64,000 nt of DNA from Engelhardtia mirabilis. GTDB lineage: Bacteria; Planctomycetota; UBA1135; GCA-002686595. Shown piece by piece: positions 1 through 64,000 of this stretch (the stretch's first letter is position 1; each line of letters opens with the position of its first letter). The stretch is taken from the NCBI GenBank assembly GCA_007751255.1, contig CP036296.1, positions 4,650,001-4,714,000 of the forward strand. The letters are read 5' to 3'. Position numbers and translations under genes: made by a program. Under the pieces are notes generated by a model. That model was not told the origin of the DNA. It did no database searches and saw only the letters and a program-made list of their open reading frames with translations.

Positions 1-463
1 GCACGCCGTCACGCTCCTCGTCCAGCAGGCGGATGCCGCGCCGGGCGGCCTGGGCCAGGGAGTAGGCCATCACGCCCCCGTTCAGGACCCGCGCGGGCGG
101 CGTGGTCGAGCCCGCCAGCATCTGCTCGAGCCAGTAGGACCAGGTCTGCGACTGGCGCACGTTGCGCGCCCCGTAGATGCGCGAGGCCCCCAGACCGAGG
201 ATGCGGATCTCGTCCGGCGGGGCGTCCGCGGGGATCTCGGCGTTGCGCAGGCCGAAGCGGTCGAGCTTGGTCTCGAGCTCCGGGTTCTCGAAGTAAGGCC
301 GCGGCGCCCAACCGAGCTGCTCGTCGATCAGCCACGAGCCCTCGTCGCTGCCCTGGTCCCGGTCGAGCCAGCCCACCCACAGGTCGAAGGCGACGACGCC
401 GGGGATGAAGCCCAGCAGCAACTTGGCGGCGGCGCGCAGCGCGAATCGTCGGGGAACAGCCAT
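1..463 (-). CDS. SGNH/GDSL-like hydrolase, 3' end cut by window edge
   Basis: Only the first 154 residues are in the window; the reading frame runs off the left edge without a stop. The ATG at 463 opens a protein with an N-terminal hydrophobic segment (about residues 12-28), so it is probably membrane-anchored or exported. LGLGASRIYG at 89-98 resembles block I of SGNH hydrolases (Ser94 as candidate nucleophile) and NGGVMAYS at 128-135 resembles the second glycine-containing block. Proteins of this type often sit beside MBOAT acyltransferases and take part in O-acetylation or acylation of surface polymers, and an MBOAT gene lies divergently at 708. The family call is inferred from short motifs only; the catalytic Asp-His block, if present, lies outside the window. 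Confidence 0.6.
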   Translation of the reverse strand, partial: MAVPRRFALRAAAKLLLGFIPGVVAFDLWVGWLDRDQGSDEGSWLIDEQLGWAPRPYFENPELETKLDRFGLRNAEIPADAPPDEIRILGLGASRIYGARNVRQSQTWSYWLEQMLAGSTTPPARVLNGGVMAYSLAQAARRGIRLLDEERDGV

Positions 464-623
464 GGGGCGAAGGGTCGCCGGCGGCGGCGTCGGCGCGGGG
501 AAAGTTACCACATGGGCAACGGCCATCCGGCCACCAGTCAACCGGCCGCCGGGGCCTCGGCGGGCCGCAACCCATCGTCGCACCTGCCCACAAGCGGAGC
601 CGTCCCCGCCCCCGCTCAGCGGC

Positions 624-629
624 TAGACT
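624..629 (+). promoter_or_regulatory. possible -10 element (TAGACT)
   Basis: A TAGACT hexamer lies about 80 nt before the MBOAT start in the divergent gap. The same hexamer occurs ahead of the acyl carrier protein gene at 2166. No convincing -35 box is visible, so this is a weak call. Confidence 0.25.
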
Positions 630-707
630 TCCCGGCTTCGACGGGGGCTCGCGCGAGCCCCCCCCACCGACGCCGCCCCTCGGCTACCGGTCACACCGCA
701 TCCCCCG

Positions 708-2147
708 GTGGCGCCGGCCCCGCGCCCGATCCCCCCCTTGGTCTTCCACAGCGCCACCTTCGTCGTGTTCCTGATCGTCGCGTTCGCGGCGTTCTGGGCC
801 CTGGCGGGCAAGCGCGACGCGCGCACGGCGTTGCTGCTCGTGGCGAGCTACGTGTTCTACGGCGCGTGGGAGTTCTGGTACCTGTGGCTGATCGTCTTCT
901 CGACGCTGCTGGACTTCACCTGCGGCAACCGCATCCACGCGGCGAAGAGCCAGGGGGCCAAGCGCGCTTGGTTGAGCGTCAGCCTGGTCGGCAACCTCGG
1001 GGTCCTGGGCTTCTTCAAGTACTACGACTGGGGCATCGAGGGCCTGGCCACCCTGCTGTCGAGCTTGGGCCTTGCGAACAACCTGCATTCGCTCGGAATC
1101 CTGGTCCCGGTCGGCATCTCCTTCTACACCTTCCAGACGCTCAGCTACACGCTGGACATCTACCGCGGCCAACTGAAGCCGGCGCGCAACCTGCTCGACT
1201 TCGGCATGTTCGTGGCCTTCTTCCCGCAGCTCGTGGCGGGCCCGATCGTGCGCGCGGCGGAGTTCATTCCGCAGATGGACCTGGAGCCGCGGCTCGACCG
1301 CGCGCGCTTCACGGACGCGATCTGGCGCATGGGCACCGGCCTGGTCAAGAAGGTCGTGCTGGCGGACGGCCTGGGCGCCTTCCTGGTGGACCCGGTCTAC
1401 GAGGCGCCGGGCTCCTTCGGCGCTTGGATGCACGCCCTCGCCCTGCTCGGCTTCACCTTCCAGATCTACTACGACTTCTCGGGCTACTCCGACATCGCCA
1501 TCGGCGTCGGCAAGCTGTTCGGCTTCGACCTGCCCGAGAACTTCGACGGCCCCTTCAAGTCGCGCTCGGTCAGCGAGTTCTGGCGCCGCTGGCACATGAC
1601 CCTGTCCTTCTGGGTCAGGGACTACGTGTTCTTCCCCTTGATGGGCCGCACCGGCATCCGCTCGCGGGTTCGCATCGCCTTCAGCGTGATGACGACCATG
1701 GTCGTGATCGGCCTGTGGCACGGCGCGAGCCTGCTGTGGCTGCTCTACGGCGCCGTTCAGGGTGTCGTGATGGCGATCGAGCAGGTGGTGACGGTCGCAC
1801 GCCGACGGCGCCGCAAGGCCTCCGGCGGGCTGGCCCTCCTGCAGTGGGCCCTGACCTTCCTCTTCACGGTGCTGGTCTCGAGTCTCTGCGTGCGTCCGCG
1901 GTCCTTCGAACAGGCCTGGGCCATGCTCTCGGAGTTCGGCAGCGGCGGCGCGGTCTCGATCTGGGGTCCGGTGACCCTGGCCGTCGGCGTGGCGATCCAC
2001 TTCCTGCCCAAGGCCACCGTCGAGGCCACACGCCGCGGGTTGACGAACCTGCCACTGCCCCTGGCCGGGGTGCTCTTGGGCCTCGTCGCCGGCTGGGTCG
2101 CCTACCTGGTGATCGGCGCGACGCCGTTCATCTACTTCCAGTTCTAG
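708..2147 (+). CDS. MBOAT family membrane O-acyltransferase
   Basis: Membrane-bound O-acyltransferase of the AlgI/DltB type, which moves an acyl group from a thioester donor to an extracytoplasmic acceptor, usually a surface polysaccharide. The 479-residue protein is strongly hydrophobic with many membrane segments. It carries SEFWRRWHMTLSFW (His296) and the signature GLWHGASLLWLLYG with the conserved His338. The GTG at 708 gives the longest frame. Family members usually start close to the VFHSATF motif, so TTG at 738 is an alternative. Downstream lie an acyl carrier protein and a KAS III, which suggests a dedicated acyl supply. The acceptor cannot be told from sequence. Confidence 0.9.
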   Translation: MAPAPRPIPPLVFHSATFVVFLIVAFAAFWALAGKRDARTALLLVASYVFYGAWEFWYLWLIVFSTLLDFTCGNRIHAAKSQGAKRAWLSVSLVGNLGVLGFFKYYDWGIEGLATLLSSLGLANNLHSLGILVPVGISFYTFQTLSYTLDIYRGQLKPARNLLDFGMFVAFFPQLVAGPIVRAAEFIPQMDLEPRLDRARFTDAIWRMGTGLVKKVVLADGLGAFLVDPVYEAPGSFGAWMHALALLGFTFQIYYDFSGYSDIAIGVGKLFGFDLPENFDGPFKSRSVSEFWRRWHMTLSFWVRDYVFFPLMGRTGIRSRVRIAFSVMTTMVVIGLWHGASLLWLLYGAVQGVVMAIEQVVTVARRRRRKASGGLALLQWALTFLFTVLVSSLCVRPRSFEQAWAMLSEFGSGGAVSIWGPVTLAVGVAIHFLPKATVEATRRGLTNLPLPLAGVLLGLVAGWVAYLVIGATPFIYFQF

Positions 2148-2165
2148 CCCCTTCGCGCAGCCGGG

Positions 2166-2171
2166 TAGACT
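2166..2171 (+). promoter_or_regulatory. possible -10 element (TAGACT)
   Basis: TAGACT lies 17 nt after the MBOAT stop and 92 nt before the ACP start. It could give the ACP/KAS III pair its own promoter. There is no clear -35 box. Confidence 0.22.
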
Positions 2172-2263
2172 GCCCCCGTAGGTGGCTCGGGCTGTCGTCC
2201 GTGAAGCCGCTCCCCGCCAAGGACTTACGAACAAATCCCGGCCCAGGTGCCGGCCCCCCCCCC

Positions 2264-2497
2264 ATGGATCGGAATCAATTCGTCGCGGCGCTCGAGTCGG
2301 CGCTGCAGATCGACAAGGGGATCCTGACCCCCGAGACCGTGCTCGACAGCCTCGAGAGCTGGGACTCGCTCGGGGTGCTCGAGTTCCAGGCCCTGGCCGA
2401 CGAGGAGCTGAACGTCCAGGTCGAGCCGACCGAGATCGGCGTCTGCCGCACGGTCGAGGACCTGTGGAAGCTGATGCAGGCCGGGGAAAAGTCGTGA
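2264..2497 (+). CDS. acyl carrier protein
   Basis: A 77-residue acidic protein of typical carrier-protein length. The phosphopantetheine attachment site is WDSLG with Ser35. Carrier proteins hold an acyl chain as a thioester on that arm. The ATG at 2264 follows a C-rich stretch with no obvious Shine-Dalgarno sequence. The stop overlaps the GTG start of the KAS III gene by 4 nt (GTGA), so the two are probably translationally coupled. Placement between an MBOAT acyltransferase and a ketoacyl synthase argues for a pathway-specific ACP rather than the main fatty-acid AcpP. Confidence 0.88.
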   Translation: MDRNQFVAALESALQIDKGILTPETVLDSLESWDSLGVLEFQALADEELNVQVEPTEIGVCRTVEDLWKLMQAGEKS

Positions 2498-3504
2498 CCA
2501 CGGGTCGACGCGCGGCGTTGACCCACGTTGCGTCCTACCTCCCCGCCGGCAAGATCACCAACGACTCGCTGGTCGAGAACTACCCCGGCTGGACGAGCGA
2601 GAAGATCGAGGCCAAGACCGGCATCCGGGTCCGCAACAGGGTGGCGGACGACGAGTTCACGAGCGACCTCGCCATTCAGGCCGCCGAGCGACTGTTCGAG
2701 CAGTCGGGCTTCGATCGCGAGCAGGTCGACTTCCTGTTCCTGGTGACGGTGACCCCCGATCAGATCCTGCCCTTCACGGCCAGCACCGTGCAGAACGGGC
2801 TGAAGCTGCCCACTTCCGTCGGGGCCACGGACCTCTCCCTGGCCTGCTCGGGCTACCCCTACGCCCTGGCGATGGCGGCCTCGATGATCGAGTCGGGCCG
2901 CGTCCGCAACGTGCTTCTGTGCACTGCGGACCGCTTCACGGCCTACGCCGACGAGGCCGAGATGGGCTCGAAGACCCTGTTCGGCGACGCGGGAACGGCG
3001 ACCCTGGTGCAATGCGTCGAGCCCGGCGCCAGCGGTGCCGGAACGATCGGCCTGTGCCGCTTCGGAACCGATGGCTCTGGCGCACAGCACCTGATCGTGC
3101 CGACCAGCGGGATCAAGGGCTTCGTGGGCCACACCACGACCAGCGCCTCGAAGCCGACCTTCGAGATGAACGGGCCCGAAGTCTTCGACTTCACCATCCG
3201 GACGGTGAGCCGCTTCATCGCCGACTTCCTCGCCGAGGCGGAGCTCGAGGTCGACGCCGTGGACTACTTCGTCTTCCACCAGGCCAACCTCTTCATGCTC
3301 GAGCACCTGCGACGGCGGATGAAGATTCCGAAGGAGCGCTTCGTGATCCACCTGGCCGAGGTCGGCAACACGAGCTCGTCGACGATCCCGCTGGCCCTGG
3401 CCGACCTTTCCGCGCGCAACAGCTTCCAGCCGGGCCAGACGGCCGTGCTGGTGGGCTTCGGCACCGGCTACTCCTGGAGCGCGACGCGCGTCGACTTCAC
3501 GTAG
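2494..3504 (+). CDS. 3-oxoacyl-ACP synthase III family protein (KAS III-like)
   Basis: A 336-residue thiolase-fold condensing enzyme. The Cys-His-Asn triad is visible: Cys118 in LSLACSGYPYALAMA, His262 in YFVFHQANLF and Asn292 in EVGNTSSSTIPLAL. The C-terminus has the usual glycine-rich GFGTGYSW. KAS III enzymes join an acyl-CoA to malonyl-ACP, but relatives also act as acyltransferases, so the exact reaction is open. Start chosen at GTG 2494 because it overlaps the ACP stop as GTGA and the protein then begins at the normal family position. It completes an MBOAT-ACP-KAS III cluster. Confidence 0.88.
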   Translation: MTTGRRAALTHVASYLPAGKITNDSLVENYPGWTSEKIEAKTGIRVRNRVADDEFTSDLAIQAAERLFEQSGFDREQVDFLFLVTVTPDQILPFTASTVQNGLKLPTSVGATDLSLACSGYPYALAMAASMIESGRVRNVLLCTADRFTAYADEAEMGSKTLFGDAGTATLVQCVEPGASGAGTIGLCRFGTDGSGAQHLIVPTSGIKGFVGHTTTSASKPTFEMNGPEVFDFTIRTVSRFIADFLAEAELEVDAVDYFVFHQANLFMLEHLRRRMKIPKERFVIHLAEVGNTSSSTIPLALADLSARNSFQPGQTAVLVGFGTGYSWSATRVDFT

Positions 3505-3521
3505 TCACCTGGTGTCCTGGA

Positions 3522-4199
3522 TCAGGGAGTCGCTGCGGGCTGCTGCTCGAGTAGCGCGGCCGCGCGGAACTCCTCGGTGGTGGCGATCACGCGCGCGGCG
3601 AAGGCACGCACGGAGGTGAAGGGCACCAGCCCCTCGGCGGCCCGCGCCGCGCTCCAGGCTTCCCAGCCTCCGGCGTCCTTCAGCCAGCGATCGAACTTGG
3701 TGGGCCCCGCGTTGTAGGCCATCAGAGCGCGTTCGAGGCTGCCCTCCTGCCGAGCCACCAGGTAGGCCAGGTAGGCCGCCCCCAGGCGCAGGTTGAGGCC
3801 TGCGTCCTCGAGCAGGTCGTCGCGCTCGGGCTCGCGCAACCCGAGGACCCGCGCCCGCTCGCGCGCGGTCTCGAGCTTGAGTTGGACCAGCCCCAGCGCG
3901 TCCACCGACGAGACCGCATCCACGCGCCCGGAGGACTCGTGGAACACCAGGGCCGCGAGCAAGTAGGGATCGAAGGCGAACTCCTGCGCCGCGGCGCGGA
4001 GTTCCGGCGCGAGGCGCGCGATCCGCACCTGCGCCAACTCCTCACGTACGACCCCGCGCAGACTCCCCCAGGGTGCCGCCACGACCAGGATCACGACCAG
4101 GGCAAGGCCGCCCAGAAGGGCCAACCGCAACCGCCGCCGGCCGCCCCGGCTGCGGCGGGCGCCGACCACGAAACCGATCGGTTCGGACCGCCCGCCCAC
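3522..4199 (-). CDS. membrane-anchored lytic transglycosylase (SLT domain)
   Basis: A 225-residue protein with one N-terminal membrane segment (about 25-43) followed by a Slt70-type lysozyme-like domain. Catalytic Glu88 sits in VFHESSG, followed by GLVQL (the GLMQL-type motif, about 103-107) and AYNAG (161-165). Such enzymes cleave peptidoglycan to 1,6-anhydro-muropeptides in the periplasm. It starts 6 bp after the stop of the HEAT-repeat gene, so the two are probably co-transcribed. It faces the KAS III gene convergently across 17 bp. Confidence 0.87.
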   Translation of the reverse strand: MGGRSEPIGFVVGARRSRGGRRRLRLALLGGLALVVILVVAAPWGSLRGVVREELAQVRIARLAPELRAAAQEFAFDPYLLAALVFHESSGRVDAVSSVDALGLVQLKLETARERARVLGLREPERDDLLEDAGLNLRLGAAYLAYLVARQEGSLERALMAYNAGPTKFDRWLKDAGGWEAWSAARAAEGLVPFTSVRAFAARVIATTEEFRAAALLEQQPAATP

Positions 4200-4205
4200 C
4201 GTAGG

Positions 4206-7200
4206 TCAGCCGAAGTGGCTCTCGACCTCGGAACGCAAGAGGTCGCGCCACTCCGCCCGCAGCTCGGACGCCGGGGGCGGCTGGACCACGCGACCGAGCA
4301 GGCGCGAGAGCTCGCGCCTGGCCCGCTCGACCAGCAGTGGATCGTCCATGGAGAGGGTCTCGATCAGGGACAGGGCCCCCTCACGGGTTCCGTTCCCCTC
4401 CAGGCTGCCGATCGGGGCGGCGGCGATCGACGCACGCTCCTGCGCGCCGCGGAACCAGGCCAAGGCGTCGTCCTGGACCGCGTGCTCCCACCAGGCCGCC
4501 CAGGCCCGGCCCGGCTCGCCGCCCTCGCGCAGGTCGACGCAGGTCAAGACCGCAAGCTCGTGGGCCACTCGGGCGTCGTTGGGATCGGCCAAGAGCACCT
4601 CGATCAGGGTCGGGGCGGCCTCCGCCGCGCCCTGCTCCGACAGCAACAGGCCGGCCTCACGCCGGGCCTCGATCCGGTCGGACTGGGCCAACTGGCGCAG
4701 CTCCGGCCAGGACCGCTCGCCCAGGGCCAACAGACCCGCGCGCGCCGGCGCGTAGTGCGGCGTCCCCGGTCCGCGTCGGACGAAGCTGGCCAGGAGCGCC
4801 GCCGTGGCCGGGTCGCGCAAGGCAGCGAGGCCCTCGACCGCGGCCCGTTGCAGGGTGGCGTCATCGGCACCCAGGGCGGACATCATCGCGTCACGGGCGC
4901 CCTCGCCGCCGAGCTGGCCGGCGGCCCGCAGGGCCGCGGTCCGCACGACCGGCGGGCCGATCCGCGCACGCACCAACACTTCCGTGCGCAGGTCCTCGAG
5001 CCCAGCCGCGCCGACGGCCTCCACCGCCGCCGCCTGGACCAGGTCCTGATCGTCGTCGAGCAGGGCTCGCAGCAGCGCCAGGTCGATCGGTTGGGCGGAG
5101 GTCGCCATTCGACCGGCTGCGATCGCCCGCGCCAGGGCTCGGGGATCGGTCGACAGGTCCCGCGCCAGATCGACGGGTGCGGCCGCGACCGTGCGCTTGA
5201 GTCCCTCCATCGAGGTCTCGCGGAAGAGCTCGTAGAGCTCGTCGAACAGCTCGCGGGCCAGGACCGGATCGACCCCCTGCCCGCCGTCCGCGGCCCGCAG
5301 GGCCAAGCCCGTGATGCGGTCGGCGCGCGAGCCGTAGATCAACTCCTTACGCAGAACCACCCGCAGGGTCGCGAAGTCCGCGAACACGAGCGCGCCGTCG
5401 ACGCGGCAGAGCTCCTCGAGGTCTTCCAGCAGCTGATCCCGTTCGCCCGAAAGCGCGCCCGACAGGGCACCCAAAGCGAGATCCTTCAGCCGCCGCTGGC
5501 GCTCCAACTCCGTGCGCGGCTCGAGCCACCAGCCGCGTTCCGTGGTCCAGAACTCGCGCCTGGTCGCGTACTCGCCCGAGTCGTAGTAGCGCTGCCACAC
5601 GTTGCGGTCGCGCAGGTCGCGGGCCATGGTCAACACCGCGTCGAACCAGGGCTCGTCCACGACGCCGGCGAAGGTGAAGCGCTTCGATTGACCGGCGATG
5701 GCGACCTCGAGCGTCCGCAGCCCGCCGCCCGAGCCGTACTGACCGGGCAGGCGCTCGCGACCGAAGACACCCTCGCGAGCCAGGAGCTGGGTCAGGGCCA
5801 GGGCCTCCTCGGGACCGACGTAGAGCACCTCCCCCAGCATCGCCTCGGGCTCGTCCGCCTGGGGCCCCACCAACACGAAGGCCTCGGGCCCCGTGACCGT
5901 GCCGCGCACGGCGACGCTGAGGGTGCCCTCGTCGCCCGGTTGCACCAGGATCGTGGCCCGGCGTGCCTTGAAGGTCTTGGCGTTGGCGGTCCACCAGCGC
6001 GCCCAGGCCGGTCCGTCGGCGCCGAAACGCTCGCCCGTGAGCCGCGCCAGGCGGCGTCGAGCGGGAAGTTGCACCGAGCCGAAGTCCGCGTGGAAGTTGT
6101 CGCCCATCACGGTGCCCACCAGTTGGTGGGGAACCTCGAGGTCCAGCCACTCGGTCCCCTCGCGCGACTCGGAGCGGAAGCCGATCCCGGCCAGGGCCAC
6201 CGCCGCCACGCTGCGCACGAATGGATCGGGGCCGCGCAGGTTCTCGAGCAGCTGCGGAATGTACTCGTCGCCCAGGATCGCGACCCCCGCGCGATCCTCG
6301 CGCTCGACGATCGCCAAGAGTGCGTAGGCGCTGTCGCGGAACAGCAACGTGGAAGACCGCACCGAGGCGCACAACTTCGGCACGATCGACTCGGACGGGT
6401 GTTCGGACAGCAGCTCGGCGGCCCGGAAGGCCACCTGTGCCGACTCGTCGTCGAGGCGGTCGAACAGGAGCGGCACGACGGCGTCGTCGTCGACGCCCGC
6501 TACCAGGTCGAGGGCCCGCACGCGGGTGTCGGTGCGCTCGGAGCGCAGGGCGGGCATCAGGCTGGGCAGCAGCGCGGCCCGCGAACGCTCCTCGAGGACC
6601 CGCTGTGCGGCGGCGCGCATGGCGCCCTGGCGATGGTCGAGCAGCTCGACCAGGGTCGCGTCATCGAGGAAGGTCGGGTCGGCCGCGGCGATCGCCTCGA
6701 GCAGCGGCGCGGGCGCGCCCCCCGGAAGCTTGCCGGCCAGACGCACCCCCAGGGCCTCGCGGTCGTTGCTCCCGCCGCTTCGCAGGAGGACCCGCGCCGA
6801 CGCCACCACGGGCGCCGTCGCATCCAGGGTCAGCGAGGCGCGCGCCGCCCGCAGCCCCGACTCTCCGAGCACCTCGAGCTGCGCGGCGATGGCCGCCACG
6901 TCGCTCGAGTCGTAGCGCTCCATGGCCGCCAGGCTCGCCACCAACTCCGCCGCGCGGGCCGCGTCGCCCACCGTGGGGACGACGTCGCCCAGGGTCGGCG
7001 CCCGATCCGCCTCGGCGGTCGGAGCCTCGGTCGCTTCGGGAGCCTCGGCGGTGCCGCGGTTGCGGGGCAGGACCAGGTCGCCGGTCGACTTGCGATCACC
7101 TTGATCCGAGCGGGCGCGGTTCATCTGGCGCGGCAGGTCGAGCTGCAGGGCCGCGCCGAGGGGTGCCAGCACCAGCCATCCGGCCAGGGCATAGATCGAT

Positions 7201-7214
7201 CGAGAGGAGCGCAT
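4206..7214 (-). CDS. large exported HEAT-repeat protein
   Basis: A 1002-residue protein with an N-terminal signal-like segment (about 1-24, ending LGAALQ) and an Ala/Glu/Pro-rich linker to about residue 75. Most of the rest is alternating helices of HEAT or PBS-lyase type (patterns such as VRTAALRAAGQLGG and LQRAAVEGLAAL), in an N-terminal block and a C-terminal block. A non-repetitive middle segment (about 330-560) contains WLDLEVPHQLVGTVMG and ARWWTANAKTF. No catalytic motif is recognised. HEAT arrays are protein-binding scaffolds. The gene lies just ahead of a lytic transglycosylase, so a cell-envelope role is a reasonable guess only. Confidence 0.72.
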   Translation of the reverse strand: MRSSRSIYALAGWLVLAPLGAALQLDLPRQMNRARSDQGDRKSTGDLVLPRNRGTAEAPEATEAPTAEADRAPTLGDVVPTVGDAARAAELVASLAAMERYDSSDVAAIAAQLEVLGESGLRAARASLTLDATAPVVASARVLLRSGGSNDREALGVRLAGKLPGGAPAPLLEAIAAADPTFLDDATLVELLDHRQGAMRAAAQRVLEERSRAALLPSLMPALRSERTDTRVRALDLVAGVDDDAVVPLLFDRLDDESAQVAFRAAELLSEHPSESIVPKLCASVRSSTLLFRDSAYALLAIVEREDRAGVAILGDEYIPQLLENLRGPDPFVRSVAAVALAGIGFRSESREGTEWLDLEVPHQLVGTVMGDNFHADFGSVQLPARRRLARLTGERFGADGPAWARWWTANAKTFKARRATILVQPGDEGTLSVAVRGTVTGPEAFVLVGPQADEPEAMLGEVLYVGPEEALALTQLLAREGVFGRERLPGQYGSGGGLRTLEVAIAGQSKRFTFAGVVDEPWFDAVLTMARDLRDRNVWQRYYDSGEYATRREFWTTERGWWLEPRTELERQRRLKDLALGALSGALSGERDQLLEDLEELCRVDGALVFADFATLRVVLRKELIYGSRADRITGLALRAADGGQGVDPVLARELFDELYELFRETSMEGLKRTVAAAPVDLARDLSTDPRALARAIAAGRMATSAQPIDLALLRALLDDDQDLVQAAAVEAVGAAGLEDLRTEVLVRARIGPPVVRTAALRAAGQLGGEGARDAMMSALGADDATLQRAAVEGLAALRDPATAALLASFVRRGPGTPHYAPARAGLLALGERSWPELRQLAQSDRIEARREAGLLLSEQGAAEAAPTLIEVLLADPNDARVAHELAVLTCVDLREGGEPGRAWAAWWEHAVQDDALAWFRGAQERASIAAAPIGSLEGNGTREGALSLIETLSMDDPLLVERARRELSRLLGRVVQPPPASELRAEWRDLLRSEVESHFG

Positions 7215-7523
7215 GGGGGCTGTCCTGGGCCGTGGTGCTTGAGCTGCAGGGCTTGGGCTGCAGTGCCGAGGCCGGGGGCCGGGGCTGTGGGGCTCGGGCG
7301 AAACCGGGGAGTGCCGCCTCGCAGCCGCAACCCGGGTCGTTCCCTACCCCTGGAAGGCGGGAGAGGATACGCGATCCGTGGCGCATGGCCGGCGGGCCGA
7401 CAGCCTCCCCGGCGCAGATCCCCCCGATGGCGCCGAGATCGCCACCGGACGGGCCCCCTGGCCAACCTCGCTCCCACGGGACCAAGCGGCGGCGCGCACT
7501 CGTGGACCCTGAGGGCTCGACCC
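7215..7523. other. intergenic gap, nothing recognised
   Basis: About 309 bp between the recG stop and the HEAT-repeat gene start, both on the minus strand. The sequence is GC-rich with short GGGCTG/GGGGCCGG runs. I see no convincing ORF, RNA fold or repeat. It presumably holds the HEAT gene promoter. Confidence 0.4.
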
Positions 7524-9587
7524 TCAGCCGACGGGGCGCACCATGTAGTGCGCGCGCAGCTCCGCGTCCTGTGCCATGAGGTCCCGGGCGCGCAGGATCA
7601 ACTCCAGGTCCAGGTCCGGCGAGCGCAGCCCCTCGGCGTTGTCGCCGGCCTGGCGCAGGCCGGCCAGGTCCCCCATCCCGCGCTGGGCCAGGTCCTCCTC
7701 CGCCAGGGCGAAGCCGTCCTCGGTGCGCTCCAGGAGCTCCAGTCGCTCGGCGGCCGAGTCGGCGCCGAACAGGAAGCAGGTGCCGCCGCGCGTGCCGCGC
7801 CCCACCCGCCCGCGCAACTGGTGCAGCTGGGCCAGGCCGAAGCGTTCCGCGCCTTCGATCACCATCGCAGTGGCCTGCGGCACGTCGACGCCGACCTCGA
7901 GCACGGTGGTCCCCACCAAGAGGCCCACGTCGCCGCGCCGGAACCGATCCAAGCGCGCCGTCCGCTCGAGACTCGGCAGACGCCCGTGAACCAGCTCGAT
8001 GCCGTGCCGCGCCAGGGGGCTGCACGAGAGCCAGGCGTGGGCATCGATCGCCCCGCGTCCGCCGGCACCGGCCTCGATGCGCGGCGCGACCCAGAACACC
8101 CGCTCACCCTGGGCCAGGCGCCGGTCGAGGAAGCGCAGGAGCCTCGGGACGTCGGCCATCTTCACGCGATGGGTCCGCAGCGGCAAGCGGCCCGGCGGTC
8201 GCTCGCGCAGCGACGAGACCTCCAGGTCTCCATACAACGTCAGGGCCAGGGTGCGGGGAATCGGCGTCGCCGTCATCAGCAACACGTGGACGTCGCGACC
8301 CTTCTCGAACAGCTCGCGACGCTGTGAAACGCCGAAGCGGTGTTGCTCGTCGACCACGGCCAGGGCCAGCGACGCGAAGCGGACATCGCGCGAGAACAGC
8401 GCGTGGGTGCCGAACAGCACGTCGATCTCGCCAGATGCCAGGCGGGCCAGGGTGGCGCGCCGCTGGGCCGCGGGTTGGGACCCGGTCAAGAGCTCGGCGC
8501 GCAGGCCCTCGCGCGCGAGCAGCGGCCACTGCCCGGCGAAGTGCTGCTCCGCGAGCAACTCCGTGGGCGCCATGAACGCCGCCTGGGCTGCGCGCGCCGC
8601 GACGGCCGAGCAGGCGTAGATCCCCAACGACGTCTTGCCCGAACCCACGTCCCCTTGCAGCAGGCGGCGCATGGGCGCGCGCCGTGCGAGGTCCCGGCGC
8701 AGCTCGTCCATGATGCGCCGCTGGCCGCCCGTGGGCTCGAAGGGCAGCCGCGCGATCAACGCCCGATGCTCGTCGTCGTCCAACTCGACCTGCAGCGCGC
8801 GGCCCTTGATCCGGCCCGCGAGGCGCTCCTGGAGTCGGGCCTGCAGGGCCAGCACCGGTTCGAGGGCCAGACGTCGACGGGCCCGCTCGAAGCTCGCCCG
8901 CGACCTCGGCGCGTGCAGGGCGTCGAGGGCTTCGGGCAGCGACGGAAGCTCGAGGTCGGCGCGGGCCGCGTCCGAGAGGGCCTCGACGAAAGAGTCGCGC
9001 GCGATCTGGTGCGCGCGCTGCACCAGGTCGCGCAGCACGCCGAGCCCGATGCCCTCCACGTTCGGGTAGATCGGCAGCAGCGCGCCGGGCACCAGGCCGT
9101 CCTCCCCAGGCGCCGCCCGCCGCGGCGAGGCCAGGGCCGGACCCTTGATGTCGACCGCACTGCCGTAAAGGTCGACCACCTCGCCCACGGGCAGAGCGTC
9201 GCGCATCCACGGCTGGTTGAAGAAGACCGCATCGGCCGCGCCGGACTCGTCCGAGAGTCGCACCCGCAACATCGATCGCCCCCGCCCCGAGCGGACGAAG
9301 CGCGCGGACAGCACCTCTCCACGCACGAAGACGCGCGCACCCAGGTAGTCGCCCAATCGCGCGAGCTCGACCAAGGGGCCGACCTCTTCCAACTGACGCG
9401 GGTTGAGGCAGGCCAGGTCGGCGATGCAGCGCACGCCGGCGCGACCCAGGGCCGCTGCCCGGGCGGGGCCCACGCCGTGCAAGCGGTCGACGCGATCGCG
9501 GGGACCGGGCTGCGCGGCCGCGGGGGACTCGCCGCCCGCCGCGCCGGCGCGGCGGGCACCCGACGCGTCCTTCGGCGACCGGGTCAC
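7524..9587 (-). CDS. recG: ATP-dependent DNA helicase RecG
   Basis: RecG remodels stalled replication forks and branched recombination intermediates. The 687-residue length is normal. An N-terminal wedge with an OB fold (about 60-155) includes VRGEVLSARFVRSGRGRS. The helicase core has Walker A GDVGSGKT (312-319), motif II DEQH (413-416), TATPIPRTLALTLYGDLE and the motif VI region QLRGRVGRG. The C-terminal block follows. Start set at GTG 9587, because it overlaps the stop of the upstream lipoprotein gene as GTGA and gives a normal N-terminus. The same frame stays open much further upstream, but that part lies inside the other gene. Confidence 0.95.
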   Translation of the reverse strand: MTRSPKDASGARRAGAAGGESPAAAQPGPRDRVDRLHGVGPARAAALGRAGVRCIADLACLNPRQLEEVGPLVELARLGDYLGARVFVRGEVLSARFVRSGRGRSMLRVRLSDESGAADAVFFNQPWMRDALPVGEVVDLYGSAVDIKGPALASPRRAAPGEDGLVPGALLPIYPNVEGIGLGVLRDLVQRAHQIARDSFVEALSDAARADLELPSLPEALDALHAPRSRASFERARRRLALEPVLALQARLQERLAGRIKGRALQVELDDDEHRALIARLPFEPTGGQRRIMDELRRDLARRAPMRRLLQGDVGSGKTSLGIYACSAVAARAAQAAFMAPTELLAEQHFAGQWPLLAREGLRAELLTGSQPAAQRRATLARLASGEIDVLFGTHALFSRDVRFASLALAVVDEQHRFGVSQRRELFEKGRDVHVLLMTATPIPRTLALTLYGDLEVSSLRERPPGRLPLRTHRVKMADVPRLLRFLDRRLAQGERVFWVAPRIEAGAGGRGAIDAHAWLSCSPLARHGIELVHGRLPSLERTARLDRFRRGDVGLLVGTTVLEVGVDVPQATAMVIEGAERFGLAQLHQLRGRVGRGTRGGTCFLFGADSAAERLELLERTEDGFALAEEDLAQRGMGDLAGLRQAGDNAEGLRSPDLDLELILRARDLMAQDAELRAHYMVRPVG

Positions 9588-12073
9588 TGCCGCCCGAGCA
9601 CCAGCGGCAACAGCGGACGCGCGCCGGGCCCGTCCAAGGTGAAGCCGCGTCCCGTGCGCACGCTCTCGGTGGCCCCCACCGGCCAGGACCAGAGGAACGC
9701 TCCCTTGAAGCCCGCTTGGTTCGTACGCGCGTGTTCGAGCGCCCGCGCCAGGGCTTGCAGGTACAGGGTGCGCGCGCCCGGGTCGGTCTCGCCTTGCCGC
9801 AGGTGCGGCAGGAGCCAAGCGTCGTCGGTACCCGGGAAGCCCAGGCCCATCAGGACCACGCCGCGCTTGCTGCGGCGGGCGAAGGACGAGATCGTGCCGA
9901 GCTGGGCGCGCAGGCGTTGCTCGAGGAATTCCAGGGACGGCGCGTGGTCGCGGGCCGCACGCTCGTCGATCTCCTCCGGATCGCCGCCGCTCGGCCTCGA
10001 GTCGTCGAAGGGCTGGAACAGGTTCGCGCCGACCACGTCCAAGTCCGACCAGAAGGCGATGCGCGTGCGCTCGCCGGCCCAACTCGATGAGTAGGTCAAC
10101 AGGCCGGCGAAGATCTTGCGCGCACGACTTGTGATCTCGGACCAGGCGGCCCCGCGGGCGGCGCCGAGCTCGTTGCGCAGCTCCGTGTCGTGGATCAACT
10201 TGTGCAGCTTGGCCCGCTCGATCGGGTCCAGACGGCGCAGTTGGCGCTCGCGGATCTCGGGATCCTTGCTGAGCGGGTCGGCCTGGTCGGTGCGCGAATC
10301 CGTGGCCGGGCCCAGCTCCGTGCCCAGGGACAGAAGGTGCATCCCCGACAGCTCCGCCAAGAGCGCGTAGTGCTCCACGAAGCGCGTGTAGTGGTCGAGG
10401 AAGCCGACCCACTGGTCGACCTCGACCAACTCGTGGTCGTGGGCGGCGAGGCCCGCCGAGGAGCTCTCGAGCAGGTCGGGCTCGAGCGCCACCGAGAGCC
10501 CCGCCCGGCGCGCGAGCATGGTGAACAGGAACAGCTCGAGGTCGCTGTGATCGGCCGAGAACTCGGAGGTCCAGGCCGCCGGGCCACGCCGCGCCTCGAA
10601 GGGCTGGGAGGGCAGCGGCGCCTCGTCGTAGGCGAAGACTGGCAGCAACACGGCGTTGGCGCCCAGGCGCGTGACGTCGTCGATGGCCTGGGAACCGTCT
10701 TCGGAGAGCAGCCCGTCGCGCACGCGGGGCGGGATGAGGCGCAGGCCGCGCAGTTGCTCGACCTCGCGCGTGCGGCGGAAGCGATCCTGACGCACCAGGT
10801 CCAGGCGCTCGGCGCGCTCGGCGCGCAGGGCCTCGAGGCGCCCGTGGAAGGACAGCTCGAGATCCTCGTCGATCACCAACTCCGCGTCGCCCTCCCACAG
10901 CTCGCGCACGAACTCGGGACCGCGCGTCTCGAGCAAGTGCGCGAAGAGCAGAGCACGCTGGGGAACGTAGCGGTGCGGCGACGGCAGGGGCGTCGTGACC
11001 CCCTCGACCAGTTCGGTCACGGTCGCCGCCAGGGCCGCGTTCTGCAGCAGGGCCAGCCAATCGTCGAGGGGGTACTGCCACCAACGCTCGGAGGCCCAGA
11101 CTCCGAGGGCCTCGAGCAGCCACGGGGCCGAGGGCTCGCCCAGGGCCGCCAGCACCGCGGCCTCGGCCACCGCGCGGCCGCCGTCGTCGGGCAACTGGCG
11201 CGTGATCAGCACGTGCACCTGGTCGCCGGTGGGAGCCAGACAGCCGAGCTCGACCTGGCCCAGGAGCTCGAGCATCGACGCGGAGGAGGTGTGCAGGACC
11301 CCGCGCACCTCGAACTCGCCTCCGATCACGCCGGTCCAGCCCAGCGCCCGCTGCCGCGCGGACTCCGCCACGCGCAGGTAGTCGTTCAGGCGCTTGGCCA
11401 GGTCCTTGTCCTCGCGGGCGACGAAGGCCAGGCCGTCGCGCTCGAGCGCGGCGAAATCGCCCTGGGCCTCGTCCCAGGCCACCGCGCGATCGACCTCGAT
11501 CACGGGCTCGCAGGGCCACAGCCCCTCGAGCCTGGCGATCAGCTCCACGTGCCCGTCGCGGATCACGTGCAGGCCGGGCCGCCAGGAAGGCACCAACAGG
11601 CGCCACGAGCGCGCGAGGGCTTCCACGTCGTTGCCGGCCACGACGGTGACCGGCAGGCCGATGCGATCGGGATCGGGCGCCACCAGCACCACGGCGTCCG
11701 CGGCTCCGTAGAACTCGCGGCCGTGGAAGTGGAAGCCGCCCGCGGCGGGATCGACGCCCAGGGGCGAGAGCAGCACGGTGATCGACGGCTCGTCCACGCG
11801 CCCGTAGAGCAGGCGCGGCCGCGCCCTGTCGCTCGCGGTGCCGAAGGGCACCACCTCGGCGCCGAAGTGTCCGTCGGCGCGAATCGAGTCGGCGGCCAAC
11901 TGCGCGCCGGGGATCAGCGCCTCGCTGACGTGGACCTCGACCGTCTCGGCGTCGTAGAGCCGCTGGAACAGGCCGTGGGCCAGGTCGGCATTGACCAGGT
12001 GCACCGGGCGCCCGCAGGCGGCGGTGACAAGGGCCGCCAGGAGGGCGAGGAGGAGACCGTGGCGCGGTTGCAC
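9584..12073 (-). CDS. lipoprotein with GH113-like TIM-barrel domain
   Basis: An 829-residue protein whose N-terminus (LLLALLAALVTAAC) looks like a lipoprotein signal with Cys20 as the lipidated residue. The N-terminal half has no clear family. The C-terminal half (about 440-820) resembles the TIM barrel of glycoside hydrolase family 113: GANAVLLPVFAYDE, HLLSLGTELGP, FWSDLDVVGANLFQPF and KGAFLWSWP fall in the expected order. Glu in SLGTELGP is a candidate acid/base. The substrate cannot be deduced. It is odd that recG is translationally coupled to it. GTG start at 12073; a TACACT hexamer lies 7 nt upstream. Confidence 0.65.
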   Translation of the reverse strand: MQPRHGLLLALLAALVTAACGRPVHLVNADLAHGLFQRLYDAETVEVHVSEALIPGAQLAADSIRADGHFGAEVVPFGTASDRARPRLLYGRVDEPSITVLLSPLGVDPAAGGFHFHGREFYGAADAVVLVAPDPDRIGLPVTVVAGNDVEALARSWRLLVPSWRPGLHVIRDGHVELIARLEGLWPCEPVIEVDRAVAWDEAQGDFAALERDGLAFVAREDKDLAKRLNDYLRVAESARQRALGWTGVIGGEFEVRGVLHTSSASMLELLGQVELGCLAPTGDQVHVLITRQLPDDGGRAVAEAAVLAALGEPSAPWLLEALGVWASERWWQYPLDDWLALLQNAALAATVTELVEGVTTPLPSPHRYVPQRALLFAHLLETRGPEFVRELWEGDAELVIDEDLELSFHGRLEALRAERAERLDLVRQDRFRRTREVEQLRGLRLIPPRVRDGLLSEDGSQAIDDVTRLGANAVLLPVFAYDEAPLPSQPFEARRGPAAWTSEFSADHSDLELFLFTMLARRAGLSVALEPDLLESSSAGLAAHDHELVEVDQWVGFLDHYTRFVEHYALLAELSGMHLLSLGTELGPATDSRTDQADPLSKDPEIRERQLRRLDPIERAKLHKLIHDTELRNELGAARGAAWSEITSRARKIFAGLLTYSSSWAGERTRIAFWSDLDVVGANLFQPFDDSRPSGGDPEEIDERAARDHAPSLEFLEQRLRAQLGTISSFARRSKRGVVLMGLGFPGTDDAWLLPHLRQGETDPGARTLYLQALARALEHARTNQAGFKGAFLWSWPVGATESVRTGRGFTLDGPGARPLLPLVLGRQ

Positions 12074-12080
12074 GGCCCGG

Positions 12081-12086
12081 AGTGTA
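12081..12086 (-). promoter_or_regulatory. possible -10 element (TACACT) close to start codon
   Basis: On the minus strand TACACT is followed by 7 nt and then the GTG start at 12073. A promoter here would give an almost leaderless mRNA. Confidence 0.35.
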
Positions 12087-12095
12087 CCGGTGGGG

Positions 12096-12911
12096 TCAGT
12101 CCGGCGAAGCCCCGAAGGTCCCGGGGCAGGCGTCGTCGGGACGTGGCGTCGGGCGGGAGCGCTGCCGCGCCATCAGGCGCGCGTACTTGAGCCTCACGTA
12201 GTGCGCCCCGAGGTAGGCCAGGAGCAGGCCGCGCCATCCGTCGAGGAAGCCGAGCTTGAACAGGTAGGCGCGCAGAAAGTGCACGGCCGGTCGCAGGACC
12301 AAGTCCGAAGGCCGCGCCCGCCGGCCCTTCTCCGACATGCGCTCGGCCGCGACCTCCGTGTAGCGGTCGATGATCGCCAGGTGCTCGCCCAGGTTGCGGT
12401 AGGTGTCGTGGAGGATGGTCCCAGCGAGGCGACCCACCGGACCGTCGACGACCACGTAGGCGTGGGGGTCGGTGCCGCCGTAGTGGCCGCGCCGGCGGTC
12501 GAACAGCCGCAGTTGCAGGTCGGGCGTCCAGGTGCCGTGGCGGATCCAGGCGCCCAGGTAGCTGGTCGTGCGCGGCATGCGCCAGCCGGCGCGCGCGGGG
12601 AAGCCCTCGGCGCGCAGGGCCACGATCTCGTCGCGCAGGGTCGCGGAGAGGCGCTCGTCGGCGTCGAGGAACAGCACCCAATCGTTTTGCGCCGCGCGGG
12701 TGCCGAACTCCTTCTGGGCCATGAAGCCGGGCCAGTCGCGCTCGATCACCTGCGCGCCGAACTCCGCCGCGAGCTCGCGCGTGCGGTCGGTGGAGTGCGA
12801 GTCGATCACCAGCAGCTCGTCGCAGAAGTCGAGGCTGCGCAGGCAATCGGCCAGGCGGTCTTCCTCGTTCAACGTGACCACGACGCCGGTCAGGGGTTGG
12901 GGTGCTGTCAC
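12096..12911 (-). CDS. glycosyltransferase family 2 (WaaE/KdtX-like)
   Basis: A 271-residue GT-A glycosyltransferase. VVVTLNEEDRLADCLRSL opens the nucleotide-binding fold, followed by DELLVIDSHSTDRT, and the metal-binding DADE at about 83-86 in LFLDADERLS. GHYGGTDPHAYVVV and the basic C-terminus (LKYARLMARQRSR) match lipopolysaccharide-core GT2 enzymes. It probably transfers a sugar during surface-glycan assembly at the inner membrane. Start at GTG 12911, one base after the stop of the upstream GT4 gene, so the two form an operon. Confidence 0.87.
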   Translation of the reverse strand: MTAPQPLTGVVVTLNEEDRLADCLRSLDFCDELLVIDSHSTDRTRELAAEFGAQVIERDWPGFMAQKEFGTRAAQNDWVLFLDADERLSATLRDEIVALRAEGFPARAGWRMPRTTSYLGAWIRHGTWTPDLQLRLFDRRRGHYGGTDPHAYVVVDGPVGRLAGTILHDTYRNLGEHLAIIDRYTEVAAERMSEKGRRARPSDLVLRPAVHFLRAYLFKLGFLDGWRGLLLAYLGAHYVRLKYARLMARQRSRPTPRPDDACPGTFGASPD

Positions 12912-12912
12912 C

Positions 12913-14043
12913 TCAGCCCCTCGCGCGAAGCACGTCGCGGTAGATCCTGTCGTAGGCCTCGACCATGTGCTCGGGAAGATAGCGCTCGGCGACGCGATCC
13001 CGGCCGGCCTGTCCCATTCGGTCGCGCTGCCACGAGTCGCGGGCCATCTTCCCGAGGGCCGACGCCAGGGCATCCACGTCGTCCGGTGGCACGAGGCTGC
13101 CGGTCTCGCCGTCCACCACCACCTCCGCCAACCCACCGACCGCCGAGGCGACGATCGGACGTCCCGCGGCCATGGTCTCGAGGGCGGCCACGCCCACGCC
13201 CTCGGCGCGCGAGGGCAGGACGCCGAAGTCGCTGGCGCCCAGGAGGTCGCCGACGCCGTCCACGCGGCCGAGGAAGCGCACGCGCTCGGCGATGCCGAGC
13301 TGCTCCGCGAGGGCTTCGAGGGCCGGGCGATCGGGGCCGTCCCCGGCGATCCAGAGCACCAGCCGCGGTTCGGAGCGCCGCAAGAGGGCCGCCGCCCGCA
13401 GCAGAACGTCCACGCCCTTGCGCCGCACCAGGGCCCCGCAGAAGGTCACCACCACGGCGCCGGGGTCGGTCTCGAGGGCGGCGCGCACCTCGCCTGGCGG
13501 GCGGCGCGGCACGACCCGGGCCGGGTCCACCGCGTCCCAGACGGTCTCGATCTTCGCCCGCGGCACGCCGCCGGCGGTCAAGAGCCCGCTGACCGCGGTC
13601 GAGATCCCCACCGCCCGATCGACCAGGGCGCCGTAGATCAGGCGGTTGCGCCAGGAGCGTTTGACCGTGCGATCCATGCGCCGAGTCGTGATCGCGGGGC
13701 GCCCGGCGCGGCGGGCTGCCAGGCCACCCAACCACGTGGCGCGACCCGTGTGCAGGTGCACGATGTCGGCGTCGACCTCGGAGAAGAGGCGCGAGAGGGC
13801 GCCGACCGCCAGCAGGCTCAGGTCCGATCGCATGGTCACCTGGGCCACCCGGAAGTCGCGCTCAGCGGCGACACGCGCCAGCTCGCCGCCGGTGGCGCAG
13901 GCGATGACTTGGGTGTAGCCGCGCTCGGCGAGGGCCTCGGCCAGGAGCAGGACCTGCACCTCGCCACCCGAGAAGCCGCGCTCGGCGTCGACGTGCACGA
14001 CCGTCAAACCCGGCTCTGCGCCCATCCGCCCGCCTGCGACCAT
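12913..14043 (-). CDS. glycosyltransferase family 4 (GT-B fold)
   Basis: A 376-residue GT-B enzyme. The N-domain begins TVVHVDAERGFSGGEVQVL with the glycine-rich acceptor loop, and HLHTGRATWLGGLAARR follows. The C-domain has FCGALVRRKGVDVLLRAA, WIAGDGPDRPAL and the donor-binding EX7E region around SRAEGVGVAALETMAAGRPIV. Retaining GT4 enzymes build LPS core, exopolysaccharide or glycolipid chains. ATG at 14043; an in-frame ATG 18 nt later is an alternative. TAAGCT lies 6 nt before the first ATG. The gene precedes the GT2 gene by 1 bp. Confidence 0.9.
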   Translation of the reverse strand: MVAGGRMGAEPGLTVVHVDAERGFSGGEVQVLLLAEALAERGYTQVIACATGGELARVAAERDFRVAQVTMRSDLSLLAVGALSRLFSEVDADIVHLHTGRATWLGGLAARRAGRPAITTRRMDRTVKRSWRNRLIYGALVDRAVGISTAVSGLLTAGGVPRAKIETVWDAVDPARVVPRRPPGEVRAALETDPGAVVVTFCGALVRRKGVDVLLRAAALLRRSEPRLVLWIAGDGPDRPALEALAEQLGIAERVRFLGRVDGVGDLLGASDFGVLPSRAEGVGVAALETMAAGRPIVASAVGGLAEVVVDGETGSLVPPDDVDALASALGKMARDSWQRDRMGQAGRDRVAERYLPEHMVEAYDRIYRDVLRARG

Positions 14044-14049
14044 CGGCGC

Positions 14050-14055
14050 AGCTTA
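14050..14055 (-). promoter_or_regulatory. possible -10 element (TAAGCT) close to start codon
   Basis: TAAGCT on the minus strand, then 6 nt, then the ATG at 14043. The spacing would place the transcription start at or next to the start codon. Confidence 0.35.
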
Positions 14056-14302
14056 CACCAGGGATGGGGTCGAGCTTCCCGCGCGCCAGGCGCCGCTGGG
14101 CGGCCACGGGTGCGAGCGCCCAGAGTTCAGAACGCGCCGGGCGCCCCGTTACAGCACGCCGTTCGGGGCACGTTGCGGGACGACGCGACCGCGCGGAGGG
14201 CGGCCGACCGATTGGACCCGCGCCGCGGCAGGGGCGCCTCCCCGCCCATGGTCCGGCCTTGTGAACCTCCCCCTGCCCCCTCGGTCCCTCCGACCCCGTC
14301 CG

Positions 14303-14308
14303 TATACT
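14303..14308 (+). promoter_or_regulatory. probable -10 element (TATACT) close to start codon
   Basis: TATACT, one mismatch from the sigma-70 consensus TATAAT, stands out in very GC-rich DNA. It lies 8 nt before the ATG at 14317, so the transcript should be leaderless or nearly so. No good -35 box is seen 16-18 nt upstream. Confidence 0.45.
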
Positions 14309-14316
14309 CACCTCGG

Positions 14317-15396
14317 ATGCAAATTGCCCTCGAGGTCACCTCTGCCTGTCGGCCCCAGCCGACCGGCGTGAGCCGCTATGTGACGCAGCTCACCAAGGCC
14401 CTCGTGGCGGTCGCACCGGAGAACGACTACCGCCTGCTCAGCCGCCTCTCGCGCTGGAAGGACCGCCACCTGCGTCTGTCGATGCCGGGCACGCGGCACT
14501 CCTGGGTGCAGGAGGGTCTGTTGCCCCTCGACCGCCAGGCCGACGTGATCCACGGCCTCGACGCGCGCGTGCCCCGTTGGAGCCAGCCGGCGCGGGTCTG
14601 CTCCCTGCACGACGTGTTCGTGATGCACGTGCCGGGCATCTCGCCCAAGCGCTTCACGACCAAGTTGCGCCGGCGCTATTCGGAGCTGGCCGAGACCTGC
14701 GATCGGCTGATCGCCAGCAGCAGCTCGACCAAGGAGCGCTTCCTGGAGCACTTCGACTTCGACCCCGACCGCGTCAGCGTGGTGCACCTGGGCGTCGACG
14801 AGCGCTTCCACACCGAGCCCACCCTCGAGGGCCTGGTCCGGCTCGGCTCGCTCGGCATCCAAGAGCCCTACCTGCTCTACGTGGGCGAGTTGACGCTACG
14901 CAAGAACCTGCCGCGCATCCTCGAGGCCTACTCGCTCTCCGAGCTGCGCGCGACCCACCGCTTGGTGCTCGCCGGTTCGCCCAGCTACGGCTCCGACGAG
15001 ACCTTCGAACGCGTGCACGAACTGGGCATCATCGACCGCGTCGTCCTGCCGGGCTTCGTCCCCGACGACGACCTGCCCCAGCTCTACGCCCACGCCGACA
15101 CCCTGATCTTCGCGACCCTCTACGAGGGCTTCGGCCTGCCGGCGCTCGAGTCCCTGGCGACGGGCACACCGGTCGTCGTGGGCCAACACGGCGCCCTGCC
15201 CGAGGTCACGGGCGGTCACGCCGAAGTCGTCGACCCCTACGAGGTGGGCTCGATTCGCGCAGGCATCGAGCGCGCCTGCGGTTGGAGCGCCGAGAAGCGC
15301 CTGGCCGGGCGCAAACACGCCCGCGAGCTGACCTGGGAGCGCTGCGCCGAGCAGACGCTCGAGGTGTACTCCCAGGCGATCGCCGAGCGGGAGTGA
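14317..15396 (+). CDS. glycosyltransferase family 4 (mannosyltransferase-like)
   Basis: A 359-residue GT-B enzyme. The start MQIALEVTSACRPQPTGVSR has the Thr-Gly-Val-Ser/Arg loop common in mannosyltransferases. Then come VIHGLDARVP, SLHDVFVMHVPG, YLLYVGELTLRKNLPRIL and the donor-site FATLYEGFGLPALESLATG. It most likely transfers a hexose from a nucleotide sugar during glycan assembly. Transcribed divergently from the other GT4 gene across a 273-bp gap. ATG 14317 chosen because a TATACT box sits just upstream and the family N-terminus begins exactly there; the longer open frame upstream is non-coding in character. Confidence 0.92.
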   Translation: MQIALEVTSACRPQPTGVSRYVTQLTKALVAVAPENDYRLLSRLSRWKDRHLRLSMPGTRHSWVQEGLLPLDRQADVIHGLDARVPRWSQPARVCSLHDVFVMHVPGISPKRFTTKLRRRYSELAETCDRLIASSSSTKERFLEHFDFDPDRVSVVHLGVDERFHTEPTLEGLVRLGSLGIQEPYLLYVGELTLRKNLPRILEAYSLSELRATHRLVLAGSPSYGSDETFERVHELGIIDRVVLPGFVPDDDLPQLYAHADTLIFATLYEGFGLPALESLATGTPVVVGQHGALPEVTGGHAEVVDPYEVGSIRAGIERACGWSAEKRLAGRKHARELTWERCAEQTLEVYSQAIAERE

Positions 15397-15560
15397 GCGG
15401 CGCGAGCTGGCCCCGGGGCAAGTGTCCGGGCGCCGAGACACAGGCCGCACCCGAGCCGCGCCGACGCCCGTGAGCGAAGCCGGCGCTCCAAGCGCACCGA
15501 CCCCTGAGTTAAGCTCCGCCCCCGAGGCAGCGTTCCCCGACGCCGTGCCACCCACCCGCC

Positions 15561-16298
15561 ATGCCATCCCACGAGCTCCGCCCCCGCCCCCCCGTGCACC
15601 TCTCCGGAGCGATCCTCTGCCAGGACAACGCCGCCTACATCGGCACCGTCCTGGAGAACATGTCGCCCTACTGCGACGAGATCGTCGTGGTCGATGGCGG
15701 CAGCACCGACGGCACCCAGGACGTGGTCTCGGCCTTCCCCAAGGTGCGCCTGTTCGAGCGCCAGTGGGACGGCAACTTCTCGCGCCAGAAGAACTACGCC
15801 TACGACCGCTGCAAGGGCCGCTGGATCCTCAACCTCGACACCGACGAGCTGCTCGGCGGCCCCGGCGCCAAGTGGCTCCGCGCCCTGACCTACCTGCCGG
15901 GGGCGCATTGGTACTCCTTCCCGCGCATGTGGCTGGTGCGCGGCGAGGACGGCGAGCTGAGGTACCTCACGTCAAAGCGCTACTGGCGCGACCGCCAGCT
16001 GCGCCTGTTCCGCAACACACGGGGCTTCCGCTACGACGAGGTGCGCACTCCCACGCACACCGAGTTCGCCGGCAAGCACGGCCTGGGCCGCGCCCTGCGC
16101 CAGCCGTGGCTCTACCACTACACGTTTCTGATGCAGAGCCGTGAGGAGCGCGAAGCCAAGTGCGAGCGCTACAGCAAGGAGCACCCGAACGTGGAACACC
16201 TGAACCGGATGTACCTGTGGGAGGAGAGCGGTTCGGCGCTGGACCCGGTGCCCACCGATCCGCCGAAGTTGCCGACGGCCGAGCTGGCCATGGGCTGA
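15561..16298 (+). CDS. glycosyltransferase family 2
   Basis: A 245-residue GT-A enzyme. LSGAILCQDNAAYIGTVLEN replaces the usual start of the fold, followed by EIVVVDGGSTDGTQDVV and the metal site LNLDTDELLGG. The tail ALDPVPTDPPKLPTAELAMG looks disordered. The family is clear; the sugar donor and acceptor are not. It follows the GT4 gene by 164 bp on the same strand and ends 14 bp from the convergent SDR gene. Confidence 0.85.
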   Translation: MPSHELRPRPPVHLSGAILCQDNAAYIGTVLENMSPYCDEIVVVDGGSTDGTQDVVSAFPKVRLFERQWDGNFSRQKNYAYDRCKGRWILNLDTDELLGGPGAKWLRALTYLPGAHWYSFPRMWLVRGEDGELRYLTSKRYWRDRQLRLFRNTRGFRYDEVRTPTHTEFAGKHGLGRALRQPWLYHYTFLMQSREEREAKCERYSKEHPNVEHLNRMYLWEESGSALDPVPTDPPKLPTAELAMG

Positions 16299-16312
16299 GC
16301 CCCCGCGCCCGC

Positions 16313-17905
16313 CTACCAATCCGTCGGGGCGTAGTCCTTCCAGAACTTGCCCCAGTAGTGGGTTCCGGTCAGGAAGCCGGTGAAGATCGGGTCGAGCACG
16401 CGGGCGGCGCCGTCGATCGAGTCCAGCGGCGGCACGAAGCGTTGGTCGGCTTCCTTGACCACGGCCTTGGCGAAGGGGTCCTCGTCGGTGACCCAGCCGG
16501 TGTCGACGCTGTTCATGTGGATGCCGTCCTGCACGAAGTCGGCGGCGGAGGTGCGCGTGACCATGTTCAGCGCGGCCTTGGCCATGTTCGTGTGCGGGTG
16601 GCGGGTGGTCTTCAGACGGCGCGAGAACTGGCCCTCCATGGCGGAGACGTTGACCACGTGCTTGTCGGTCGAGGGCTCGCGCAGCATCAGAGGCTTGAGC
16701 CGCGCGGTCAGCACGAAGGGCGCGATGGCGTTCACGAGCTGCACCTCGATCAGCTCAGGCGTGGGCACGTCGGCGAGCTCCATGCGCCAGGAGTTGGTCT
16801 TGCGGAGGTCGAGCTGCTGGCCCTCACCGTCGTTCATGCCGACGGGGAAGAGGTAGGCCTGGTCGCGCTCGCCGAGCAAGTCGAGCTGGGTCAGCGCCGC
16901 GGCGTGGGTCAGGCCGACGCTGGCCTCCGAGGGGGCCTTGGCGCCCCGCTCGGAGCGCAGGGCGACGGTCCGCTCACCCTCGGCCTGCTCCTCGGCCCGC
17001 ACGGCCTCCAGGTGCTGCCCGAGCAGACCCAGGGCCCGCTCCCCCAGCCCTTCGATCGACTCGCGCTCGACCAGGTGGGTGTAGTAGTGCGGCGGCCGCC
17101 GGACCGTCTGGCAGGCGTTGTGGATCAGGAAGTCCAGGCGCGGCAGGCGCTGGCTCAAGAGGTCCGCGAAGAACTCGACGCTGGGCGTGTGACGCAGGTC
17201 GAGGCCGTGGACGTCGAGGCGATCGCCCCACTCCTCGTAGTCGTCCTCGGCGGCGTAGCGCCGCGCAGCGTCGTGGGGGAAGCGCGTGGTCGCCACCACT
17301 CGGCAGCCCGCGCGCAGGAGCTTGAGCACGCACTCGTAGCCGATCTTGACCCGTGCGCCGGTGACGACCGCCACGCGACCGGTGAGGTCGGCGGTCTGGT
17401 GGCGCTTGGTCCAGTTGATCGGCGCGCAGACCGGGCACATGGAGTCGTAGTGCTCGTGGACCAGGTCGTAGTCGGCCTTGCAGATGTAGCAGGCCTTGGG
17501 CTCGGCGAGCCGCTTGGGGCCCGCGGCCGCCGGGCCGCCGCTCGCCGGCCCCAGCCGATCCGGCGCCTGCACCTCGAGCAGCCGGCGCGACTCCCCGTCG
17601 ATGGCCAGGCTCGGCGGAGCCACCGGGAAGCTGAGAGAGCGCTTCAGGGCCCGGTTGCTGGTCCGGTTCAAGAGGTCGTCGTCGTGCTCCCGCTTGCGAT
17701 GGCGCAGGGCCCGGTTCTTCTGGCGCACGAGCTTGCGACGCTCCAGTCGATCCAGGGGGAGGAGCTGATTCGCCACCCGCTGCAAGCGCGCCCGCAGCTC
17801 CGGCGAGAGCCCCGCCATCCCCAGGGGGTCCCCCACCAGCCCCTCGAGCCAACGGACTGCCTCCAGGGCCTCCGCCGGGTCGGAATCCATCGCACCGCTG
17901 TCCAT
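16313..17905 (-). CDS. SDR-type oxidoreductase with N-terminal four-Cys zinc motif
   Basis: A 530-residue protein, about twice the usual SDR length. A basic N-terminal region is followed by two CxxC pairs (Cys139/Cys142 in CYICKADY, Cys157/Cys160 in CPVCA) that could bind zinc. A Rossmann domain starts at about 176: VAVVTGARVKIG (NAD(P) loop, 182-189), then LDFLIHNACQTV and VVNVSAMEGQ (Ser421). The active-site Tyr of YxxxK is absent; the aligned segment is HTNMAKAAL, giving Thr439 and Lys443. An insertion of about 100 residues (270-370) splits the core. TAGAGT lies 6 nt before the ATG. It may be catalytically altered; substrate unknown. Confidence 0.78.
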   Translation of the reverse strand: MDSGAMDSDPAEALEAVRWLEGLVGDPLGMAGLSPELRARLQRVANQLLPLDRLERRKLVRQKNRALRHRKREHDDDLLNRTSNRALKRSLSFPVAPPSLAIDGESRRLLEVQAPDRLGPASGGPAAAGPKRLAEPKACYICKADYDLVHEHYDSMCPVCAPINWTKRHQTADLTGRVAVVTGARVKIGYECVLKLLRAGCRVVATTRFPHDAARRYAAEDDYEEWGDRLDVHGLDLRHTPSVEFFADLLSQRLPRLDFLIHNACQTVRRPPHYYTHLVERESIEGLGERALGLLGQHLEAVRAEEQAEGERTVALRSERGAKAPSEASVGLTHAAALTQLDLLGERDQAYLFPVGMNDGEGQQLDLRKTNSWRMELADVPTPELIEVQLVNAIAPFVLTARLKPLMLREPSTDKHVVNVSAMEGQFSRRLKTTRHPHTNMAKAALNMVTRTSAADFVQDGIHMNSVDTGWVTDEDPFAKAVVKEADQRFVPPLDSIDGAARVLDPIFTGFLTGTHYWGKFWKDYAPTDW

Positions 17906-17911
17906 CCGCCC

Positions 17912-17917
17912 ACTCTA
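17912..17917 (-). promoter_or_regulatory. possible -10 element (TAGAGT) close to start codon
   Basis: TAGAGT on the minus strand is separated by 6 nt from the ATG at 17905 of the SDR gene. Confidence 0.3.
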
Positions 17918-17986
17918 GCCGGCGGCGGGCGCCGGGATCCGCGGTCAGTGGGACCAACTCGCCCATGGACGGCCCGCGCCCGACGC

Positions 17987-18934
17987 TCAACCGCGCGAGG
18001 TCGGCAGCAGTCCGCGCAGCTTCGAGCGCAGCCAGCGGGCGCGCAGCCGGCCGTGCTTGAAGCCCGCGGGAGCCTGCGCCGCCGCCGAGCGGCACCAGGC
18101 GTACTCCGCACAGGCCTCCCGCGGCCGCCCGCTGCGCTCGAAGGCGCGGCCGAGCTCGTAGCGGTCGGTGAAGGCCGCCTCGGCCAGCAGGCGCTCGGGA
18201 ATGTCCGGAACCCCGGGCGCGATCGCCGCGCGGATCTTGGCCCGTAGGCGGACCTGCTTGACCTCGCTGTCGCCTCCCCACATGCCGCCGCCGTGGTTTC
18301 TGTGGGCGGCCATGAAACGGTCGACGTAGGCGATCTCCCGCTCGCCGGTGAGCAACAGGTGCAGGGCCCAGTCCCCCACCGGCGAGTCCCACCACCACTG
18401 GGGGAAGTCCCAGACCTCCGGTCTGCGGTGGAGCACGCCACAGGAGGCCGCCGGACAGATGCGGAGCACGTCCAGGCGATTCAGCCGCCGGCTCGCGTCG
18501 CCGATGCGATCCAGGTGCAAGTCGCGGCCCACCGCGTCGACCTCCCGCACGCCGTGGTAGGCCCAGGCCAGGCTGTCGTCCCGCTCGAGCACGTCGACCA
18601 TCACCGCCAGGCGCGCGGGGTCCGTGAAGTAGTCGTCGCCGTCGAGCTGGGAGAGGTACCGCCCGCGCGTCGCCTCGAGGGTGCGGGCGAAGTTCCGGCG
18701 CCCCCCGAGGTTCTCGTCCGTCGTCAGGACGCGGATCTTGCCCGGGTGCTGGGCCGCGTAGCGCTCGGCGATGGCCCGCGTGCCGTCCGGCGAGCAGTCC
18801 TCCCCGATGACCAGCTCCCAGTCGTCGAGTTCCTGGGCCAACACGCTCTCGATCGCCTCCGCGATGAAGGCCTCGTGCTTGTAGGTGACCATCACCACGC
18901 TGACCAGCGGGCGCTCGGCACTCGCTTCGACCAA
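17987..18934 (-). CDS. glycosyltransferase family 2
   Basis: A 315-residue GT-A enzyme. LVSVVMVTYKHEAFIAEAIE and WELVIGEDCSPDGTRAIAE form the nucleotide-binding part, and YLSQLDGDDYFTDPARL holds the DxDD metal site. A helical C-terminal tail contains a TPR-like stretch (about 255-290). It starts 3 bp after the stop of the DegT aminotransferase gene, so the two are almost certainly one operon. This suggests a glycan containing an amino sugar. Confidence 0.88.
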   Translation of the reverse strand: MVEASAERPLVSVVMVTYKHEAFIAEAIESVLAQELDDWELVIGEDCSPDGTRAIAERYAAQHPGKIRVLTTDENLGGRRNFARTLEATRGRYLSQLDGDDYFTDPARLAVMVDVLERDDSLAWAYHGVREVDAVGRDLHLDRIGDASRRLNRLDVLRICPAASCGVLHRRPEVWDFPQWWWDSPVGDWALHLLLTGEREIAYVDRFMAAHRNHGGGMWGGDSEVKQVRLRAKIRAAIAPGVPDIPERLLAEAAFTDRYELGRAFERSGRPREACAEYAWCRSAAAQAPAGFKHGRLRARWLRSKLRGLLPTSRG

Positions 18935-18937
18935 GGC

Positions 18938-20185
18938 TCAGGCCTCTGCGGCGGTCAGGTGCGCCACGACCTCGTCCGCGTGGTCGAAGGCGCGGTGCAC
19001 GACGCCGCACAGGGTCCGCACGTCGCTGTCGTGCATCGCCGTACCAGTCGGCAGGGTCATCACGCGCTCGGACAGGCAGCGGGTCTCGGGCAGGACCAGG
19101 TCGGCGGTCGGTTGGTTGGAGCGGTAGGGCTCCATCTCGTGCACGCCGGGGTAGAAGTAGCGGCGCGCCAGCACGCCCTCGGCCTCGAGCACCTTGACGA
19201 GCTGATCGCGATTCAGGGGCGCAACCGAGCCGTCGATCTCCACCACCACGTATTGGTGGTTGTTGTGCTCGGCCCCGTCGTACTGGATCACCGTCAGGCC
19301 CGGCAGGTCCGCGAGCCCAGAGGTGTAGGCGGCGTGGATCTGGGCGTTGTGGGCGCGGAACTCCTCGAAGCCGTCGAGTGAGGTGAGGCCCATGGCGGCC
19401 GAGACCTCGCTCATCTTCCCGTTGCTGCCCAGGTAGATCACCTGGTCCTTGCCGGCGAAGCCGAAGTTCCGCATCAGGCGCAGCTTCTCCGCCAGCTCGT
19501 CGTCGTCGGTGGTCACCATCCCGCCCTCGAAGGAGTTGCAGACCTTCGTGGCGTGGAAGGAGAAGACCTCGGCGCGGCCGAAGGAGCCGATCGGGCGCCC
19601 GCCGTGGCTGCAGCCCAAGGCGTGGGCCGCGTCGAAAATGAGCTGCAGGCCGCGGCGATCGGCGATCTCCTGCAGGGCCTCGACCGCGCAGGGCCGGCCC
19701 CACACGTGCACGCCGATGATGCCGGTGGTCTGGGGCGTGATCAGCTGCTCGACGCGGGCGGGGTCGAGGTTGTGGGTCACCGGATCCACGTCGCAGAAGA
19801 TCGGCTTGATCTCCTGCCACTGCAGGGCGTGGGCCGTGGCCACGAAGGTGAACGAGGGCACGATCACCTCACCCTTCATCCCGAGTGCGCGGATCACGAT
19901 CTCGAGCGCGATCGTCGCGTTACACATGGCGACCGCGTGGCGCGTCCCGGCCAGCTCGGCCACCCGGCGCTCGAAGTCGCGCACGTAGGGGCCGTTGTTG
20001 GTCAGCCAAGCGCTGTCGAGGATCTTCTCCACGCGGCTCATGAAGCGCGCGCGGTCGCCGATGTTGGGCCGGCCCACGTGCAGGGGCGCCTCGAACACGG
20101 GCGGGGCGCCGAGCAGAGCGAGGTGGGGAGCGTGGATCGGCCCCGACTCGGGGGCGACAGGATCGGTCGACGGTTGGTTGGACAT
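18938..20185 (-). CDS. DegT/DnrJ/EryC1/StrS-family aminotransferase
   Basis: A 415-residue PLP-dependent enzyme of the family that makes amino sugars from nucleotide keto-sugars. VGRPNIGDRARFMSRVEKIL leads the N-domain, VIVPSFTFVATAHAL and FDAAHALGCSHGG line the cofactor site, and Lys214 in FSFHATKVCNSFEGG is the Schiff-base lysine. The C-terminal part (RRYFYPGVHEMEPYR) is typical. Length is normal for the family. It is followed at 3 bp by a GT2 gene. TAGCGT lies 9 nt before the ATG. Confidence 0.93.
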   Translation of the reverse strand: MSNQPSTDPVAPESGPIHAPHLALLGAPPVFEAPLHVGRPNIGDRARFMSRVEKILDSAWLTNNGPYVRDFERRVAELAGTRHAVAMCNATIALEIVIRALGMKGEVIVPSFTFVATAHALQWQEIKPIFCDVDPVTHNLDPARVEQLITPQTTGIIGVHVWGRPCAVEALQEIADRRGLQLIFDAAHALGCSHGGRPIGSFGRAEVFSFHATKVCNSFEGGMVTTDDDELAEKLRLMRNFGFAGKDQVIYLGSNGKMSEVSAAMGLTSLDGFEEFRAHNAQIHAAYTSGLADLPGLTVIQYDGAEHNNHQYVVVEIDGSVAPLNRDQLVKVLEAEGVLARRYFYPGVHEMEPYRSNQPTADLVLPETRCLSERVMTLPTGTAMHDSDVRTLCGVVHRAFDHADEVVAHLTAAEA

Positions 20186-20194
20186 CCGGGACCG

Positions 20195-20200
20195 ACGCTA
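20195..20200 (-). promoter_or_regulatory. possible -10 element (TAGCGT) close to start codon
   Basis: TAGCGT on the minus strand lies 9 nt before the ATG at 20185 of the aminotransferase gene. The TA and final T fit the recurrent pattern; the rest is weak. Confidence 0.25.
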
Positions 20201-20214
20201 GCGTCCCCGCCGGC

Positions 20215-21216
20215 TCACGGGAAGCGCTGGCAGGCGGCGGTCAGGTGGGCGGCCCGTTCCAGATCGAGTTCGACGCGATTGGTGACCCGGAAGGAGCCCG
20301 GGGCGCCATGGGAGGCGGGCAGGGGGCTGCCCTGGGCGGCGAAGCGCTCCGCCAGCGCTCGCCACAGGGGCGCGGTGTCGCTGCAGAACTCCTCGTAGCT
20401 GACCCGCAGCCAACGCTCGGGGGGCAGGCCCTCGAGGCCGGCGCGCACGGCGCTGATGTCGAGCTGGACCTGGCCCGCCACCTGCTCGATCGGATCGAGG
20501 CCGTCGAGCCGCTCCGAACCGGGCGGGCGCGAGGAGTACCACTGCCGCTCGTCGCCGTGGAAGCGCTGCCTCGAACGCAAGAGCGACTGGGCGTTGAAGA
20601 AGGGCTCGCGCTCCACGTGCACGAACAGCGCCTCGGGCAGCAGCTCGGCCACGGCCGGCAGGTCGTACTGGAGCATGAGGCCCTTGAGGGCGAAGGGGAG
20701 TCCGAAGCCGGACTCCAGCGCGGCCAACTCGGCGCGCAGGCGCGTCCAATCGACCGCCGCAAGGCGCTCACGCCCGAGGGGCTCGATGGAGCCGTGTCCG
20801 AGGTGACGTCGCCAGAAGAAGAAGAACTCGTTGGCGGCCAGGGCGCCGCGGGTCTTGCCCAGGTCCGACTCGAAGTCGGCGCGCGCCGCGGTCAGGTCGG
20901 CGAGCTGGTCCCCGTAGGCGAAGTCCGGGTTGAACAGCGCCTGCTGCAGCCTCGCGGCCAGGCCGGGCGCGCCGGCGAAGCGGGCCATGAAGTTGGTCGG
21001 CACCGCGAAGGCGCCGGTGGCCTGCAGCCACTGGACCATGACCGTCGTGCCGCTGCGCGGCGCGCCGACGATCAAGATCACCGGCTGACGTGGCGTCGCG
21101 CGAGCCGCCTCGGCCTGCTCGGCGACGAGGCGCGTTTCGGCCGCCTCGAGGGGCCCGGCGAGCTCGGCCAGGAGCGCGTCGAGGCGCGGGTTGCGTTCGG
21201 GATTGCCGTTGCTCAC
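20215..21216 (-). CDS. sulfotransferase family protein
   Basis: A 333-residue P-loop-like sulfotransferase. The PAPS 5'-phosphosulfate loop is VILIVGAPRSGTTVMVQWL (GAPRSGTT at 51-58). A later region with FVHVEREPFFNAQSLLRSR matches the 3'-phosphate-binding Arg/Ser segment, and LRVSYEEFCSDTAPLWRAL matches the usual C-terminal helix. It would transfer sulfate from PAPS to a hydroxyl or amino group, plausibly on the glycan built by neighbouring enzymes. GTG start at 21216 overlaps the stop of the DegT-like gene (GTGA). Confidence 0.87.
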   Translation of the reverse strand: MSNGNPERNPRLDALLAELAGPLEAAETRLVAEQAEAARATPRQPVILIVGAPRSGTTVMVQWLQATGAFAVPTNFMARFAGAPGLAARLQQALFNPDFAYGDQLADLTAARADFESDLGKTRGALAANEFFFFWRRHLGHGSIEPLGRERLAAVDWTRLRAELAALESGFGLPFALKGLMLQYDLPAVAELLPEALFVHVEREPFFNAQSLLRSRQRFHGDERQWYSSRPPGSERLDGLDPIEQVAGQVQLDISAVRAGLEGLPPERWLRVSYEEFCSDTAPLWRALAERFAAQGSPLPASHGAPGSFRVTNRVELDLERAAHLTAACQRFP

Positions 21217-22295
21217 GTGGAGGCTCCTCGGGCCAGGACCGGTTCGAGGGTACGCAGGACGCGGGCCATGTCACCCGCTCCGTAGCGCTGGTCCAGGGGC
21301 AGGGTCAGGGTCCGCGCCGCGAGGCCGTGGGCGGCCACGTGGGTGGCCGGCACCGCGCCCTCCAGGTCCCAGTGCCAGGGCGCGTACACCGCCGCGGCGT
21401 GCAGCGCCGCCCGCGCGGCGTCGCGCTCGGGTCCGCTGGTGAAGCGCACCGGACAACCCATGGGCACGACCTCGGCGGGGAGCTGACCAAAGATCAGGCG
21501 ACCTTCGAGCCCGGCGGCCAAGACCTCCCAGTTCGCGCGGCGCGCGGCGGCCACGGCGCGCCAATCGACGGCGGCGAGGCGCTGGGCAGTGTCGTCGGCG
21601 CAGGAGCGCGCGTCCGTTGGCGCGGCGCTCTCGGCGGCAGCGAAATGGGCGTACCAACCGCGTTCGGGGCCGTTCCCGCCGGCCGCGTCGAACTCCCGTC
21701 GCTCGCGGCCGGCGACGAGAGCTTCAGTCACCGCTCGCCAGGGTATCAACTCCGGCAACGCATCCGGCCAGGGCGCGTCCTCCACCGGCACCAACAACCC
21801 GCCGTCGGGCACGCCGACGAACTTGCGCGGACTCGCCAGCAGGTAGTCGGCGCCGATCTGCGTGCCCTCGGTCAAGAGCGCCTGGCTGGCGTCGACGACG
21901 ATCGTCGCGCCGCGCTCGCGTAGGGCGCCGAGCAACCCGCCGCGGATCGGCCAGCCGAAGTAGGCGATCGGCGCCACCAGGTCCCCCGGCGCCAGGCGAT
22001 CGAGCCAGTTGCCGGTGGACGGCACCAGGTCCTGGTCCACGTCGAAGAAGCTCGCCCGCGGCCTGACGCGGTCGGACAGGAGCGCGTCGCACAGGTAGGC
22101 GGGCAGCCAGACCCGCGCCGGCTCGAGGAAGCCCACCAACCAATCGAGGGCGCCGCGGGCATGGCTGGCGGCGAGGAAGCGTCCGCGCCCGGCGAGGGCG
22201 TCGCGGAACGGACCCGCGGCTGGTGAGCGTTCGGCGCCGCCGCGCGACTCGAGGGCGAAGACGCCGCCGATGACCTTGCGCGCTTCATCGTTCAC
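21213..22295 (-). CDS. DegT-like PLP-dependent aminotransferase, divergent
   Basis: A 360-residue protein with the fold pattern of DegT aminotransferases but weak overall similarity. VWLPAYLCDALL and ASFFDVDQDLV match the early active-site region, ATIVVDASQALLT supplies the cofactor Asp, and Lys158 in LLASPRKFVGVPDGG is the probable PLP lysine. Start placed at GTG 22295, which overlaps the stop of the acetyltransferase-like gene; the much longer upstream frame is that gene's shadow. The middle position in a three-gene coupled operon with a sulfotransferase points to modification of an amino sugar or lipid. Confidence 0.75.
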   Translation of the reverse strand: MNDEARKVIGGVFALESRGGAERSPAAGPFRDALAGRGRFLAASHARGALDWLVGFLEPARVWLPAYLCDALLSDRVRPRASFFDVDQDLVPSTGNWLDRLAPGDLVAPIAYFGWPIRGGLLGALRERGATIVVDASQALLTEGTQIGADYLLASPRKFVGVPDGGLLVPVEDAPWPDALPELIPWRAVTEALVAGRERREFDAAGGNGPERGWYAHFAAAESAAPTDARSCADDTAQRLAAVDWRAVAAARRANWEVLAAGLEGRLIFGQLPAEVVPMGCPVRFTSGPERDAARAALHAAAVYAPWHWDLEGAVPATHVAAHGLAARTLTLPLDQRYGAGDMARVLRTLEPVLARGAST

Positions 22296-23266
22296 GACTT
22301 GCTCCCCACAGCAGCCGGCGCACGGTAGTCCGGGAAGAAGTCCGTCCCCTCCGGCGTGATCCAGCGCTCGGCGCACAACCGCTCGTAGAGGTCGGGGTCG
22401 AGCACGGCGCCGCAGAGCCAGGCCTCGCAGCGCTCCTCTCCCCAGCCGGCTTTGAAGGCGGCCAGGCCGCTCGATTCGTCGTCGTCGAGCCCCGCACCCC
22501 CGCCCAGGTCGGCCACGGTGCAACCCCGCGTCGCGTGGTCCCCGAGGGCCAATGCCACCAGACCGTAGGAGGCCTCGTGCCTGCGCCCGGCGTCGTCCGT
22601 CGCCGCCAGGTGGTACCAACAGCGCTCGCCCCGGCGCAGCCACAGGGACATGCCGGTGGTGCGGCCGTTCTCGCTGGCGCGGTAGACGCTCAAGCCGTCG
22701 AGGGCGAAGTGCCGCGCGAAGGCCACGTGGGAGAAGGCCGAGGGCCCCGTGAGCCCGAACCGCGCCGCCAACTCGCCGTAGAGCGCACACCACTCGTCCA
22801 GGCCCTCGGCGGGCGCGATGCGCTCGAAGTCGGCGAAGCGCTCGGCGCGCCGCAGGCTCTTTTCGTGGTGCGCGCTGCGCTGCAGCTCGGGGTCGCGGGA
22901 CAGATCCACCAGGAAGTGCCGCTTGAAGGGCCGCGCGCAGTCGGGGAACAGTCGCGCGAGCAGCTCGCCATCCGGCGCTCCCAGGGGCTCGGCCACGAGC
23001 ACCACACTGGCGCCCGCACGCTCCGCGCGCAGACGCGCCAGGTCCGCCTCGAGCCCCGACCAGTCCCGGCAGTCGAACAGGGGGTAGGCAGCCGTCAGAT
23101 CCCGCGCGCCCTTCCCGCCGGGCACCTCGCGGGCGAGCAGCCAGCCGCCACTGGCCGGCAACGCGATCGGCTCGCCGAACTCCCCCATCGCCCGGGCGTA
23201 GTCCGGGTCCGCGTAGGCCAGGCCGTCGCCCGCCTCGAAGCGGTCCCGTTGCTGTTCGAGGCCCAT
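22292..23266 (-). CDS. GNAT/FemAB-like acyltransferase
   Basis: A 324-residue protein resembling the double-GNAT BioF2/FemAB-like family (Acetyltransf_6 type). FKRHFLVDLSRDPELQRS, HHEKSLRRAERFADFE and the acyl-donor region HEASYGLVALALGDHA are in the expected order, with SSGLAAFKAGWG near the end as is typical. Such proteins transfer aminoacyl or acyl groups in envelope or polysaccharide assembly. It is first in the coupled operon with the DegT-like and sulfotransferase genes. Donor and acceptor unknown. Confidence 0.72.
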   Translation of the reverse strand: MGLEQQRDRFEAGDGLAYADPDYARAMGEFGEPIALPASGGWLLAREVPGGKGARDLTAAYPLFDCRDWSGLEADLARLRAERAGASVVLVAEPLGAPDGELLARLFPDCARPFKRHFLVDLSRDPELQRSAHHEKSLRRAERFADFERIAPAEGLDEWCALYGELAARFGLTGPSAFSHVAFARHFALDGLSVYRASENGRTTGMSLWLRRGERCWYHLAATDDAGRRHEASYGLVALALGDHATRGCTVADLGGGAGLDDDESSGLAAFKAGWGEERCEAWLCGAVLDPDLYERLCAERWITPEGTDFFPDYRAPAAVGSKS

Positions 23267-23400
23267 GGCCGGCCATCCTCACCAGCGGGAACGCGAGGAG
23301 CAAGGCGCATCGCGCGGGTCCGCGGTCAGGAGCCGATCGCGGCTGTTGAGCAAAGCTTGATCGACGCGCGCACCCAATCCGCGCGCCCCAGCCCGATCAT

Positions 23401-25191
23401 GTGGCCATGCGCTGCACCCTCTTCGCCCTGGCCGCCTCGGCCCTGCTCGCCGCCCCCGCCCTCGCCCAGCTCGACCTCGGCGGTCGGCACCTCTTCTCGA
23501 TCGAGGGCGAGGTCTTCCTCGGCCGCTTCGGCTGGGACGTGGCCGCGGGGGACGTGGATGGCGATGGATACACAGATCTGATCGCGGGGGCGCCTTCGGA
23601 GCCGGTTCCCGGCACGCCGGGTGGGCGGGTGCGGATCTACTCCGGTCGCGACGGCCTGCTGCTGCGCGAGCTCTCGCCCATGGGCGCGCAGGGTGACTTC
23701 GGCGAGGCGGTGGCGGCCCTGGGCGACCTGAACGGCGACGGGGCGATCGAGGTCGGCGTCGGTGCGCCGGAGGCCCAGGCCGGGGGCGAGTATCCCGGTC
23801 GCGTGCACGTCTACGACGGCGCTACCGGCGCGCTGCTCGCGGCCCTGGCGGGAGGTGAGTGGTTCGACGCCTTCGGGCAGTCCCTGACGAACCTGGGCGA
23901 CGTGGACCTCGATGGGGTCGAGGACTTCGCGGTGGGTGCGCCGCGGCCCCAGACCCAGGGGCCCTTCCTGCCCGGACCGGGCTCGGTGCGGGTCTACTCG
24001 GGTGCGACGCTGTCGCCGTTCGGGACGCTCTTCGGCACGAACGACTACGACCGCTTCGGCGAGGCCGTGGGCGCCGCCGGTGACGTGAACCAGGACGGCC
24101 ATCCCGACCTGGTGGTCGGCGCGCCGGGCTTCGACTCGGGCGGCTTCAACGGCAACGGTCGCGTCGTGGTCGTCTCCGGCGAGTGGATCGCATCGAGCGC
24201 CGCCGGCTTCACGCCGCTCTCGCCCCAGGTCCTGGCCGGCGTCGACGGCGACTTCGACGGCGGAGCCCTGGGCTTCGCCGTGGCGGGCGTGGGCGACACC
24301 AACGGCGACGGCTTCCCGGACGTGCTTGCCGGTGGGCCGAATTCGAACTTGAACGGCGCGCTGCGGGGGGTGGCTGACCTGATCTCGGGCGAGTGGATCA
24401 CGGCCACGTCCCTCGGACTCACGCCGACCACGCCGAAGGTCCTCGATCGCTTCGCCGGGGAGCAGGAGCGCGACCTGTTCGGTCGGTCGGTCTCGGCCCT
24501 GGGCGACGTGGACGGCGACGGGCGGCCCGACTTCGTGATCGGCGCCTCCGAAAGCGTGAGCCCGGGGCCCGGGCCCGGCTACGCGACGATCTACTCCGGC
24601 GCCACCAGCGACGACATCGCCACCTACCGTGGCGGCGCGGGTGGGGACCGGGTGGGCTGGGCCCTCGACGGCGGCGCCGCCGACTTCGACGGCGACGGGG
24701 TGCTCGACCTGGCCCTGGGCGCCGACATTGGCAGCGGGGCGATCAACGGGGTGGGGACGGCGCACATGCTGTCGGGCCGGGAGCTGCTCCTGAGCGCCGA
24801 CGCGCACCTCTTGTCGAGCTCGGCGGGCGGGACCCAGACCTTCCTTCTGGACGCAACGAACACCTCTGCCGGGGACGCCTACCTGCTGCTGGGCAGCCTC
24901 TCGGGGACCGACCCGGGCACGCCCCTGCCGCTGGGTGCAGGGACCCTGCCCCTGAACGTCGACGGTTACTTCGGGCTGACCCTGACCCTCTCGATGCCCC
25001 TCTTGGGGGCGCCCTTCGGGGTCCTGGACCAGGGCGGCGAAGCGCTTGCGAGCTTCTCGATCGGCGCGGGGAGTCTGCCTCCCGCTGCGACCGGGCTGAC
25101 GGTTCACCACGCCTACGTGGCGCTCGACCTCGGCGCGGGCGGGGCGATCACGACGGTCAGCAACGCCGTGCCGACCACGATCGTGCCTTGA
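23401..25191 (+). CDS. secreted FG-GAP repeat (integrin-alpha-like propeller) protein
   Basis: A 596-residue exported protein. A signal peptide (LFALAASALLAAPALAQ) is followed by about six or seven FG-GAP blades, each with an Asp-rich calcium loop such as GDVDGDGYTDLIAGAP, GDLNGDGAIEVGVGAP and GDTNGDGFPDVLAGGP. The last 135 residues (about 462-596) form a separate domain (SSSAGGTQTFLL, YLLLGSLSG, VDGYFGLTL, HHAYVALD) that recurs in the protein at 39016. Such propellers are usually cell-surface adhesion or structural modules. Start is GTG 23401 or ATG 23407. No enzyme motif is seen. Confidence 0.87.
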   Translation: MAMRCTLFALAASALLAAPALAQLDLGGRHLFSIEGEVFLGRFGWDVAAGDVDGDGYTDLIAGAPSEPVPGTPGGRVRIYSGRDGLLLRELSPMGAQGDFGEAVAALGDLNGDGAIEVGVGAPEAQAGGEYPGRVHVYDGATGALLAALAGGEWFDAFGQSLTNLGDVDLDGVEDFAVGAPRPQTQGPFLPGPGSVRVYSGATLSPFGTLFGTNDYDRFGEAVGAAGDVNQDGHPDLVVGAPGFDSGGFNGNGRVVVVSGEWIASSAAGFTPLSPQVLAGVDGDFDGGALGFAVAGVGDTNGDGFPDVLAGGPNSNLNGALRGVADLISGEWITATSLGLTPTTPKVLDRFAGEQERDLFGRSVSALGDVDGDGRPDFVIGASESVSPGPGPGYATIYSGATSDDIATYRGGAGGDRVGWALDGGAADFDGDGVLDLALGADIGSGAINGVGTAHMLSGRELLLSADAHLLSSSAGGTQTFLLDATNTSAGDAYLLLGSLSGTDPGTPLPLGAGTLPLNVDGYFGLTLTLSMPLLGAPFGVLDQGGEALASFSIGAGSLPPAATGLTVHHAYVALDLGAGGAITTVSNAVPTTIVP

Positions 25192-25293
25192 TCCGGGAGC
25201 GGCGCGGCCGCGCGGGGGGCGAGCTTCGACTCAAGTCGCGATGCAGCGGTCGACTCCGGTGCCGGTGTGGACGACAATCACCCGGTCACACCG

Positions 25294-26199
25294 ATGTCCC
25301 TCTCGATTCTGCTGCTCCTGGCCCTCTTCGCCTGCGCCGCCCTGGTCCGCCTCGGCTGGGGCCCGGGCACGCATCTGGAGTACGCGAGTCGCGTCCATCG
25401 CCGGCGGGACGAGCTGCCCGCCGACCGCGCGGCCCTGATCGACGAGCACCGCGACGCCTACGACTACGGCAACCTCGCGGCGGACATCATCAACTTCAAG
25501 GCCTGGGGCGGGCACTACAACCACTGCCACCGCTGGACCATCGTGGACGAGATGCGTGGCCACGCGCAAAGCGAGAAGGACGAGGCCTTCTGCCTGGGCT
25601 ACCTCTCCCACCTGGCCGCCGACACCATCGCCCACAACCACTTCGTGCCCTACCACCTGGCGCGTTACGCGCGGGGCGGCAAGGGGCTCGGGCACCTGTT
25701 CTGGGAGCTGAACGCCGACCGCTTCGTGGCGGACGTGCACTGGCAGCGGGTGGCCGAGCTGAAGGGTGATCCGGACCTGGCGGCGCTGGACGAGATGGTC
25801 GGCCGCACCGTCGCCAAGAAGGCCCTGTCGATGAAGACCAACAAGCTGGTCTTCAACCACGTGCTCTTGGTCTCGGAGCGTGACGCCTGGCGCGCGCAGA
25901 TGGAGCGCGTGCTGCCCCAGGCCAAGGTGGGCCTGGCGGAGGACTTCCTGGAACGCTTCCGCACTGCGGCGACCGAGCGCGTGCTGTTGGCTCTGCAGTA
26001 CGACGGCGTGCCCCAGCTCAACCACATCGACACCAACGGCAAGGCCGCCCAGGCGGCTGCGCGCAAGAACCACCGGGCCGCGCGCTGGGTCGGAATCGGC
26101 GCCGCCGGGCGCGCCGACGAACGGGCGCACCGGGCCGAGTCCTTCCTCGAAGGTATGCAGTCGCCGCCGCCCGACGCCGACGCGCCGGCGCACTGGTAG
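25294..26199 (+). CDS. zinc-dependent phospholipase C-like protein
   Basis: A 301-residue protein with an N-terminal hydrophobic segment (SLSILLLLALFACAALV), so exported or membrane-anchored. WGPGTHLEYA, AYDYGNLAADII, CHRW and LGYLSHLAADTIAHNHFVPYH supply Trp, His and Asp residues in the pattern of the zinc-dependent phospholipase C superfamily (PF00882). Length is normal. Activity on phospholipid is inferred from the family. ATG 25294 is preferred over the GTG at 25267 because the signal segment then starts properly. Confidence 0.77.
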   Translation: MSLSILLLLALFACAALVRLGWGPGTHLEYASRVHRRRDELPADRAALIDEHRDAYDYGNLAADIINFKAWGGHYNHCHRWTIVDEMRGHAQSEKDEAFCLGYLSHLAADTIAHNHFVPYHLARYARGGKGLGHLFWELNADRFVADVHWQRVAELKGDPDLAALDEMVGRTVAKKALSMKTNKLVFNHVLLVSERDAWRAQMERVLPQAKVGLAEDFLERFRTAATERVLLALQYDGVPQLNHIDTNGKAAQAAARKNHRAARWVGIGAAGRADERAHRAESFLEGMQSPPPDADAPAHW

Positions 26200-26213
26200 A
26201 GGACCGGTTCGCG

Positions 26214-26678
26214 TCAGTCTCGCGAGGGAAGGCTGAGCAGCAGCGCGCCGACGGCTATCAACGCGCCGCAGGCCCACAGGGGCAGCACCGCGTCACCGCC
26301 CACGCGACCGAGGCTGTCGACGACCTGCGGATGTTGCGCCAGGGCCGGCATCAGGCCGACGCCCCAGACGAGCATCAACAGGCCCGTGCTGAAGAGTAGG
26401 CCGCCCCACAGGACTCGCATGCGTTGGCCGTGGGAGCCGTCGGCGCGGTCCACGGCCTCGACCGCGATCAGGCAGAGCTGACCGAGGCCCAGGCCGCAGG
26501 CGACCCCGATGGCGCCGAGCTCGAGGCCCAAGAGGGGTTCACCGGCGGTCGCGACGAGGATCCCGAGCGCCACGGCCCAGCAGGTGAAGCCGATCAGCGT
26601 CCCCAGGCGGGCGACGAGGGGCAGGGGGGTATGGGTTCGTCCAGTCATGGGATCCACGAGCGTCGAAGGGAACGGCAC
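26214..26678 (-). CDS. small integral membrane protein, unknown
   Basis: A 154-residue protein with four predicted membrane helices: about 25-44 (GTLIGFTCWAVALGILVAT), 50-72, 88-108 and 132-149. No recognised family, no metal or nucleotide motif. The ATG at 26648 (MTGRTHT) is an equally good start. It is convergent with the phospholipase gene (14 bp) and lies 46 bp upstream of the end of the ABC ATPase gene region. Function unknown. Confidence 0.55.
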   Translation of the reverse strand: MPFPSTLVDPMTGRTHTPLPLVARLGTLIGFTCWAVALGILVATAGEPLLGLELGAIGVACGLGLGQLCLIAVEAVDRADGSHGQRMRVLWGGLLFSTGLLMLVWGVGLMPALAQHPQVVDSLGRVGGDAVLPLWACGALIAVGALLLSLPSRD

Positions 26679-26724
26679 TCGTCGCGCGATCTGAGAAGTC
26701 TGGGAACGCCTACCGCCGGAGGAC

Positions 26725-27533
<809 letters not shown>

Positions 27534-27537
<4 letters not shown>

Positions 27538-28652
27538 CACGTCGCCACCTCGCGGCGGTTGCGCCACAACAGGAAGAAGAAGAACGGCCCGCCCACCAGC
27601 GAAGTCATCACGCCCGGTGGCAACTGTTGGCCGGTGACGAGGCTGCGCTGGGCCAGGTCGAGGCCGGCGAGCATCAACGCCCCGCCCAAGGCACTGGCCG
27701 GCAGCAACAGCCGGTGCGAGCGACCCACGAATTGGCGCATCACGTGGGGCGCCACCAGCCCGACGAAGCCGATCTGCCCGGCCACCGACACCGCCGTCGC
27801 CGCGGCGAGGGACGCGGCCGCCAGGGTCAACCACTTGACGCGCCGCACGTCGACGCCGAGGGAGGCCGCGTCCTCCTCGCCGGTCTGGAACAGGTCCAGC
27901 TCGTAGGCCACGAAGGGACCGATCAGCGCGGCCACGGCGAGCCCGCCCCACAGCACCGCGACTTGGATGCCGAGGCGGTCCTCCAGGGTTCCGAAGGTCC
28001 AAGCGAGCAACGCGCGCCCGGTGTCGTAGTCGTCGAGCACGAGGCTCTGCACCAGGGTCAGGAGCCCGCCCCAGGTCGCGTTCACAGCGACACCGAGCAG
28101 CAGTAGGGTCGGCACCGACAGGGGCCCGCGCGACGACGCGAACAGGGCCACGATCGAGACCGAAGCCATGGCGCCGACGAAGGCCGCCCCGCTGACTGCC
28201 AGGGGTCCGAAACCCGCCGCGGTCTCGAGCACGAGTTGCCCGGCGTAGCCGCCCAGCCCCAAGATCACCAGGGCCGCGCCCAGGGACGCGCCGGCGCTGA
28301 CGCCGATCACTCCGGGAGCCGCGAGGTCGTTGCGGAACACGCCCTGCAACAGGGCGCCGGCGTAGGCCAGGGCCGCCCCCACCCCGACCGCGGTCAGCCC
28401 GCGGTACAGGCGCAACTCGAAGTAGATCTGCCGGTAGGCCTGCCCGGCCAACTCGGGGCGCTCCTCGAGCACCGGCCCCAGTCCCAGTTCCGCCAGGGTC
28501 GCCTTCCAGGCCACGTCCACGGGCCACCAGCCGCTCGAGCCCTGCAGGACCCCGACCGCGACCACCGCCACCAGCGCCACGGCCAGCCCGATCAGGAGCA
28601 CGACACCGAACGAGCTGCGTTCGTCCGCGGGGCGGGGGGAGGGATCGGTCAT
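27534..28652 (-). CDS. ABC transporter permease (FecCD/BtuC family)
   Basis: A 372-residue integral membrane protein with about ten hydrophobic helices. RLYRGLTAVGVGAALAYAG and APGVIGVSAGASLGAALVI match the conserved FecCD start; GFVGLVAPHVMRQFVG carries the coupling-helix region; RSLVTGQQLPPGVMTSLVGG PFFFFLL is the typical end. A loop of about 50 residues after the first helix is somewhat long. It pairs with the ATPase downstream and the divergent binding protein. ATG 28652 gives a short cytoplasmic N-terminus before helix 1. Confidence 0.92.
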
Positions 28653-28723
28653 GGGATCGCCCGACAGCGAGCGGGGGCAGCGTAGCCCCCCCACGCGGGC
28701 CCCACAACGCGCCCGCCGTTGAC

Positions 28724-28737
28724 AGGGGCCGGCCCCT
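28724..28737. promoter_or_regulatory. 14-bp perfect palindrome between divergent transporter genes
   Basis: AGGGGCCGGCCCCT is a perfect 14-bp palindrome in the 90-bp gap between the permease and the binding-protein gene. TTGACA at 28719-28724 abuts it. A dimeric repressor could control both directions here, but GC-rich palindromes also arise by chance. Confidence 0.28.
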
Positions 28738-28742
28738 AGTCG

Positions 28743-29717
28743 ATGGTCCGCGGCCAGATGGCCGTCCACTTCGTCACCCGTCGCGCCTGCGTCGCCCTCG
28801 CGGCCCTGACCCTGGTCGCCTGCGGCCCGCCCGACTCGACCGACGTCGCCGAGGCCGCCGTCGACGGCTTCCCCCTCGCGATCCCCGGCCCCGGCGGCGG
28901 CGAAGTGCTGCTCGAGCGTCCGGCCTGGCGCATCCTGCCGGGCAACGCCGGGGCACTCGACCTGCTTTCGTCCCTGATCGAGCCCGAGCGGGTGGTCGCC
29001 ATCACCGTCGGCACTCGCCCCTACTCCGTCGCCCTGCGGGGCGACTTCGACGGCAGCGGCGTGCGCGAGGTCGAGTCCTTCGACCTGGAGACGATCGTCT
29101 CCCTGGAGCCCGACGTGGTCGTCTCCCACGCCTGGCAGAGCATCGACAAGGGGCCCTTCCTGCGCCGCGTCGGCATCCCGGTGTTCGAGATCCCCGACGC
29201 GGTCGACTTCGAGGGACTGTGCGACGTGATCGCCCTGCTCGGCGCCGCCGTGGGCGAGGACCAGCGCGCGTCCGCGACCATCGCCGACCTGCGCGCACGC
29301 CTCGCGACCCTGGCCGAGGTCGACCGCAGCCGCTTCGACGCGATGACCTACTCGTCCAGCGGCGCGGGCGGCTGGACGGCCGCCGAGGGCACCACCGCGG
29401 AGGCCTTCATGACCTGGGCCGGCCTGACCCCGGCCGCCACCGCGGCGGGCCTGCGCGGCCACCACCAGGTCGACCACGAGCGCCTGCTCGACATCGATCC
29501 GCGTGTGCTGATCATCGCCTCCGACGACGGCGATCCGGACGCCAGCACCACCCTCCTCGCCCTGCGCGCCGACGAGCGCCTGTCGAGCCTGCGCGCCCTG
29601 GGCGACGACGGACTGGTGATCGTCCTGCCCGACGAGCTCTTCTCGTGCACATCGCACTACCTGGTCGAAGCCGCCGAACGCGTCGCCGCGGCCGTCGACG
29701 CCCGCTGGCGGCCCTGA
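28743..29717 (+). CDS. ABC transporter substrate-binding lipoprotein (BtuF/FepB type)
   Basis: A 324-residue periplasmic binding protein. The signal ends in LTLVACG, a good lipobox, so it should be lipid-anchored. RPYSVALRG, LEPDVVVSHAWQSIDKG, GIPVFEIPD and DERLSSLRALGD match the two-lobed cobalamin/siderophore-binding family joined by a rigid helix. It is divergent from, and completes, the permease/ATPase pair. ATG 28743 or 28758 may start it. Cobalamin is attractive as substrate because B12-dependent enzymes lie 5.7 kb away, but haem or ferric siderophore fit equally well. Confidence 0.85.
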   Translation: MVRGQMAVHFVTRRACVALAALTLVACGPPDSTDVAEAAVDGFPLAIPGPGGGEVLLERPAWRILPGNAGALDLLSSLIEPERVVAITVGTRPYSVALRGDFDGSGVREVESFDLETIVSLEPDVVVSHAWQSIDKGPFLRRVGIPVFEIPDAVDFEGLCDVIALLGAAVGEDQRASATIADLRARLATLAEVDRSRFDAMTYSSSGAGGWTAAEGTTAEAFMTWAGLTPAATAAGLRGHHQVDHERLLDIDPRVLIIASDDGDPDASTTLLALRADERLSSLRALGDDGLVIVLPDELFSCTSHYLVEAAERVAAAVDARWRP

Positions 29718-29786
29718 CGACGAGCGCGAGCTCGGCCCCGGCGCGATCTACCCCGCGCCTGGCTCCACTCCTCGGACTGTGCCCGC

Positions 29787-29810
29787 GGGCCGGGGGGACT
29801 GCCCCGGCCC
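29787..29810. terminator. GC-rich hairpin between convergent genes
   Basis: GGGCCGGGG and CCCCGGCCC form a perfect 9-bp stem with a 6-nt loop in the 140-bp gap between the binding-protein gene and the convergent 29858 gene. No T-run follows on either strand, so termination is only suggested. Confidence 0.35.
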
Positions 29811-29857
29811 CGGGGCGCTGCGACGGCGTCGGCCCGGACTGATCCCGCCGCGGGCGC

Positions 29858-32350
29858 TCAGTCCGCCTGGGCCCGTTGGCCGCGCAGCATCAGCGCGGTG
29901 GCACCCGCCTCCGTCCAGAGCGTCTTGCCGATCACCAGGCCGCCGTCCGCCTCGCGCTCCAGGTCCACCGGACCCAGTCCGCGCAGGCGTCCGTCGTCCG
30001 GGTGCAGCCCGCGCGCGCGCACGTCCAGGGCCCCGTCGCCGAGCAGCTCGCTGACGAGCTTCGGGTCGAGGCGCACGAGGCTCGTGCTGACGACTCGGTC
30101 GCGCCGCTGCTCGTCGAATCCGACCACATAGTCCGGGCAGGGGATCAGCTCGAGCAGGCCGGGAGTCTCGAAGCGCAGGGCCACTGCGCCAGCCACCTCG
30201 ACGCCCTCGAACTTCACGCGGCCGCCGCGACCGTCGACCCACAGGCTCGTCGGCGTGCGGGCGTACTCGACTTCCTTGCCGCCCGCGAGCACCAGGCCCG
30301 ACTCGATCTCATCCGAGATCAGCAGGCGCCCGTTGCCCGGCAGCGTGACCCGCCGCCCGCCACCGACGTCCACGGTCCAGGGCTGGGAGGTCAAGTTGGC
30401 CCACACGCGCGTGCCGTCGACCCAAGTCACGATCAGCCGCGTGTCGCCCACCCGCGGCACGCGGCCCTGGGCCAGGTAGCCTTCGAGGGGTACGAGCCGC
30501 TCGCGCGAGTCGACGTAGCGCACCTGGTCGAGCACCATCCCCGGCGAGGTCAGGTGCGCGCGGGTGGCCGCCGTCGACCACCAATCGCGCACCACGTCGC
30601 CGGGCTGGGTGCGCGCCCACCACCAGTAGTAGCCGGCCAGCCCGTAGACGGTCCCGACGGTCATCACCAGGTCGCGGTCCGTGGGCTCGTAGCGGCCCTC
30701 GGAGAAGTCGCGGTCGGGGAAGTGGAAGATCGCCGGGTTGCCCAGGCCCGCGTGGACGAACAGCGGGTGCAACCGGCGCAGGCGGTAGTCCGGCACGATC
30801 GGCACGTACTTGCCGAGGGTCTTGGTGCTCCCGGTCTCGCTGACCATGCCGGGCATGCCGGTGATCACGTCGACCACCCCGGCCCAATGCAGGTTGCCCA
30901 TCTTCAGCGAGCCCTCCCCCGCCACCGGCGCGCCGTGCACCCGGCGCAGGATGTCGAGCACCTCGCCCCAGCTCTCGATCGCCGCCCGCAGGCTGCCCCA
31001 GTCCGGGTTGGTCGCGTCGAGGTCGACCGTCGGGAAGGTGGCCGTGATCGAGTCGGAGTAGGTACCTACGGTGTCGAAGGCGCGGTGGAACTGGGTTTCG
31101 ATCAGCGGGGCCAACTTGACGGCCACCGACGGCTTGAGGCGCACGCCGCTGCCGCCGTAGAAGGGCTCGTCGCTGCCATCCCAGTTCAAGGCCGAGGCGT
31201 TCGGCATGCGCTCGTCGTTGAAGACCCAGTTGTGACCGACGCCGAAGTCCCAGCCGGCCTCGCCAGCCGCGCGCCGCACGTCGGCCATGCCCTCCATGCC
31301 GCCCCACTCCGCATTGGGCGGCATGACCTGGGTCGGATAACCCACGTCGTAGCCGTCGCGCTGCCAGTGGCGCATCCAGATCACCAGGTCGCGCAGTCCA
31401 CAGGCGTTCAACAGCCGCAGGGCGTGGGCGGCCTCGTCGAAGGGTGTGAGGTTGTAGTCGAGGTAGAAGCGCTGACCGGTCCAATCCCGCGCCGGCGACG
31501 GCGGCCGGCGCTGGCTGGGCAAGACATCCAGGAGCTGATCGGACCAGGTGATCCAGATGCGCTCACGCAGGGGCCGATACTCGCCCACCGTGCTGGGCCA
31601 ATAGCGCGCGTGCTGGGAGTAGTAGAGCTCGCCGTCGAGACCACGCGTGTTGGGGTCGCGGATCTTGATCTGCGACGCGCCGGAGAGGACCGGGTCGAAC
31701 CAGGCCGAGAGGAACCGGATACGTCCGTCCACCAGGCGCACCACCGCCACCGACCCGTTGTCGTGATACGGCACCTGCAGCACCTGCGCGGTGGCGCCGG
31801 CGGGCAGAAGCGAGCGCAGGCCACCCAGACTGACGTCCTTCGCGAAGCCGCCGCTGACCTCGACCTCCATCGAGCGCCCCTGCGCCCGCCAACGAATCTG
31901 CAGGCCCTTCTCGTAGGTGACGAGGATCGCGTCACGCACCTGCTCGACCCGGTCGACCTGGCGCTTGTCCTCGCCCGGATCGATGATCGCGTTGAACAGG
32001 GGCTCGACCGCCGCGCCCTCGTCCTCGATGGTCAGTACCGCCAGGGGCGTCCCGCCCTGGGGTCGCACGCGCCAGCGGAAGGCGGCCTCGCGGTCGTCGA
32101 CCGAGAACTGGCCTTCGCCGTCCTTCAGCCGCACCGAGGTGCGAATCCCCTCGCGTACCGCTCCCGCGGGCTGCACGGCGTGCACCAGGTCGAGCAGCGA
32201 GAAGGCGCCCTCATCGGATTCGGCCAGGGCGGACTCTGGCCCCGCGGGCGGCGCTCCCCGCCCACTGCGTCCGGCCGCCGGACCCTGGGCTCCAGCGGCC
32301 GACGGGGCGGCGCAAAGGAACACGGTCGCGACAATCCAGGCCAGGCGCAT
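29858..32350 (-). CDS. large exported protein, possible glycoside-hydrolase-like barrel
   Basis: An 830-residue protein with a signal peptide (MRLAWIVATVFLCAAPSAAG). A beta-rich N-terminal part (about 40-270) precedes a region with barrel-like alternation: RDLVIWMRHWQRDGYDVGYP, GWDFGVGHNWVFNDERMP, YSDSITATFPTVDLDATNP, and YGLAGYYWWWARTQPGD. A beta-sandwich-like C-terminus contains RLIVTWVDGTRVWANL and VTLPGNGRLLI. The overall order resembles uncharacterised carbohydrate-active proteins, but I do not recognise a named family and identify no catalytic pair. ATG 32350 is chosen for the signal peptide; the frame is open for 87 nt more upstream. Confidence 0.68.
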   Translation of the reverse strand: MRLAWIVATVFLCAAPSAAGAQGPAAGRSGRGAPPAGPESALAESDEGAFSLLDLVHAVQPAGAVREGIRTSVRLKDGEGQFSVDDREAAFRWRVRPQGGTPLAVLTIEDEGAAVEPLFNAIIDPGEDKRQVDRVEQVRDAILVTYEKGLQIRWRAQGRSMEVEVSGGFAKDVSLGGLRSLLPAGATAQVLQVPYHDNGSVAVVRLVDGRIRFLSAWFDPVLSGASQIKIRDPNTRGLDGELYYSQHARYWPSTVGEYRPLRERIWITWSDQLLDVLPSQRRPPSPARDWTGQRFYLDYNLTPFDEAAHALRLLNACGLRDLVIWMRHWQRDGYDVGYPTQVMPPNAEWGGMEGMADVRRAAGEAGWDFGVGHNWVFNDERMPNASALNWDGSDEPFYGGSGVRLKPSVAVKLAPLIETQFHRAFDTVGTYSDSITATFPTVDLDATNPDWGSLRAAIESWGEVLDILRRVHGAPVAGEGSLKMGNLHWAGVVDVITGMPGMVSETGSTKTLGKYVPIVPDYRLRRLHPLFVHAGLGNPAIFHFPDRDFSEGRYEPTDRDLVMTVGTVYGLAGYYWWWARTQPGDVVRDWWSTAATRAHLTSPGMVLDQVRYVDSRERLVPLEGYLAQGRVPRVGDTRLIVTWVDGTRVWANLTSQPWTVDVGGGRRVTLPGNGRLLISDEIESGLVLAGGKEVEYARTPTSLWVDGRGGRVKFEGVEVAGAVALRFETPGLLELIPCPDYVVGFDEQRRDRVVSTSLVRLDPKLVSELLGDGALDVRARGLHPDDGRLRGLGPVDLEREADGGLVIGKTLWTEAGATALMLRGQRAQAD

Positions 32351-32442
32351 CGCACGATTCTCGGCCGAACGCGGCCGGCTGACAATCACGCTCGTGTCAC
32401 AGCCGAGCGGGCCCTCGGAACCCGGGTCGGCGAACACGGATC

Positions 32443-34332
32443 TCAGTAGTCCCGGAAGTACCGCACGGCGGAGCCGAGGATCACGCCGTCCAGGTTGAGG
32501 TCCTTGTTGGCGCCGGCTTCGTCGCAGTACATGAGCGCCCCGTCGACCCCGTCGGTACGAATCGAGGGTCCCGGCCCGGCGTCCAGGATCGAGGTCAACA
32601 CCGGCGAGCAGGTCACCAGGGGCGTGCGCACCAGGACTCGATCGGTCGCGTCACCGTCCAGGTTCCAATCGCGCCCGTCCGCCTGCTCGCTGACGCGCAC
32701 GAAGGCGCGCCCGAAGGCCACGACCACCCCACCGTCCATGGGCTCGGTCGCATAGCCCAGGCCGGAGGCGACCGAGCTGTTGTAGGTCGGGCTGTAGCGG
32801 ACCCAGATCGGAATCGCGTCGGTCTGATCGGCGACGAAGAAGTCCTTCACCTGCGCGTTGCAACCGACGTTGAGGTTCAGCCCCTGCGACGATTCGAGCA
32901 GCTCCGCACGCAGTCGACCGGCCTGGGTCACCTCCATGCGCGCCAGCCCCAGCTTGAGCCCAGTGGGCCCGTCGGGGTCCAGGTGCGTCAGGTTCCAGGA
33001 GGTCGACGAGCCGGGGAAGACGCGACCGAGCCAAGGCAGGGCCAGGGGCGAGCCGCCGACATTCACCGTGGTGTCGATGGCCGCGAACAACAGCGGCTCC
33101 ACCGCTGTCAGGCCCAGGCTCTCACCGGGCACGGCCGTGTCGACGGGGTCGTAGAGGTCGGGGCCGTCGACGGCCACGGTCGGATCGTCCAGGGGCGCCC
33201 AGCGCACGACGATGTCGTCGGTGGGCCCGTCGCCGGTCAGGTCGCACCCGCCGGCGCCCAGGTCCGACTCGCGCGAGAGGGTCACCAGCCAGTTCTCCAT
33301 CAACAGCAGCTTGATGGCGCCGGCGAGCTCGGTGTTGGTCGTGCTGGCGATGGTGCCCGCCTGCCACTCGAGCAGGTGCAACACGTCGTCGACCGTGTCC
33401 GTGTCAGCCGGGCAACCGGCCGGTACCGCCGCGATCGACGGGTTCAGGTTCACCGCCCCCTGCTGGGTCTCGGAGACCAGGCACAGGACGTCGAAGTTCC
33501 CGTCGGAGACTTCGCGCGCCGCGAAGGGCGCGTCGGCCGCGGGCTGGGCCAGGCCCGTGCCCACCACCAAGGGCGGCGAGGCGTCGACCTCCACCAGGGC
33601 CAGCACCGCGGTGTCGCCCCCGTCCAGGTCCCCGTTCAGGTCGCCCTGGCCCCCGGCGGCGGTCTCGTCGATCGCCAGGCGGATCAGGCCGCCCTCGCGC
33701 GCCACCAGCTGCACCCGCACCGTGCCCAGGGTCACCCCGTCGGTGTCGATCTCGACCGGCAGGTCCGGGTCCGCGATGTCGATGTAGCGCAGGTTGGTGC
33801 CGTTGACAGCGATCGGGTCCGCGTCGACCGGGTACCAAAGGCGCGTGCCGGCGGCGACCAGGCCCAGGGGCGAGTCGGGGTCGATCAGGTCGACGAACTC
33901 GGGCTCGGACAGGGAGAAGTTCCAGTGCAGGAGCACCAGCTCGTCCATGCCGTTGCTGTTCCAGTCCTGGTTGTTCGTCTCGTCGACCACCAAGTAGACC
34001 TGGTCACCCAGGATCTCGATCTCGCGCGGCGCCGCCCCCAGGTTGCGCTGGGCGCCGTCTGAGAAGCGCAGGGCGATCGCCACCCCGTCGTCCATGTCGC
34101 CGTCGTCATTGAGGATCGTGCCGCCGGCCTGGGTCGCCTCGTCGGCCTTGAAGACCGCCAGGTTGCCGCGCACCCGCGCGCTGCCGTCGTCGACGCCGAC
34201 GTAGCCCGTCGCGCGCACTTGGAAGGCGCCGTTGGAGTTGCTGCCGCTGCAGGCCGCGAGGCCCAGGACGACGAGCAGCCCAGGGAGCAGGACGCACGCC
34301 TTGGGGGTGGATTGGGTCTGCTCGGTGCTCAT
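32443..34332 (-). CDS. lipoprotein with repeated Asp-rich loops, unknown function
   Basis: A 629-residue protein. The N-terminus ends its hydrophobic stretch with LLVVLGLAACSGS, a good lipobox. The mature part is acidic and beta-rich with many calcium-loop-like segments: DDGDMDDG, DWNSNGMDE, DLNGDLDGGDT, DLTGDGPTDD, DWNLDGDATD and DLNLDG. These resemble dockerin, EF-hand or thrombospondin-type loops but are not regularly spaced. No enzyme motif. Probably a surface lipoprotein stabilised by calcium. ATG 34332 chosen for the signal; TACACT lies 10 nt upstream of it. Confidence 0.7.
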   Translation of the reverse strand: MSTEQTQSTPKACVLLPGLLVVLGLAACSGSNSNGAFQVRATGYVGVDDGSARVRGNLAVFKADEATQAGGTILNDDGDMDDGVAIALRFSDGAQRNLGAAPREIEILGDQVYLVVDETNNQDWNSNGMDELVLLHWNFSLSEPEFVDLIDPDSPLGLVAAGTRLWYPVDADPIAVNGTNLRYIDIADPDLPVEIDTDGVTLGTVRVQLVAREGGLIRLAIDETAAGGQGDLNGDLDGGDTAVLALVEVDASPPLVVGTGLAQPAADAPFAAREVSDGNFDVLCLVSETQQGAVNLNPSIAAVPAGCPADTDTVDDVLHLLEWQAGTIASTTNTELAGAIKLLLMENWLVTLSRESDLGAGGCDLTGDGPTDDIVVRWAPLDDPTVAVDGPDLYDPVDTAVPGESLGLTAVEPLLFAAIDTTVNVGGSPLALPWLGRVFPGSSTSWNLTHLDPDGPTGLKLGLARMEVTQAGRLRAELLESSQGLNLNVGCNAQVKDFFVADQTDAIPIWVRYSPTYNSSVASGLGYATEPMDGGVVVAFGRAFVRVSEQADGRDWNLDGDATDRVLVRTPLVTCSPVLTSILDAGPGPSIRTDGVDGALMYCDEAGANKDLNLDGVILGSAVRYFRDY

Positions 34333-34342
34333 CGGGCCGAGC

Positions 34343-34348
34343 AGTGTA
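34343..34348 (-). promoter_or_regulatory. possible -10 element (TACACT) close to start codon
   Basis: TACACT on the minus strand lies 10 nt before the ATG at 34332. The same hexamer precedes the lipoprotein gene at 12073. Confidence 0.33.
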
Positions 34349-34456
34349 GCGGCGACCCCCGGCGGAGCTGCACCGCGCTTGCGAGGCTGGGATCGGACAT
34401 CGATCCGTAATCGAACGGGACTGGCCGGCGGGGGCTTCAGGCGCGACCATGCGCCG

Positions 34457-36391
34457 GTGACGTTCCTGCTCGCCTCGGCGCCCCACGCAGACACGTTCGG
34501 CTACTCCATGCCGCCCCCCGGCCTGCTGCGCCTCGGGGGGGAGCTGCGCCGACGGGGGCTGCCCGTGGGCCTCGACGACCTGGCCTTCGCCCTGGCCCGC
34601 GGGGAGCTGCCCGGGGACGCGGAGCTGGCCCGGGCCTGCGCCGACCGCCTGCTGGCGCGGAAGCCGGCCGTGGTCGGCCTGTCCGTGATGGGGGCGACCC
34701 TGCCCATCGCCCTGGCCATCGCGGACCAGCTCCGCCGGCGAGCACCCCAGGTGCCGGTGTGGCTGGGTGGTCCGGGGGTAACCGGGGTCGACGTGGCGCT
34801 GATCGAGCGCTTCTCGGCGGTCGGCCTGGTGGCCCGCGGGGAGGGCGAGCGCACCCTTCCCGAGCTGCTCGGACGCCTGGCCGAGGGCGCCGGCCCGGCC
34901 GGGGTCGCGGGGGTCACCTGGCGCGCCGCCGATGGCCGCGCGGTGCGCGAGCCCGACCGGCCGCCCCTGGCGGACCTGGACGAGGTCGCGCCCTACGCCT
35001 GGGACCTCTTGCCGTCGATCGCCGAGTACAAGGCCCTGACCGGCGAGGACGAGGGCCTGGTGCCGATCGACTCCGGGCGCGGCTGCGTCTACGACTGCTC
35101 CTTCTGCACCATCGGGCGCTATTGGAACCGTCGCTCGCGGACCCTGCCCGCGCCGCGCCTGGCCGAGGAGATCGCGGCCCTGGCCGCGATCCCGGGCGCG
35201 CGCAACGCCTACCTGTGCCACGACATCTTCGGTGCGGACCGGCGCCACGCGTTGGAGCTGTGCCGCTTGCTCGAGGAGCGTGACGCGGGCGTGCCCTGGG
35301 AGGTGCGCGCGCGCATCGATCACCTGGACGACGAGCTGGTGGGCGCCATGGCCTCGGCCGGCTGCTACCGCGTGCTGCTCGGCGTCGAGTCGGCGGACGG
35401 CTCGGTTCGCAACCGCAACGGCAAGCGCATGGAGGAGGGCTTCGACGTGGTCGAGCGCGTGGGGCGCCTGGGCGACGCGGGCATCACGCCGATCCTGTCG
35501 TTGATCTTGGGGCTGCCCGGCGAGGGTGAGGCGGAGCTGCGCGCGACCTGCGAGTTGGCCCTGGCCTGCAGCCTGCGGACCGGCGCGCAGCTCTCGTTCC
35601 ACCTGGTCAATCCGCAGCCCGGTTGCGGCCTGGGCGAACAGCAGGGAGCGCGCTCGCGTCCGGTGGTGGGCATTCCGCCGGACATGGCCCTGGGCGCGGG
35701 CCTGACCGAACCCGAGCGCGAGCTGATCGAGGCGCACCCGGACCTCTTTTCGACCTGGGCGCTCTTGACCGACCTGCCGGGCGGCGTGGAGCACCTGCGA
35801 CGGCTGCACGCCCTGTCCCAGGGTCTGCCGCCGCTGTTGATGCGCTACCCGCGCAGCTTCGCCCTGGTCGCCCGCCGGCGCGGGCTCGATGCCCTCGACC
35901 TGTTCGATCACCTCGTGGCGACCGGGCGCAGCTTCGAGAGCCTGGCGAGGAGTGAGCGCGACGCTCTGGTCGACGACTGCCTGGCCTGGGAACAGGCGCA
36001 GTTGCGCGCCGCGGTGCTCATCGCTGGCGACGGGCAGAGGTCCTGCGGCGCGCCGCGCCCGGCGGGCGTGCTCTTGCGCGCGCGACACGACCTCGCGGCC
36101 CTGGCCGGGGCCCTCCGCGCCGGCGGACCGATCGATCCCGTCACGCGAGCCTGCGATTACTTGGTCGCGGCCGACGAGCGCGGGACGCGAACCCTGGCCG
36201 TGTCCGCCGACGTTGCGGATCTCCTGGGCGAGCTCGACGGCCGCGACGTCGAGGCCCTCGAGGCGCAGCGCGCAGGCTTCGGCCGCGCGCTCGAAGCCCT
36301 GGCCGCCAAGGGCCTGGTGCGACTGCCCACGAACATCGACGCCGCCCTGGCGACGTCCAGCGAAACCGGAAGACCGAAGAGCAACCGATGA
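34457..36391 (+). CDS. B12-binding radical SAM enzyme with C-terminal PqqD-like region
   Basis: A 644-residue enzyme. Residues about 1-165 form a cobalamin-binding Rossmann-like domain (VVGLSVMGATLPIALAIA, VPVWLGGPGV). The radical SAM core has the canonical cluster motif GCVYDCSFC (Cys210, Cys214, Cys217) after VPIDSGRG, then LLGVESADGSVRNRNGK and ILGLPGEGEAEL. A long linker leads to about 566-625 (LAVSADVADLLGELDG to ALAAKGLVRL), which has the helix pattern of PqqD-type peptide-recognition elements. Start at GTG 34457; the ATG at 34449 is out of frame. Its stop overlaps the next gene's start as ATGA. Probably modifies the downstream peptide; the chemistry (C-methylation or other) is unknown. 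Confidence 0.85.
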   Translation: MTFLLASAPHADTFGYSMPPPGLLRLGGELRRRGLPVGLDDLAFALARGELPGDAELARACADRLLARKPAVVGLSVMGATLPIALAIADQLRRRAPQVPVWLGGPGVTGVDVALIERFSAVGLVARGEGERTLPELLGRLAEGAGPAGVAGVTWRAADGRAVREPDRPPLADLDEVAPYAWDLLPSIAEYKALTGEDEGLVPIDSGRGCVYDCSFCTIGRYWNRRSRTLPAPRLAEEIAALAAIPGARNAYLCHDIFGADRRHALELCRLLEERDAGVPWEVRARIDHLDDELVGAMASAGCYRVLLGVESADGSVRNRNGKRMEEGFDVVERVGRLGDAGITPILSLILGLPGEGEAELRATCELALACSLRTGAQLSFHLVNPQPGCGLGEQQGARSRPVVGIPPDMALGAGLTEPERELIEAHPDLFSTWALLTDLPGGVEHLRRLHALSQGLPPLLMRYPRSFALVARRRGLDALDLFDHLVATGRSFESLARSERDALVDDCLAWEQAQLRAAVLIAGDGQRSCGAPRPAGVLLRARHDLAALAGALRAGGPIDPVTRACDYLVAADERGTRTLAVSADVADLLGELDGRDVEALEAQRAGFGRALEALAAKGLVRLPTNIDAALATSSETGRPKSNR

Positions 36392-38718
36392 TCCGCCAGG
36401 CCGACTTCCCCGTCTCGCTCGTGTTCCCGCCCCAGGGGCACTTCACCCAGCCCTACCTGGCCCTGCCCTGCCTCAAGGCGCACTTGGCTTCGGAGGGCTT
36501 CGGCGACGTGGAGCTGATCGACGCCAGCATCGAGGCCTACGACCGCTTCCTCTCCGCCGACTACCTGGCGGCCGCGGCCGAGCGCGTGGACCGGCGCCTC
36601 GCTCTCTCGAGCTTCGAGGGGCGCGAGCAACTGGCCTTCGAGGACCTCGAGGCCTTCCGCGCCGCGGCCGAAAGCGCGGTCAGCGCCGCCAGCCTGATCG
36701 ACGAGGTCGAGGACGCGAAGGCGGTCGTGCGCGGCGAGGCCTTCTGGGACGCGGACCGCTACGTACCGGCGGTGCGCACCCTCTACCACGGCCTGCGCCT
36801 GGTGTCGGCGTCCTGGTTCCCCAGCCAGCTCACGCCCCACAACTTCACCATGCGCTACGCCAACGACCACTCGGACCAGGTGCTGGCCGCGACGTTGGAC
36901 GAGGCGGAGAACCCCTTCATCGAGCACTTCCGCGCCACGCTGCTGCCCCGCCTGGTCGCGCGTCGGCCGCGGGTCGTGGGCCTGTCGGTGATCTACGGCA
37001 GCCAGTTGATCCCGGCCCTGACCCTGGGGCGGATGATCAAGCAGGCCCTGCCCGATTGCCACGTGACCGCCGGCGGCGGGTTCCTGGCCTACATCGGCGA
37101 GAAGCTGATGGGGGCGCCCGGGATCGGCGCCTGCCTGGACTCGATCATCTTTCACGAGGGCGAGGCGCCCCTGGCGGCGCTCTGTCACGCCCTGCGCGAA
37201 CAGCCGCCGGGGACGGCGGTGGACCTCTCCGAGATCGGGTCGCTCCTGTGGTTCGATCGTCGCGACGGAGCGGCGCACCCGGTTCGCAACGCCCCCGCCC
37301 ACCCGATCAAGCTGGACGAGGCGCCGATCCCCGACTTCGACGGCCTGCCCTTCGAGAAGTACTTCAGCCCCGAGGTCGTGATCCCCTACGACATCAACCG
37401 CGGCTGCTACTACGGCGAGTGTGCCTTCTGCACCCTGCCCACGGTGATCGGCCCCGGCTACCGCACGCGCTCGGCGGCGCACATCGTCGACCACGTGCTG
37501 GCGCTCAAGGAGCGTTACGGCGTGCGGCACTTCAACTTCATCACCGACTGCATGCCGCCGGGGATGATCGCCGACCTGCCGACGGAGCTGATCGAACGCG
37601 AGGCGGACATCCGCTGGTGGTGCGATGCGCGCGTCGAGCCCAAGGCCTACGACCGCGAGGGGGCCGAGCGCCTGTACGAGTCGGGCTGCCGCAAGTTGCT
37701 GTTCGGCTTCGAGACCGCCACGCCGCGCCTGCTCAAGATGATGCAGAAGGGGCAGAGCCTGAAGTCGACGGTCCAGGTGGCCGAGAACTGCGCCGCCGCC
37801 GGCATCAGCGTCACCTTCTACGCGATGGTCGGGTTCCCCTCCGAGACCCGCGAGGAGGCCCGCGCGACCCTCGACTTCCTGCGCCAGCACGCGGGCACCG
37901 TGCGCGAGGTTTCGCTGCAAACCTTCCACATCGACGAGGTGGCCCTGACCTACCGCGACCCCGAACGCTTCGGCATCCGCATCCTCGACGAGCCCGGCGC
38001 CGACCTGCAGCTCTACCACGACTACGAGTCCGAGTCGGGCATGACCCAGAACGAGGCGGCCGAGATGTTCGACGAGATGATGAGCGGCCTGCGCGCCAGC
38101 CTGCCGCTGTTCTCGGGCGACAACATCTTCTGGTTCATGCAGAAGAGCCACTACTTCCTGCACCTGGCGCGCGACGTCAAGCCCGACGCCTTCGAGCGTG
38201 CCTGCGCCGAGCGCACCGCGCGCCGCGCGGCCGGCAGCGCCGACCCGAGCCTGCGCGTGGTCGACTCCCTCGAGCTGGTGGAGCTGCCCTTCCGCTACGG
38301 CGAGGTGATCGAGACCCTCGGCCACCCCCTGGCCCGCGCCGTGCGCCCCGACTTCCTCACCGGCCGCTTCGTCGCCGGCGCGCGGGACGAGGCGGCGGCG
38401 GTGTTGGGATCGATCGCCCCGCGGCCGAGCGTGCTGGCCTACGCCGGCGGCGGCGCGACAGAGTTCGTGGGCCTGACCGCTGACGGCGCACGGGTGCTGG
38501 AAGCCATCGCCGAGGCCGGCGACTACGGCGCCCTGCGCGCGTCGCTGCAAGACCAGGGCGAAGCCGCCCTGGCCAAGCTCGACGCCTTTGCGACCGAGCT
38601 CAACCGCCTCGGCCTCTTGCGCGTGCCCACCGCCGATCCCAGCGAGCTGAGCCCCGCCCCGGGCACCCCACGCCGATCGAGCGCCACGCCCTCCAACGCC
38701 CACTCCCCCCGCCCCTGA
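36388..38718 (+). CDS. B12-binding radical SAM enzyme with CX4CX2C cluster motif and PqqD-like tail
   Basis: A 776-residue enzyme coupled to the preceding gene by an ATGA overlap. The N-terminal part holds a B12-binding-like domain (VVGLSVIYGSQLIPALTLG, CHVTAGGGFLAYIGEKL). The iron-sulfur motif is RGCYYGECAFC: Cys340, Cys345 and Cys348, that is CX4CX2C instead of CX3CX2C. LLFGFETATPRLLKMMQKG and FYAMVGFPSETREEA follow as in B12-radical SAM proteins. Residues about 680-747 (FVGLTADGARVLEAIAEA to ELNRLGLLRV) look PqqD-like. The Pro/Ser-rich last 30 residues are probably disordered. Acts with its neighbour, most likely on the 57-residue peptide. Confidence 0.84.
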   Translation: MIRQADFPVSLVFPPQGHFTQPYLALPCLKAHLASEGFGDVELIDASIEAYDRFLSADYLAAAAERVDRRLALSSFEGREQLAFEDLEAFRAAAESAVSAASLIDEVEDAKAVVRGEAFWDADRYVPAVRTLYHGLRLVSASWFPSQLTPHNFTMRYANDHSDQVLAATLDEAENPFIEHFRATLLPRLVARRPRVVGLSVIYGSQLIPALTLGRMIKQALPDCHVTAGGGFLAYIGEKLMGAPGIGACLDSIIFHEGEAPLAALCHALREQPPGTAVDLSEIGSLLWFDRRDGAAHPVRNAPAHPIKLDEAPIPDFDGLPFEKYFSPEVVIPYDINRGCYYGECAFCTLPTVIGPGYRTRSAAHIVDHVLALKERYGVRHFNFITDCMPPGMIADLPTELIEREADIRWWCDARVEPKAYDREGAERLYESGCRKLLFGFETATPRLLKMMQKGQSLKSTVQVAENCAAAGISVTFYAMVGFPSETREEARATLDFLRQHAGTVREVSLQTFHIDEVALTYRDPERFGIRILDEPGADLQLYHDYESESGMTQNEAAEMFDEMMSGLRASLPLFSGDNIFWFMQKSHYFLHLARDVKPDAFERACAERTARRAAGSADPSLRVVDSLELVELPFRYGEVIETLGHPLARAVRPDFLTGRFVAGARDEAAAVLGSIAPRPSVLAYAGGGATEFVGLTADGARVLEAIAEAGDYGALRASLQDQGEAALAKLDAFATELNRLGLLRVPTADPSELSPAPGTPRRSSATPSNAHSPRP

Positions 38719-38742
38719 CCCCCAACACCCCCGAAGGCCCCC

Positions 38743-38916
38743 ATGTCGCAAAAAGACACCGACGCCGCCAAGGAACGCAAACCCGGCGCCCCCCCCACCT
38801 CCCCCGACGCCAAACGCCCCTCCAAAGCCCCCCTCGACCTCGAGAACCTCGATCTGACCGTGGAGCAGGTCGACGAGCGCATCAGCCCGCGGGAGACGAA
38901 CGTGTTCGACAAGTAG
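38743..38916 (+). CDS. candidate RiPP precursor peptide, 57 residues
   Basis: A small gene too short for routine ORF lists. ATG 38743 lies 24 bp after the radical SAM stop, with GAAGG 5 nt upstream as a Shine-Dalgarno sequence; TAG ends it at 38916. The peptide has a Lys/Pro/Ala-rich start (MSQKDTDAAKERKPG), an acidic, probably helical stretch (LDLENLDLTVEQVDER) and a short tail ISPRETNVFDK. It has no Cys, no signal peptide and no hydrophobic segment. That leader-like plus short-tail design, directly behind two radical SAM enzymes with PqqD-like regions, fits a precursor whose tail is modified. I do not recognise the family; a small regulatory protein is the alternative. Confidence 0.68.
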   Translation: MSQKDTDAAKERKPGAPPTSPDAKRPSKAPLDLENLDLTVEQVDERISPRETNVFDK

Positions 38917-38951
38917 GGCGCGCGGGGGCGACTTGCGAATCCGGGTTGCGC

Positions 38952-38970
38952 GACCCCGAATTCCGGGGTC
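38952..38970 (+). terminator. hairpin after the candidate RiPP operon
   Basis: GACCCCG and CGGGGTC form a perfect 7-bp stem with a 5-nt loop, 36 bp after the peptide stop. No U-run follows, so an intrinsic terminator is possible but unproven. Confidence 0.35.
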
Positions 38971-39015
38971 GACTTGGAAGTTCCAACCACCCGCGGGATC
39001 GCCCCCGGTGGCCCC

Positions 39016-40656
39016 ATGCTCCCCCCCTCCCTCAGATCCGCCGCCCTCGCGGTTGCGCTGGCCGTCTGCCCCGGTGGCGTGGCGTTCGCCCAGTGTGGCG
39101 AGACCCTGGCCGCGGACTCGCCGGGGCTGATCGACGACCACTTCGGCGAGTCGATGGACGTGCACGGCAAGCGCCTGGTCGTCGCCGCGCCGCGCGACGG
39201 CGACGCGGGGCACTGGGCCGGCGCGGCCTGGGTCTTCGAGCGGGTCATGGGTCAGTGGCAGCTCGAGCAGAAGCTCGTTCCCACCGACCTGCCACCCGGC
39301 GCGGTGTTCAGCCACGCCCAGGTGGCCCTAGAGGACGAGTGGCTCTTCGCCGCCTCCGTCTGGGAGCCGACGCCCGACCTCAACGGCGACCGCGGCGTGG
39401 TGCGCGTCTACCGGCGTGACCAGAGCGGTTGGCAGCCCTTCCAGAAGCTGTGGCAACCGGGCACGGGCGCGTCCTCCGGCTTCGCCGCGCGGATCGAGGC
39501 CGACCAAGACCAACTGGTGGTCAGCGCCCGAGGCCAGCAGAAGCTCTACCTCTACGGCTTCGACGGGAGCCAGTGGGTCCTGCGCCAGGGCCTGACCGAC
39601 CCCGAGCCCGCCGCGCAGGGCGATTGGCTCGGCGTCGACGTGGCCATGGACGACAAGTGCCTGGCGACCTCCAGCGTGCGCGAGGTCGACGGCGACGGTG
39701 TGGTCGGCAACAGCCCGGCGCGGCTGGTGGTCTACATCTTCGAGCGCGGCTTCCAGACTTCGAACACTGACGACTACGGCTTCCTCGGGCGCATCGACTT
39801 CGCCGCGTCTCAAGCTCTGCAACCGGGCGCCCTGACGATTCGCCACGACAAGCTCGCGGTGCAGGGCATCGTCAGTCCCGAGAGCCAGGAGGCGGAGCTG
39901 CACCTGTTCGACATGAGCCTGGGCGCCGAACCCTTCCAACGGCTGAAGCCACCGGACGGGGTCGACGTCGAGTTCGGGCGGTCCCTGGCCTTCGCCGGCG
40001 ACGACCTCTTGCTGGTCGGCGGGCGCGGGTCGTCCGTCCTGGGGCCCATCGGACGCGCGGTCACCTTCCGCCAGACGCCTCTGGGTTGGCAGGCGGAGTC
40101 GGAGTTCCGGCCCCTCGCCACCGACGGCTCCACCAAGTTCGCGACCAAGGTTCGCGCCAAGGGCGACGACGACCTGTTCGTGGCGTCGCGGATCTACCAG
40201 GGACCCAGCATCACCGGCGAGGTCCACGTCTACGACGCCCTGCAGAGTCCGTCACTGCAGGTCGACGTGTCCGACGTCAGTCTCTCGGCCGGCGGGGTGC
40301 AGACCCTGAGCCTGCGCTGCTGCGACGACCTCGCCGGCTGCACCTATCTGGTCCTGGGCGCCCTCAGCCTGCCCCCGGCCGACGCCGGCATCGCCCTGGA
40401 CGGCAGCCACCTGCCCCTGGTGATCGACATCTGGTTCCTGACCACCCTGGCCCAGGCCAATGCGGGCATCTTCTCGTCCACGGTCGGGCTGCTGGACGCC
40501 AAGGGCGAGGCCCAGGCACAGATCCAGGTCCCGGCGGGCTCCGATCCATCCCTGGCCGGCATCGAGCTGTTCCACGCGGCCCTGGTGCTCGAGGCCCCGG
40601 GGAGCGGGCGGGTGCTGTCGACCACGGTTCCGACCCGGCTCGGGCTCGCTCCCTGA
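39016..40656 (+). CDS. secreted propeller-like protein sharing a C-terminal domain with the FG-GAP protein
   Basis: A 546-residue protein with a signal peptide (SAALAVALAVCPGGVAFAQ). The main part repeats a pattern of about 55-60 residues (GESMDVHGKRLVVAAPRDGD, GFAARIEADQDQLVVSARG, FGRSLAFAGDDLLLVGGRG), consistent with a degenerate FG-GAP-like beta-propeller. The last 135 residues (about 412-546) match the C-terminal domain of the 23401 protein: LSAGGVQTLSL, YLVLGALSL, LLDAKGEAQAQI, FHAALVLEA. Possibly a surface anchor or sorting module. ATG 39016 is chosen to give the signal peptide a proper N-terminus. It lies 99 bp after the peptide gene and is probably a separate unit. Confidence 0.8.
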   Translation: MLPPSLRSAALAVALAVCPGGVAFAQCGETLAADSPGLIDDHFGESMDVHGKRLVVAAPRDGDAGHWAGAAWVFERVMGQWQLEQKLVPTDLPPGAVFSHAQVALEDEWLFAASVWEPTPDLNGDRGVVRVYRRDQSGWQPFQKLWQPGTGASSGFAARIEADQDQLVVSARGQQKLYLYGFDGSQWVLRQGLTDPEPAAQGDWLGVDVAMDDKCLATSSVREVDGDGVVGNSPARLVVYIFERGFQTSNTDDYGFLGRIDFAASQALQPGALTIRHDKLAVQGIVSPESQEAELHLFDMSLGAEPFQRLKPPDGVDVEFGRSLAFAGDDLLLVGGRGSSVLGPIGRAVTFRQTPLGWQAESEFRPLATDGSTKFATKVRAKGDDDLFVASRIYQGPSITGEVHVYDALQSPSLQVDVSDVSLSAGGVQTLSLRCCDDLAGCTYLVLGALSLPPADAGIALDGSHLPLVIDIWFLTTLAQANAGIFSSTVGLLDAKGEAQAQIQVPAGSDPSLAGIELFHAALVLEAPGSGRVLSTTVPTRLGLAP

Positions 40657-40710
40657 CGGGAACCGCCAAGCCGGTCGCAAGTGGATCGCAACCGCGTGCA
40701 GCAGCCGCGC

Positions 40711-40716
40711 TAGGGT
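40711..40716 (+). promoter_or_regulatory. possible -10 element (TAGGGT) close to start codon
   Basis: TAGGGT lies 8 nt before the ATG at 40725, the same geometry as TATACT ahead of 14317. Confidence 0.28.
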
Positions 40717-40724
40717 CGGGTGGG

Positions 40725-42356
40725 ATGAAACCGGCCCCCGTCCTCGTCAGCCTGCTCGGCCTCGTCGCCAGCCAGAGCGCCTTCGCGGCGGCCTCGATGG
40801 CGTGGGAGCCGGCCGCGGCGGTCTGCACGACCGCGCCGCGGCCTAGCCCGAGCGCGGGTCGCGCGACACGACTGATCGAAGCTTGGGGCAACGGCTCCGA
40901 GCAAACTCGCGCGCGGGTCTCGCCCGAGCTGCTCGCGTCGACCATCGACGCCATGCTGCGCGAGGAGCGCGGCGACGACCGGCGCCGGGCCGATGTGGCG
41001 CTCCTGACCCTGGCCGGCGTCACTAGCCGGCTCGAGGCCACGCCGCACGACCTGCGACTGCGGCGCGAGGTGATCGACGGGTTGATCGCGCGCAAGGGCG
41101 GGCGCGGCGGCGACGGCTTCCGCGAGTTCGTGCTCGCCGACGTGCTGCTGTTGGGCGCGAGCATGCCCACCGAGACTCGCCGGGGCGCTTGCATGGCCCT
41201 GGCCCTCGAGCGCACACCCGCCGCGCTGCTACCGCTGCTGTCCGTCGCCCGCGATCCCGACCTGGAGCTGCGCGCCGCCGCCCTGGTGGCCCTGACCGGG
41301 TGGCCGGAGCGGGGTGTCGGCGAGGGCTTCGTGCGCGCTGTCGTCGACGCGCCGGCTGCTCACCAGGGACGCTTCATGCAACTCGCCCTGGGTCACCTGC
41401 ACGCCCTGCACTCGAGCGGGACCTTCGACCTGGCCTGGCCCGATGACCTGGGCCTGTCCCTGGGCGATGAGGTGCTCGGCCTGACCCTCGACCGCGACTG
41501 GCGCCGGGCCTCGCCGGCGGTGGCCCTGGCGGCCTTCGTGCCGGCGGAACGCTCCGTGCCCGTGTTGATCGAAGCGCTCGGTGTCTGGACCCGGCGCGAG
41601 GGCGAAGCCGACCGCGCCGCGGCGATCCCGGGCGCTCGGCGCCTGCGCTTCGAGTGCGCCGACACCCTCGAGTCGCTCACGGGCCGCCCGATCGGCCCCT
41701 CACCCGAGCGCTGGCGCGACTTCTGGAGCGCCGTGCGCGAGGGCACGCCCCTGACGGCCGCCAACGGAGCCGACGGGAGCCGCGCGACGGTAGCTTCCTT
41801 CTTCGGCCTGCGACTGCGCTCGGGGTCGGTGGCCTTCGTGGTCGACGCCTCCGGTTCGATGGAAGCGAGCCTGCCGAATGCCCGGGGGGACTACGGCACC
41901 TCGACCCAGATCCCCACCCGCTTCCAAGCGGCCTCCGGGGAGCTCTTGGACGTGCTCGCGGCGTCGCCGGATCCGACTCAATTCGGTGTGGTGCTGTTCA
42001 GCGACCAGGCCGTGAGCTGGAAGGGTTCGCCGACGCGCGCGGACGAGGACAGCCTGCGGCGACTGCGGTCCTGGCTCGGCGCACGCCATCCCGATGGCGG
42101 CACCCAGCTGGCCACGGGGCTGCACGAGCTGATCGACAGCGTCGACGACCTGCACGAGCTCGAGTTCGACACCGTAGTCGTGCTCTGCGACGGCGAGACG
42201 ACCGAGGACGGGACCTGGGCCCGCGATTGGCTGCTGCGCTTCAACCCCGAGGCGCAGCTTGTCTTCCACTGCGTGCAGATCGGCGGCGCGCGGGCCGACG
42301 CCTTGCGCGCCTTGGCCTCGGGCACCGGCGGCAGTTTCCTGCGCGTCGAAGGCTGA
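40725..42356 (+). CDS. exported HEAT-repeat / von Willebrand factor A protein
   Basis: A 543-residue protein. A signal-like start (VLVSLLGLVASQSAFAAA) is followed by helical repeats to about 340 (RRADVALLTLAGV, ELRAAALVALTGW) and then a VWA domain from about 365. The metal-ion site DASGS (374-378, in VDASGSMEAS) is intact, with DGGTQLATGLHEL and VVVLCDGETTEDG supplying the second and third MIDAS elements. VWA domains bind protein ligands through a metal. Combination with helical repeats is common in exported Planctomycetota proteins (my recollection). The ligand is unknown. Confidence 0.82.
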   Translation: MKPAPVLVSLLGLVASQSAFAAASMAWEPAAAVCTTAPRPSPSAGRATRLIEAWGNGSEQTRARVSPELLASTIDAMLREERGDDRRRADVALLTLAGVTSRLEATPHDLRLRREVIDGLIARKGGRGGDGFREFVLADVLLLGASMPTETRRGACMALALERTPAALLPLLSVARDPDLELRAAALVALTGWPERGVGEGFVRAVVDAPAAHQGRFMQLALGHLHALHSSGTFDLAWPDDLGLSLGDEVLGLTLDRDWRRASPAVALAAFVPAERSVPVLIEALGVWTRREGEADRAAAIPGARRLRFECADTLESLTGRPIGPSPERWRDFWSAVREGTPLTAANGADGSRATVASFFGLRLRSGSVAFVVDASGSMEASLPNARGDYGTSTQIPTRFQAASGELLDVLAASPDPTQFGVVLFSDQAVSWKGSPTRADEDSLRRLRSWLGARHPDGGTQLATGLHELIDSVDDLHELEFDTVVVLCDGETTEDGTWARDWLLRFNPEAQLVFHCVQIGGARADALRALASGTGGSFLRVEG

Positions 42357-42380
42357 CGTCCGCCACGGGCCGCGCATCGG

Positions 42381-42440
42381 CGGTCACGTCCCGAACGGTC
42401 ACGTCCCGAACGGTCACGTCCCGAACGGCCACGTCCCGAA
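42381..42440. repeat. four 15-bp tandem repeats abutting the intron
   Basis: CGGTCACGTCCCGAA is repeated four times without gaps; units 1-3 are identical and unit 4 (42426-42440) has one change (GGCC for GGTC). The array begins 24 bp after the stop of the VWA gene and ends exactly at the inferred 3' boundary of the group II intron. Confidence 0.9.
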
Positions 42441-42522
42441 TCGGGATAGGGGCCGGGGAGTCATCGCCTCCCCGGAGCCCCTCCCACACCACCGGGCATA
42501 CGGGTCCGTACCACGGCGGTTC
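42440..42522 (-). ncRNA. group II intron domains V and VI
   Basis: On the minus strand, 42522-42488 (GAACCGCCGTGG to GCCCGGTGGT) folds into a two-part hairpin of domain V size, about 35 nt, with CGC near its 5' side as a candidate catalytic triad. Domain VI follows, with GGGGAG/CTCCCC pairing. An unpaired A seven nucleotides before the 3' end (A in CCCCTATCCCGAT) is the candidate branch point. Confidence 0.7.
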
Positions 42523-42533
42523 GAAGATTGAGG

Positions 42534-43907
42534 TCACGGCGCCAGTTGGGGGAGCCCCAGCTGGGCGAAGTGGGAGTTGCGAAGGATGAGGTGGACTCGG
42601 TGGCAGGCGTTCCACCACCAGCGGTGGGTCTGGGCGGCGACTTCGGCGGCCACACGCGTCGAGGCTCCTCGAAGGCGTAGCTCGCGGAACACCGTTCGCC
42701 CGCGCTTCCACTGGTGGAGTTGGAGCGCCCGGAGGCGCCTGCGGATCCACTGGTCGAGGGTGGCGAAGAGTCTCGGCGTCGCGGCCAGGGCGAAGTAGCC
42801 GTGCCAGCCGAGCAGGTAGCTTCGCAGCTCCCCGATGACGTGGCTCAGGCTTCGTCCTGCGTGGCGACGCGTGATCTGCCGCACTCGATCCTTCATCTTG
42901 TCGAGAGCTTTGCGGGCCACCCGCAGACGTACGGTCTTCCCCGGAGCCACCCACATCGAGTAGCCCAGGAAAGGTCGGTCCCATGCGGGGGCCACGGCGC
43001 TCTTGGCCTCGTTGATGCGCAGCCGAAGTCGGCCAAACAGAGTCCGGAGTTGGCCGAGCACGCGTTCTCCCGCTCGTTGCGAGCGGACGAACACTCGGGC
43101 ATCGTCCGCGTAGCGCACGAAGGCGTGTCCGCGGACCTCCAGCTCCTTGTCGACTTCGTCGAGCAGCACGTTGGCCAGGAGCGGTGAGAGTGGGCCGCCT
43201 TGCGGCGTCCCCTCCCAGCGCTGCATCAGCACTCCGTCCACCATCACGCCGGATTGCAGATAGCGACGGATCAGTCTCAGGACGCGGCGGTCCTCGATCC
43301 TCTTGGCGAGCTTTCCCATCAGCACGTCGTGATGGACTCGATCGAAGAACTTCTCCAGATCGACGTCGACCACGACTCGGTGTCCGGATTGGACGTGTCG
43401 CGTCGCCGCCCGAAGGGCGTCGTGGGCGCTGCGTCCCGGTCGGAAGCCGAAGCTGTGCTCGGAGAAGGTCGGGTCAAAGATCGGTTGAAGGACCTGCAAG
43501 AGGGCTTGCTGGATCAGACGGTCGAGCACCGTCGGAATCCCCAGTTCGCGGGTGCCTCCCCCGCTCTTGGGGACCGACTGCCGCTTGATCGGGGCCGGGG
43601 TGTAGGTCGAGTCGAGCAAGCTCGCTCGGATCCGGGCCCAGTGGCCTCGAAGGTACGGCAGCAGCTCGTCCGTCGTCATCCCGTCCACGCCGGGACTGCC
43701 TCGGTTCTTCTTCACTCTCCGCAGAGCGGCTTCCATGTTGCGGCGCTCGAGCACCGCCTCCATCAAGCCGACTGCTCCTGGGCACTCGGTTCCGTGAGCC
43801 GCCGTCGGCGCTTCGTCGCTTCGCGGTACGTTCAGGGCTTCACCCCTATCCTCCCACGGGAGCTCCAGTTGCCTGGACATCTGACGCGGTTCGCCTTCGA
43901 GGTTCAT
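42534..43907 (-). CDS. ltrA: group II intron reverse transcriptase/maturase
   Basis: A 457-residue intron-encoded protein. The reverse transcriptase domain has NRGSPGVDGMTTDEL, IPTVLDRLIQQALLQVL, HSFGFRPGRSAHDAL, VVDVDLEKFFDRV, the template-grip EGTPQGGPLSPLLAN and the catalytic YADD (266-269). The maturase X domain follows (LGWHGYFALAATPRLFATLD). No HNH endonuclease domain is seen, so it would use target-primed routes not needing second-strand cleavage. All key residues are present and the frame is intact, so the element may be active. Start at 43907 or at the ATG nine codons later. Confidence 0.95.
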   Translation of the reverse strand: MNLEGEPRQMSRQLELPWEDRGEALNVPRSDEAPTAAHGTECPGAVGLMEAVLERRNMEAALRRVKKNRGSPGVDGMTTDELLPYLRGHWARIRASLLDSTYTPAPIKRQSVPKSGGGTRELGIPTVLDRLIQQALLQVLQPIFDPTFSEHSFGFRPGRSAHDALRAATRHVQSGHRVVVDVDLEKFFDRVHHDVLMGKLAKRIEDRRVLRLIRRYLQSGVMVDGVLMQRWEGTPQGGPLSPLLANVLLDEVDKELEVRGHAFVRYADDARVFVRSQRAGERVLGQLRTLFGRLRLRINEAKSAVAPAWDRPFLGYSMWVAPGKTVRLRVARKALDKMKDRVRQITRRHAGRSLSHVIGELRSYLLGWHGYFALAATPRLFATLDQWIRRRLRALQLHQWKRGRTVFRELRLRGASTRVAAEVAAQTHRWWWNACHRVHLILRNSHFAQLGLPQLAP

Positions 43908-44333
43908 GGGCGTTGAGCCCTTCTCCCCGTTCGGGCCTTCGCCGGCTCGGGCCGACTACTACGCCCTCTGCTGACTTCTCGCTCCGCCAACCGGTGGCGT
44001 CGCCCTTTCAGACGTGAGGCGAGATCTCCCTGGGTAAGACAGATGGCCGTCCCCACACAACCGCCGGATTTACGCCGCGTCCCTTTGACCGCAAGAGCTT
44101 CGCTGTCACGTGCCAGCTCGCCCTGGTCCGCGGCGCCTCGAATCCGATTCCTGTACGTCGGCCCGTGGGTTCGTTCCACGCTTCCTTCAGACGGACCCTC
44201 GCGAGCCCGCCCTTGCGCTTCCCTTCGGTCCCTGCGGCCAGGTTCCGGGGGGACTTTCACCTCCAAGTCATCTGTCATGCCAGGCACACACGGCCGCGGG
44301 GCCCCTCCGCCCGAGCGGAAGAGCCCCGCACCG

Positions 44334-44357
44334 CGCGGCGACCCCCAAGTCGCCGCG
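44334..44357 (-). terminator. hairpin downstream of the PhoX-like gene, next to intron 5' end
   Basis: CGCGGCGAC and GTCGCCGCG form a perfect 9-bp stem with loop TTGGGG, starting 10 nt after the stop of the 44368 gene. The intron begins 2 nt beyond the stem. Any U-run would have been displaced by the insertion. Confidence 0.6.
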
Positions 44358-44367
44358 GATCCCCGTG

Positions 44368-46053
44368 TCAGCGCTCGAGGAACAACAACTGGCCGCCCTC
44401 GACCAGGTCGTTGTCCGTGAGGCGCGAACCCGCGTTGAACTGGTCCTGATCGTCGATGCCGTGGGCCTGGATGTCGATCAGGAACAGGTGACCGGGCTGC
44501 TCGCCGAACAGGGACGAGACGTCGAGGATGCCAGAGCTCTCCCACGCGCCGACCGAGCCGGCGTCCACGTCGACAGCCTGGATCGGATCGACGAGTGAGG
44601 CATCGAGCACCACGTTCCGATCGATGTTGGCCACGCGACGTGCGATGCTGCCGGTGGACAGGCGCACGATGCCGGCCTCGTTGGTGTTCACGGCCCCGGG
44701 ACCGAAGAGCAGCTCCCCGTTCAGGGTGTCCGTCTCGGCCTTGTCCTCTTGGGCGTAGATGAAGCCGTCATCGGCCCAATCGAGGTTGTCAGGCGAGCGC
44801 AGGGTGCGCTTCGGGTCGGCGTCGCCGTCGTACACGATGATCAGCGTGCCCGTCCCGTCGGTGGGGTTCACGTCGAGCACGTAGACCGTGCCGAAGGTGT
44901 CCACGCCGTCGCCCGTGTCGGGATCCACCGCATAGGTGTCGACGCCGGTCGAGGCCAGGGCGATCTGCGTGCCGTCGGCGGGGTTGGTGGCCACGTCCTC
45001 GGGGCGCGAGAAGCCGAAGGCACCGACCTGCTCGGCCTGGATCCACAGGTTGCGCTGGGTCGGGAAGCCGTACTCGTCGAAGCCGGTCGAGCCGTCCTCG
45101 GAGGCCAGGGCCGGAATCGGCTTGTTGTTGATCGGGACGAAGCCGCCGTTCAGGAAGCCACTGCCCTTGAACTCCAGGGGCGAGGTCTCACCGGTGGACG
45201 AGACCCAGACGAAGAGCTGGCCGTTCTTCAGGCCATTGCGACCGAGGAAGCCGCCGGCGGGGTTCTTCACCCCCACGTAGGCGAACAGCGGCGCAGCCTC
45301 GTCGATTCCGTCGCCGTCGGCGTCGAAGGGCGAGGTGTCGTCGGCCAGGATGAAGGCCACCAGATTCGGGTTGCCGATGGCGACGGGGGTGATGTTCTCC
45401 CAGGCACCTCGGCCCATGAAGGGCACCTGCCACAGGTCGCCGGTGGCCACGTCCAGGGCCCACTCGGCGCCGCCGATGGGGTTGAAGTTGCCGCCGTCTT
45501 CCTCGCCTGTGAAGAAGATCGTGTCGACCAGGCCATAGCTGCCGGCGGGGACCAGTTGCGCAGAGCACAGGCGGCTGAGGCCGGTGAACCCGGCGGTCAG
45601 GAAGCTGTTGTCGGTGGCGACCGCTCCGGTGGCGTCGTAGATCTTGTTGATCGCCAGGCCAGCGTCGACGATCTGGCGGCTGGTGCGATCGACGTCGAAG
45701 TAGGAGACGCGCGCGCCGGTCAGGGAGAAGCTGCCGCCCTGGCCGTCGTTGACGAGGTAGGGGTAGCCAGCGCCGGCTCCCAACTCGTGGTTGGCGAGCA
45801 CGCGCACCGTGTTCGCGTCGAGGGCGAAGGCACCGAGCCCGTCGAGCACGCCGGGGGGCGTGTAGTCCCCGGCGGTCAGCGGGTTCAGCGCGCCACGGGT
45901 GCCAGTGAAGGTCTGACCGACCGTGAAGAGCGGCGCGGAGACCGAGTAGCCGCCCTGGCCTTGGGCCATGGGCGAGAGTTGGGCGGAGGCGGGCAGGGCG
46001 GCCGCGGCGCTGACCGCGAGGGCCAGGGCGGGGGAAGCGAGGACGAGATTCAC
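44368..46053 (-). CDS. PhoX-like (DUF839) exported protein
   Basis: A 561-residue protein with a signal peptide (LALAVSAAAALPASAQ). TVRVLANHELGAGAGYPYL, DTIFFTGEEDGG, VGAFGFSRPEDVATNP, SPDNLDWADDGFIYAQED and GHLFLIDIQAHG follow the order of motifs in PhoX alkaline phosphatases, where the Asn-His-Glu, Glu-Glu, Arg-Pro-Glu and Asp-Asn elements bind calcium and iron. Activity against phosphate esters is inferred; an acidic loop (DADGDGIDE) may bind calcium separately. GTG start at 46053. A hairpin and then a group II intron lie directly downstream. Confidence 0.82.
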   Translation of the reverse strand: MNLVLASPALALAVSAAAALPASAQLSPMAQGQGGYSVSAPLFTVGQTFTGTRGALNPLTAGDYTPPGVLDGLGAFALDANTVRVLANHELGAGAGYPYLVNDGQGGSFSLTGARVSYFDVDRTSRQIVDAGLAINKIYDATGAVATDNSFLTAGFTGLSRLCSAQLVPAGSYGLVDTIFFTGEEDGGNFNPIGGAEWALDVATGDLWQVPFMGRGAWENITPVAIGNPNLVAFILADDTSPFDADGDGIDEAAPLFAYVGVKNPAGGFLGRNGLKNGQLFVWVSSTGETSPLEFKGSGFLNGGFVPINNKPIPALASEDGSTGFDEYGFPTQRNLWIQAEQVGAFGFSRPEDVATNPADGTQIALASTGVDTYAVDPDTGDGVDTFGTVYVLDVNPTDGTGTLIIVYDGDADPKRTLRSPDNLDWADDGFIYAQEDKAETDTLNGELLFGPGAVNTNEAGIVRLSTGSIARRVANIDRNVVLDASLVDPIQAVDVDAGSVGAWESSGILDVSSLFGEQPGHLFLIDIQAHGIDDQDQFNAGSRLTDNDLVEGGQLLFLER

Positions 46054-46222
46054 GTGCGGATCCTTCGTTGACCAGTGCCGATCCCCGCCCGAGCGACCAG
46101 AGCTCGGCGTCGGTTCGGCGATGGGCGCAGATGATCCCGATCACTGCTGCCCGGCCATCAATCGCGCGTGGCGTTCGTATCAATGCGCGCGGCACCGTCG
46201 CACGCGCTCGGACGCAGCGTCG

Positions 46223-46594
46223 CTACTCGCTCCGCAGGCGATCGAAAGCGCTGGCGATCTCGACCTGCATCAGGTGCTCGTCATCACACTCGTCCAGCGT
46301 CGGCGTCGAAGTCTCGGCCGGATCGTCGAGCGTGCTGTCGTCGACGTCGCGCCCCAGCAGCCCGCGGTCGAGGATCTTGCGCAGCGCTCGGGCGTCGAGG
46401 TCGCCGGCTTCGTGGCTTCCTACCGAGGCCAGGAGGGCGGTGCGCTGGTCCCGTTGGACGGCGGACCCGGGCTCGACGGCGTTGAGGGCCGCGGCGGCGC
46501 CGAGCAGGGTCAGGATGAGGATGGTGGGCCCGTGCTTCACGGTTCGGATCCCGGTGAGGGTCGGCCCTGACCCGCGGGACACGATCGCGTCCAA
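46223..46594 (-). CDS. small exported protein, unknown
   Basis: Up to 123 residues. A hydrophobic stretch (PTILILTLLGAAAALNA, about 23-39) looks like a signal peptide, and GTG 46540 (start VKHGPT) may be the true start, giving 105 residues. The mature part is acidic: SVGSHEAGDLDARALRKILD, TPTLDECDDEHLMQVEIA. One Cys only. No known family. It lies 169 bp upstream of the PhoX-like gene on the same strand and could share its promoter. Confidence 0.45.
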   Translation of the reverse strand: MDAIVSRGSGPTLTGIRTVKHGPTILILTLLGAAAALNAVEPGSAVQRDQRTALLASVGSHEAGDLDARALRKILDRGLLGRDVDDSTLDDPAETSTPTLDECDDEHLMQVEIASAFDRLRSE

Positions 46595-46689
46595 GAGCGG
46601 GGGCGGGCTGGATGGCGAAGGATCGCCCGCCCCTGCTGGCCTCCGAACAAGGCCGTGTCAGGATCCGATTAAGCGCCGCGAGCTCGGGC

Positions 46690-48429
46690 TCAGTCGCCCG
46701 CAGACCGCTCGTCCAGGGCTGTTCGCCAGCGGCGGTCCAGCTCCGCGATCGAGTCGAGGGCGGCCCTCGAGCGGCCCACCTCCTCGCTCACCAGTTCTGC
46801 TGCGGCCTCGATCGTGCGATCGGCAGCCAGGCGCGTGTGGTCGCGGACGTCGGCCACCAGCCGGCGCGCTCGCCAGCCCAGGGTCCCGCGCACCACCAGG
46901 CGCGCCATGAAGGCGAAGGCCAGGCCGAGCAGCAGCCCATTGATGAGGAAGTCGAGCCCCACGTAGTCCCCGGCCAGGAAGCCCTCCCCAGCCCGATAGA
47001 GCAGCCAACCGGCAAAGGCGTAGATCGGCAGGTCCAGGGCCCAGCGCAGCCAGACGGGTGCGGCCCGCTCGGCGGCCTCGGGCAGGCCCCGGTGCATCAG
47101 GCGGCTCCAGGCCTCGGCGACCCCTTCGGTCAGGTCGCGCTCGAGCTGCTCGCGCCCGGGCACGCCCAGGCGCTCGGGCTCGCCGCACAGGCGCCCGGCC
47201 CGCACCCGCACCGGACCGAAGTGCTGGGCGTAGCGCTCGGCCACGTCGCCCGACTCGGGACACAGGGTGTCCGCGTCCTCGAGCCGCCGGCGGCCGGTGG
47301 CTTCGCGCGCCTTGCCGACCGCCGCACCGCCGACGGCCACGCCGGCCGCCGCCAGGGGATTGCGCCGGGCCAGGGCCAGGCCGAGGCCGGCGCTGACCGT
47401 GGACCAGGTTCCGGCGCGAAGGGCCCAGCCCACGGGGCCGTCCCAACGCCGCCCGGCCTCGCCGGCCAAGAGGGAGCTGAGCTCCGAGCGGCGCAGGTCC
47501 AGGCGGGCTTCGACCTCTTCGAGCACATCCTCGGCCAGGCCGCGCGTGGCCGCCGCGACCTCGTCGGGCAGGCTGGTCAGGTCCTCCGCGGTCTCGGCGC
47601 GGACCTTGGCGACCAGCGCGGCGATCCGCCCGGCCACGCCGATCGCGTTGTGGCGGCGCACGCGCTCCATGCGCCCGGCGCGCAGGAGGTCGCGCAGGCG
47701 ATCGAGGAAGCGCTCGAAGCCTTCGCCACCGTGGCCCTCGCGCGCGGCGCGGGCGCTGAGCGCGAAGGCGTCCACCGAATCCACTTCCAACTTCGCGCGC
47801 GCGACCTCGCGGGCTTGTTCCAGCAGCTCGGCGGTAGCGCGCTCGGTCAACTCGTCCGCGCGGCCGAGCACCACCACCAGCTCGCGCCGGCCGGCGAAGT
47901 CGCGCAGGAACTCGACGTTCTTCTCCTCCACCACCGATTGGCGGTGCAGCACCGCCACCAGCACGTCGGCGCGATCCGCCATGGCGCGCACCGTGGCGTG
48001 GTGCTCCACGGCGACGCTGTTGGTGTCGGGCGCGTCGATCAGCACCTGGCCGCCGAGCAGGGCGCGCTCGGGGTCGTAGCGCACCACCTTGGGCTGCACG
48101 TCGAGCCCGGCCAGCAGCTCGCTCAGATCTGCGTCCAAGGGCGCGAAGACCGTCGGCGTCGAGGTCGTCGGTCGCGACTCGCCCTCGCGCGCGATCTCGG
48201 CGCCGGCGAGCGCGTTGAGCAGCGTCGACTTGCCCGCACCCGTCGCCCCGACCAGCACCACCACCGCAGCCGCGCTGACCCGCGCCAACTGGCGATCCAG
48301 GTCGTCGAGCAGGTCCTCGAGCTCCAGCGACCGCCGCTCGAGCGCGACCAGGGGCCACAGGCCCTCGAGCTCGTCGTCGAGCTCGCGGCGCAGCCGCGCC
48401 AGGCGTCGTTCCCAACCGTTCGCGGTCAC
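46690..48429 (-). CDS. dynamin-like / ribosome-binding-type GTPase, second gene of a pair
   Basis: A 579-residue GTPase. Walker A is GATGAGKS (61-68), switch I Thr lies in SRPTTSTPTV, Walker B is LIDAPD (131-135) and the base-recognition loop is LGRADEL instead of NKxD. The middle is helical (about 240-420), and membrane helices appear near 450-525 (LDLPIYAFAGWLLYRAG, FLINGLLLGLAFAFMARLV). The arrangement fits bacterial dynamin-like or related membrane-linked GTPases. GTG 48429 overlaps the stop of the first GTPase gene. The two probably act together. Confidence 0.75.
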   Translation of the reverse strand: MTANGWERRLARLRRELDDELEGLWPLVALERRSLELEDLLDDLDRQLARVSAAAVVVLVGATGAGKSTLLNALAGAEIAREGESRPTTSTPTVFAPLDADLSELLAGLDVQPKVVRYDPERALLGGQVLIDAPDTNSVAVEHHATVRAMADRADVLVAVLHRQSVVEEKNVEFLRDFAGRRELVVVLGRADELTERATAELLEQAREVARAKLEVDSVDAFALSARAAREGHGGEGFERFLDRLRDLLRAGRMERVRRHNAIGVAGRIAALVAKVRAETAEDLTSLPDEVAAATRGLAEDVLEEVEARLDLRRSELSSLLAGEAGRRWDGPVGWALRAGTWSTVSAGLGLALARRNPLAAAGVAVGGAAVGKAREATGRRRLEDADTLCPESGDVAERYAQHFGPVRVRAGRLCGEPERLGVPGREQLERDLTEGVAEAWSRLMHRGLPEAAERAAPVWLRWALDLPIYAFAGWLLYRAGEGFLAGDYVGLDFLINGLLLGLAFAFMARLVVRGTLGWRARRLVADVRDHTRLAADRTIEAAAELVSEEVGRSRAALDSIAELDRRWRTALDERSAGD

Positions 48430-50207
48430 GCGGCGTCCTCCTCGGAGTTGTGTTCGGCGCCCTCGAGCAACCCGCGCAGGGCGTGGCTCAGCTCGCGATC
48501 CTCGAGACTCGCGCGCAGGAGCGGCTCGCGGGCCGTCGGCAGGGCCGCCGCCAGGAAGGCCTCGGCGAGCCCCCCACCGCGCTCGCCCTGCCACCTGCGT
48601 CCGGCCTCGGCCACGATCTGGCTGCCGAGCACGTGGCTGTACTTCTCGAACAGGAAGGTCGTCACCGCGCCGCCCGCCGCTGCGCCCACGTCGGCGGCGA
48701 AACCGCCGGTCTTGACGATCACTGCCGCTGCGATGGCCACTGGCAACAGCGTCGCCAGGTCGGCCGCGGCTTGGATGTCCCAGTCGCTGCCCCGTTCGTC
48801 GAGGCCCCGCTCGACCAACTCCTCGCAGGCCTTCTGGAAGCGCCCGAACTCCACCGGCAGCTCCGCCAGGGCCGCGCGAGCGGCGTCGCGGCGCTCGCCC
48901 GTGGGGCGCGCCAGGTCGGCGTCGAGCAGGTGCGCCAGGGGCGCCGGGCAGTCGCGCCGCGCGGGACTGCGCGCCTCCGCGCCGAGGTCCCGGGCCAGGC
49001 TCTCGTGGAAAGCGGGCCACAGGCGCTCGAGCACCTTGGTCTCGACCGCTTCGAGACCGCCGGCCACGCGCTCGGGCTCGGGGGCCTCCTTCATCAGGCC
49101 GATCGCTCGCGGCAGGGCCTCGAGCCGCACGCGCAGCCCCTGCAGCCCCGCGCGCCAGCGGCGACTGACGCGGTTGGACCGCCGATCGAGCACCGCTCGG
49201 AAGGCGGCCAAGAAGGGTCCGGCCGGCATGGCCTCACCTGCGATGCGAAAGCCCAGGTCCCGCGCGGCCTGACTGGCCTGGGCCACGACCTTGCCCGCGC
49301 GCAGGGCGCGCTCGTCGAGCCGGTCGGCGATCGCGACCACGTCGTCGCGCAGTTGAGCCAGGGATGCGTCCAGGGCGCTGCGCTTGAGCTCGCGCAGGGC
49401 GATGGTATCGGCCAACATTTCGGCCAGGGGCCGACCGTCGGGCCGCGCGCCCTCGCGCGCGATCAAGGGCCGCTCCCCGTCCATCACGCCCGCGTCGTAG
49501 GGCGCGCCGAAGATCGCCAGGGGAGCATGGCCCACGTCCTGGGCCAACTTGGCCGCGTGCTCGTCGACCAGCTCCGGCCGCGCCGCCTCGTTGTAGACCA
49601 GGATCCACGGACGACCGTGGACCAGCCAACGGCGCAGGTACTCGACCACCTCGGCGTTCTGGTAGGTGTGCCGCGTCACCACCACGATCACCACGTCAGC
49701 CACCGCCAGCAGGGCTTCGCTGGCCGCGCGGTTCTCGCGCGCCACCGAGTCGAAGTCCGGCGTGTCGATCAGGAGCACGGACTCGGGCACCTGGGCGGAC
49801 GCGGTCAACAGGAGCTGGGCAGGGCGCTCGGGCGCGCGGGTGGGCAATTCGGAGTCGGATTCGGTGTCCCAGGGCACCACTTCGAAGCGCCCCCAAGCCT
49901 CCATCTCGGTCAGCTCCCGAGCCAGCGGCGCCCGGGCCGCCCCGACCAGTCGCCGCGTCGCGCCGCCGGTAGGCAGGGACGGACTGACGACAGCGCCGGC
50001 GAGGCCGTTGAACAGGGCGCTCTTGCCGGCGTTGTTGGGCCCGACGATGCCGGCCACCACTGCGCCGCCGGCGGCCGCCGTGCGCGGGAGCAGGTCGCGT
50101 TCGAGCCGGTCCTGGGCCCGCCCCACCGCCTCGTCGTCAGCCCCCTCCGGCACCCGGGCGAGGGCGTCGCGCAGGGCACGTAGGCGTTGGGCGAGATCGA
50201 GGTCCAT
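48426..50207 (-). CDS. dynamin-like GTPase, first gene of a pair
   Basis: A 593-residue GTPase. Walker A is GPNNAGKS (56-63) in VVAGIVGPNNAGKSALFNGL, followed by GGATRRLV (switch I) and LLIDTPDFDS (Walker B). RPWILVYNEA stands where NKxD is expected. The C-terminal half is helical, with a hydrophobic segment about 495-545 (LATLLPVAIAAAVIV, VGAAAGGAVTTFLFEKY) that could insert in a membrane. It is coupled to the second GTPase by GTGA. TAGGCT lies 10 nt before the ATG. Paired dynamin-like proteins elsewhere form hetero-oligomers that remodel membranes; that role is inferred. Confidence 0.75.
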   Translation of the reverse strand: MDLDLAQRLRALRDALARVPEGADDEAVGRAQDRLERDLLPRTAAAGGAVVAGIVGPNNAGKSALFNGLAGAVVSPSLPTGGATRRLVGAARAPLARELTEMEAWGRFEVVPWDTESDSELPTRAPERPAQLLLTASAQVPESVLLIDTPDFDSVARENRAASEALLAVADVVIVVVTRHTYQNAEVVEYLRRWLVHGRPWILVYNEAARPELVDEHAAKLAQDVGHAPLAIFGAPYDAGVMDGERPLIAREGARPDGRPLAEMLADTIALRELKRSALDASLAQLRDDVVAIADRLDERALRAGKVVAQASQAARDLGFRIAGEAMPAGPFLAAFRAVLDRRSNRVSRRWRAGLQGLRVRLEALPRAIGLMKEAPEPERVAGGLEAVETKVLERLWPAFHESLARDLGAEARSPARRDCPAPLAHLLDADLARPTGERRDAARAALAELPVEFGRFQKACEELVERGLDERGSDWDIQAAADLATLLPVAIAAAVIVKTGGFAADVGAAAGGAVTTFLFEKYSHVLGSQIVAEAGRRWQGERGGGLAEAFLAAALPTAREPLLRASLEDRELSHALRGLLEGAEHNSEEDAA

Positions 50208-50217
50208 GGACGGGGGG

Positions 50218-50223
50218 AGCCTA
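50218..50223 (-). promoter_or_regulatory. possible -10 element (TAGGCT) close to start codon
   Basis: TAGGCT on the minus strand lies 10 nt before the ATG at 50207 of the GTPase pair. Confidence 0.28.
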
Positions 50224-50285
50224 TCGGAGGTCCGCGGGGCGAACCATGGACCATTCCGAAAGGGCCCCGGCGCCTTCCGAACGAT

Positions 50286-50321
50286 CGGAGGCCGCCCCCC
50301 ACTGAAGAGAGGCGGCCTCCG
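50286..50321 (-). terminator. hairpin after the Cys-repeat gene
   Basis: CGGAGGCCGCC and GGCGGCCTCCG form a perfect 11-bp stem with a 14-nt loop, 53 nt beyond the stop of the 50375 gene. No clear U-run follows. Confidence 0.45.
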
Positions 50322-50374
50322 GTCTGTCCCCGCTCCCCGTGGCTCTGCAGGAGCGTCGGGTCAGGGGGTCGGGC

Positions 50375-51931
50375 TCACTGCTTGTCGCAGGCCTTGGCGG
50401 CGGTGCAGCAGCCGGCGTCTTCGACCACGTCGGCGACCTGCTGGGCCTTGGGGGCGACGGCGGCGACCTGGGCCAGCTGCGCGCGCAGGACGACCGCGCT
50501 CGAGGAGACCTGGGCCAGCTCGGCGCGGACCTGGTTCAGGCGACCACGCACCTGGACGATCTCGGCCTGGATCGGGCAGCCGCTCGCCTTGGACGAGCAC
50601 TGGGCCTCGTCAGCGACGAGCTCGGCCTTGGCTTCGGAGCAGCAGCCGGCAGCCTTGTCGGCAACCAGCTCAGCCTTGCCCTCGTCGCAACAGCCCGAGG
50701 TCTTGTCGGAAACCAGGGCAGCCTTCTCCGAGCAGCAGGCCATCGCGCCGTCGCACTCGGTCATGGGCGCGGCGACCAGTTCGGCCTTGGCACCTTCGCA
50801 GGCGGTCTTGGTCGAGCAGGCGGGCGCGTCGCTCACTAGCTCGGCCTTGGCACTGTCGCAGGTCGACTTGGTCGAGCACGCGGGCGCGTCGCTCACCAGC
50901 TCGGCCTTGGCGCTGTCGCAGGTCGACTTGGTCGAGCACGCGGGCGCATCGCTCACCAGCTCGGCCTTGGCGCTGTCGCAGGTCGACTTGGTCGAGCAGG
51001 CGGGCGCATCGCTCACCAGCTCGGCCTTGGCGCTGTCGCAGGTCGACTTGGTCGAGCAGGCGGGCGCGTCGCTCACCAGCTCGGCCTTGGCGCTGTCGCA
51101 GCTCGTCTTGGTCGAGCACGCGGGCGCGTCGCTCACCAGCTCGGCCTTGGCGCTGTCGCAGCTCGTCTTGGTCGAGCACGCGGGCGCGTCGCTCACCAGC
51201 TCGGCCTTGGCGCTGTCGCAGCTCGTCTTGGTCGAGCACGCGGGCGCGTCGCTCACCAGCTCGGCCTTGGCGCTGTCGCAGCTCGTCTTGGTCGAGCACG
51301 CGGGCGCGTCGCTCACCAGCTCGGCCTTGGCGCTGTCGCAGCTCGTCTTGGTCGAGCACGCGGGCGCGTCGCTCACCAGCTCGGCCTTGGCGCTGTCGCA
51401 GCTCGTCTTGGTCGAGCAAGCGGGCGCGTCGCTCACCAGCTCGGCCTTGGCGCTGTCGCAGCTCGTCTTGGTCGAGCAAGCGGGCGCATCGCTCACCAGT
51501 TCGGCCTTGGCGCTGTCGCAGGTCGACTTGGTCGAGCACCCGGGCGCGTCCGACACGAGCTTGGCGCTCGCGCTGTCGCAGCTGCCGCCGGCGAGGGTCG
51601 ACTTCAGCTCGGCCAACTCGGCGCGGGCGGCGACGAGGCGCGCTTCGGCGACGACCAGCTCGCTCTTCAGCGAGGCCAGCTCAGCCTGGGCCAGGGCGAC
51701 CATGTCGACCTCGACCACTTCGGCGACCAGCTCGGCCTTCTGCGAGTCGCAGGTGGCGGTGGCATCACAGGGCAGAGCGTGGGCGCTGCAGCCCTCGTCC
51801 TCGGTCACGACGTCGGCAACCAGCTCGACTTGTTTGCTGCCGCAGGCGGCGGCGGCGTAGGGACATTCCTGGGCGGCGGCGGGAGCGGCCGCGAGGGCCA
51901 ACAGTGCGATCGGAAGTAGAGCGAGTCTCAT
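50375..51931 (-). CDS. secreted Cys-rich protein with thirteen 20-residue repeats
   Basis: A 518-residue protein with a signal peptide (LALLPIALLALAAAPAAAQ). Residues about 30-115 hold Cys-containing segments and a helical region (LAQAELASLKSELVVAEARL). Residues 118-377 are thirteen copies of a 20-residue unit of the form CDSAKAELVSDAPACSTKTS, two Cys each. More degenerate Cys pairs (MACCSEKAALVSDK, GCCDEGKAELVADK, GCCSEAKAELVADE) follow, then another helical stretch and a Cys-ending tail. Alternating Cys and AKAELV suggests disulfide-linked or metal-binding helices in a surface structure. No known family. ATG 51931 gives the signal peptide. Confidence 0.83.
   Translation of the reverse strand: MRLALLPIALLALAAAPAAAQECPYAAAACGSKQVELVADVVTEDEGCSAHALPCDATATCDSQKAELVAEVVEVDMVALAQAELASLKSELVVAEARLVAARAELAELKSTLAGGSCDSASAKLVSDAPGCSTKSTCDSAKAELVSDAPACSTKTSCDSAKAELVSDAPACSTKTSCDSAKAELVSDAPACSTKTSCDSAKAELVSDAPACSTKTSCDSAKAELVSDAPACSTKTSCDSAKAELVSDAPACSTKTSCDSAKAELVSDAPACSTKTSCDSAKAELVSDAPACSTKSTCDSAKAELVSDAPACSTKSTCDSAKAELVSDAPACSTKSTCDSAKAELVSDAPACSTKSTCDSAKAELVSDAPACSTKTACEGAKAELVAAPMTECDGAMACCSEKAALVSDKTSGCCDEGKAELVADKAAGCCSEAKAELVADEAQCSSKASGCPIQAEIVQVRGRLNQVRAELAQVSSSAVVLRAQLAQVAAVAPKAQQVADVVEDAGCCTAAKACDKQ
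50801..51580 (-). repeat. thirteen 60-bp tandem repeats inside the Cys-rich gene
   Basis: 780 bp, exactly 13 x 60. Units fall into blocks by their last two codons: Lys-Ser-Thr in the first, Lys-Thr-Ser in units 2-8, Lys-Ser-Thr in units 9-12 and Lys-Thr-Ala in the last. Adjacent units are nearly identical at the nucleotide level, which points to recent duplication or gene conversion. Confidence 0.95.
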
Positions 51932-52216
51932 CAGTGTCGAAGATCGGTTCTGGAGAGCCGGGATCCTGAGGATGCCCGCGGCTCTTGTGGGATGGTGAGC
52001 GGCTCGTGCAGTACGGGACCGGAGCAGCACGACTGCCGCATCCAGCCCTTGGGGAGCGTCGAAAATAGCATCGGCGGGGCGTCGTTGCCGGCTTCCCGGC
52101 CTCGTATTCGGCACCAGGGGCCCGCTCGGCGGTTCCATGTGGCCAGTCGAGCACGCCCGCGCCCGATCTTGTGCCATAAGGATGAGGTCCCCAGCCCGTG
52201 ACGGGCACCCACCACC

Positions 52217-53257
<1,041 letters not shown>

Positions 53258-53298
53258 GCGCGACCACCGACGACGCCGACCATCTTCGAACGACTCCC

Positions 53299-53616
53299 AT
53301 GACCACCGCCGCCCGCCCCACCAAGCTGACCGAGGCCGAGATCGAACAACGGGCCGGTGACCTGAAGGCTTGGTCGGTCGAGGCCGGCAAGCTGCACCGC
53401 GCCTACCGCTTCCCGAACTTCGACGAGGCCTTCGGCTTCATGTCGGCGGTGGCGCTTGAGGCCAAGGCCTTGGACCACCACCCGGAGTGGTCCAACGTGT
53501 ACGACCGCGTGGTGATCGACCTGACCACCCACGATGCGGGCGGGCTGACCAAGCTCGACTTCATCCTGGCGGCGCGCTGCGAGCAGCTCGCGGCGGACTT
53601 CGGCGCGCGGTCGTAG
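53299..53616 (+). CDS. phhB: pterin-4a-carbinolamine dehydratase
   Basis: A 105-residue protein of exact family length. The active-site motif [22 protein letters not shown] is intact and split here only by description: His-His-Pro-Glu-Trp then Thr-His-Asp-Ala-Gly-Gly-Leu-Thr. It dehydrates 4a-hydroxytetrahydrobiopterin during recycling of the pterin cofactor. No aromatic amino-acid hydroxylase lies nearby, so it may have a salvage or other pterin role. ATG 53299 lies 41 bp after the protease stop, so they may be co-transcribed. Confidence 0.93.
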
Positions 53617-53626
53617 TGTCGCGGCG

Positions 53627-54103
53627 TCAGTCCGCTTCGCCCGCGAAGTCGACTTCGAACATCCGGTAGCTCGTCTTGTCCATGCCCAGGTGGCTGTAGA
53701 CGGACGCTGCGTACTCGTTCTCGACCTCGACGTACAAGCGCACCCCGCACACTGAGCCGTCCGCCTTGGCCTCGGCCAACACGTGCTCGTACATGCGGCG
53801 GTAGATCCCGCGCCCCCGGGCCTCGGACTCGACGAAGACGCTCTGGATCCACCAGAACCAGCCGTCGCGCCAATCGCTCCACTCGTTGGTGAGCAGGAGG
53901 CTCCCGAGGGCGCGCCCGAGTTCGATATCCTCGGCGATCAGGTAGCGGCCCTTCTCACCGTCGGCGAAGACCGCCTCCACGCCGCGTCGGACGCGCTCGA
54001 GGGGCAGCTCGCGATCCTCGGTCTCTGCGGCCATGGCCACCTGCCAGGCGGCGATCTGCCCGGCGTCGTCGCGGGTGGCGGTGCGGATCCGGATCTTGCT
54101 CAA
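53627..54103 (-). CDS. GNAT family N-acetyltransferase
   Basis: A 158-residue acetyltransferase. IRIRTATRDDAGQIAAWQVA starts the fold; IQSVFVESEARGRGIYRRMY supplies the acetyl-CoA pyrophosphate loop (R-G-R-G-I-Y), and LYVEVENEYAASVYSHLGM is the typical C-terminal motif. Substrate unknown. No ATG or GTG fits the N-terminus; TTG 54103 overlaps the stop of the molybdopterin oxidoreductase gene as TTGA and is therefore preferred. It is the last gene of a three-gene coupled operon. Confidence 0.87.
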   Translation of the reverse strand: MSKIRIRTATRDDAGQIAAWQVAMAAETEDRELPLERVRRGVEAVFADGEKGRYLIAEDIELGRALGSLLLTNEWSDWRDGWFWWIQSVFVESEARGRGIYRRMYEHVLAEAKADGSVCGVRLYVEVENEYAASVYSHLGMDKTSYRMFEVDFAGEAD

Positions 54104-54846
54104 CTGGAGTACCTGTCGTCGAACCAGGGCTCGGCCGTGTTGGAGTAACCGCGCAGCTCCCAGAAGCCGAGGCGGTCGGCGGCCAAGAACTCGATGCGCC
54201 GGATCCACTTGGCGCCCTTCCAGGCGTACAGCCGCGGCGTGACCATCCGCACCGGACCCCCGTGCTCCCGCGCCAGGGGCTGGCCGTCGACCGTGTGGAC
54301 GATCATCACGTCCGGGTCCAAGGCCCGCTCGAGGGGCAGGTTGGTGGTGTAGGGCACGTCGGTGCCCGGGGCGCAGTCGTAGCCGGTGGCGAAGACGAAT
54401 CGCGCCGACTCCTTCGGCACCACCAGGGACGCCAGGTCCCGAAAGGTCACGCCGCCGAAGGTCATGTCGAGCTTGCTCCAGGTGGTGACGCAGTGGAAGT
54501 CGGCGTCGATCGAGACCTGGGGCAGGTCCATCAACGCGCCCCAGTCGAGGGTGACCGGGTTCTCCACGTCTCCACCGACATCCAGGCGCCAGTCCTCGCG
54601 CGCGATCTCCGGGTGGTGCCCGAGATCGAGCACGGGCCAGTTCGGCACCGAGCGCTGCCCCACCGGGACCAGCGGCATGCCGTGACGATTGGGCGGCCCC
54701 TCGCCTTCGGGCGCACGCCCCTCGAAGCGTACGTCGACCCGCTCCGGGTGGGACGCGATCTGCCGCTCGATGAAGTTGCGGCGGCGGGCGACGAGGGAGT
54801 CGGGGTCCATCCTGGCGAGCGGATCGGCGTCGGACATGGGGCTCAC
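54100..54846 (-). CDS. molybdopterin-dependent oxidoreductase (sulfite oxidase/MsrP family)
   Basis: A 248-residue protein with the sulfite oxidase fold. The Mo-coordinating Cys119 lies in DADFHCVTTWSK. VTFRDLASLV, FATGYDCAPGTDVPYTTNLP, GGPVRMVTPRLYAWKGAKW and ADRLGFWELRGY are characteristic. There is no obvious Tat or Sec signal, unlike MsrP, so it may be cytoplasmic. Substrate unknown. GTG 54846 overlaps the PilZ stop; ATG 54837 is also possible. Confidence 0.9.
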   Translation of the reverse strand: MSPMSDADPLARMDPDSLVARRRNFIERQIASHPERVDVRFEGRAPEGEGPPNRHGMPLVPVGQRSVPNWPVLDLGHHPEIAREDWRLDVGGDVENPVTLDWGALMDLPQVSIDADFHCVTTWSKLDMTFGGVTFRDLASLVVPKESARFVFATGYDCAPGTDVPYTTNLPLERALDPDVMIVHTVDGQPLAREHGGPVRMVTPRLYAWKGAKWIRRIEFLAADRLGFWELRGYSNTAEPWFDDRYSS

Positions 54847-55160
54847 TCGGGGCTCTCGCCCAGGCTCTCGTCGAACTCGATCGCGTAGGCGATGAACTCC
54901 TGACTGGTGCGCTGCACCCGCACCAGGTGGCCGGTGACCTGGATCCGCCGCCCCTCCTCCTCGAAGGTCACCTGCACCGGCAGGCGCTCGCCGCTGAACA
55001 GCAGCATGCCGTTGTCCGACAGGTCGCGGGTCGTGCCGCGGACCTCACCGGGCTTCAGCTCGAGCTGCACGATGGAATTCACATCGCGGCGCGCCGAGCG
55101 ACGGCTGTTGCGGCCGGGCAGGTGGGCGTCGATCCGTCGCTTGAGGTCGTCGGCAGACAT
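54843..55160 (-). CDS. PilZ-domain protein (c-di-GMP receptor type)
   Basis: A 105-residue protein consisting of one PilZ domain. An Arg-rich start (NSRRSARRDVNSIV) matches the RxxxR c-di-GMP motif and TTRDLSDNGMLLFSG matches D/NxSxxG. The beta-barrel continues with VTGHLVRVQRTSQEFIAYAIEF. It could bind cyclic di-GMP and regulate surface or motility functions. ATG 55160; longer frames upstream belong to the opposite reading of the membrane protein gene. First of a coupled operon. Confidence 0.84.
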   Translation of the reverse strand: MSADDLKRRIDAHLPGRNSRRSARRDVNSIVQLELKPGEVRGTTRDLSDNGMLLFSGERLPVQVTFEEEGRRIQVTGHLVRVQRTSQEFIAYAIEFDESLGESPE

Positions 55161-55189
55161 CGTCGGGTGCGCTCGCCGCTGGGCGAGGG

Positions 55190-56086
55190 TCAGAAGGTAT
55201 AGCTCAGGCCCACGAAGACGATCCAGCCCTCGGGCTTCAAGGAGGCCTCGAAGGGGATCTCGAACCCGGGCCCGCCGGGGCCGAACTCGACGGTCAGGTC
55301 GGCCTCGATCGGCGTCAGGGCCCATTCGCGCAGGACCCCGAGCTCCAGCAGCACGTGGTCGTCCCACTGGTACAGGAGCCCCGTGCCGAGCGCACCCAGC
55401 CAGTAGGGCTCGCCCTTGGTATCGATCCGAATCGCCGGCTCGTCGGGGATCGGCGTCGTCACGTCGAAGCCGATGTCGGTGGTCGGGAACCACGACAGGA
55501 TCGCCTGGCCATAGGCGCGCAGGCGCCGGCTGGACGCGAAGGGCTGGAACTGGTGCCGCAGGGCCCAGTAGTACTGCAGCGACTGCACGTCGTCGACACG
55601 GATGTCGAGCTGGTCGATCGGGTTGAGATCGCGCACCACGTACTTGCGAAGGTCGGCGCCGACGCCCATGGACCAGCGGTCCGTCATGTGCCAATCGGCG
55701 CGCACGGCCACGCCGAACTTGCCCAGCACGTCGCCCGAGTCGGTGGCCTGCTGCAGGCCCCCCGGCGTGTCGGCGACGAAGTCACCCTCGAGGGTGTAGT
55801 CGTCGAACAGGGCCGGCTTGACCGCCAGCGCGAAGGATCCGCCGCGCAGGGGATGCCAGGGCTCGCGTTGCAGCTCGGGCACTCGGCAGGCACCGGTGGC
55901 CAGGGCCGTCGTCGCCACGACGGCGTGCAACGCGCGCCGCGACCGAGTCCGGGCGGGACGATCGGCGCGCGCGCCACCCGCCGGGGGGAACGGGTGTGCG
56001 GGGAAGCTGGGGACGGACAACGGCCGGATGATAGCGCGCGGGACCGTCGGGCACCCCGGCTCGGTCGGGGCGGTGCCCACAGCCAC
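55190..56086 (-). CDS. probable outer-membrane beta-barrel protein
   Basis: A protein of up to 298 residues that ends in an aromatic C-terminus (VFVGLSYTF), typical of outer-membrane barrels. Alternating strands are visible (RWSMGVGADLRKYVV, SLQYYWALRHQFQPFA, EPYWLGALGTGLLYQW, HVLLELGVLREWAL). The N-terminal 50 residues are Pro/Arg-rich and unlikely to be coding; the signal-like HAVVATTALATGAC suggests a start near residue 50, perhaps TTG 55930. Function unknown. It ends 30 bp before the PilZ gene start. Confidence 0.6.
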   Translation of the reverse strand: MAVGTAPTEPGCPTVPRAIIRPLSVPSFPAHPFPPAGGARADRPARTRSRRALHAVVATTALATGACRVPELQREPWHPLRGGSFALAVKPALFDDYTLEGDFVADTPGGLQQATDSGDVLGKFGVAVRADWHMTDRWSMGVGADLRKYVVRDLNPIDQLDIRVDDVQSLQYYWALRHQFQPFASSRRLRAYGQAILSWFPTTDIGFDVTTPIPDEPAIRIDTKGEPYWLGALGTGLLYQWDDHVLLELGVLREWALTPIEADLTVEFGPGGPGFEIPFEASLKPEGWIVFVGLSYTF

Positions 56087-56144
56087 GCCACGGCCAGGGC
56101 CGGCCCAGATTCGTCACGTCGACGTCGGGCTTCCGCCGGCCCGC

Positions 56145-56150
56145 TATGCT
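56145..56150 (+). promoter_or_regulatory. possible -10 element (TATGCT)
   Basis: TATGCT lies 6 nt before an ATG at 56157 that opens a 19-codon ORF, and 83 nt before the kelch gene start. It is the most plausible promoter for the kelch gene. Confidence 0.35.
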
Positions 56151-56233
56151 CGGACGATGTGCCGCCCCGCGGCCCACTCCCGCGCGAGCACCGCGCGGGG
56201 TCCTCTCCCCCCCTGACGACTTCGGAGGATCGA

Positions 56234-57784
56234 ATGCGTGTGTCCCTCCCCGCAGCCGGCCTGCTCGCCGGACTGAGCCTCGCCCACCTCGCTCCCCTCG
56301 CCAACGCCGAGGACGCCGTGCTCACGGTGGACGGCGGAGTGCTCGGCACTCCGGTGACCTACGCCACGGCCGGCGACCTCGGCCAGTTCTACGTGCTGTT
56401 CGTCTCGTTCAACCAGGGGCCCACGCCCCTGGCGCTGATCGACCCCACCAACCCTGGCTTGCTCTCGGTCGGCATCGACCTGCTCGACTTCCTGACCGTC
56501 TCCGCCATCCCGGTCCCCGCGGTCTACCCGCTGCCGGCCAGCGCGGCCCTCGACGGCCTGGCCCTGAACGCCCAGTTCATCACCATCCTGGGTCCGACGA
56601 GCTTCGTCGACGAGGTCTCCAACCCCTGTCGCATCGTCCTGGCCCTGCCGGGTTCGACCCACTTCACCCTGGGCGAGAACGTCACCGCGCGCCAGGGCCA
56701 CACCCTCAGTCCCCTGCCCGGCGGCGGCGCGATCGCCATCGGCGGCGACGAGCCCGACGGCCTGGGCAACCTGACCACGCTCAACTCGTTCGAGATCTAC
56801 GACGACTGCGGCCAGAGCTTCGCGCAGACGACCGGCACCCTGACCCAGGCGCGCTCGACCCACACCGCGACGGTGTTGACCGACGACCGCATCCTGCTCC
56901 TGGGCGGCTACGGAGCCGACGGCGTGGTCGACAACACCGGCGAGATCTACGACCCGGTGACCGGAACCAGCGCGGCGACCGCGAACATGTCCATGCCGCG
57001 CACCCAACACACGGCCACGCGCCTGGCGGACGGGCGCGTGCTCGTGATCGGCGGCAGCTCGCTGTTCGACCTGTCGGACCCGATCAACTCCCTGGCGTCG
57101 AGCACGGCGACGACCGAGATCTACGATCCCGTCGCGGACAGTTGGTCGCCCGGGCCGAACCTGCCCGAGCCGCTGATCGGTCACACCGCGACCCTGCTCG
57201 GCAACGGCAAGGTGCTGGTCGCCGGCGGCGTCGCGACGGCGGTGGTGTTCGGCATTCCCTTCCCCGACGTGTCGAACGCGGCGCGGCTCTACAACCCGGT
57301 CACCAACACCTTCGAGTCGGTGGCGGCCGTGCCCGGGAACCGCGCCTACCACGGCGCGGTGGGTCTGCCCGACGGCAGCGCCCTGGTGTACGGCGGCGCG
57401 GACGGCAGCTTCGTGACGCTCACGGCGACGACCCTCACCTCGGCGGCGCGCTTCAACCCGTCCACCAACACCTGGGCCGCCACCGGCAGCCTGAACCAGG
57501 CCCGCGCCTACCCCAACACGGTGCTGGGTGCGAGTGGCGGCACCCTGGTCATGGGCGGCCTGCAGACGGTCGACCTGGTCAGCGGCAGCGGACAGCCGAG
57601 CCTGAACTACGAGCGTCTCGATCCGGTGAGCCTGACCTGGACCACGGCGGGCGCCGGCCTGGTGGAGCGCGAGGTCGGTCGCTCGGTGGCGATCGACGGC
57701 GGGATCCGCGTGTTGACCGTCGGCCGCGGCGAGATCGCCGGCGGACCGGCGGTGGTCAAGTCGGCCGAGGTCTACGTGCCCTGA
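56234..57784 (+). CDS. exported kelch-repeat protein
   Basis: A 516-residue protein with a signal peptide (MRVSLPAAGLLAGLSLAHLA to ANAE). The first 150 residues form a beta-rich N-domain (VTYATAGDLGQFYVLFVSFN, LNAQFITILGP). From about 155 kelch blades follow, each with a Gly-Gly pair and spaced Tyr/Trp: GGAIAIGGDEPDG, RILLLGGYGADG, RVLVIGGSS, KVLVAGGVAT, SALVYGGADG, TLVMGGLQT. Kelch propellers bind ligands or, in galactose-oxidase-like proteins, copper, but no copper residues are identified. GGAGG-type ribosome site GGAGGATCGA precedes ATG 56234. Confidence 0.87.
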   Translation: MRVSLPAAGLLAGLSLAHLAPLANAEDAVLTVDGGVLGTPVTYATAGDLGQFYVLFVSFNQGPTPLALIDPTNPGLLSVGIDLLDFLTVSAIPVPAVYPLPASAALDGLALNAQFITILGPTSFVDEVSNPCRIVLALPGSTHFTLGENVTARQGHTLSPLPGGGAIAIGGDEPDGLGNLTTLNSFEIYDDCGQSFAQTTGTLTQARSTHTATVLTDDRILLLGGYGADGVVDNTGEIYDPVTGTSAATANMSMPRTQHTATRLADGRVLVIGGSSLFDLSDPINSLASSTATTEIYDPVADSWSPGPNLPEPLIGHTATLLGNGKVLVAGGVATAVVFGIPFPDVSNAARLYNPVTNTFESVAAVPGNRAYHGAVGLPDGSALVYGGADGSFVTLTATTLTSAARFNPSTNTWAATGSLNQARAYPNTVLGASGGTLVMGGLQTVDLVSGSGQPSLNYERLDPVSLTWTTAGAGLVEREVGRSVAIDGGIRVLTVGRGEIAGGPAVVKSAEVYVP

Positions 57785-57962
57785 GGGTCGGCGAGTGATC
57801 GAGTCCGGACGTCGAGGCCGGCGCTCTCCTCGGAGGGTGCCGGCCTCGGCCGTTCGGAACAAACGCTGGAGCTGCGGCGGAACCGACGGGCTCAGGCCGG
57901 TTCAATCCGGGCCCCCAAGCCCACGCATCGACCTCGATCGCACCCGCCGACCTCGAAACGCC

Positions 57963-59477
57963 ATGCTGAGCCAGCTCTTCGTCGCCGCCGCCCTGATCCA
58001 AGCCCCCGCAGCTCCCCAGGCACGAGCCACGCAGCCCGTGCGCCGTGGCCTGCTGACCAAGGCGGAGGGTGCGGAAGGCGGCTACACCCTGATCGCGCCC
58101 CTGCGCTCGACCACCACTTGGCTGCTCGACGCCGACGGCGAGCCGGTCCACACTTGGACGAGCGATGCGCCCCCGGGGCAGTCGGTCTACCTGCTCGAGA
58201 ACGGGCACCTCTTGCGCTGCGAGCGGGTCGACAGCGACGTCTTCTCCGGCGGCGGCCAGGGCGGGCGCGTGCGCGAGTACGACTGGGACGGCGAGCTGGT
58301 CTGGGAGTACGTCTGCGCCGACGACACTCGTCTGCAGCACCACGACGTCGAGCCCCTGCCCAATGGCAACCTGCTGGTGATCGCGTGGGAGCTGAGGACC
58401 GAAGAACAGGCCCTTGCAGCCGGACGCAGCCCGCAACTGCTGCCCGCAGAGCGACTCTGGCCCGACATGGTGCTGGAGATCGAGCCCAACCCGCCGAGCG
58501 GCGGGAAGGTGGTCTGGGAATGGCACGCCTGGGACCACTTGATCCAGGACCGCGATCCCGAGTTGCCCCACTTCGGCGAGGTCGCCGCCCATCCCGGGCG
58601 CATCGACGTGAACATCTCGACGCGCGAGCCCGAGGCGACCCCGGAGGAGTTGGAGCAGCAGGAGCGGCTGGCGCGGCTCGGCTACGTGGATCCGGGACCG
58701 GCCGCAGCGACGGACGACGGCGGCCCCCCCGGTCGCGGCGCCGACTGGCTGCACTGCAACGCGATCGACTACTCGCCCGAGCTGGACATGATCGTGCTCA
58801 GCTCACGCGAGTTGTCGGAGCTGTGGTTCATCGACCACTCCACCACCACCGACGAGGCGCGCGGCTCCGAGGGCGGACGCTGGGGCCGCGGCGGCGATCT
58901 CTTGCTGCGGCTGGGCAACCCCCGCTGGAGCGGCGCCGAGGGCGAGCGCACCCTGTTCGGCCAGCACGACGCCCAGTGGATCCCCGCCGGCCTCCCGGGG
59001 GCCGGCAACATCCTGGTCTTCAACAACGGCGAGGACGGCGTGCGTGAGTCGTCCACGGTCGACGAGTTGAAGGTGACCTTCGGTGAGCCCGGCCAGACGC
59101 CGCTCGTCGAAACGGTGGCCCGCTACGCCTCGCCCGACTACTCCAGCCACATCTCCGGCGCTCAACGACTGGAAGGTGGCAACACCCTGATCTGTGCCGG
59201 CGAGTCGGGCCGCGTGGTCGAGGTCACGCCCGGGGGCGAGGTGGTCTGGGAGTACCTGAACCCCCACGGCGGCGACGTCGAGCTTGGCGGGCCCGGCGGC
59301 CCGGGCGGACGAACTGGCCCGGGCGCGGGTGGCCCGCACCCCGGCAGACCGCCCAGGGACGGGGGACCGGGCGGACGCCCGGGCCGAGGCCCCGGCCCGG
59401 GTGGCGACGGCAAGTCACTCTTCCGCGCCACGCGCATTCCCGCCGGCTACGCGGGCCTGTCGCGCCTCGGCTCCTGA
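57963..59477 (+). CDS. arylsulfotransferase (ASST)-like exported protein
   Basis: A 504-residue protein with a short signal segment (QLFVAAALIQAPAAPQA). Repeated TWLLDADGEPVHTW, VREYDWDGELVWEY, LQHHDVEPLPNGNLLVI and RVVEVTPGGEVVWEY blades, with conserved His residues (HHDV, LHCNAI, HDAQW, SSHISGAQ), match arylsulfotransferase-family propellers. Enzymes of this type move sulfate between phenolic compounds through a His; whether this one is active is unproved. A Gly/Pro/Arg-rich stretch of about 45 residues (about 445-490) interrupts the last part. Confidence 0.78.
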   Translation: MLSQLFVAAALIQAPAAPQARATQPVRRGLLTKAEGAEGGYTLIAPLRSTTTWLLDADGEPVHTWTSDAPPGQSVYLLENGHLLRCERVDSDVFSGGGQGGRVREYDWDGELVWEYVCADDTRLQHHDVEPLPNGNLLVIAWELRTEEQALAAGRSPQLLPAERLWPDMVLEIEPNPPSGGKVVWEWHAWDHLIQDRDPELPHFGEVAAHPGRIDVNISTREPEATPEELEQQERLARLGYVDPGPAAATDDGGPPGRGADWLHCNAIDYSPELDMIVLSSRELSELWFIDHSTTTDEARGSEGGRWGRGGDLLLRLGNPRWSGAEGERTLFGQHDAQWIPAGLPGAGNILVFNNGEDGVRESSTVDELKVTFGEPGQTPLVETVARYASPDYSSHISGAQRLEGGNTLICAGESGRVVEVTPGGEVVWEYLNPHGGDVELGGPGGPGGRTGPGAGGPHPGRPPRDGGPGGRPGRGPGPGGDGKSLFRATRIPAGYAGLSRLGS

Positions 59478-59578
59478 GGGCGGCGCCTGGCCAGCCCCAC
59501 TTGCCGGCGTCGATCACCGCCGCGTAACAGCCCGCTTTCCCCGTGACCACGCGGGCCGATCGGGGCGATGCTCGCACC

Positions 59579-62230
59579 ATGCGAGCCCTCATTCTGTTGC
59601 CTGTGCTCCTCGTCGCGTCGCCCTCGACAACCCAGGCCCGGACCCAGGAGACCTCCGCATTCCAGGTCGTCCTCGTCGCAGACCCCCGCGCCGATCGCAC
59701 GGTGCAGCTCGCCGAGCTCTTCTCCACCCGCTTCGGCGAGATCGAGGTGCGGCGACCGGCCGCTTGGATCTCGACCGCCCGCGAGCACGTCTACGTCTTC
59801 GACGGGGACCTGCCCCTGCCCCGGCCGGACCGCTGGCGGCACGAGGGCCGCCCCGTTGCAGGGGAGTTCGATCATCCGTGCGTGTTCATCGGAGCCATGG
59901 CGAGGCGCGCCGTCGACGAGTGGGGCCTGGTGGGCGGCGAGCAGGCTGCAGTCGCCGACGCGGTCTGGCTGCGCGCGCAGGCGCAGGGGCCCCGGACAGA
60001 AGCCGACCCCGCTCCGGCGCGGGCGCCGGGGTCCTTCACGCCCCTGGCCTTCGGACTCGAGGGCTGTCCCGAAGCGGACAGGCTGGCCGGCAGCGTGGAC
60101 GCGGAAGAGCGTCCGGTGGCCGTCGCCTGGCACCAGGGTCGCTACTTCAGCTTCGGCCCGGCAGCGCCCGTGCAGGACCTCGACGGCGGCGCGCGGGAGC
60201 TGCTGTTGGATCTCGTCGAGATGGCGGGCGGCTGCGGCGTCTACATCGAGGGCAAGCCCCTGGTCGCCGACGCCCCAGGCCTGGGAGCGCTGGCCGAACT
60301 CGCCTGGGAACTCGACGCGGACACCTTCTCGCGCCCGCGGGTCGACGCGCTGCTGGCGCCGGATAGCGGTGCGCCCGAAACCCGCGAGGACCTGCGCCGG
60401 TGGTTCGGCGAGAACCGTGGCGTCCTCTCCGTCGACGAGAGCGGTCGCTTGGCGATCTCGGAGGAGCTGCGCGCGTCCGGCTGCGGTCCGCTGGATGACG
60501 TGGCCTTCGTGGATCGACTGATCGAGCAACTCGCTGACGACTCGCTGCGGGTGCGCGAGCGCACGCGCCGACTGCTGGGCCGCCATGTGAAGGGCGGACC
60601 GACTGAAGGTGCCTCGCAGGCCGCCTGGCTCGGGTGGCGCGAGGACTGGCGCGGGCACCTGGCCTTCGCGCCGGCCACGCAACGCTGGTACACCGACGAG
60701 TTCGCCAAGGCCTTCGAGCTCGAGAGCGCCGAGCTGACCGCGGCCGATCGCAGGGTGCGGCGCCGGCCGGCGGCCGCCGCCGCCCCGGCCAAGCCGGTGG
60801 ACGTGGAGGCCGAGCTGGCGCGATTGAGCGCCGAGCTCCGCTTCGCAGCGGCCAACGGGACCAGTGTGGAGCCGTACGCCGAGATCCTGAAGGACCTCGC
60901 CGCCGTCGAGGGCGTCGGGGCGCCCGAGGCGCGCACCCAGGTGCGAGCGCTGGTCGCGTCGGGGGTGCAGCGCGATCGGGACGTCGCCGCCTTCGCCGTG
61001 GCCTTCGCACGCGACGACCTCGCCTCGATGGTCGACGAGTGGGCCGCGGGCGGAGAGCTGAAAGAGCTGGCCCTCGACGCCGCCGCGCGCTCGTGGACCC
61101 TCGCCGGACGACTTGCGGCGACGATTCGAGAGCTGGCGGCCGACCCGCAGAGCCCCCTTTCGAAGCGCGCCGTGCAGCTGCTCCCCAATGTCGATGGCGA
61201 GGCGCAGAGCCTCGCTCGCGAGCTGCTGACCGAAGGCGACCTGTGGACGCGCCGCGCCCTGGCCTTCGAGTACGGGACGATCCTGCGCTCCAACCACGGC
61301 GCCCGCGCGGCCCTGCGCGAGGCGACGACAGACGCCGACGCCTGGGTGCGCGCCCTGGCGACCTGGAGCCTGCGCAACGGCGCGCCCGCCGCCGCCGATG
61401 TCGAGCAGTTGGAGCTCTCGAGCGGGAGCCACGACCGAGTGGTCTCCGCGATCGCTGCCGAAGTCCTGCGGCATGGCAGTCCGCGCCTGGGCAACCGAAT
61501 GGCGGCCTACCTGGACTCGATCGACGGCGAGACCCAGCCCCGGACCCTTGCCACCGCGAGCCTCGATGCTTCCGAGGCCGCCGACCGTTGGGCCGCCGCA
61601 CGGGACCTCGCGGCGAGCCGTGGGCGTGAGTTGCTCGATGCCATGGAGACCGATCCGGAGGCCAGCGAACTCGTGCTGAGGATCGAGTACGAGTTGGAGC
61701 AGTGGATCGATGACCTCTGCGAGCGCATGGACGACGAGTTCGGCGAGGGCCCCGCCACCCGGCGTCTGGCCGAGCTGGGGCGCACCGCCTTGCCCGAGCT
61801 CGAGCACGAGTTCACGCGCCCCTACCGCTTCCCGATCGGTCCGCCCAGCTACGACGAGCTGTTCATCGCCGTCGAGAAGATCGGCCCCGACGCCTGGCCG
61901 ATCGCCGTCAGCGCCTTCTGGCACTGGCGCGAGCACGGCCTCTGGAACGCACGTGGCCTGTTCGCCAAGCTCGGCGACAACACCGACCTGGTCGCTCCCT
62001 TCGCCGCCATGGCCTTCGTCCGCGATGCGCTCCTGCGCGACCGGTTCACCCTGACCCCCGAGGGCGAGTTCGAGAACCGGCGCTGGTGGCACGAGTACTC
62101 CGAGGCCTGGCTGGACGTCTGGCGGGGCCTCGGCGAGGACGGGCTCGCGGCGCTCGACGAACTCACAGGGCATCCGGACCCGCGTGTGACCGAGGCCGTC
62201 GCCGCCCTGCGGCGCCGTCTCGAGGACTAG
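59579..62230 (+). CDS. large exported protein with HEAT-like helical region
   Basis: An 883-residue protein. The signal peptide (MRALILLPVLLVASPSTTQA) is followed by an N-terminal alpha/beta domain of about 270 residues (VVLVADPRADRTVQLAELF, GELVYIEG-like CGVYIEGKPLVADAP), then helical repeats (LAGRLAATIRELAADPQSPL, WVRALATWSLRNG, DRWAAARDLAASRG) and a C-terminal region ending LTGHPDPRVTEAVAALRRRLED. No family or catalytic motif is recognised. ATG 59579 fits the signal better than the in-frame start 36 nt upstream. Confidence 0.7.
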   Translation: MRALILLPVLLVASPSTTQARTQETSAFQVVLVADPRADRTVQLAELFSTRFGEIEVRRPAAWISTAREHVYVFDGDLPLPRPDRWRHEGRPVAGEFDHPCVFIGAMARRAVDEWGLVGGEQAAVADAVWLRAQAQGPRTEADPAPARAPGSFTPLAFGLEGCPEADRLAGSVDAEERPVAVAWHQGRYFSFGPAAPVQDLDGGARELLLDLVEMAGGCGVYIEGKPLVADAPGLGALAELAWELDADTFSRPRVDALLAPDSGAPETREDLRRWFGENRGVLSVDESGRLAISEELRASGCGPLDDVAFVDRLIEQLADDSLRVRERTRRLLGRHVKGGPTEGASQAAWLGWREDWRGHLAFAPATQRWYTDEFAKAFELESAELTAADRRVRRRPAAAAAPAKPVDVEAELARLSAELRFAAANGTSVEPYAEILKDLAAVEGVGAPEARTQVRALVASGVQRDRDVAAFAVAFARDDLASMVDEWAAGGELKELALDAAARSWTLAGRLAATIRELAADPQSPLSKRAVQLLPNVDGEAQSLARELLTEGDLWTRRALAFEYGTILRSNHGARAALREATTDADAWVRALATWSLRNGAPAAADVEQLELSSGSHDRVVSAIAAEVLRHGSPRLGNRMAAYLDSIDGETQPRTLATASLDASEAADRWAAARDLAASRGRELLDAMETDPEASELVLRIEYELEQWIDDLCERMDDEFGEGPATRRLAELGRTALPELEHEFTRPYRFPIGPPSYDELFIAVEKIGPDAWPIAVSAFWHWREHGLWNARGLFAKLGDNTDLVAPFAAMAFVRDALLRDRFTLTPEGEFENRRWWHEYSEAWLDVWRGLGEDGLAALDELTGHPDPRVTEAVAALRRRLED

Positions 62231-62309
62231 CAACCGGGCCCCGGCGGTCCTATGCAACCGGTCGAGTTTCTCGACCCCCGCCGCCGCCCCACCCCGAGGA
62301 GTGCCCCCC

Positions 62310-62591
62310 ATGACCCTGATCGAGTTCCTGATGTTGCTGCTGGTCGCCGGTGTCTGCGGCTCGATCGGCCAGTCCATCGCGGGGGTCACCAAGGGTGGCT
62401 GCCTGGTCTCGATCGCCGTGGGCTTCATCGGAGCCCTGCTGGGGATGTGGGTCGCGGGCGCCCTCGGGTTGCCGGAGGTGTTCGTGATCCGCATCGATGG
62501 CGAGGGCTTCCCGATCGTGTGGTCGATCGTCGGCTCGGCCCTCTTCGTGGCGCTGATCTCGTTCATCAGCCGCGGCAGCAGGCGCCGCTGA
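62310..62591 (+). CDS. GlsB/YeaQ/YmgE-like small membrane protein
   Basis: A 93-residue protein with three hydrophobic segments. LLLVAGVCGSIGQSIAG, GGCLVSIAVGFIGALLGMW and VWSIVGSALFVALISFI follow the glycine-rich helix pattern of the transglycosylase-associated (YeaQ/GlsB) family, linked to envelope stress. Their molecular role is not settled. CGAGGA 9 nt before ATG 62310 is a good ribosome site, so this start is preferred to the GTG at 62301. Confidence 0.78.
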   Translation: MTLIEFLMLLLVAGVCGSIGQSIAGVTKGGCLVSIAVGFIGALLGMWVAGALGLPEVFVIRIDGEGFPIVWSIVGSALFVALISFISRGSRRR

Positions 62592-62781
62592 GCCCCCGGA
62601 GCCCCGGGCCTGTCCACGCCAGGCGACAGGGCGTCCACAGGGTTGGTCGCCCGCGGAGGACACTCGCGGCCGAGGCCCCCGCACCGGGCGTTCAGAGGCC
62701 ACTTCGCCGCTTGGCACGGGATTCGGTTGAGCCGGGGCGTCCGCATCGCCGCTCCCGGCGCTGCCAACTCCCGAAGCTGCC

Positions 62782-63267
62782 ATGAAGAACCTCCAAGCCC
62801 TCCGGATCCTGGCCATCTCCGCCCTCGCCGCCGCCCTCGTGGCGCCCGCGGCTTCGGCCCAGCCGGCAGCCGCCGCCTACGGCCAAAAGCCCCAGGTGAC
62901 CGTCGGCATCGGCGCCCACATCGGCGGCGGCAGCCACGGCACGATCGCCGTCAACATCGGCAACAAGGCCAAACTCGGCGGCCACGGCGGTGTGTCGAAC
63001 CACGGCCCGCACATCGGCTACCCCAAGCCCTACTGCGCGCCGAAGCCCACCTGGATCCCCGGCTGCTGGGTCATCGAAGCCCAGCCCGTGTGGATCCCGG
63101 CCAAGACCGTGCAGGTCTGGATCGACCCGGTCTACGCCACCAAGTGCGACTACTTCGGCCACAGCTACCAAGTGCTCGTCACGCCCGGTCACTTCGAGAC
63201 CGTCTGCGAGCCGGGCCACTGGAGCTCCCAAAGGGTGCGTGTCTGGAAGGCCGGCCACTGGGCCTGA
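62782..63267 (+). CDS. small exported protein, unknown
   Basis: A 161-residue protein with a clear signal peptide (LAISALAAALVAPAASA). A Gly/His-rich segment (IGAHIGGGSHGTIAVNIG, GGHGGVSNHGPHIGY) may bind metal, and the C-terminal part repeats short Trp/Val/Pro strands (WIPGCWVIEAQPVWIP, QVLVTPGHFETVCEPGHWSS, VWKAGHW) with four Cys (two possible disulfides). I do not recognise a named family. It is followed by three hairpins. Confidence 0.72.
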   Translation: MKNLQALRILAISALAAALVAPAASAQPAAAAYGQKPQVTVGIGAHIGGGSHGTIAVNIGNKAKLGGHGGVSNHGPHIGYPKPYCAPKPTWIPGCWVIEAQPVWIPAKTVQVWIDPVYATKCDYFGHSYQVLVTPGHFETVCEPGHWSSQRVRVWKAGHWA

Positions 63268-63304
63268 TACGACGCTCCCATCGACTCCGCGCGGAAGTGA
63301 AGCA

Positions 63305-63323
63305 GTGTCCCGGGACGGGACAC
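63305..63323 (+). terminator. hairpin 1 after the small exported gene
   Basis: GTGTCCC and GGGACAC make a perfect 7-bp stem with a 5-nt loop, 37 bp after the stop at 63267. The first of three consecutive hairpins. Confidence 0.4.
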
Positions 63324-63326
63324 GAA

Positions 63327-63352
63327 CCGCGGCTCCTGGGGGGGAGCCGCGG
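63327..63352 (+). terminator. hairpin 2
   Basis: CCGCGGCTCC and GGAGCCGCGG make a perfect 10-bp stem with a 6-nt loop, 3 nt after hairpin 1. Confidence 0.4.
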
Positions 63353-63359
63353 ATCAGCA

Positions 63360-63393
63360 GGGGCCCGACCGCCACCACTGGCGGTCGGGCCCC
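63360..63393 (+). terminator. hairpin 3, strong terminator-like stem
   Basis: GGGGCCCGACCGCC and GGCGGTCGGGCCCC make a perfect 14-bp stem with loop ACCACT. GTTCTCG follows, a weak U-containing tail. The best intrinsic-terminator candidate in the window. Confidence 0.6.
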
Positions 63394-63411
63394 GTTCTCG
63401 TGCAGTGGCGT

Positions 63412-63566
63412 GGGCGTGCGGTGGGGGGACGATTTTGGGCGTACGGTGGCGGGACCATTTGGCCCAAGCGGGGGCGTACCAGCCGCCTGCGGCGGCTGGT
63501 ACACCCCCGCTTGGGCCAAATGGTCCCGCCACCGTACGCCCAAAATCGTCCCCCCACCGCACGCCC
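63412..63566. repeat. 76-bp near-perfect inverted repeat with 3-nt loop
   Basis: The left arm 63412-63487 and right arm 63491-63566 are reverse complements apart from one mismatch (GGGGGCGTACC against GGGGGTGTACC), separated by TGC. Each arm itself holds two copies of a 24-bp unit GGGCGTRCGGTGGSGGGACS-ATTT (63412-63435 and 63437-63460). The element lies 79 bp upstream of a REP-associated transposase gene and resembles a MITE or an expanded REP element. Confidence 0.93.
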
Positions 63567-63645
63567 TGCTCGCCCACTACCACACATCACCAAGTTCACC
63601 TGAAACCTCTGCGAAGCGACTCCGTCCTCCACGCTGGAGGTCCCC

Positions 63646-64000
63646 ATGGCTCGCAGACCCAGAAGAGACACGCCAGGCTCGTGGCACCACGTCATGAATC
63701 GAGCGTTGGCGCGACGCCCGCTGTTCGAAGATCGCGCGGACATCCGCTACTTCCTGTCGCGACTCGCCCGCCGCGTGCGAAGCGGCGAGATCGAGGTCCA
63801 CAGTTGGTGCGTCCTTACGACTCATTTCCACCTGATGATCCGCAGCGTCACCGGTGACCTTTCACCCTCGCTCGGCCTCGTTCAGAACGAGTACGTCCGC
63901 TACTTCAATCGGCGACATCGGCGCGACGGGCCTCTCGTTCGCGGCCGCTTCACCTCCCGTCTGGTCGATTCGCTCACCTATCGGCTGAGGCTCTTGCGAT
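63646..64000 (+). CDS. REP-associated tyrosine transposase (Y1/HUH), cut by window edge
   Basis: The first 118 residues are present and the frame is open at the right edge. Start ATG 63646 with GGAGG 5 nt upstream. GSWHHVMNRALARRPLF is the family N-terminal motif; TTHFHLMIRS holds the HUH metal-binding pair; LVQNEYVRYFNRRHRRDG and GRFTSRLVDS follow as in TnpA_REP (IS200-like) proteins. The catalytic Tyr normally lies further along, outside the window or near its end. Such enzymes nick single-stranded DNA at palindromic REP hairpins. Codon use is less GC-biased than in neighbours, which suggests transfer. Confidence 0.88.
   Translation, partial: MARRPRRDTPGSWHHVMNRALARRPLFEDRADIRYFLSRLARRVRSGEIEVHSWCVLTTHFHLMIRSVTGDLSPSLGLVQNEYVRYFNRRHRRDGPLVRGRFTSRLVDSLTYRLRLLR

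What the first reader, a model, noticed from the sequence alone, without database searches (positions are those of the whole stretch)
34457..38916. Candidate new RiPP pathway: twin B12-radical SAM enzymes plus a 57-residue peptide
Seen: two B12-binding radical SAM genes overlap as ATGA, and 24 bp later a 57-codon gene with its own GAAGG ribosome site encodes a soluble peptide without signal sequence. Known: B12-radical SAM enzymes often C-methylate or rearrange RiPP precursors, and precursors usually sit directly beside them. Inferred: the three genes form a maturation system. I cannot match the peptide or the pair to a described RiPP class, and no protease or dedicated exporter is adjacent.
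Basis: partly seen in the sequence, partly recalled or inferred. Interest (0 to 1): 0.86.

Follow-up and report, generated by a model that had tools for sequence, protein, structure and literature searches.

The report
Conserved peptide with two radical-SAM maturases
A tiny 57-residue protein of a Planctomycetota bacterium has a nearly unchanging tail and usually sits beside large vitamin-B12 radical enzymes that end in a peptide-gripping type of domain, so it looks like the raw material of a new, unusually widespread kind of enzyme-tailored peptide.

Summary
In detail: two B12-binding radical SAM genes overlap as ATGA and a 57-codon gene follows 24 nt later. The peptide is real: 43 of 44 testable loci with a close rSAM2 carry it near the enzyme, tail ETN[V/I]FDK, with coding-type substitutions; the one exception has it elsewhere in its genome. 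Thirty of 30 testable loci with a ~40% identical rSAM2 carry a parallel peptide ending in ADK. No genome matched both profiles (50 and 30 of 154). In one genome the tail is fused to rSAM2. Tail types follow enzyme clades. Both enzymes end in domains nearest to RiPP recognition elements. rSAM1 goes with Phe at -3 and is missing where Ala stands there. Best reading: an undescribed RiPP-type system; the enzymes grip an internal strand and modify the C-terminal tail. No modification, product, protease, exporter or role is shown. Presence in 34 of 37 family genomes suggests a physiological role, not an antibiotic.

The parts
34457..36391 (+). rSAM1: B12-binding radical SAM enzyme, CX3CX2C motif, 644 aa, GTG start inferred
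   Evidence: PF02310, PF04055; CX3CX2C in 46 of 46 rSAM1 sequences, window included
36044..36331 (+). approximate RRE-like part of rSAM1's C-terminal region (protein residues about 530-625)
36388..38718 (+). rSAM2: B12-binding radical SAM enzyme with CX4CX2C motif, 776 aa; the enzyme common to all forms of the system seen
   Evidence: CX4CX2C spacing in 81 of 81 (78 by the strict pattern, 3 variants read by eye)
38245..38628 (+). approximate RRE/PqqD-like domain of rSAM2 (protein residues about 620-747)
38743..38916 (+). 57-aa precursor-like peptide
38743..38847 (+). variable, charged, Pro/Lys/Asp-rich N-terminal part (residues 1-35)
   Evidence: alignment A1; pairwise codon-position identity only 0.36-0.41 for codons -50 to -27
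38848..38874 (+). LDLTVEQVD segment (-22 to -14): proposed strand bound by the RRE (inference)
   Evidence: conserved alternating hydrophobics, identity 0.75/0.88/0.51 at codon positions 1/2/3; similar segments in the EDIADK and NIFDK types
38875..38913 (+). ERISPRETNVFDK tail (-13 to -1): proposed core
38733..38737 (+). GAAGG ribosome-binding-like sequence before the peptide
   Evidence: read

Best explanation
A RiPP-type maturation system of Planctomycetota. The 57-aa peptide is a precursor with three parts: a variable disordered N-terminus, an internal strand (LDLTVExV, -22 to -14) and a conserved C-terminal core (ERISPxETNVFDK). The RRE-like domains at the C-termini of both enzymes bind the internal strand as an added beta-strand (inferred from fold). 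rSAM2, the common enzyme with a CX4CX2C cluster motif, then acts on the part shared by all tail types, x-x-D-K, most likely a C-methylation of the usually beta-branched residue at -4 or of Asp/Lys (inferred from family). rSAM1, nearest in NCBIfam to the RRE-bearing B12-rSAM ApyD that beta-methylates an aromatic residue near its precursor's C-terminus, acts on the Phe at -3 or its neighbours (inferred from the presence/absence match). Shown by computation: gene order, conservation, coding selection, RRE-like folds, tail type following enzyme clade, rSAM1-Phe match, one natural enzyme-tail fusion. Not shown: any modification, leader removal, final product, role.
For: Of 81 loci examined (80 fetched plus window), 7 are untestable (contig end or assembly gap). 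Peptide found downstream of rSAM2 in 43 of 44 testable loci with a close rSAM2 (41 exact NVFDK, 2 NIFDK) and 30 of 30 with a distant one (22 exact EDVADK, 8 variants). The one miss, L107, is genome G093, whose NVFDK peptide lies on another contig. Starting from the peptide: rSAM2 sequence lies within the 1.5-kb flanks in 28 of 30 type-1 and 30 of 30 type-2 loci brought in by the peptide profiles. Co-occurrence: 39 of 61 genomes have an rSAM2 match above 500 bits, and all 39 match one peptide profile; none of the other 22 is among the matched genomes. In G019 the type-2 tail (EDAADK) is read in frame at the end of rSAM2 itself, right after its RRE-like region. Coding substitution pattern. RRE-like domains in both enzymes and PqqD in 6 of 11 rSAM2 relatives. 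Best NCBIfam hits are RiPP maturases, both below cut-off. Nine loci of shorter homologues that end before this domain show no such peptide. Four enzyme clades, each SH-aLRT 100, match four tail types. rSAM1 in 46 of 50 loci with an NVFDK-clade rSAM2 (in the other 4 the contig begins within 350 nt of the rSAM2 match) and 0 of 31 others; in 22 of 61 genomes, all of them type 1; an rSAM1 homologue stands upstream in all 5 NIFDK-clade loci and in none of 4 testable deeper EDIADK-clade loci (L232's contig piece starts inside rSAM2).
Confidence: 0.74

Rival explanations
1. Carrier-peptide pathway (overlaps with the best explanation, but differs in the end product): the peptide is a scaffold, and a small molecule or cofactor is cut from its C-terminal residues after modification, as for PQQ, mycofactocin or 3-thiaglutamate. 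The invariant tail then reflects a fixed small product.
For: The tail is fixed across genera; 74 genomes of the window's family match one of the two peptide profiles (50 and 24; two of the 50 do not cover the tail), unlike patchy antibiotics; rSAM1's C-terminal region is nearest to TglI of the carrier-peptide pathway for 3-thiaglutamate.
Against: No PEARL or protease family among the neighbours run through Pfam. Dehydrogenase-type genes (short-chain dehydrogenase, DprE1-like FAD oxidase) stand upstream in L045, with similar ORFs in L048, only. The residue at -3 differs between types (Phe or Ala), so there would be at least two products. The cytochrome c beside many type-1 peptides is not specific to the system.
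Confidence: 0.3
2. The peptide is an unmodified partner: a small subunit or regulator of rSAM2 whose tail docks into the enzyme, while the real substrate is a lipid or other metabolite.
For: Relatives of rSAM2 that end before the RRE-like domain exist without such a peptide in 9 loci, so the enzyme family can act on something else; the tail is more conserved than usual for a RiPP core; in G019 the tail is fused to rSAM2, as a subunit could be.
Against: RRE-like domains in both enzymes and the rSAM1-to-Phe match point to the peptide as substrate; both enzymes are nearest to RiPP maturases in NCBIfam.
Confidence: 0.17
3. Chance ORF or gene-prediction artefact beside two unrelated metabolic radical SAM enzymes.
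For: Short ORF in a GC-rich genome full of spurious ORFs.
Against: Conserved in 73 of 74 testable loci with a coding-type substitution pattern, while the DNA after the stop is at background identity.
Confidence: 0.01

Closest known systems
ApyD and the aminopyruvatide (apy) pathway, Burkholderia thailandensis
   Same: An RRE-containing B12-rSAM acts near the C-terminus of a short precursor (beta-methyl-Tyr; passages of PMC11117315). Best NCBIfam match of rSAM1, 201 bits, residues 19-434.
   Different: Far below the ApyD cut-off of 750 bits; no MNIO, P450 or methyltransferase family among the five window neighbours run through Pfam; a different peptide with no C-terminal Asp (it ends DK).
TIGR03975 rSAM_ocin_1 RiPP C-methyltransferases
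   Same: Best NCBIfam match of rSAM2 (127 bits, residues 162-533).
   Different: Below the 282-bit cut-off; CX4CX2C cluster motif (that family's usual motif was not checked here).
TglHI / TglA (3-thiaglutamate, pearlin) pathway
   Same: TglI is the closest solved fold to rSAM1's C-terminal region; a carrier-peptide logic is possible.
   Different: No MNIO or PEARL family among the neighbours run through Pfam; the C-terminal Lys is gene-encoded.
PQQ (PqqA/PqqE/PqqD) and mycofactocin (MftA)
   Same: Radical SAM enzyme, RRE, short precursor with a fixed core (recalled for the comparators).
   Different: No Tyr in the NVFDK-type tail, no PQQ or mycofactocin family among the window neighbours run through Pfam, two large B12-rSAM enzymes instead.

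Membership tests
RiPP (general) | Ribosomally made precursor gene next to modifying enzymes | tested here: met
   43 of 44 and 30 of 30 testable loci
RiPP (general) | Precursor-recognition element (common but not universal) | tested here: met
   RRE-like folds in both enzymes; PqqD in 6 of 11 rSAM2 relatives; fold only, binding not tested
RiPP (general) | Post-translational modification of the peptide | not testable with these tools
   needs mass spectrometry
RiPP (general) | Leader removal by protease, and export or use of the product | tested here: inconclusive
   no protease or exporter family among the neighbours run through Pfam; other and unlinked genes not excluded
Aminopyruvatides (apy) | ApyD equivalog score of at least 750 bits | tested here: not met
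   201 bits
Aminopyruvatides (apy) | Adjacent MNIO, class-defining | tested here: not met
   none among the five neighbouring window genes run through Pfam; the precursor's C-terminal Asp is also absent
TIGR03975 rSAM_ocin_1 | Score of at least 281.85 bits | tested here: not met
   126.7 bits
B12-binding radical SAM superfamily | PF02310 and PF04055 above cut-off | tested here: met
   both enzymes
PQQ / mycofactocin | Conserved Tyr-containing core | tested here: not met
   no Tyr in the NVFDK-type tail; the Tyr requirement is recalled
Pearlin (TglA-type carrier) | PEARL enzyme next to the peptide | tested here: inconclusive
   none among the neighbours run through Pfam; not searched genome-wide

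The most novel reading that the evidence does not exclude
A housekeeping RiPP: a lineage-wide, essentially single-copy peptide made by B12-radical SAM enzymes, whose modified C-terminal tail works inside the producer as a cofactor or protein-bound group, perhaps with the secreted FG-GAP/ASPIC-UnbV beta-propeller proteins that recur beside it. Tail types and enzyme sets are modular, Phe with rSAM1 and Ala without.
Probability: 0.33. Interest if true: 0.92.

Novelty: new variant of a known kind. Interest (0 to 1): 0.8.

Why it matters
RiPPs are mostly studied as patchy antibiotics with variable cores. Here is a precursor-like peptide with an almost fixed tail in most sampled members of a Planctomycetota family that includes the strains Pla163 and Poly30, with relatives elsewhere in the phylum whose enzymes and tails match clade by clade. 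If modified, it would be a new peptide-derived product of a poorly understood phylum, possibly a cofactor, and the natural contrast rSAM1/Phe against no rSAM1/Ala gives a built-in experiment to assign each enzyme's target.

Tried and rejected
Redox-cofactor link through the multihaem cytochrome: in 15 of 36 type-1 loci with at least 1.7 kb downstream (and in L128, with less), an ORF with 4-5 CXXCH motifs follows the peptide; two were run through Pfam and match cytochrome c554. But homologues at E<=1e-25 are in 36 of 61 genomes, including type-2 genomes and the system-less G020, G026 and G033, and not in the window's own genome, so it is not specific. Complex I genes lie further downstream in L023 (Pfam), with similar ORFs in four more loci; set aside for the same reason.

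Third-tier paralogues (about 25-32% identical to rSAM2; 19 loci, L198-L216): no short ORF conserved between loci beside them, apart from a contig-edge fragment in L203; five of them (L199, L200, L201, L212, L214) were also scanned for the tail motifs, without a hit. Known class: both enzymes miss the cut-offs of ApyD and rSAM_ocin_1.

Literature: NVFDK anywhere, 0 papers. A search for five other tail strings returned 339 papers, the 10 seen being about nitrogenase NifDK, so it is inconclusive. UnbV with radical SAM, 0. Planctomycetes + RiPP + radical SAM + cobalamin, 1 unrelated listing. Listings (9 of 13, 15 of 139, 12 of 23 and 6 of 6 shown) held no title describing this system. Two RRE papers were searched for passages and do not mention Planctomycetes (PMC12710340, PMC7470986). 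PMC11032199 was searched for strain names and does not hold them. Subscription papers are not in the library. Promoter and terminator scan: nothing found.

Selection effects: the last six codons were part of the finding pattern, so their invariance is partly by construction; codons -13 to -7 and -22 to -14 were not. Two of the 50 profile hits (G086, G078) do not cover the tail. The 154-genome tables do not list every genome without a match. L133 was dropped from the tree because it is identical to L230. A second strong hit in G028 (C268) was not examined.

Full report
Observation. rSAM1 (34457-36391), rSAM2 (36388-38718) and the 57-aa peptide (38743-38916) are as described: ATGA overlap, 24-nt gap, GAAGG before the ATG. 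Both enzymes pass Pfam cut-offs for B12-binding and Radical_SAM; the peptide matches nothing at E<=1 in Pfam or NCBIfam.

Conservation of the peptide. In 61 genomes (own plus 60 relatives), 23 have a close rSAM2 (over 860 bits) and 16 a more distant one (about 40% identity, 514-581 bits); of the 37 genomes of the window's own family, 34 have one or the other. All 20 close loci with enough contig carry a peptide ending ETNVFDK; the other three are truncated. Reading the 16 distant loci showed a parallel peptide ending EDVADK in 13; of the rest, L044 and L055 (the same contigs as L138 and L162) have EDMADK and EDTADK, and L043 has the tail fused to rSAM2 (below). Searching the 154 genomes of the class with each peptide profile gave 50 and 30 genomes, with no genome in both lists. 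Seventy-four genomes of the window's family match one or the other (50 and 24); two of the 50 matches do not cover the tail. All 39 genomes with rSAM2 are in one of the lists; none of the other 22 is.

Wider set. A pattern-based scan of 84,980 species genomes with the rSAM2 alignment kept 80 loci (of 81 confirmed), titled Planctomycetota, planctomycete or uncultured/unnamed bacterium, including the complete genomes Pla163 and Poly30. That these are Rohdeia mirabilis and Saltatorellus ferox is recalled; the genus names are in the taxonomy. Many of these loci are the same contigs as the G genomes. With the window, 50 rows have a close rSAM2: 41 exact NVFDK, 2 NIFDK, 4 contigs ending inside rSAM2, 1 with 152 nt left, 1 with an assembly gap in the tail, and 1 (L107) without a peptide in 22 kb. 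Thirty-one rows have a more distant rSAM2: 22 exact EDVADK, 8 variants (EDTADK, EDMADK, ENVADK, EDIADK), 1 truncated. The median distance from the end of rSAM2 to the end of the peptide gene is 179 nt over the 63 exact cases; in L088 and L157 the peptide is 1-2 kb away.

Exceptions that keep the link. L107 is genome G093 (its DNA is identical); there the peptide lies on another contig, at 102.7 kb of 164 kb, with no rSAM2 in the 14 kb around it. In G030 too the peptide is on another contig without rSAM2. So gene adjacency can be lost while both partners stay in the genome. In G019 (L043, L197) the rSAM2 frame runs on, right after its RRE-like region, into ...KKYEFRILPADPKNAFEFEDAADK-stop: a natural enzyme-tail fusion without the disordered N-terminal part. 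It is a single case in a 67% complete genome, and its residue at -4 is Ala.

Coding evidence. For 43 type-1 tails, codon-position identities are 0.75/0.88/0.51 in the -22 to -14 segment and 0.85/0.90/0.64 at -13 to -7, against 0.38/0.41/0.36 in the N-terminal part and 0.30 after the stop. Invariant residues use several codons, for example five for Arg -12 and five for Leu -20. So the tail is under strong protein-level selection, while the N-terminal part varies freely in sequence. Asp -2 and Lys -1 are constant in both types, although these positions were part of the finding pattern.

Deeper relatives. A search of 392 phylum genomes found 66 with a match at E<=1e-100 to the rSAM2 alignment. 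Twenty places were fetched. Intermediate enzymes in other families carry peptides ending EDIADK (L230, L231, L232, L234; the fifth, L236, ends with its contig) or KDRNIFDK (L235, L237, L238, L239; none seen in L233); L231 and L234 have a second peptide ending GFTGQE plus one residue. Nine places with shorter enzymes that end before the RRE-like region (L240-L246, L248, L249), and L247, show no such peptide. A quick tree of 99 rows puts the 90 enzymes of the four peptide-bearing kinds in one group (SH-aLRT 99), divided into four clades of support 100 that match the four tail types; its root and deepest joins are unsure, and whether the third-tier paralogues have an RRE was not tested.

rSAM1 and the Phe. 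rSAM1 is in 46 of 50 loci with a close rSAM2 (in the other four the contig starts within 350 nt upstream of the rSAM2 match) and in none of 31 others; in 22 of 61 genomes at E<=1e-80, all type 1. A homologue (35-38%) stands upstream of rSAM2 in all 5 NIFDK-clade loci and in none of the 4 deeper EDIADK-clade loci that have upstream sequence. So Phe at -3 goes with rSAM1 and Ala at -3 with its absence. The nearest NCBIfam model, ApyD, is of an enzyme that methylates the beta-carbon of a Tyr near its precursor's C-terminus (passages of PMC11117315). Hence the proposal that rSAM1 works at the Phe and rSAM2 at the shared x-x-D-K. This is inference, and the match may come from few evolutionary events.

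Role. Presence in most genomes of the family, essentially one copy per genome (one genome of 50 had two strong type-1 hits; one type-2 genome had a second, partial hit) and a fixed tail argue against an antibiotic and for a physiological role. Secreted FG-GAP proteins recur beside the system: an ASPIC/UnbV protein upstream of rSAM2 in the 4 type-2 loci tested with Pfam, with a similar ORF in each of the 16 loci by BLAST; FG-GAP in L233 and in the window. These proteins are common (6-38 copies in 9 genomes). In the type-2 genomes G040 and G044, 3 of 6 and 5 of 13 copies lie within about 13 kb of rSAM2; in the other five type-2 genomes searched it is one copy each. The cytochrome c link did not survive testing.

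Novelty. The type-1 peptide matches no NCBIfam or Pfam family at E<=1; one type-2 peptide was tested against NCBIfam only, at E<=0.001, without match. The paper searches listed under Tried and rejected found no description. The logic (precursor, RRE, radical SAM maturase) is known, so I file it as a new variant of a known kind.

Noticed in passing
window 42534-44208 (-): Group II intron: reverse transcriptase/maturase ORF (PF00078, PF08388) with Rfam group-II D1D4 matches at 43934-44011 and 44039-44208.
   Followed up: partly
window 42381-42440: Four near-perfect 15-bp tandem repeats (CGGTCACGTCCCGAA) next to the group II intron ORF.
   Followed up: no
window 32443-34494 (-): Fast-evolving lipoprotein with repeated DLNGDGD-like motifs, divergent from rSAM1, with similar ORFs in 15 other type-1 loci, no Pfam match in the two tested.
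   Followed up: partly
L231:5294-5716 (-), L234:8104-8539 (+): Two tandem peptides after rSAM2 with different tails, GFTGQE plus one residue and YGSEDIADK: one enzyme may serve two precursors.
   Followed up: partly
L043 / L197 (G019): The type-2 tail (EDAADK) is read in frame at the C-terminus of rSAM2: a natural enzyme-tail fusion, or an assembly error.
   Followed up: partly
L235:7644-11535 (+): Two-component sensor kinase and NarL-type regulator, the latter overlapping the start of the NIFDK peptide gene, a possible hint at its regulation.
   Followed up: no
L240-L246, L248, L249: Shorter B12-radical SAM homologues that end before the RRE-like region; two copies in some complete genomes of about 4 Mb in one family; substrate unknown.
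   Followed up: no
L199 (three rSAM genes): Cluster of three related B12-radical SAM genes in one relative, no peptide recognised.
   Followed up: no
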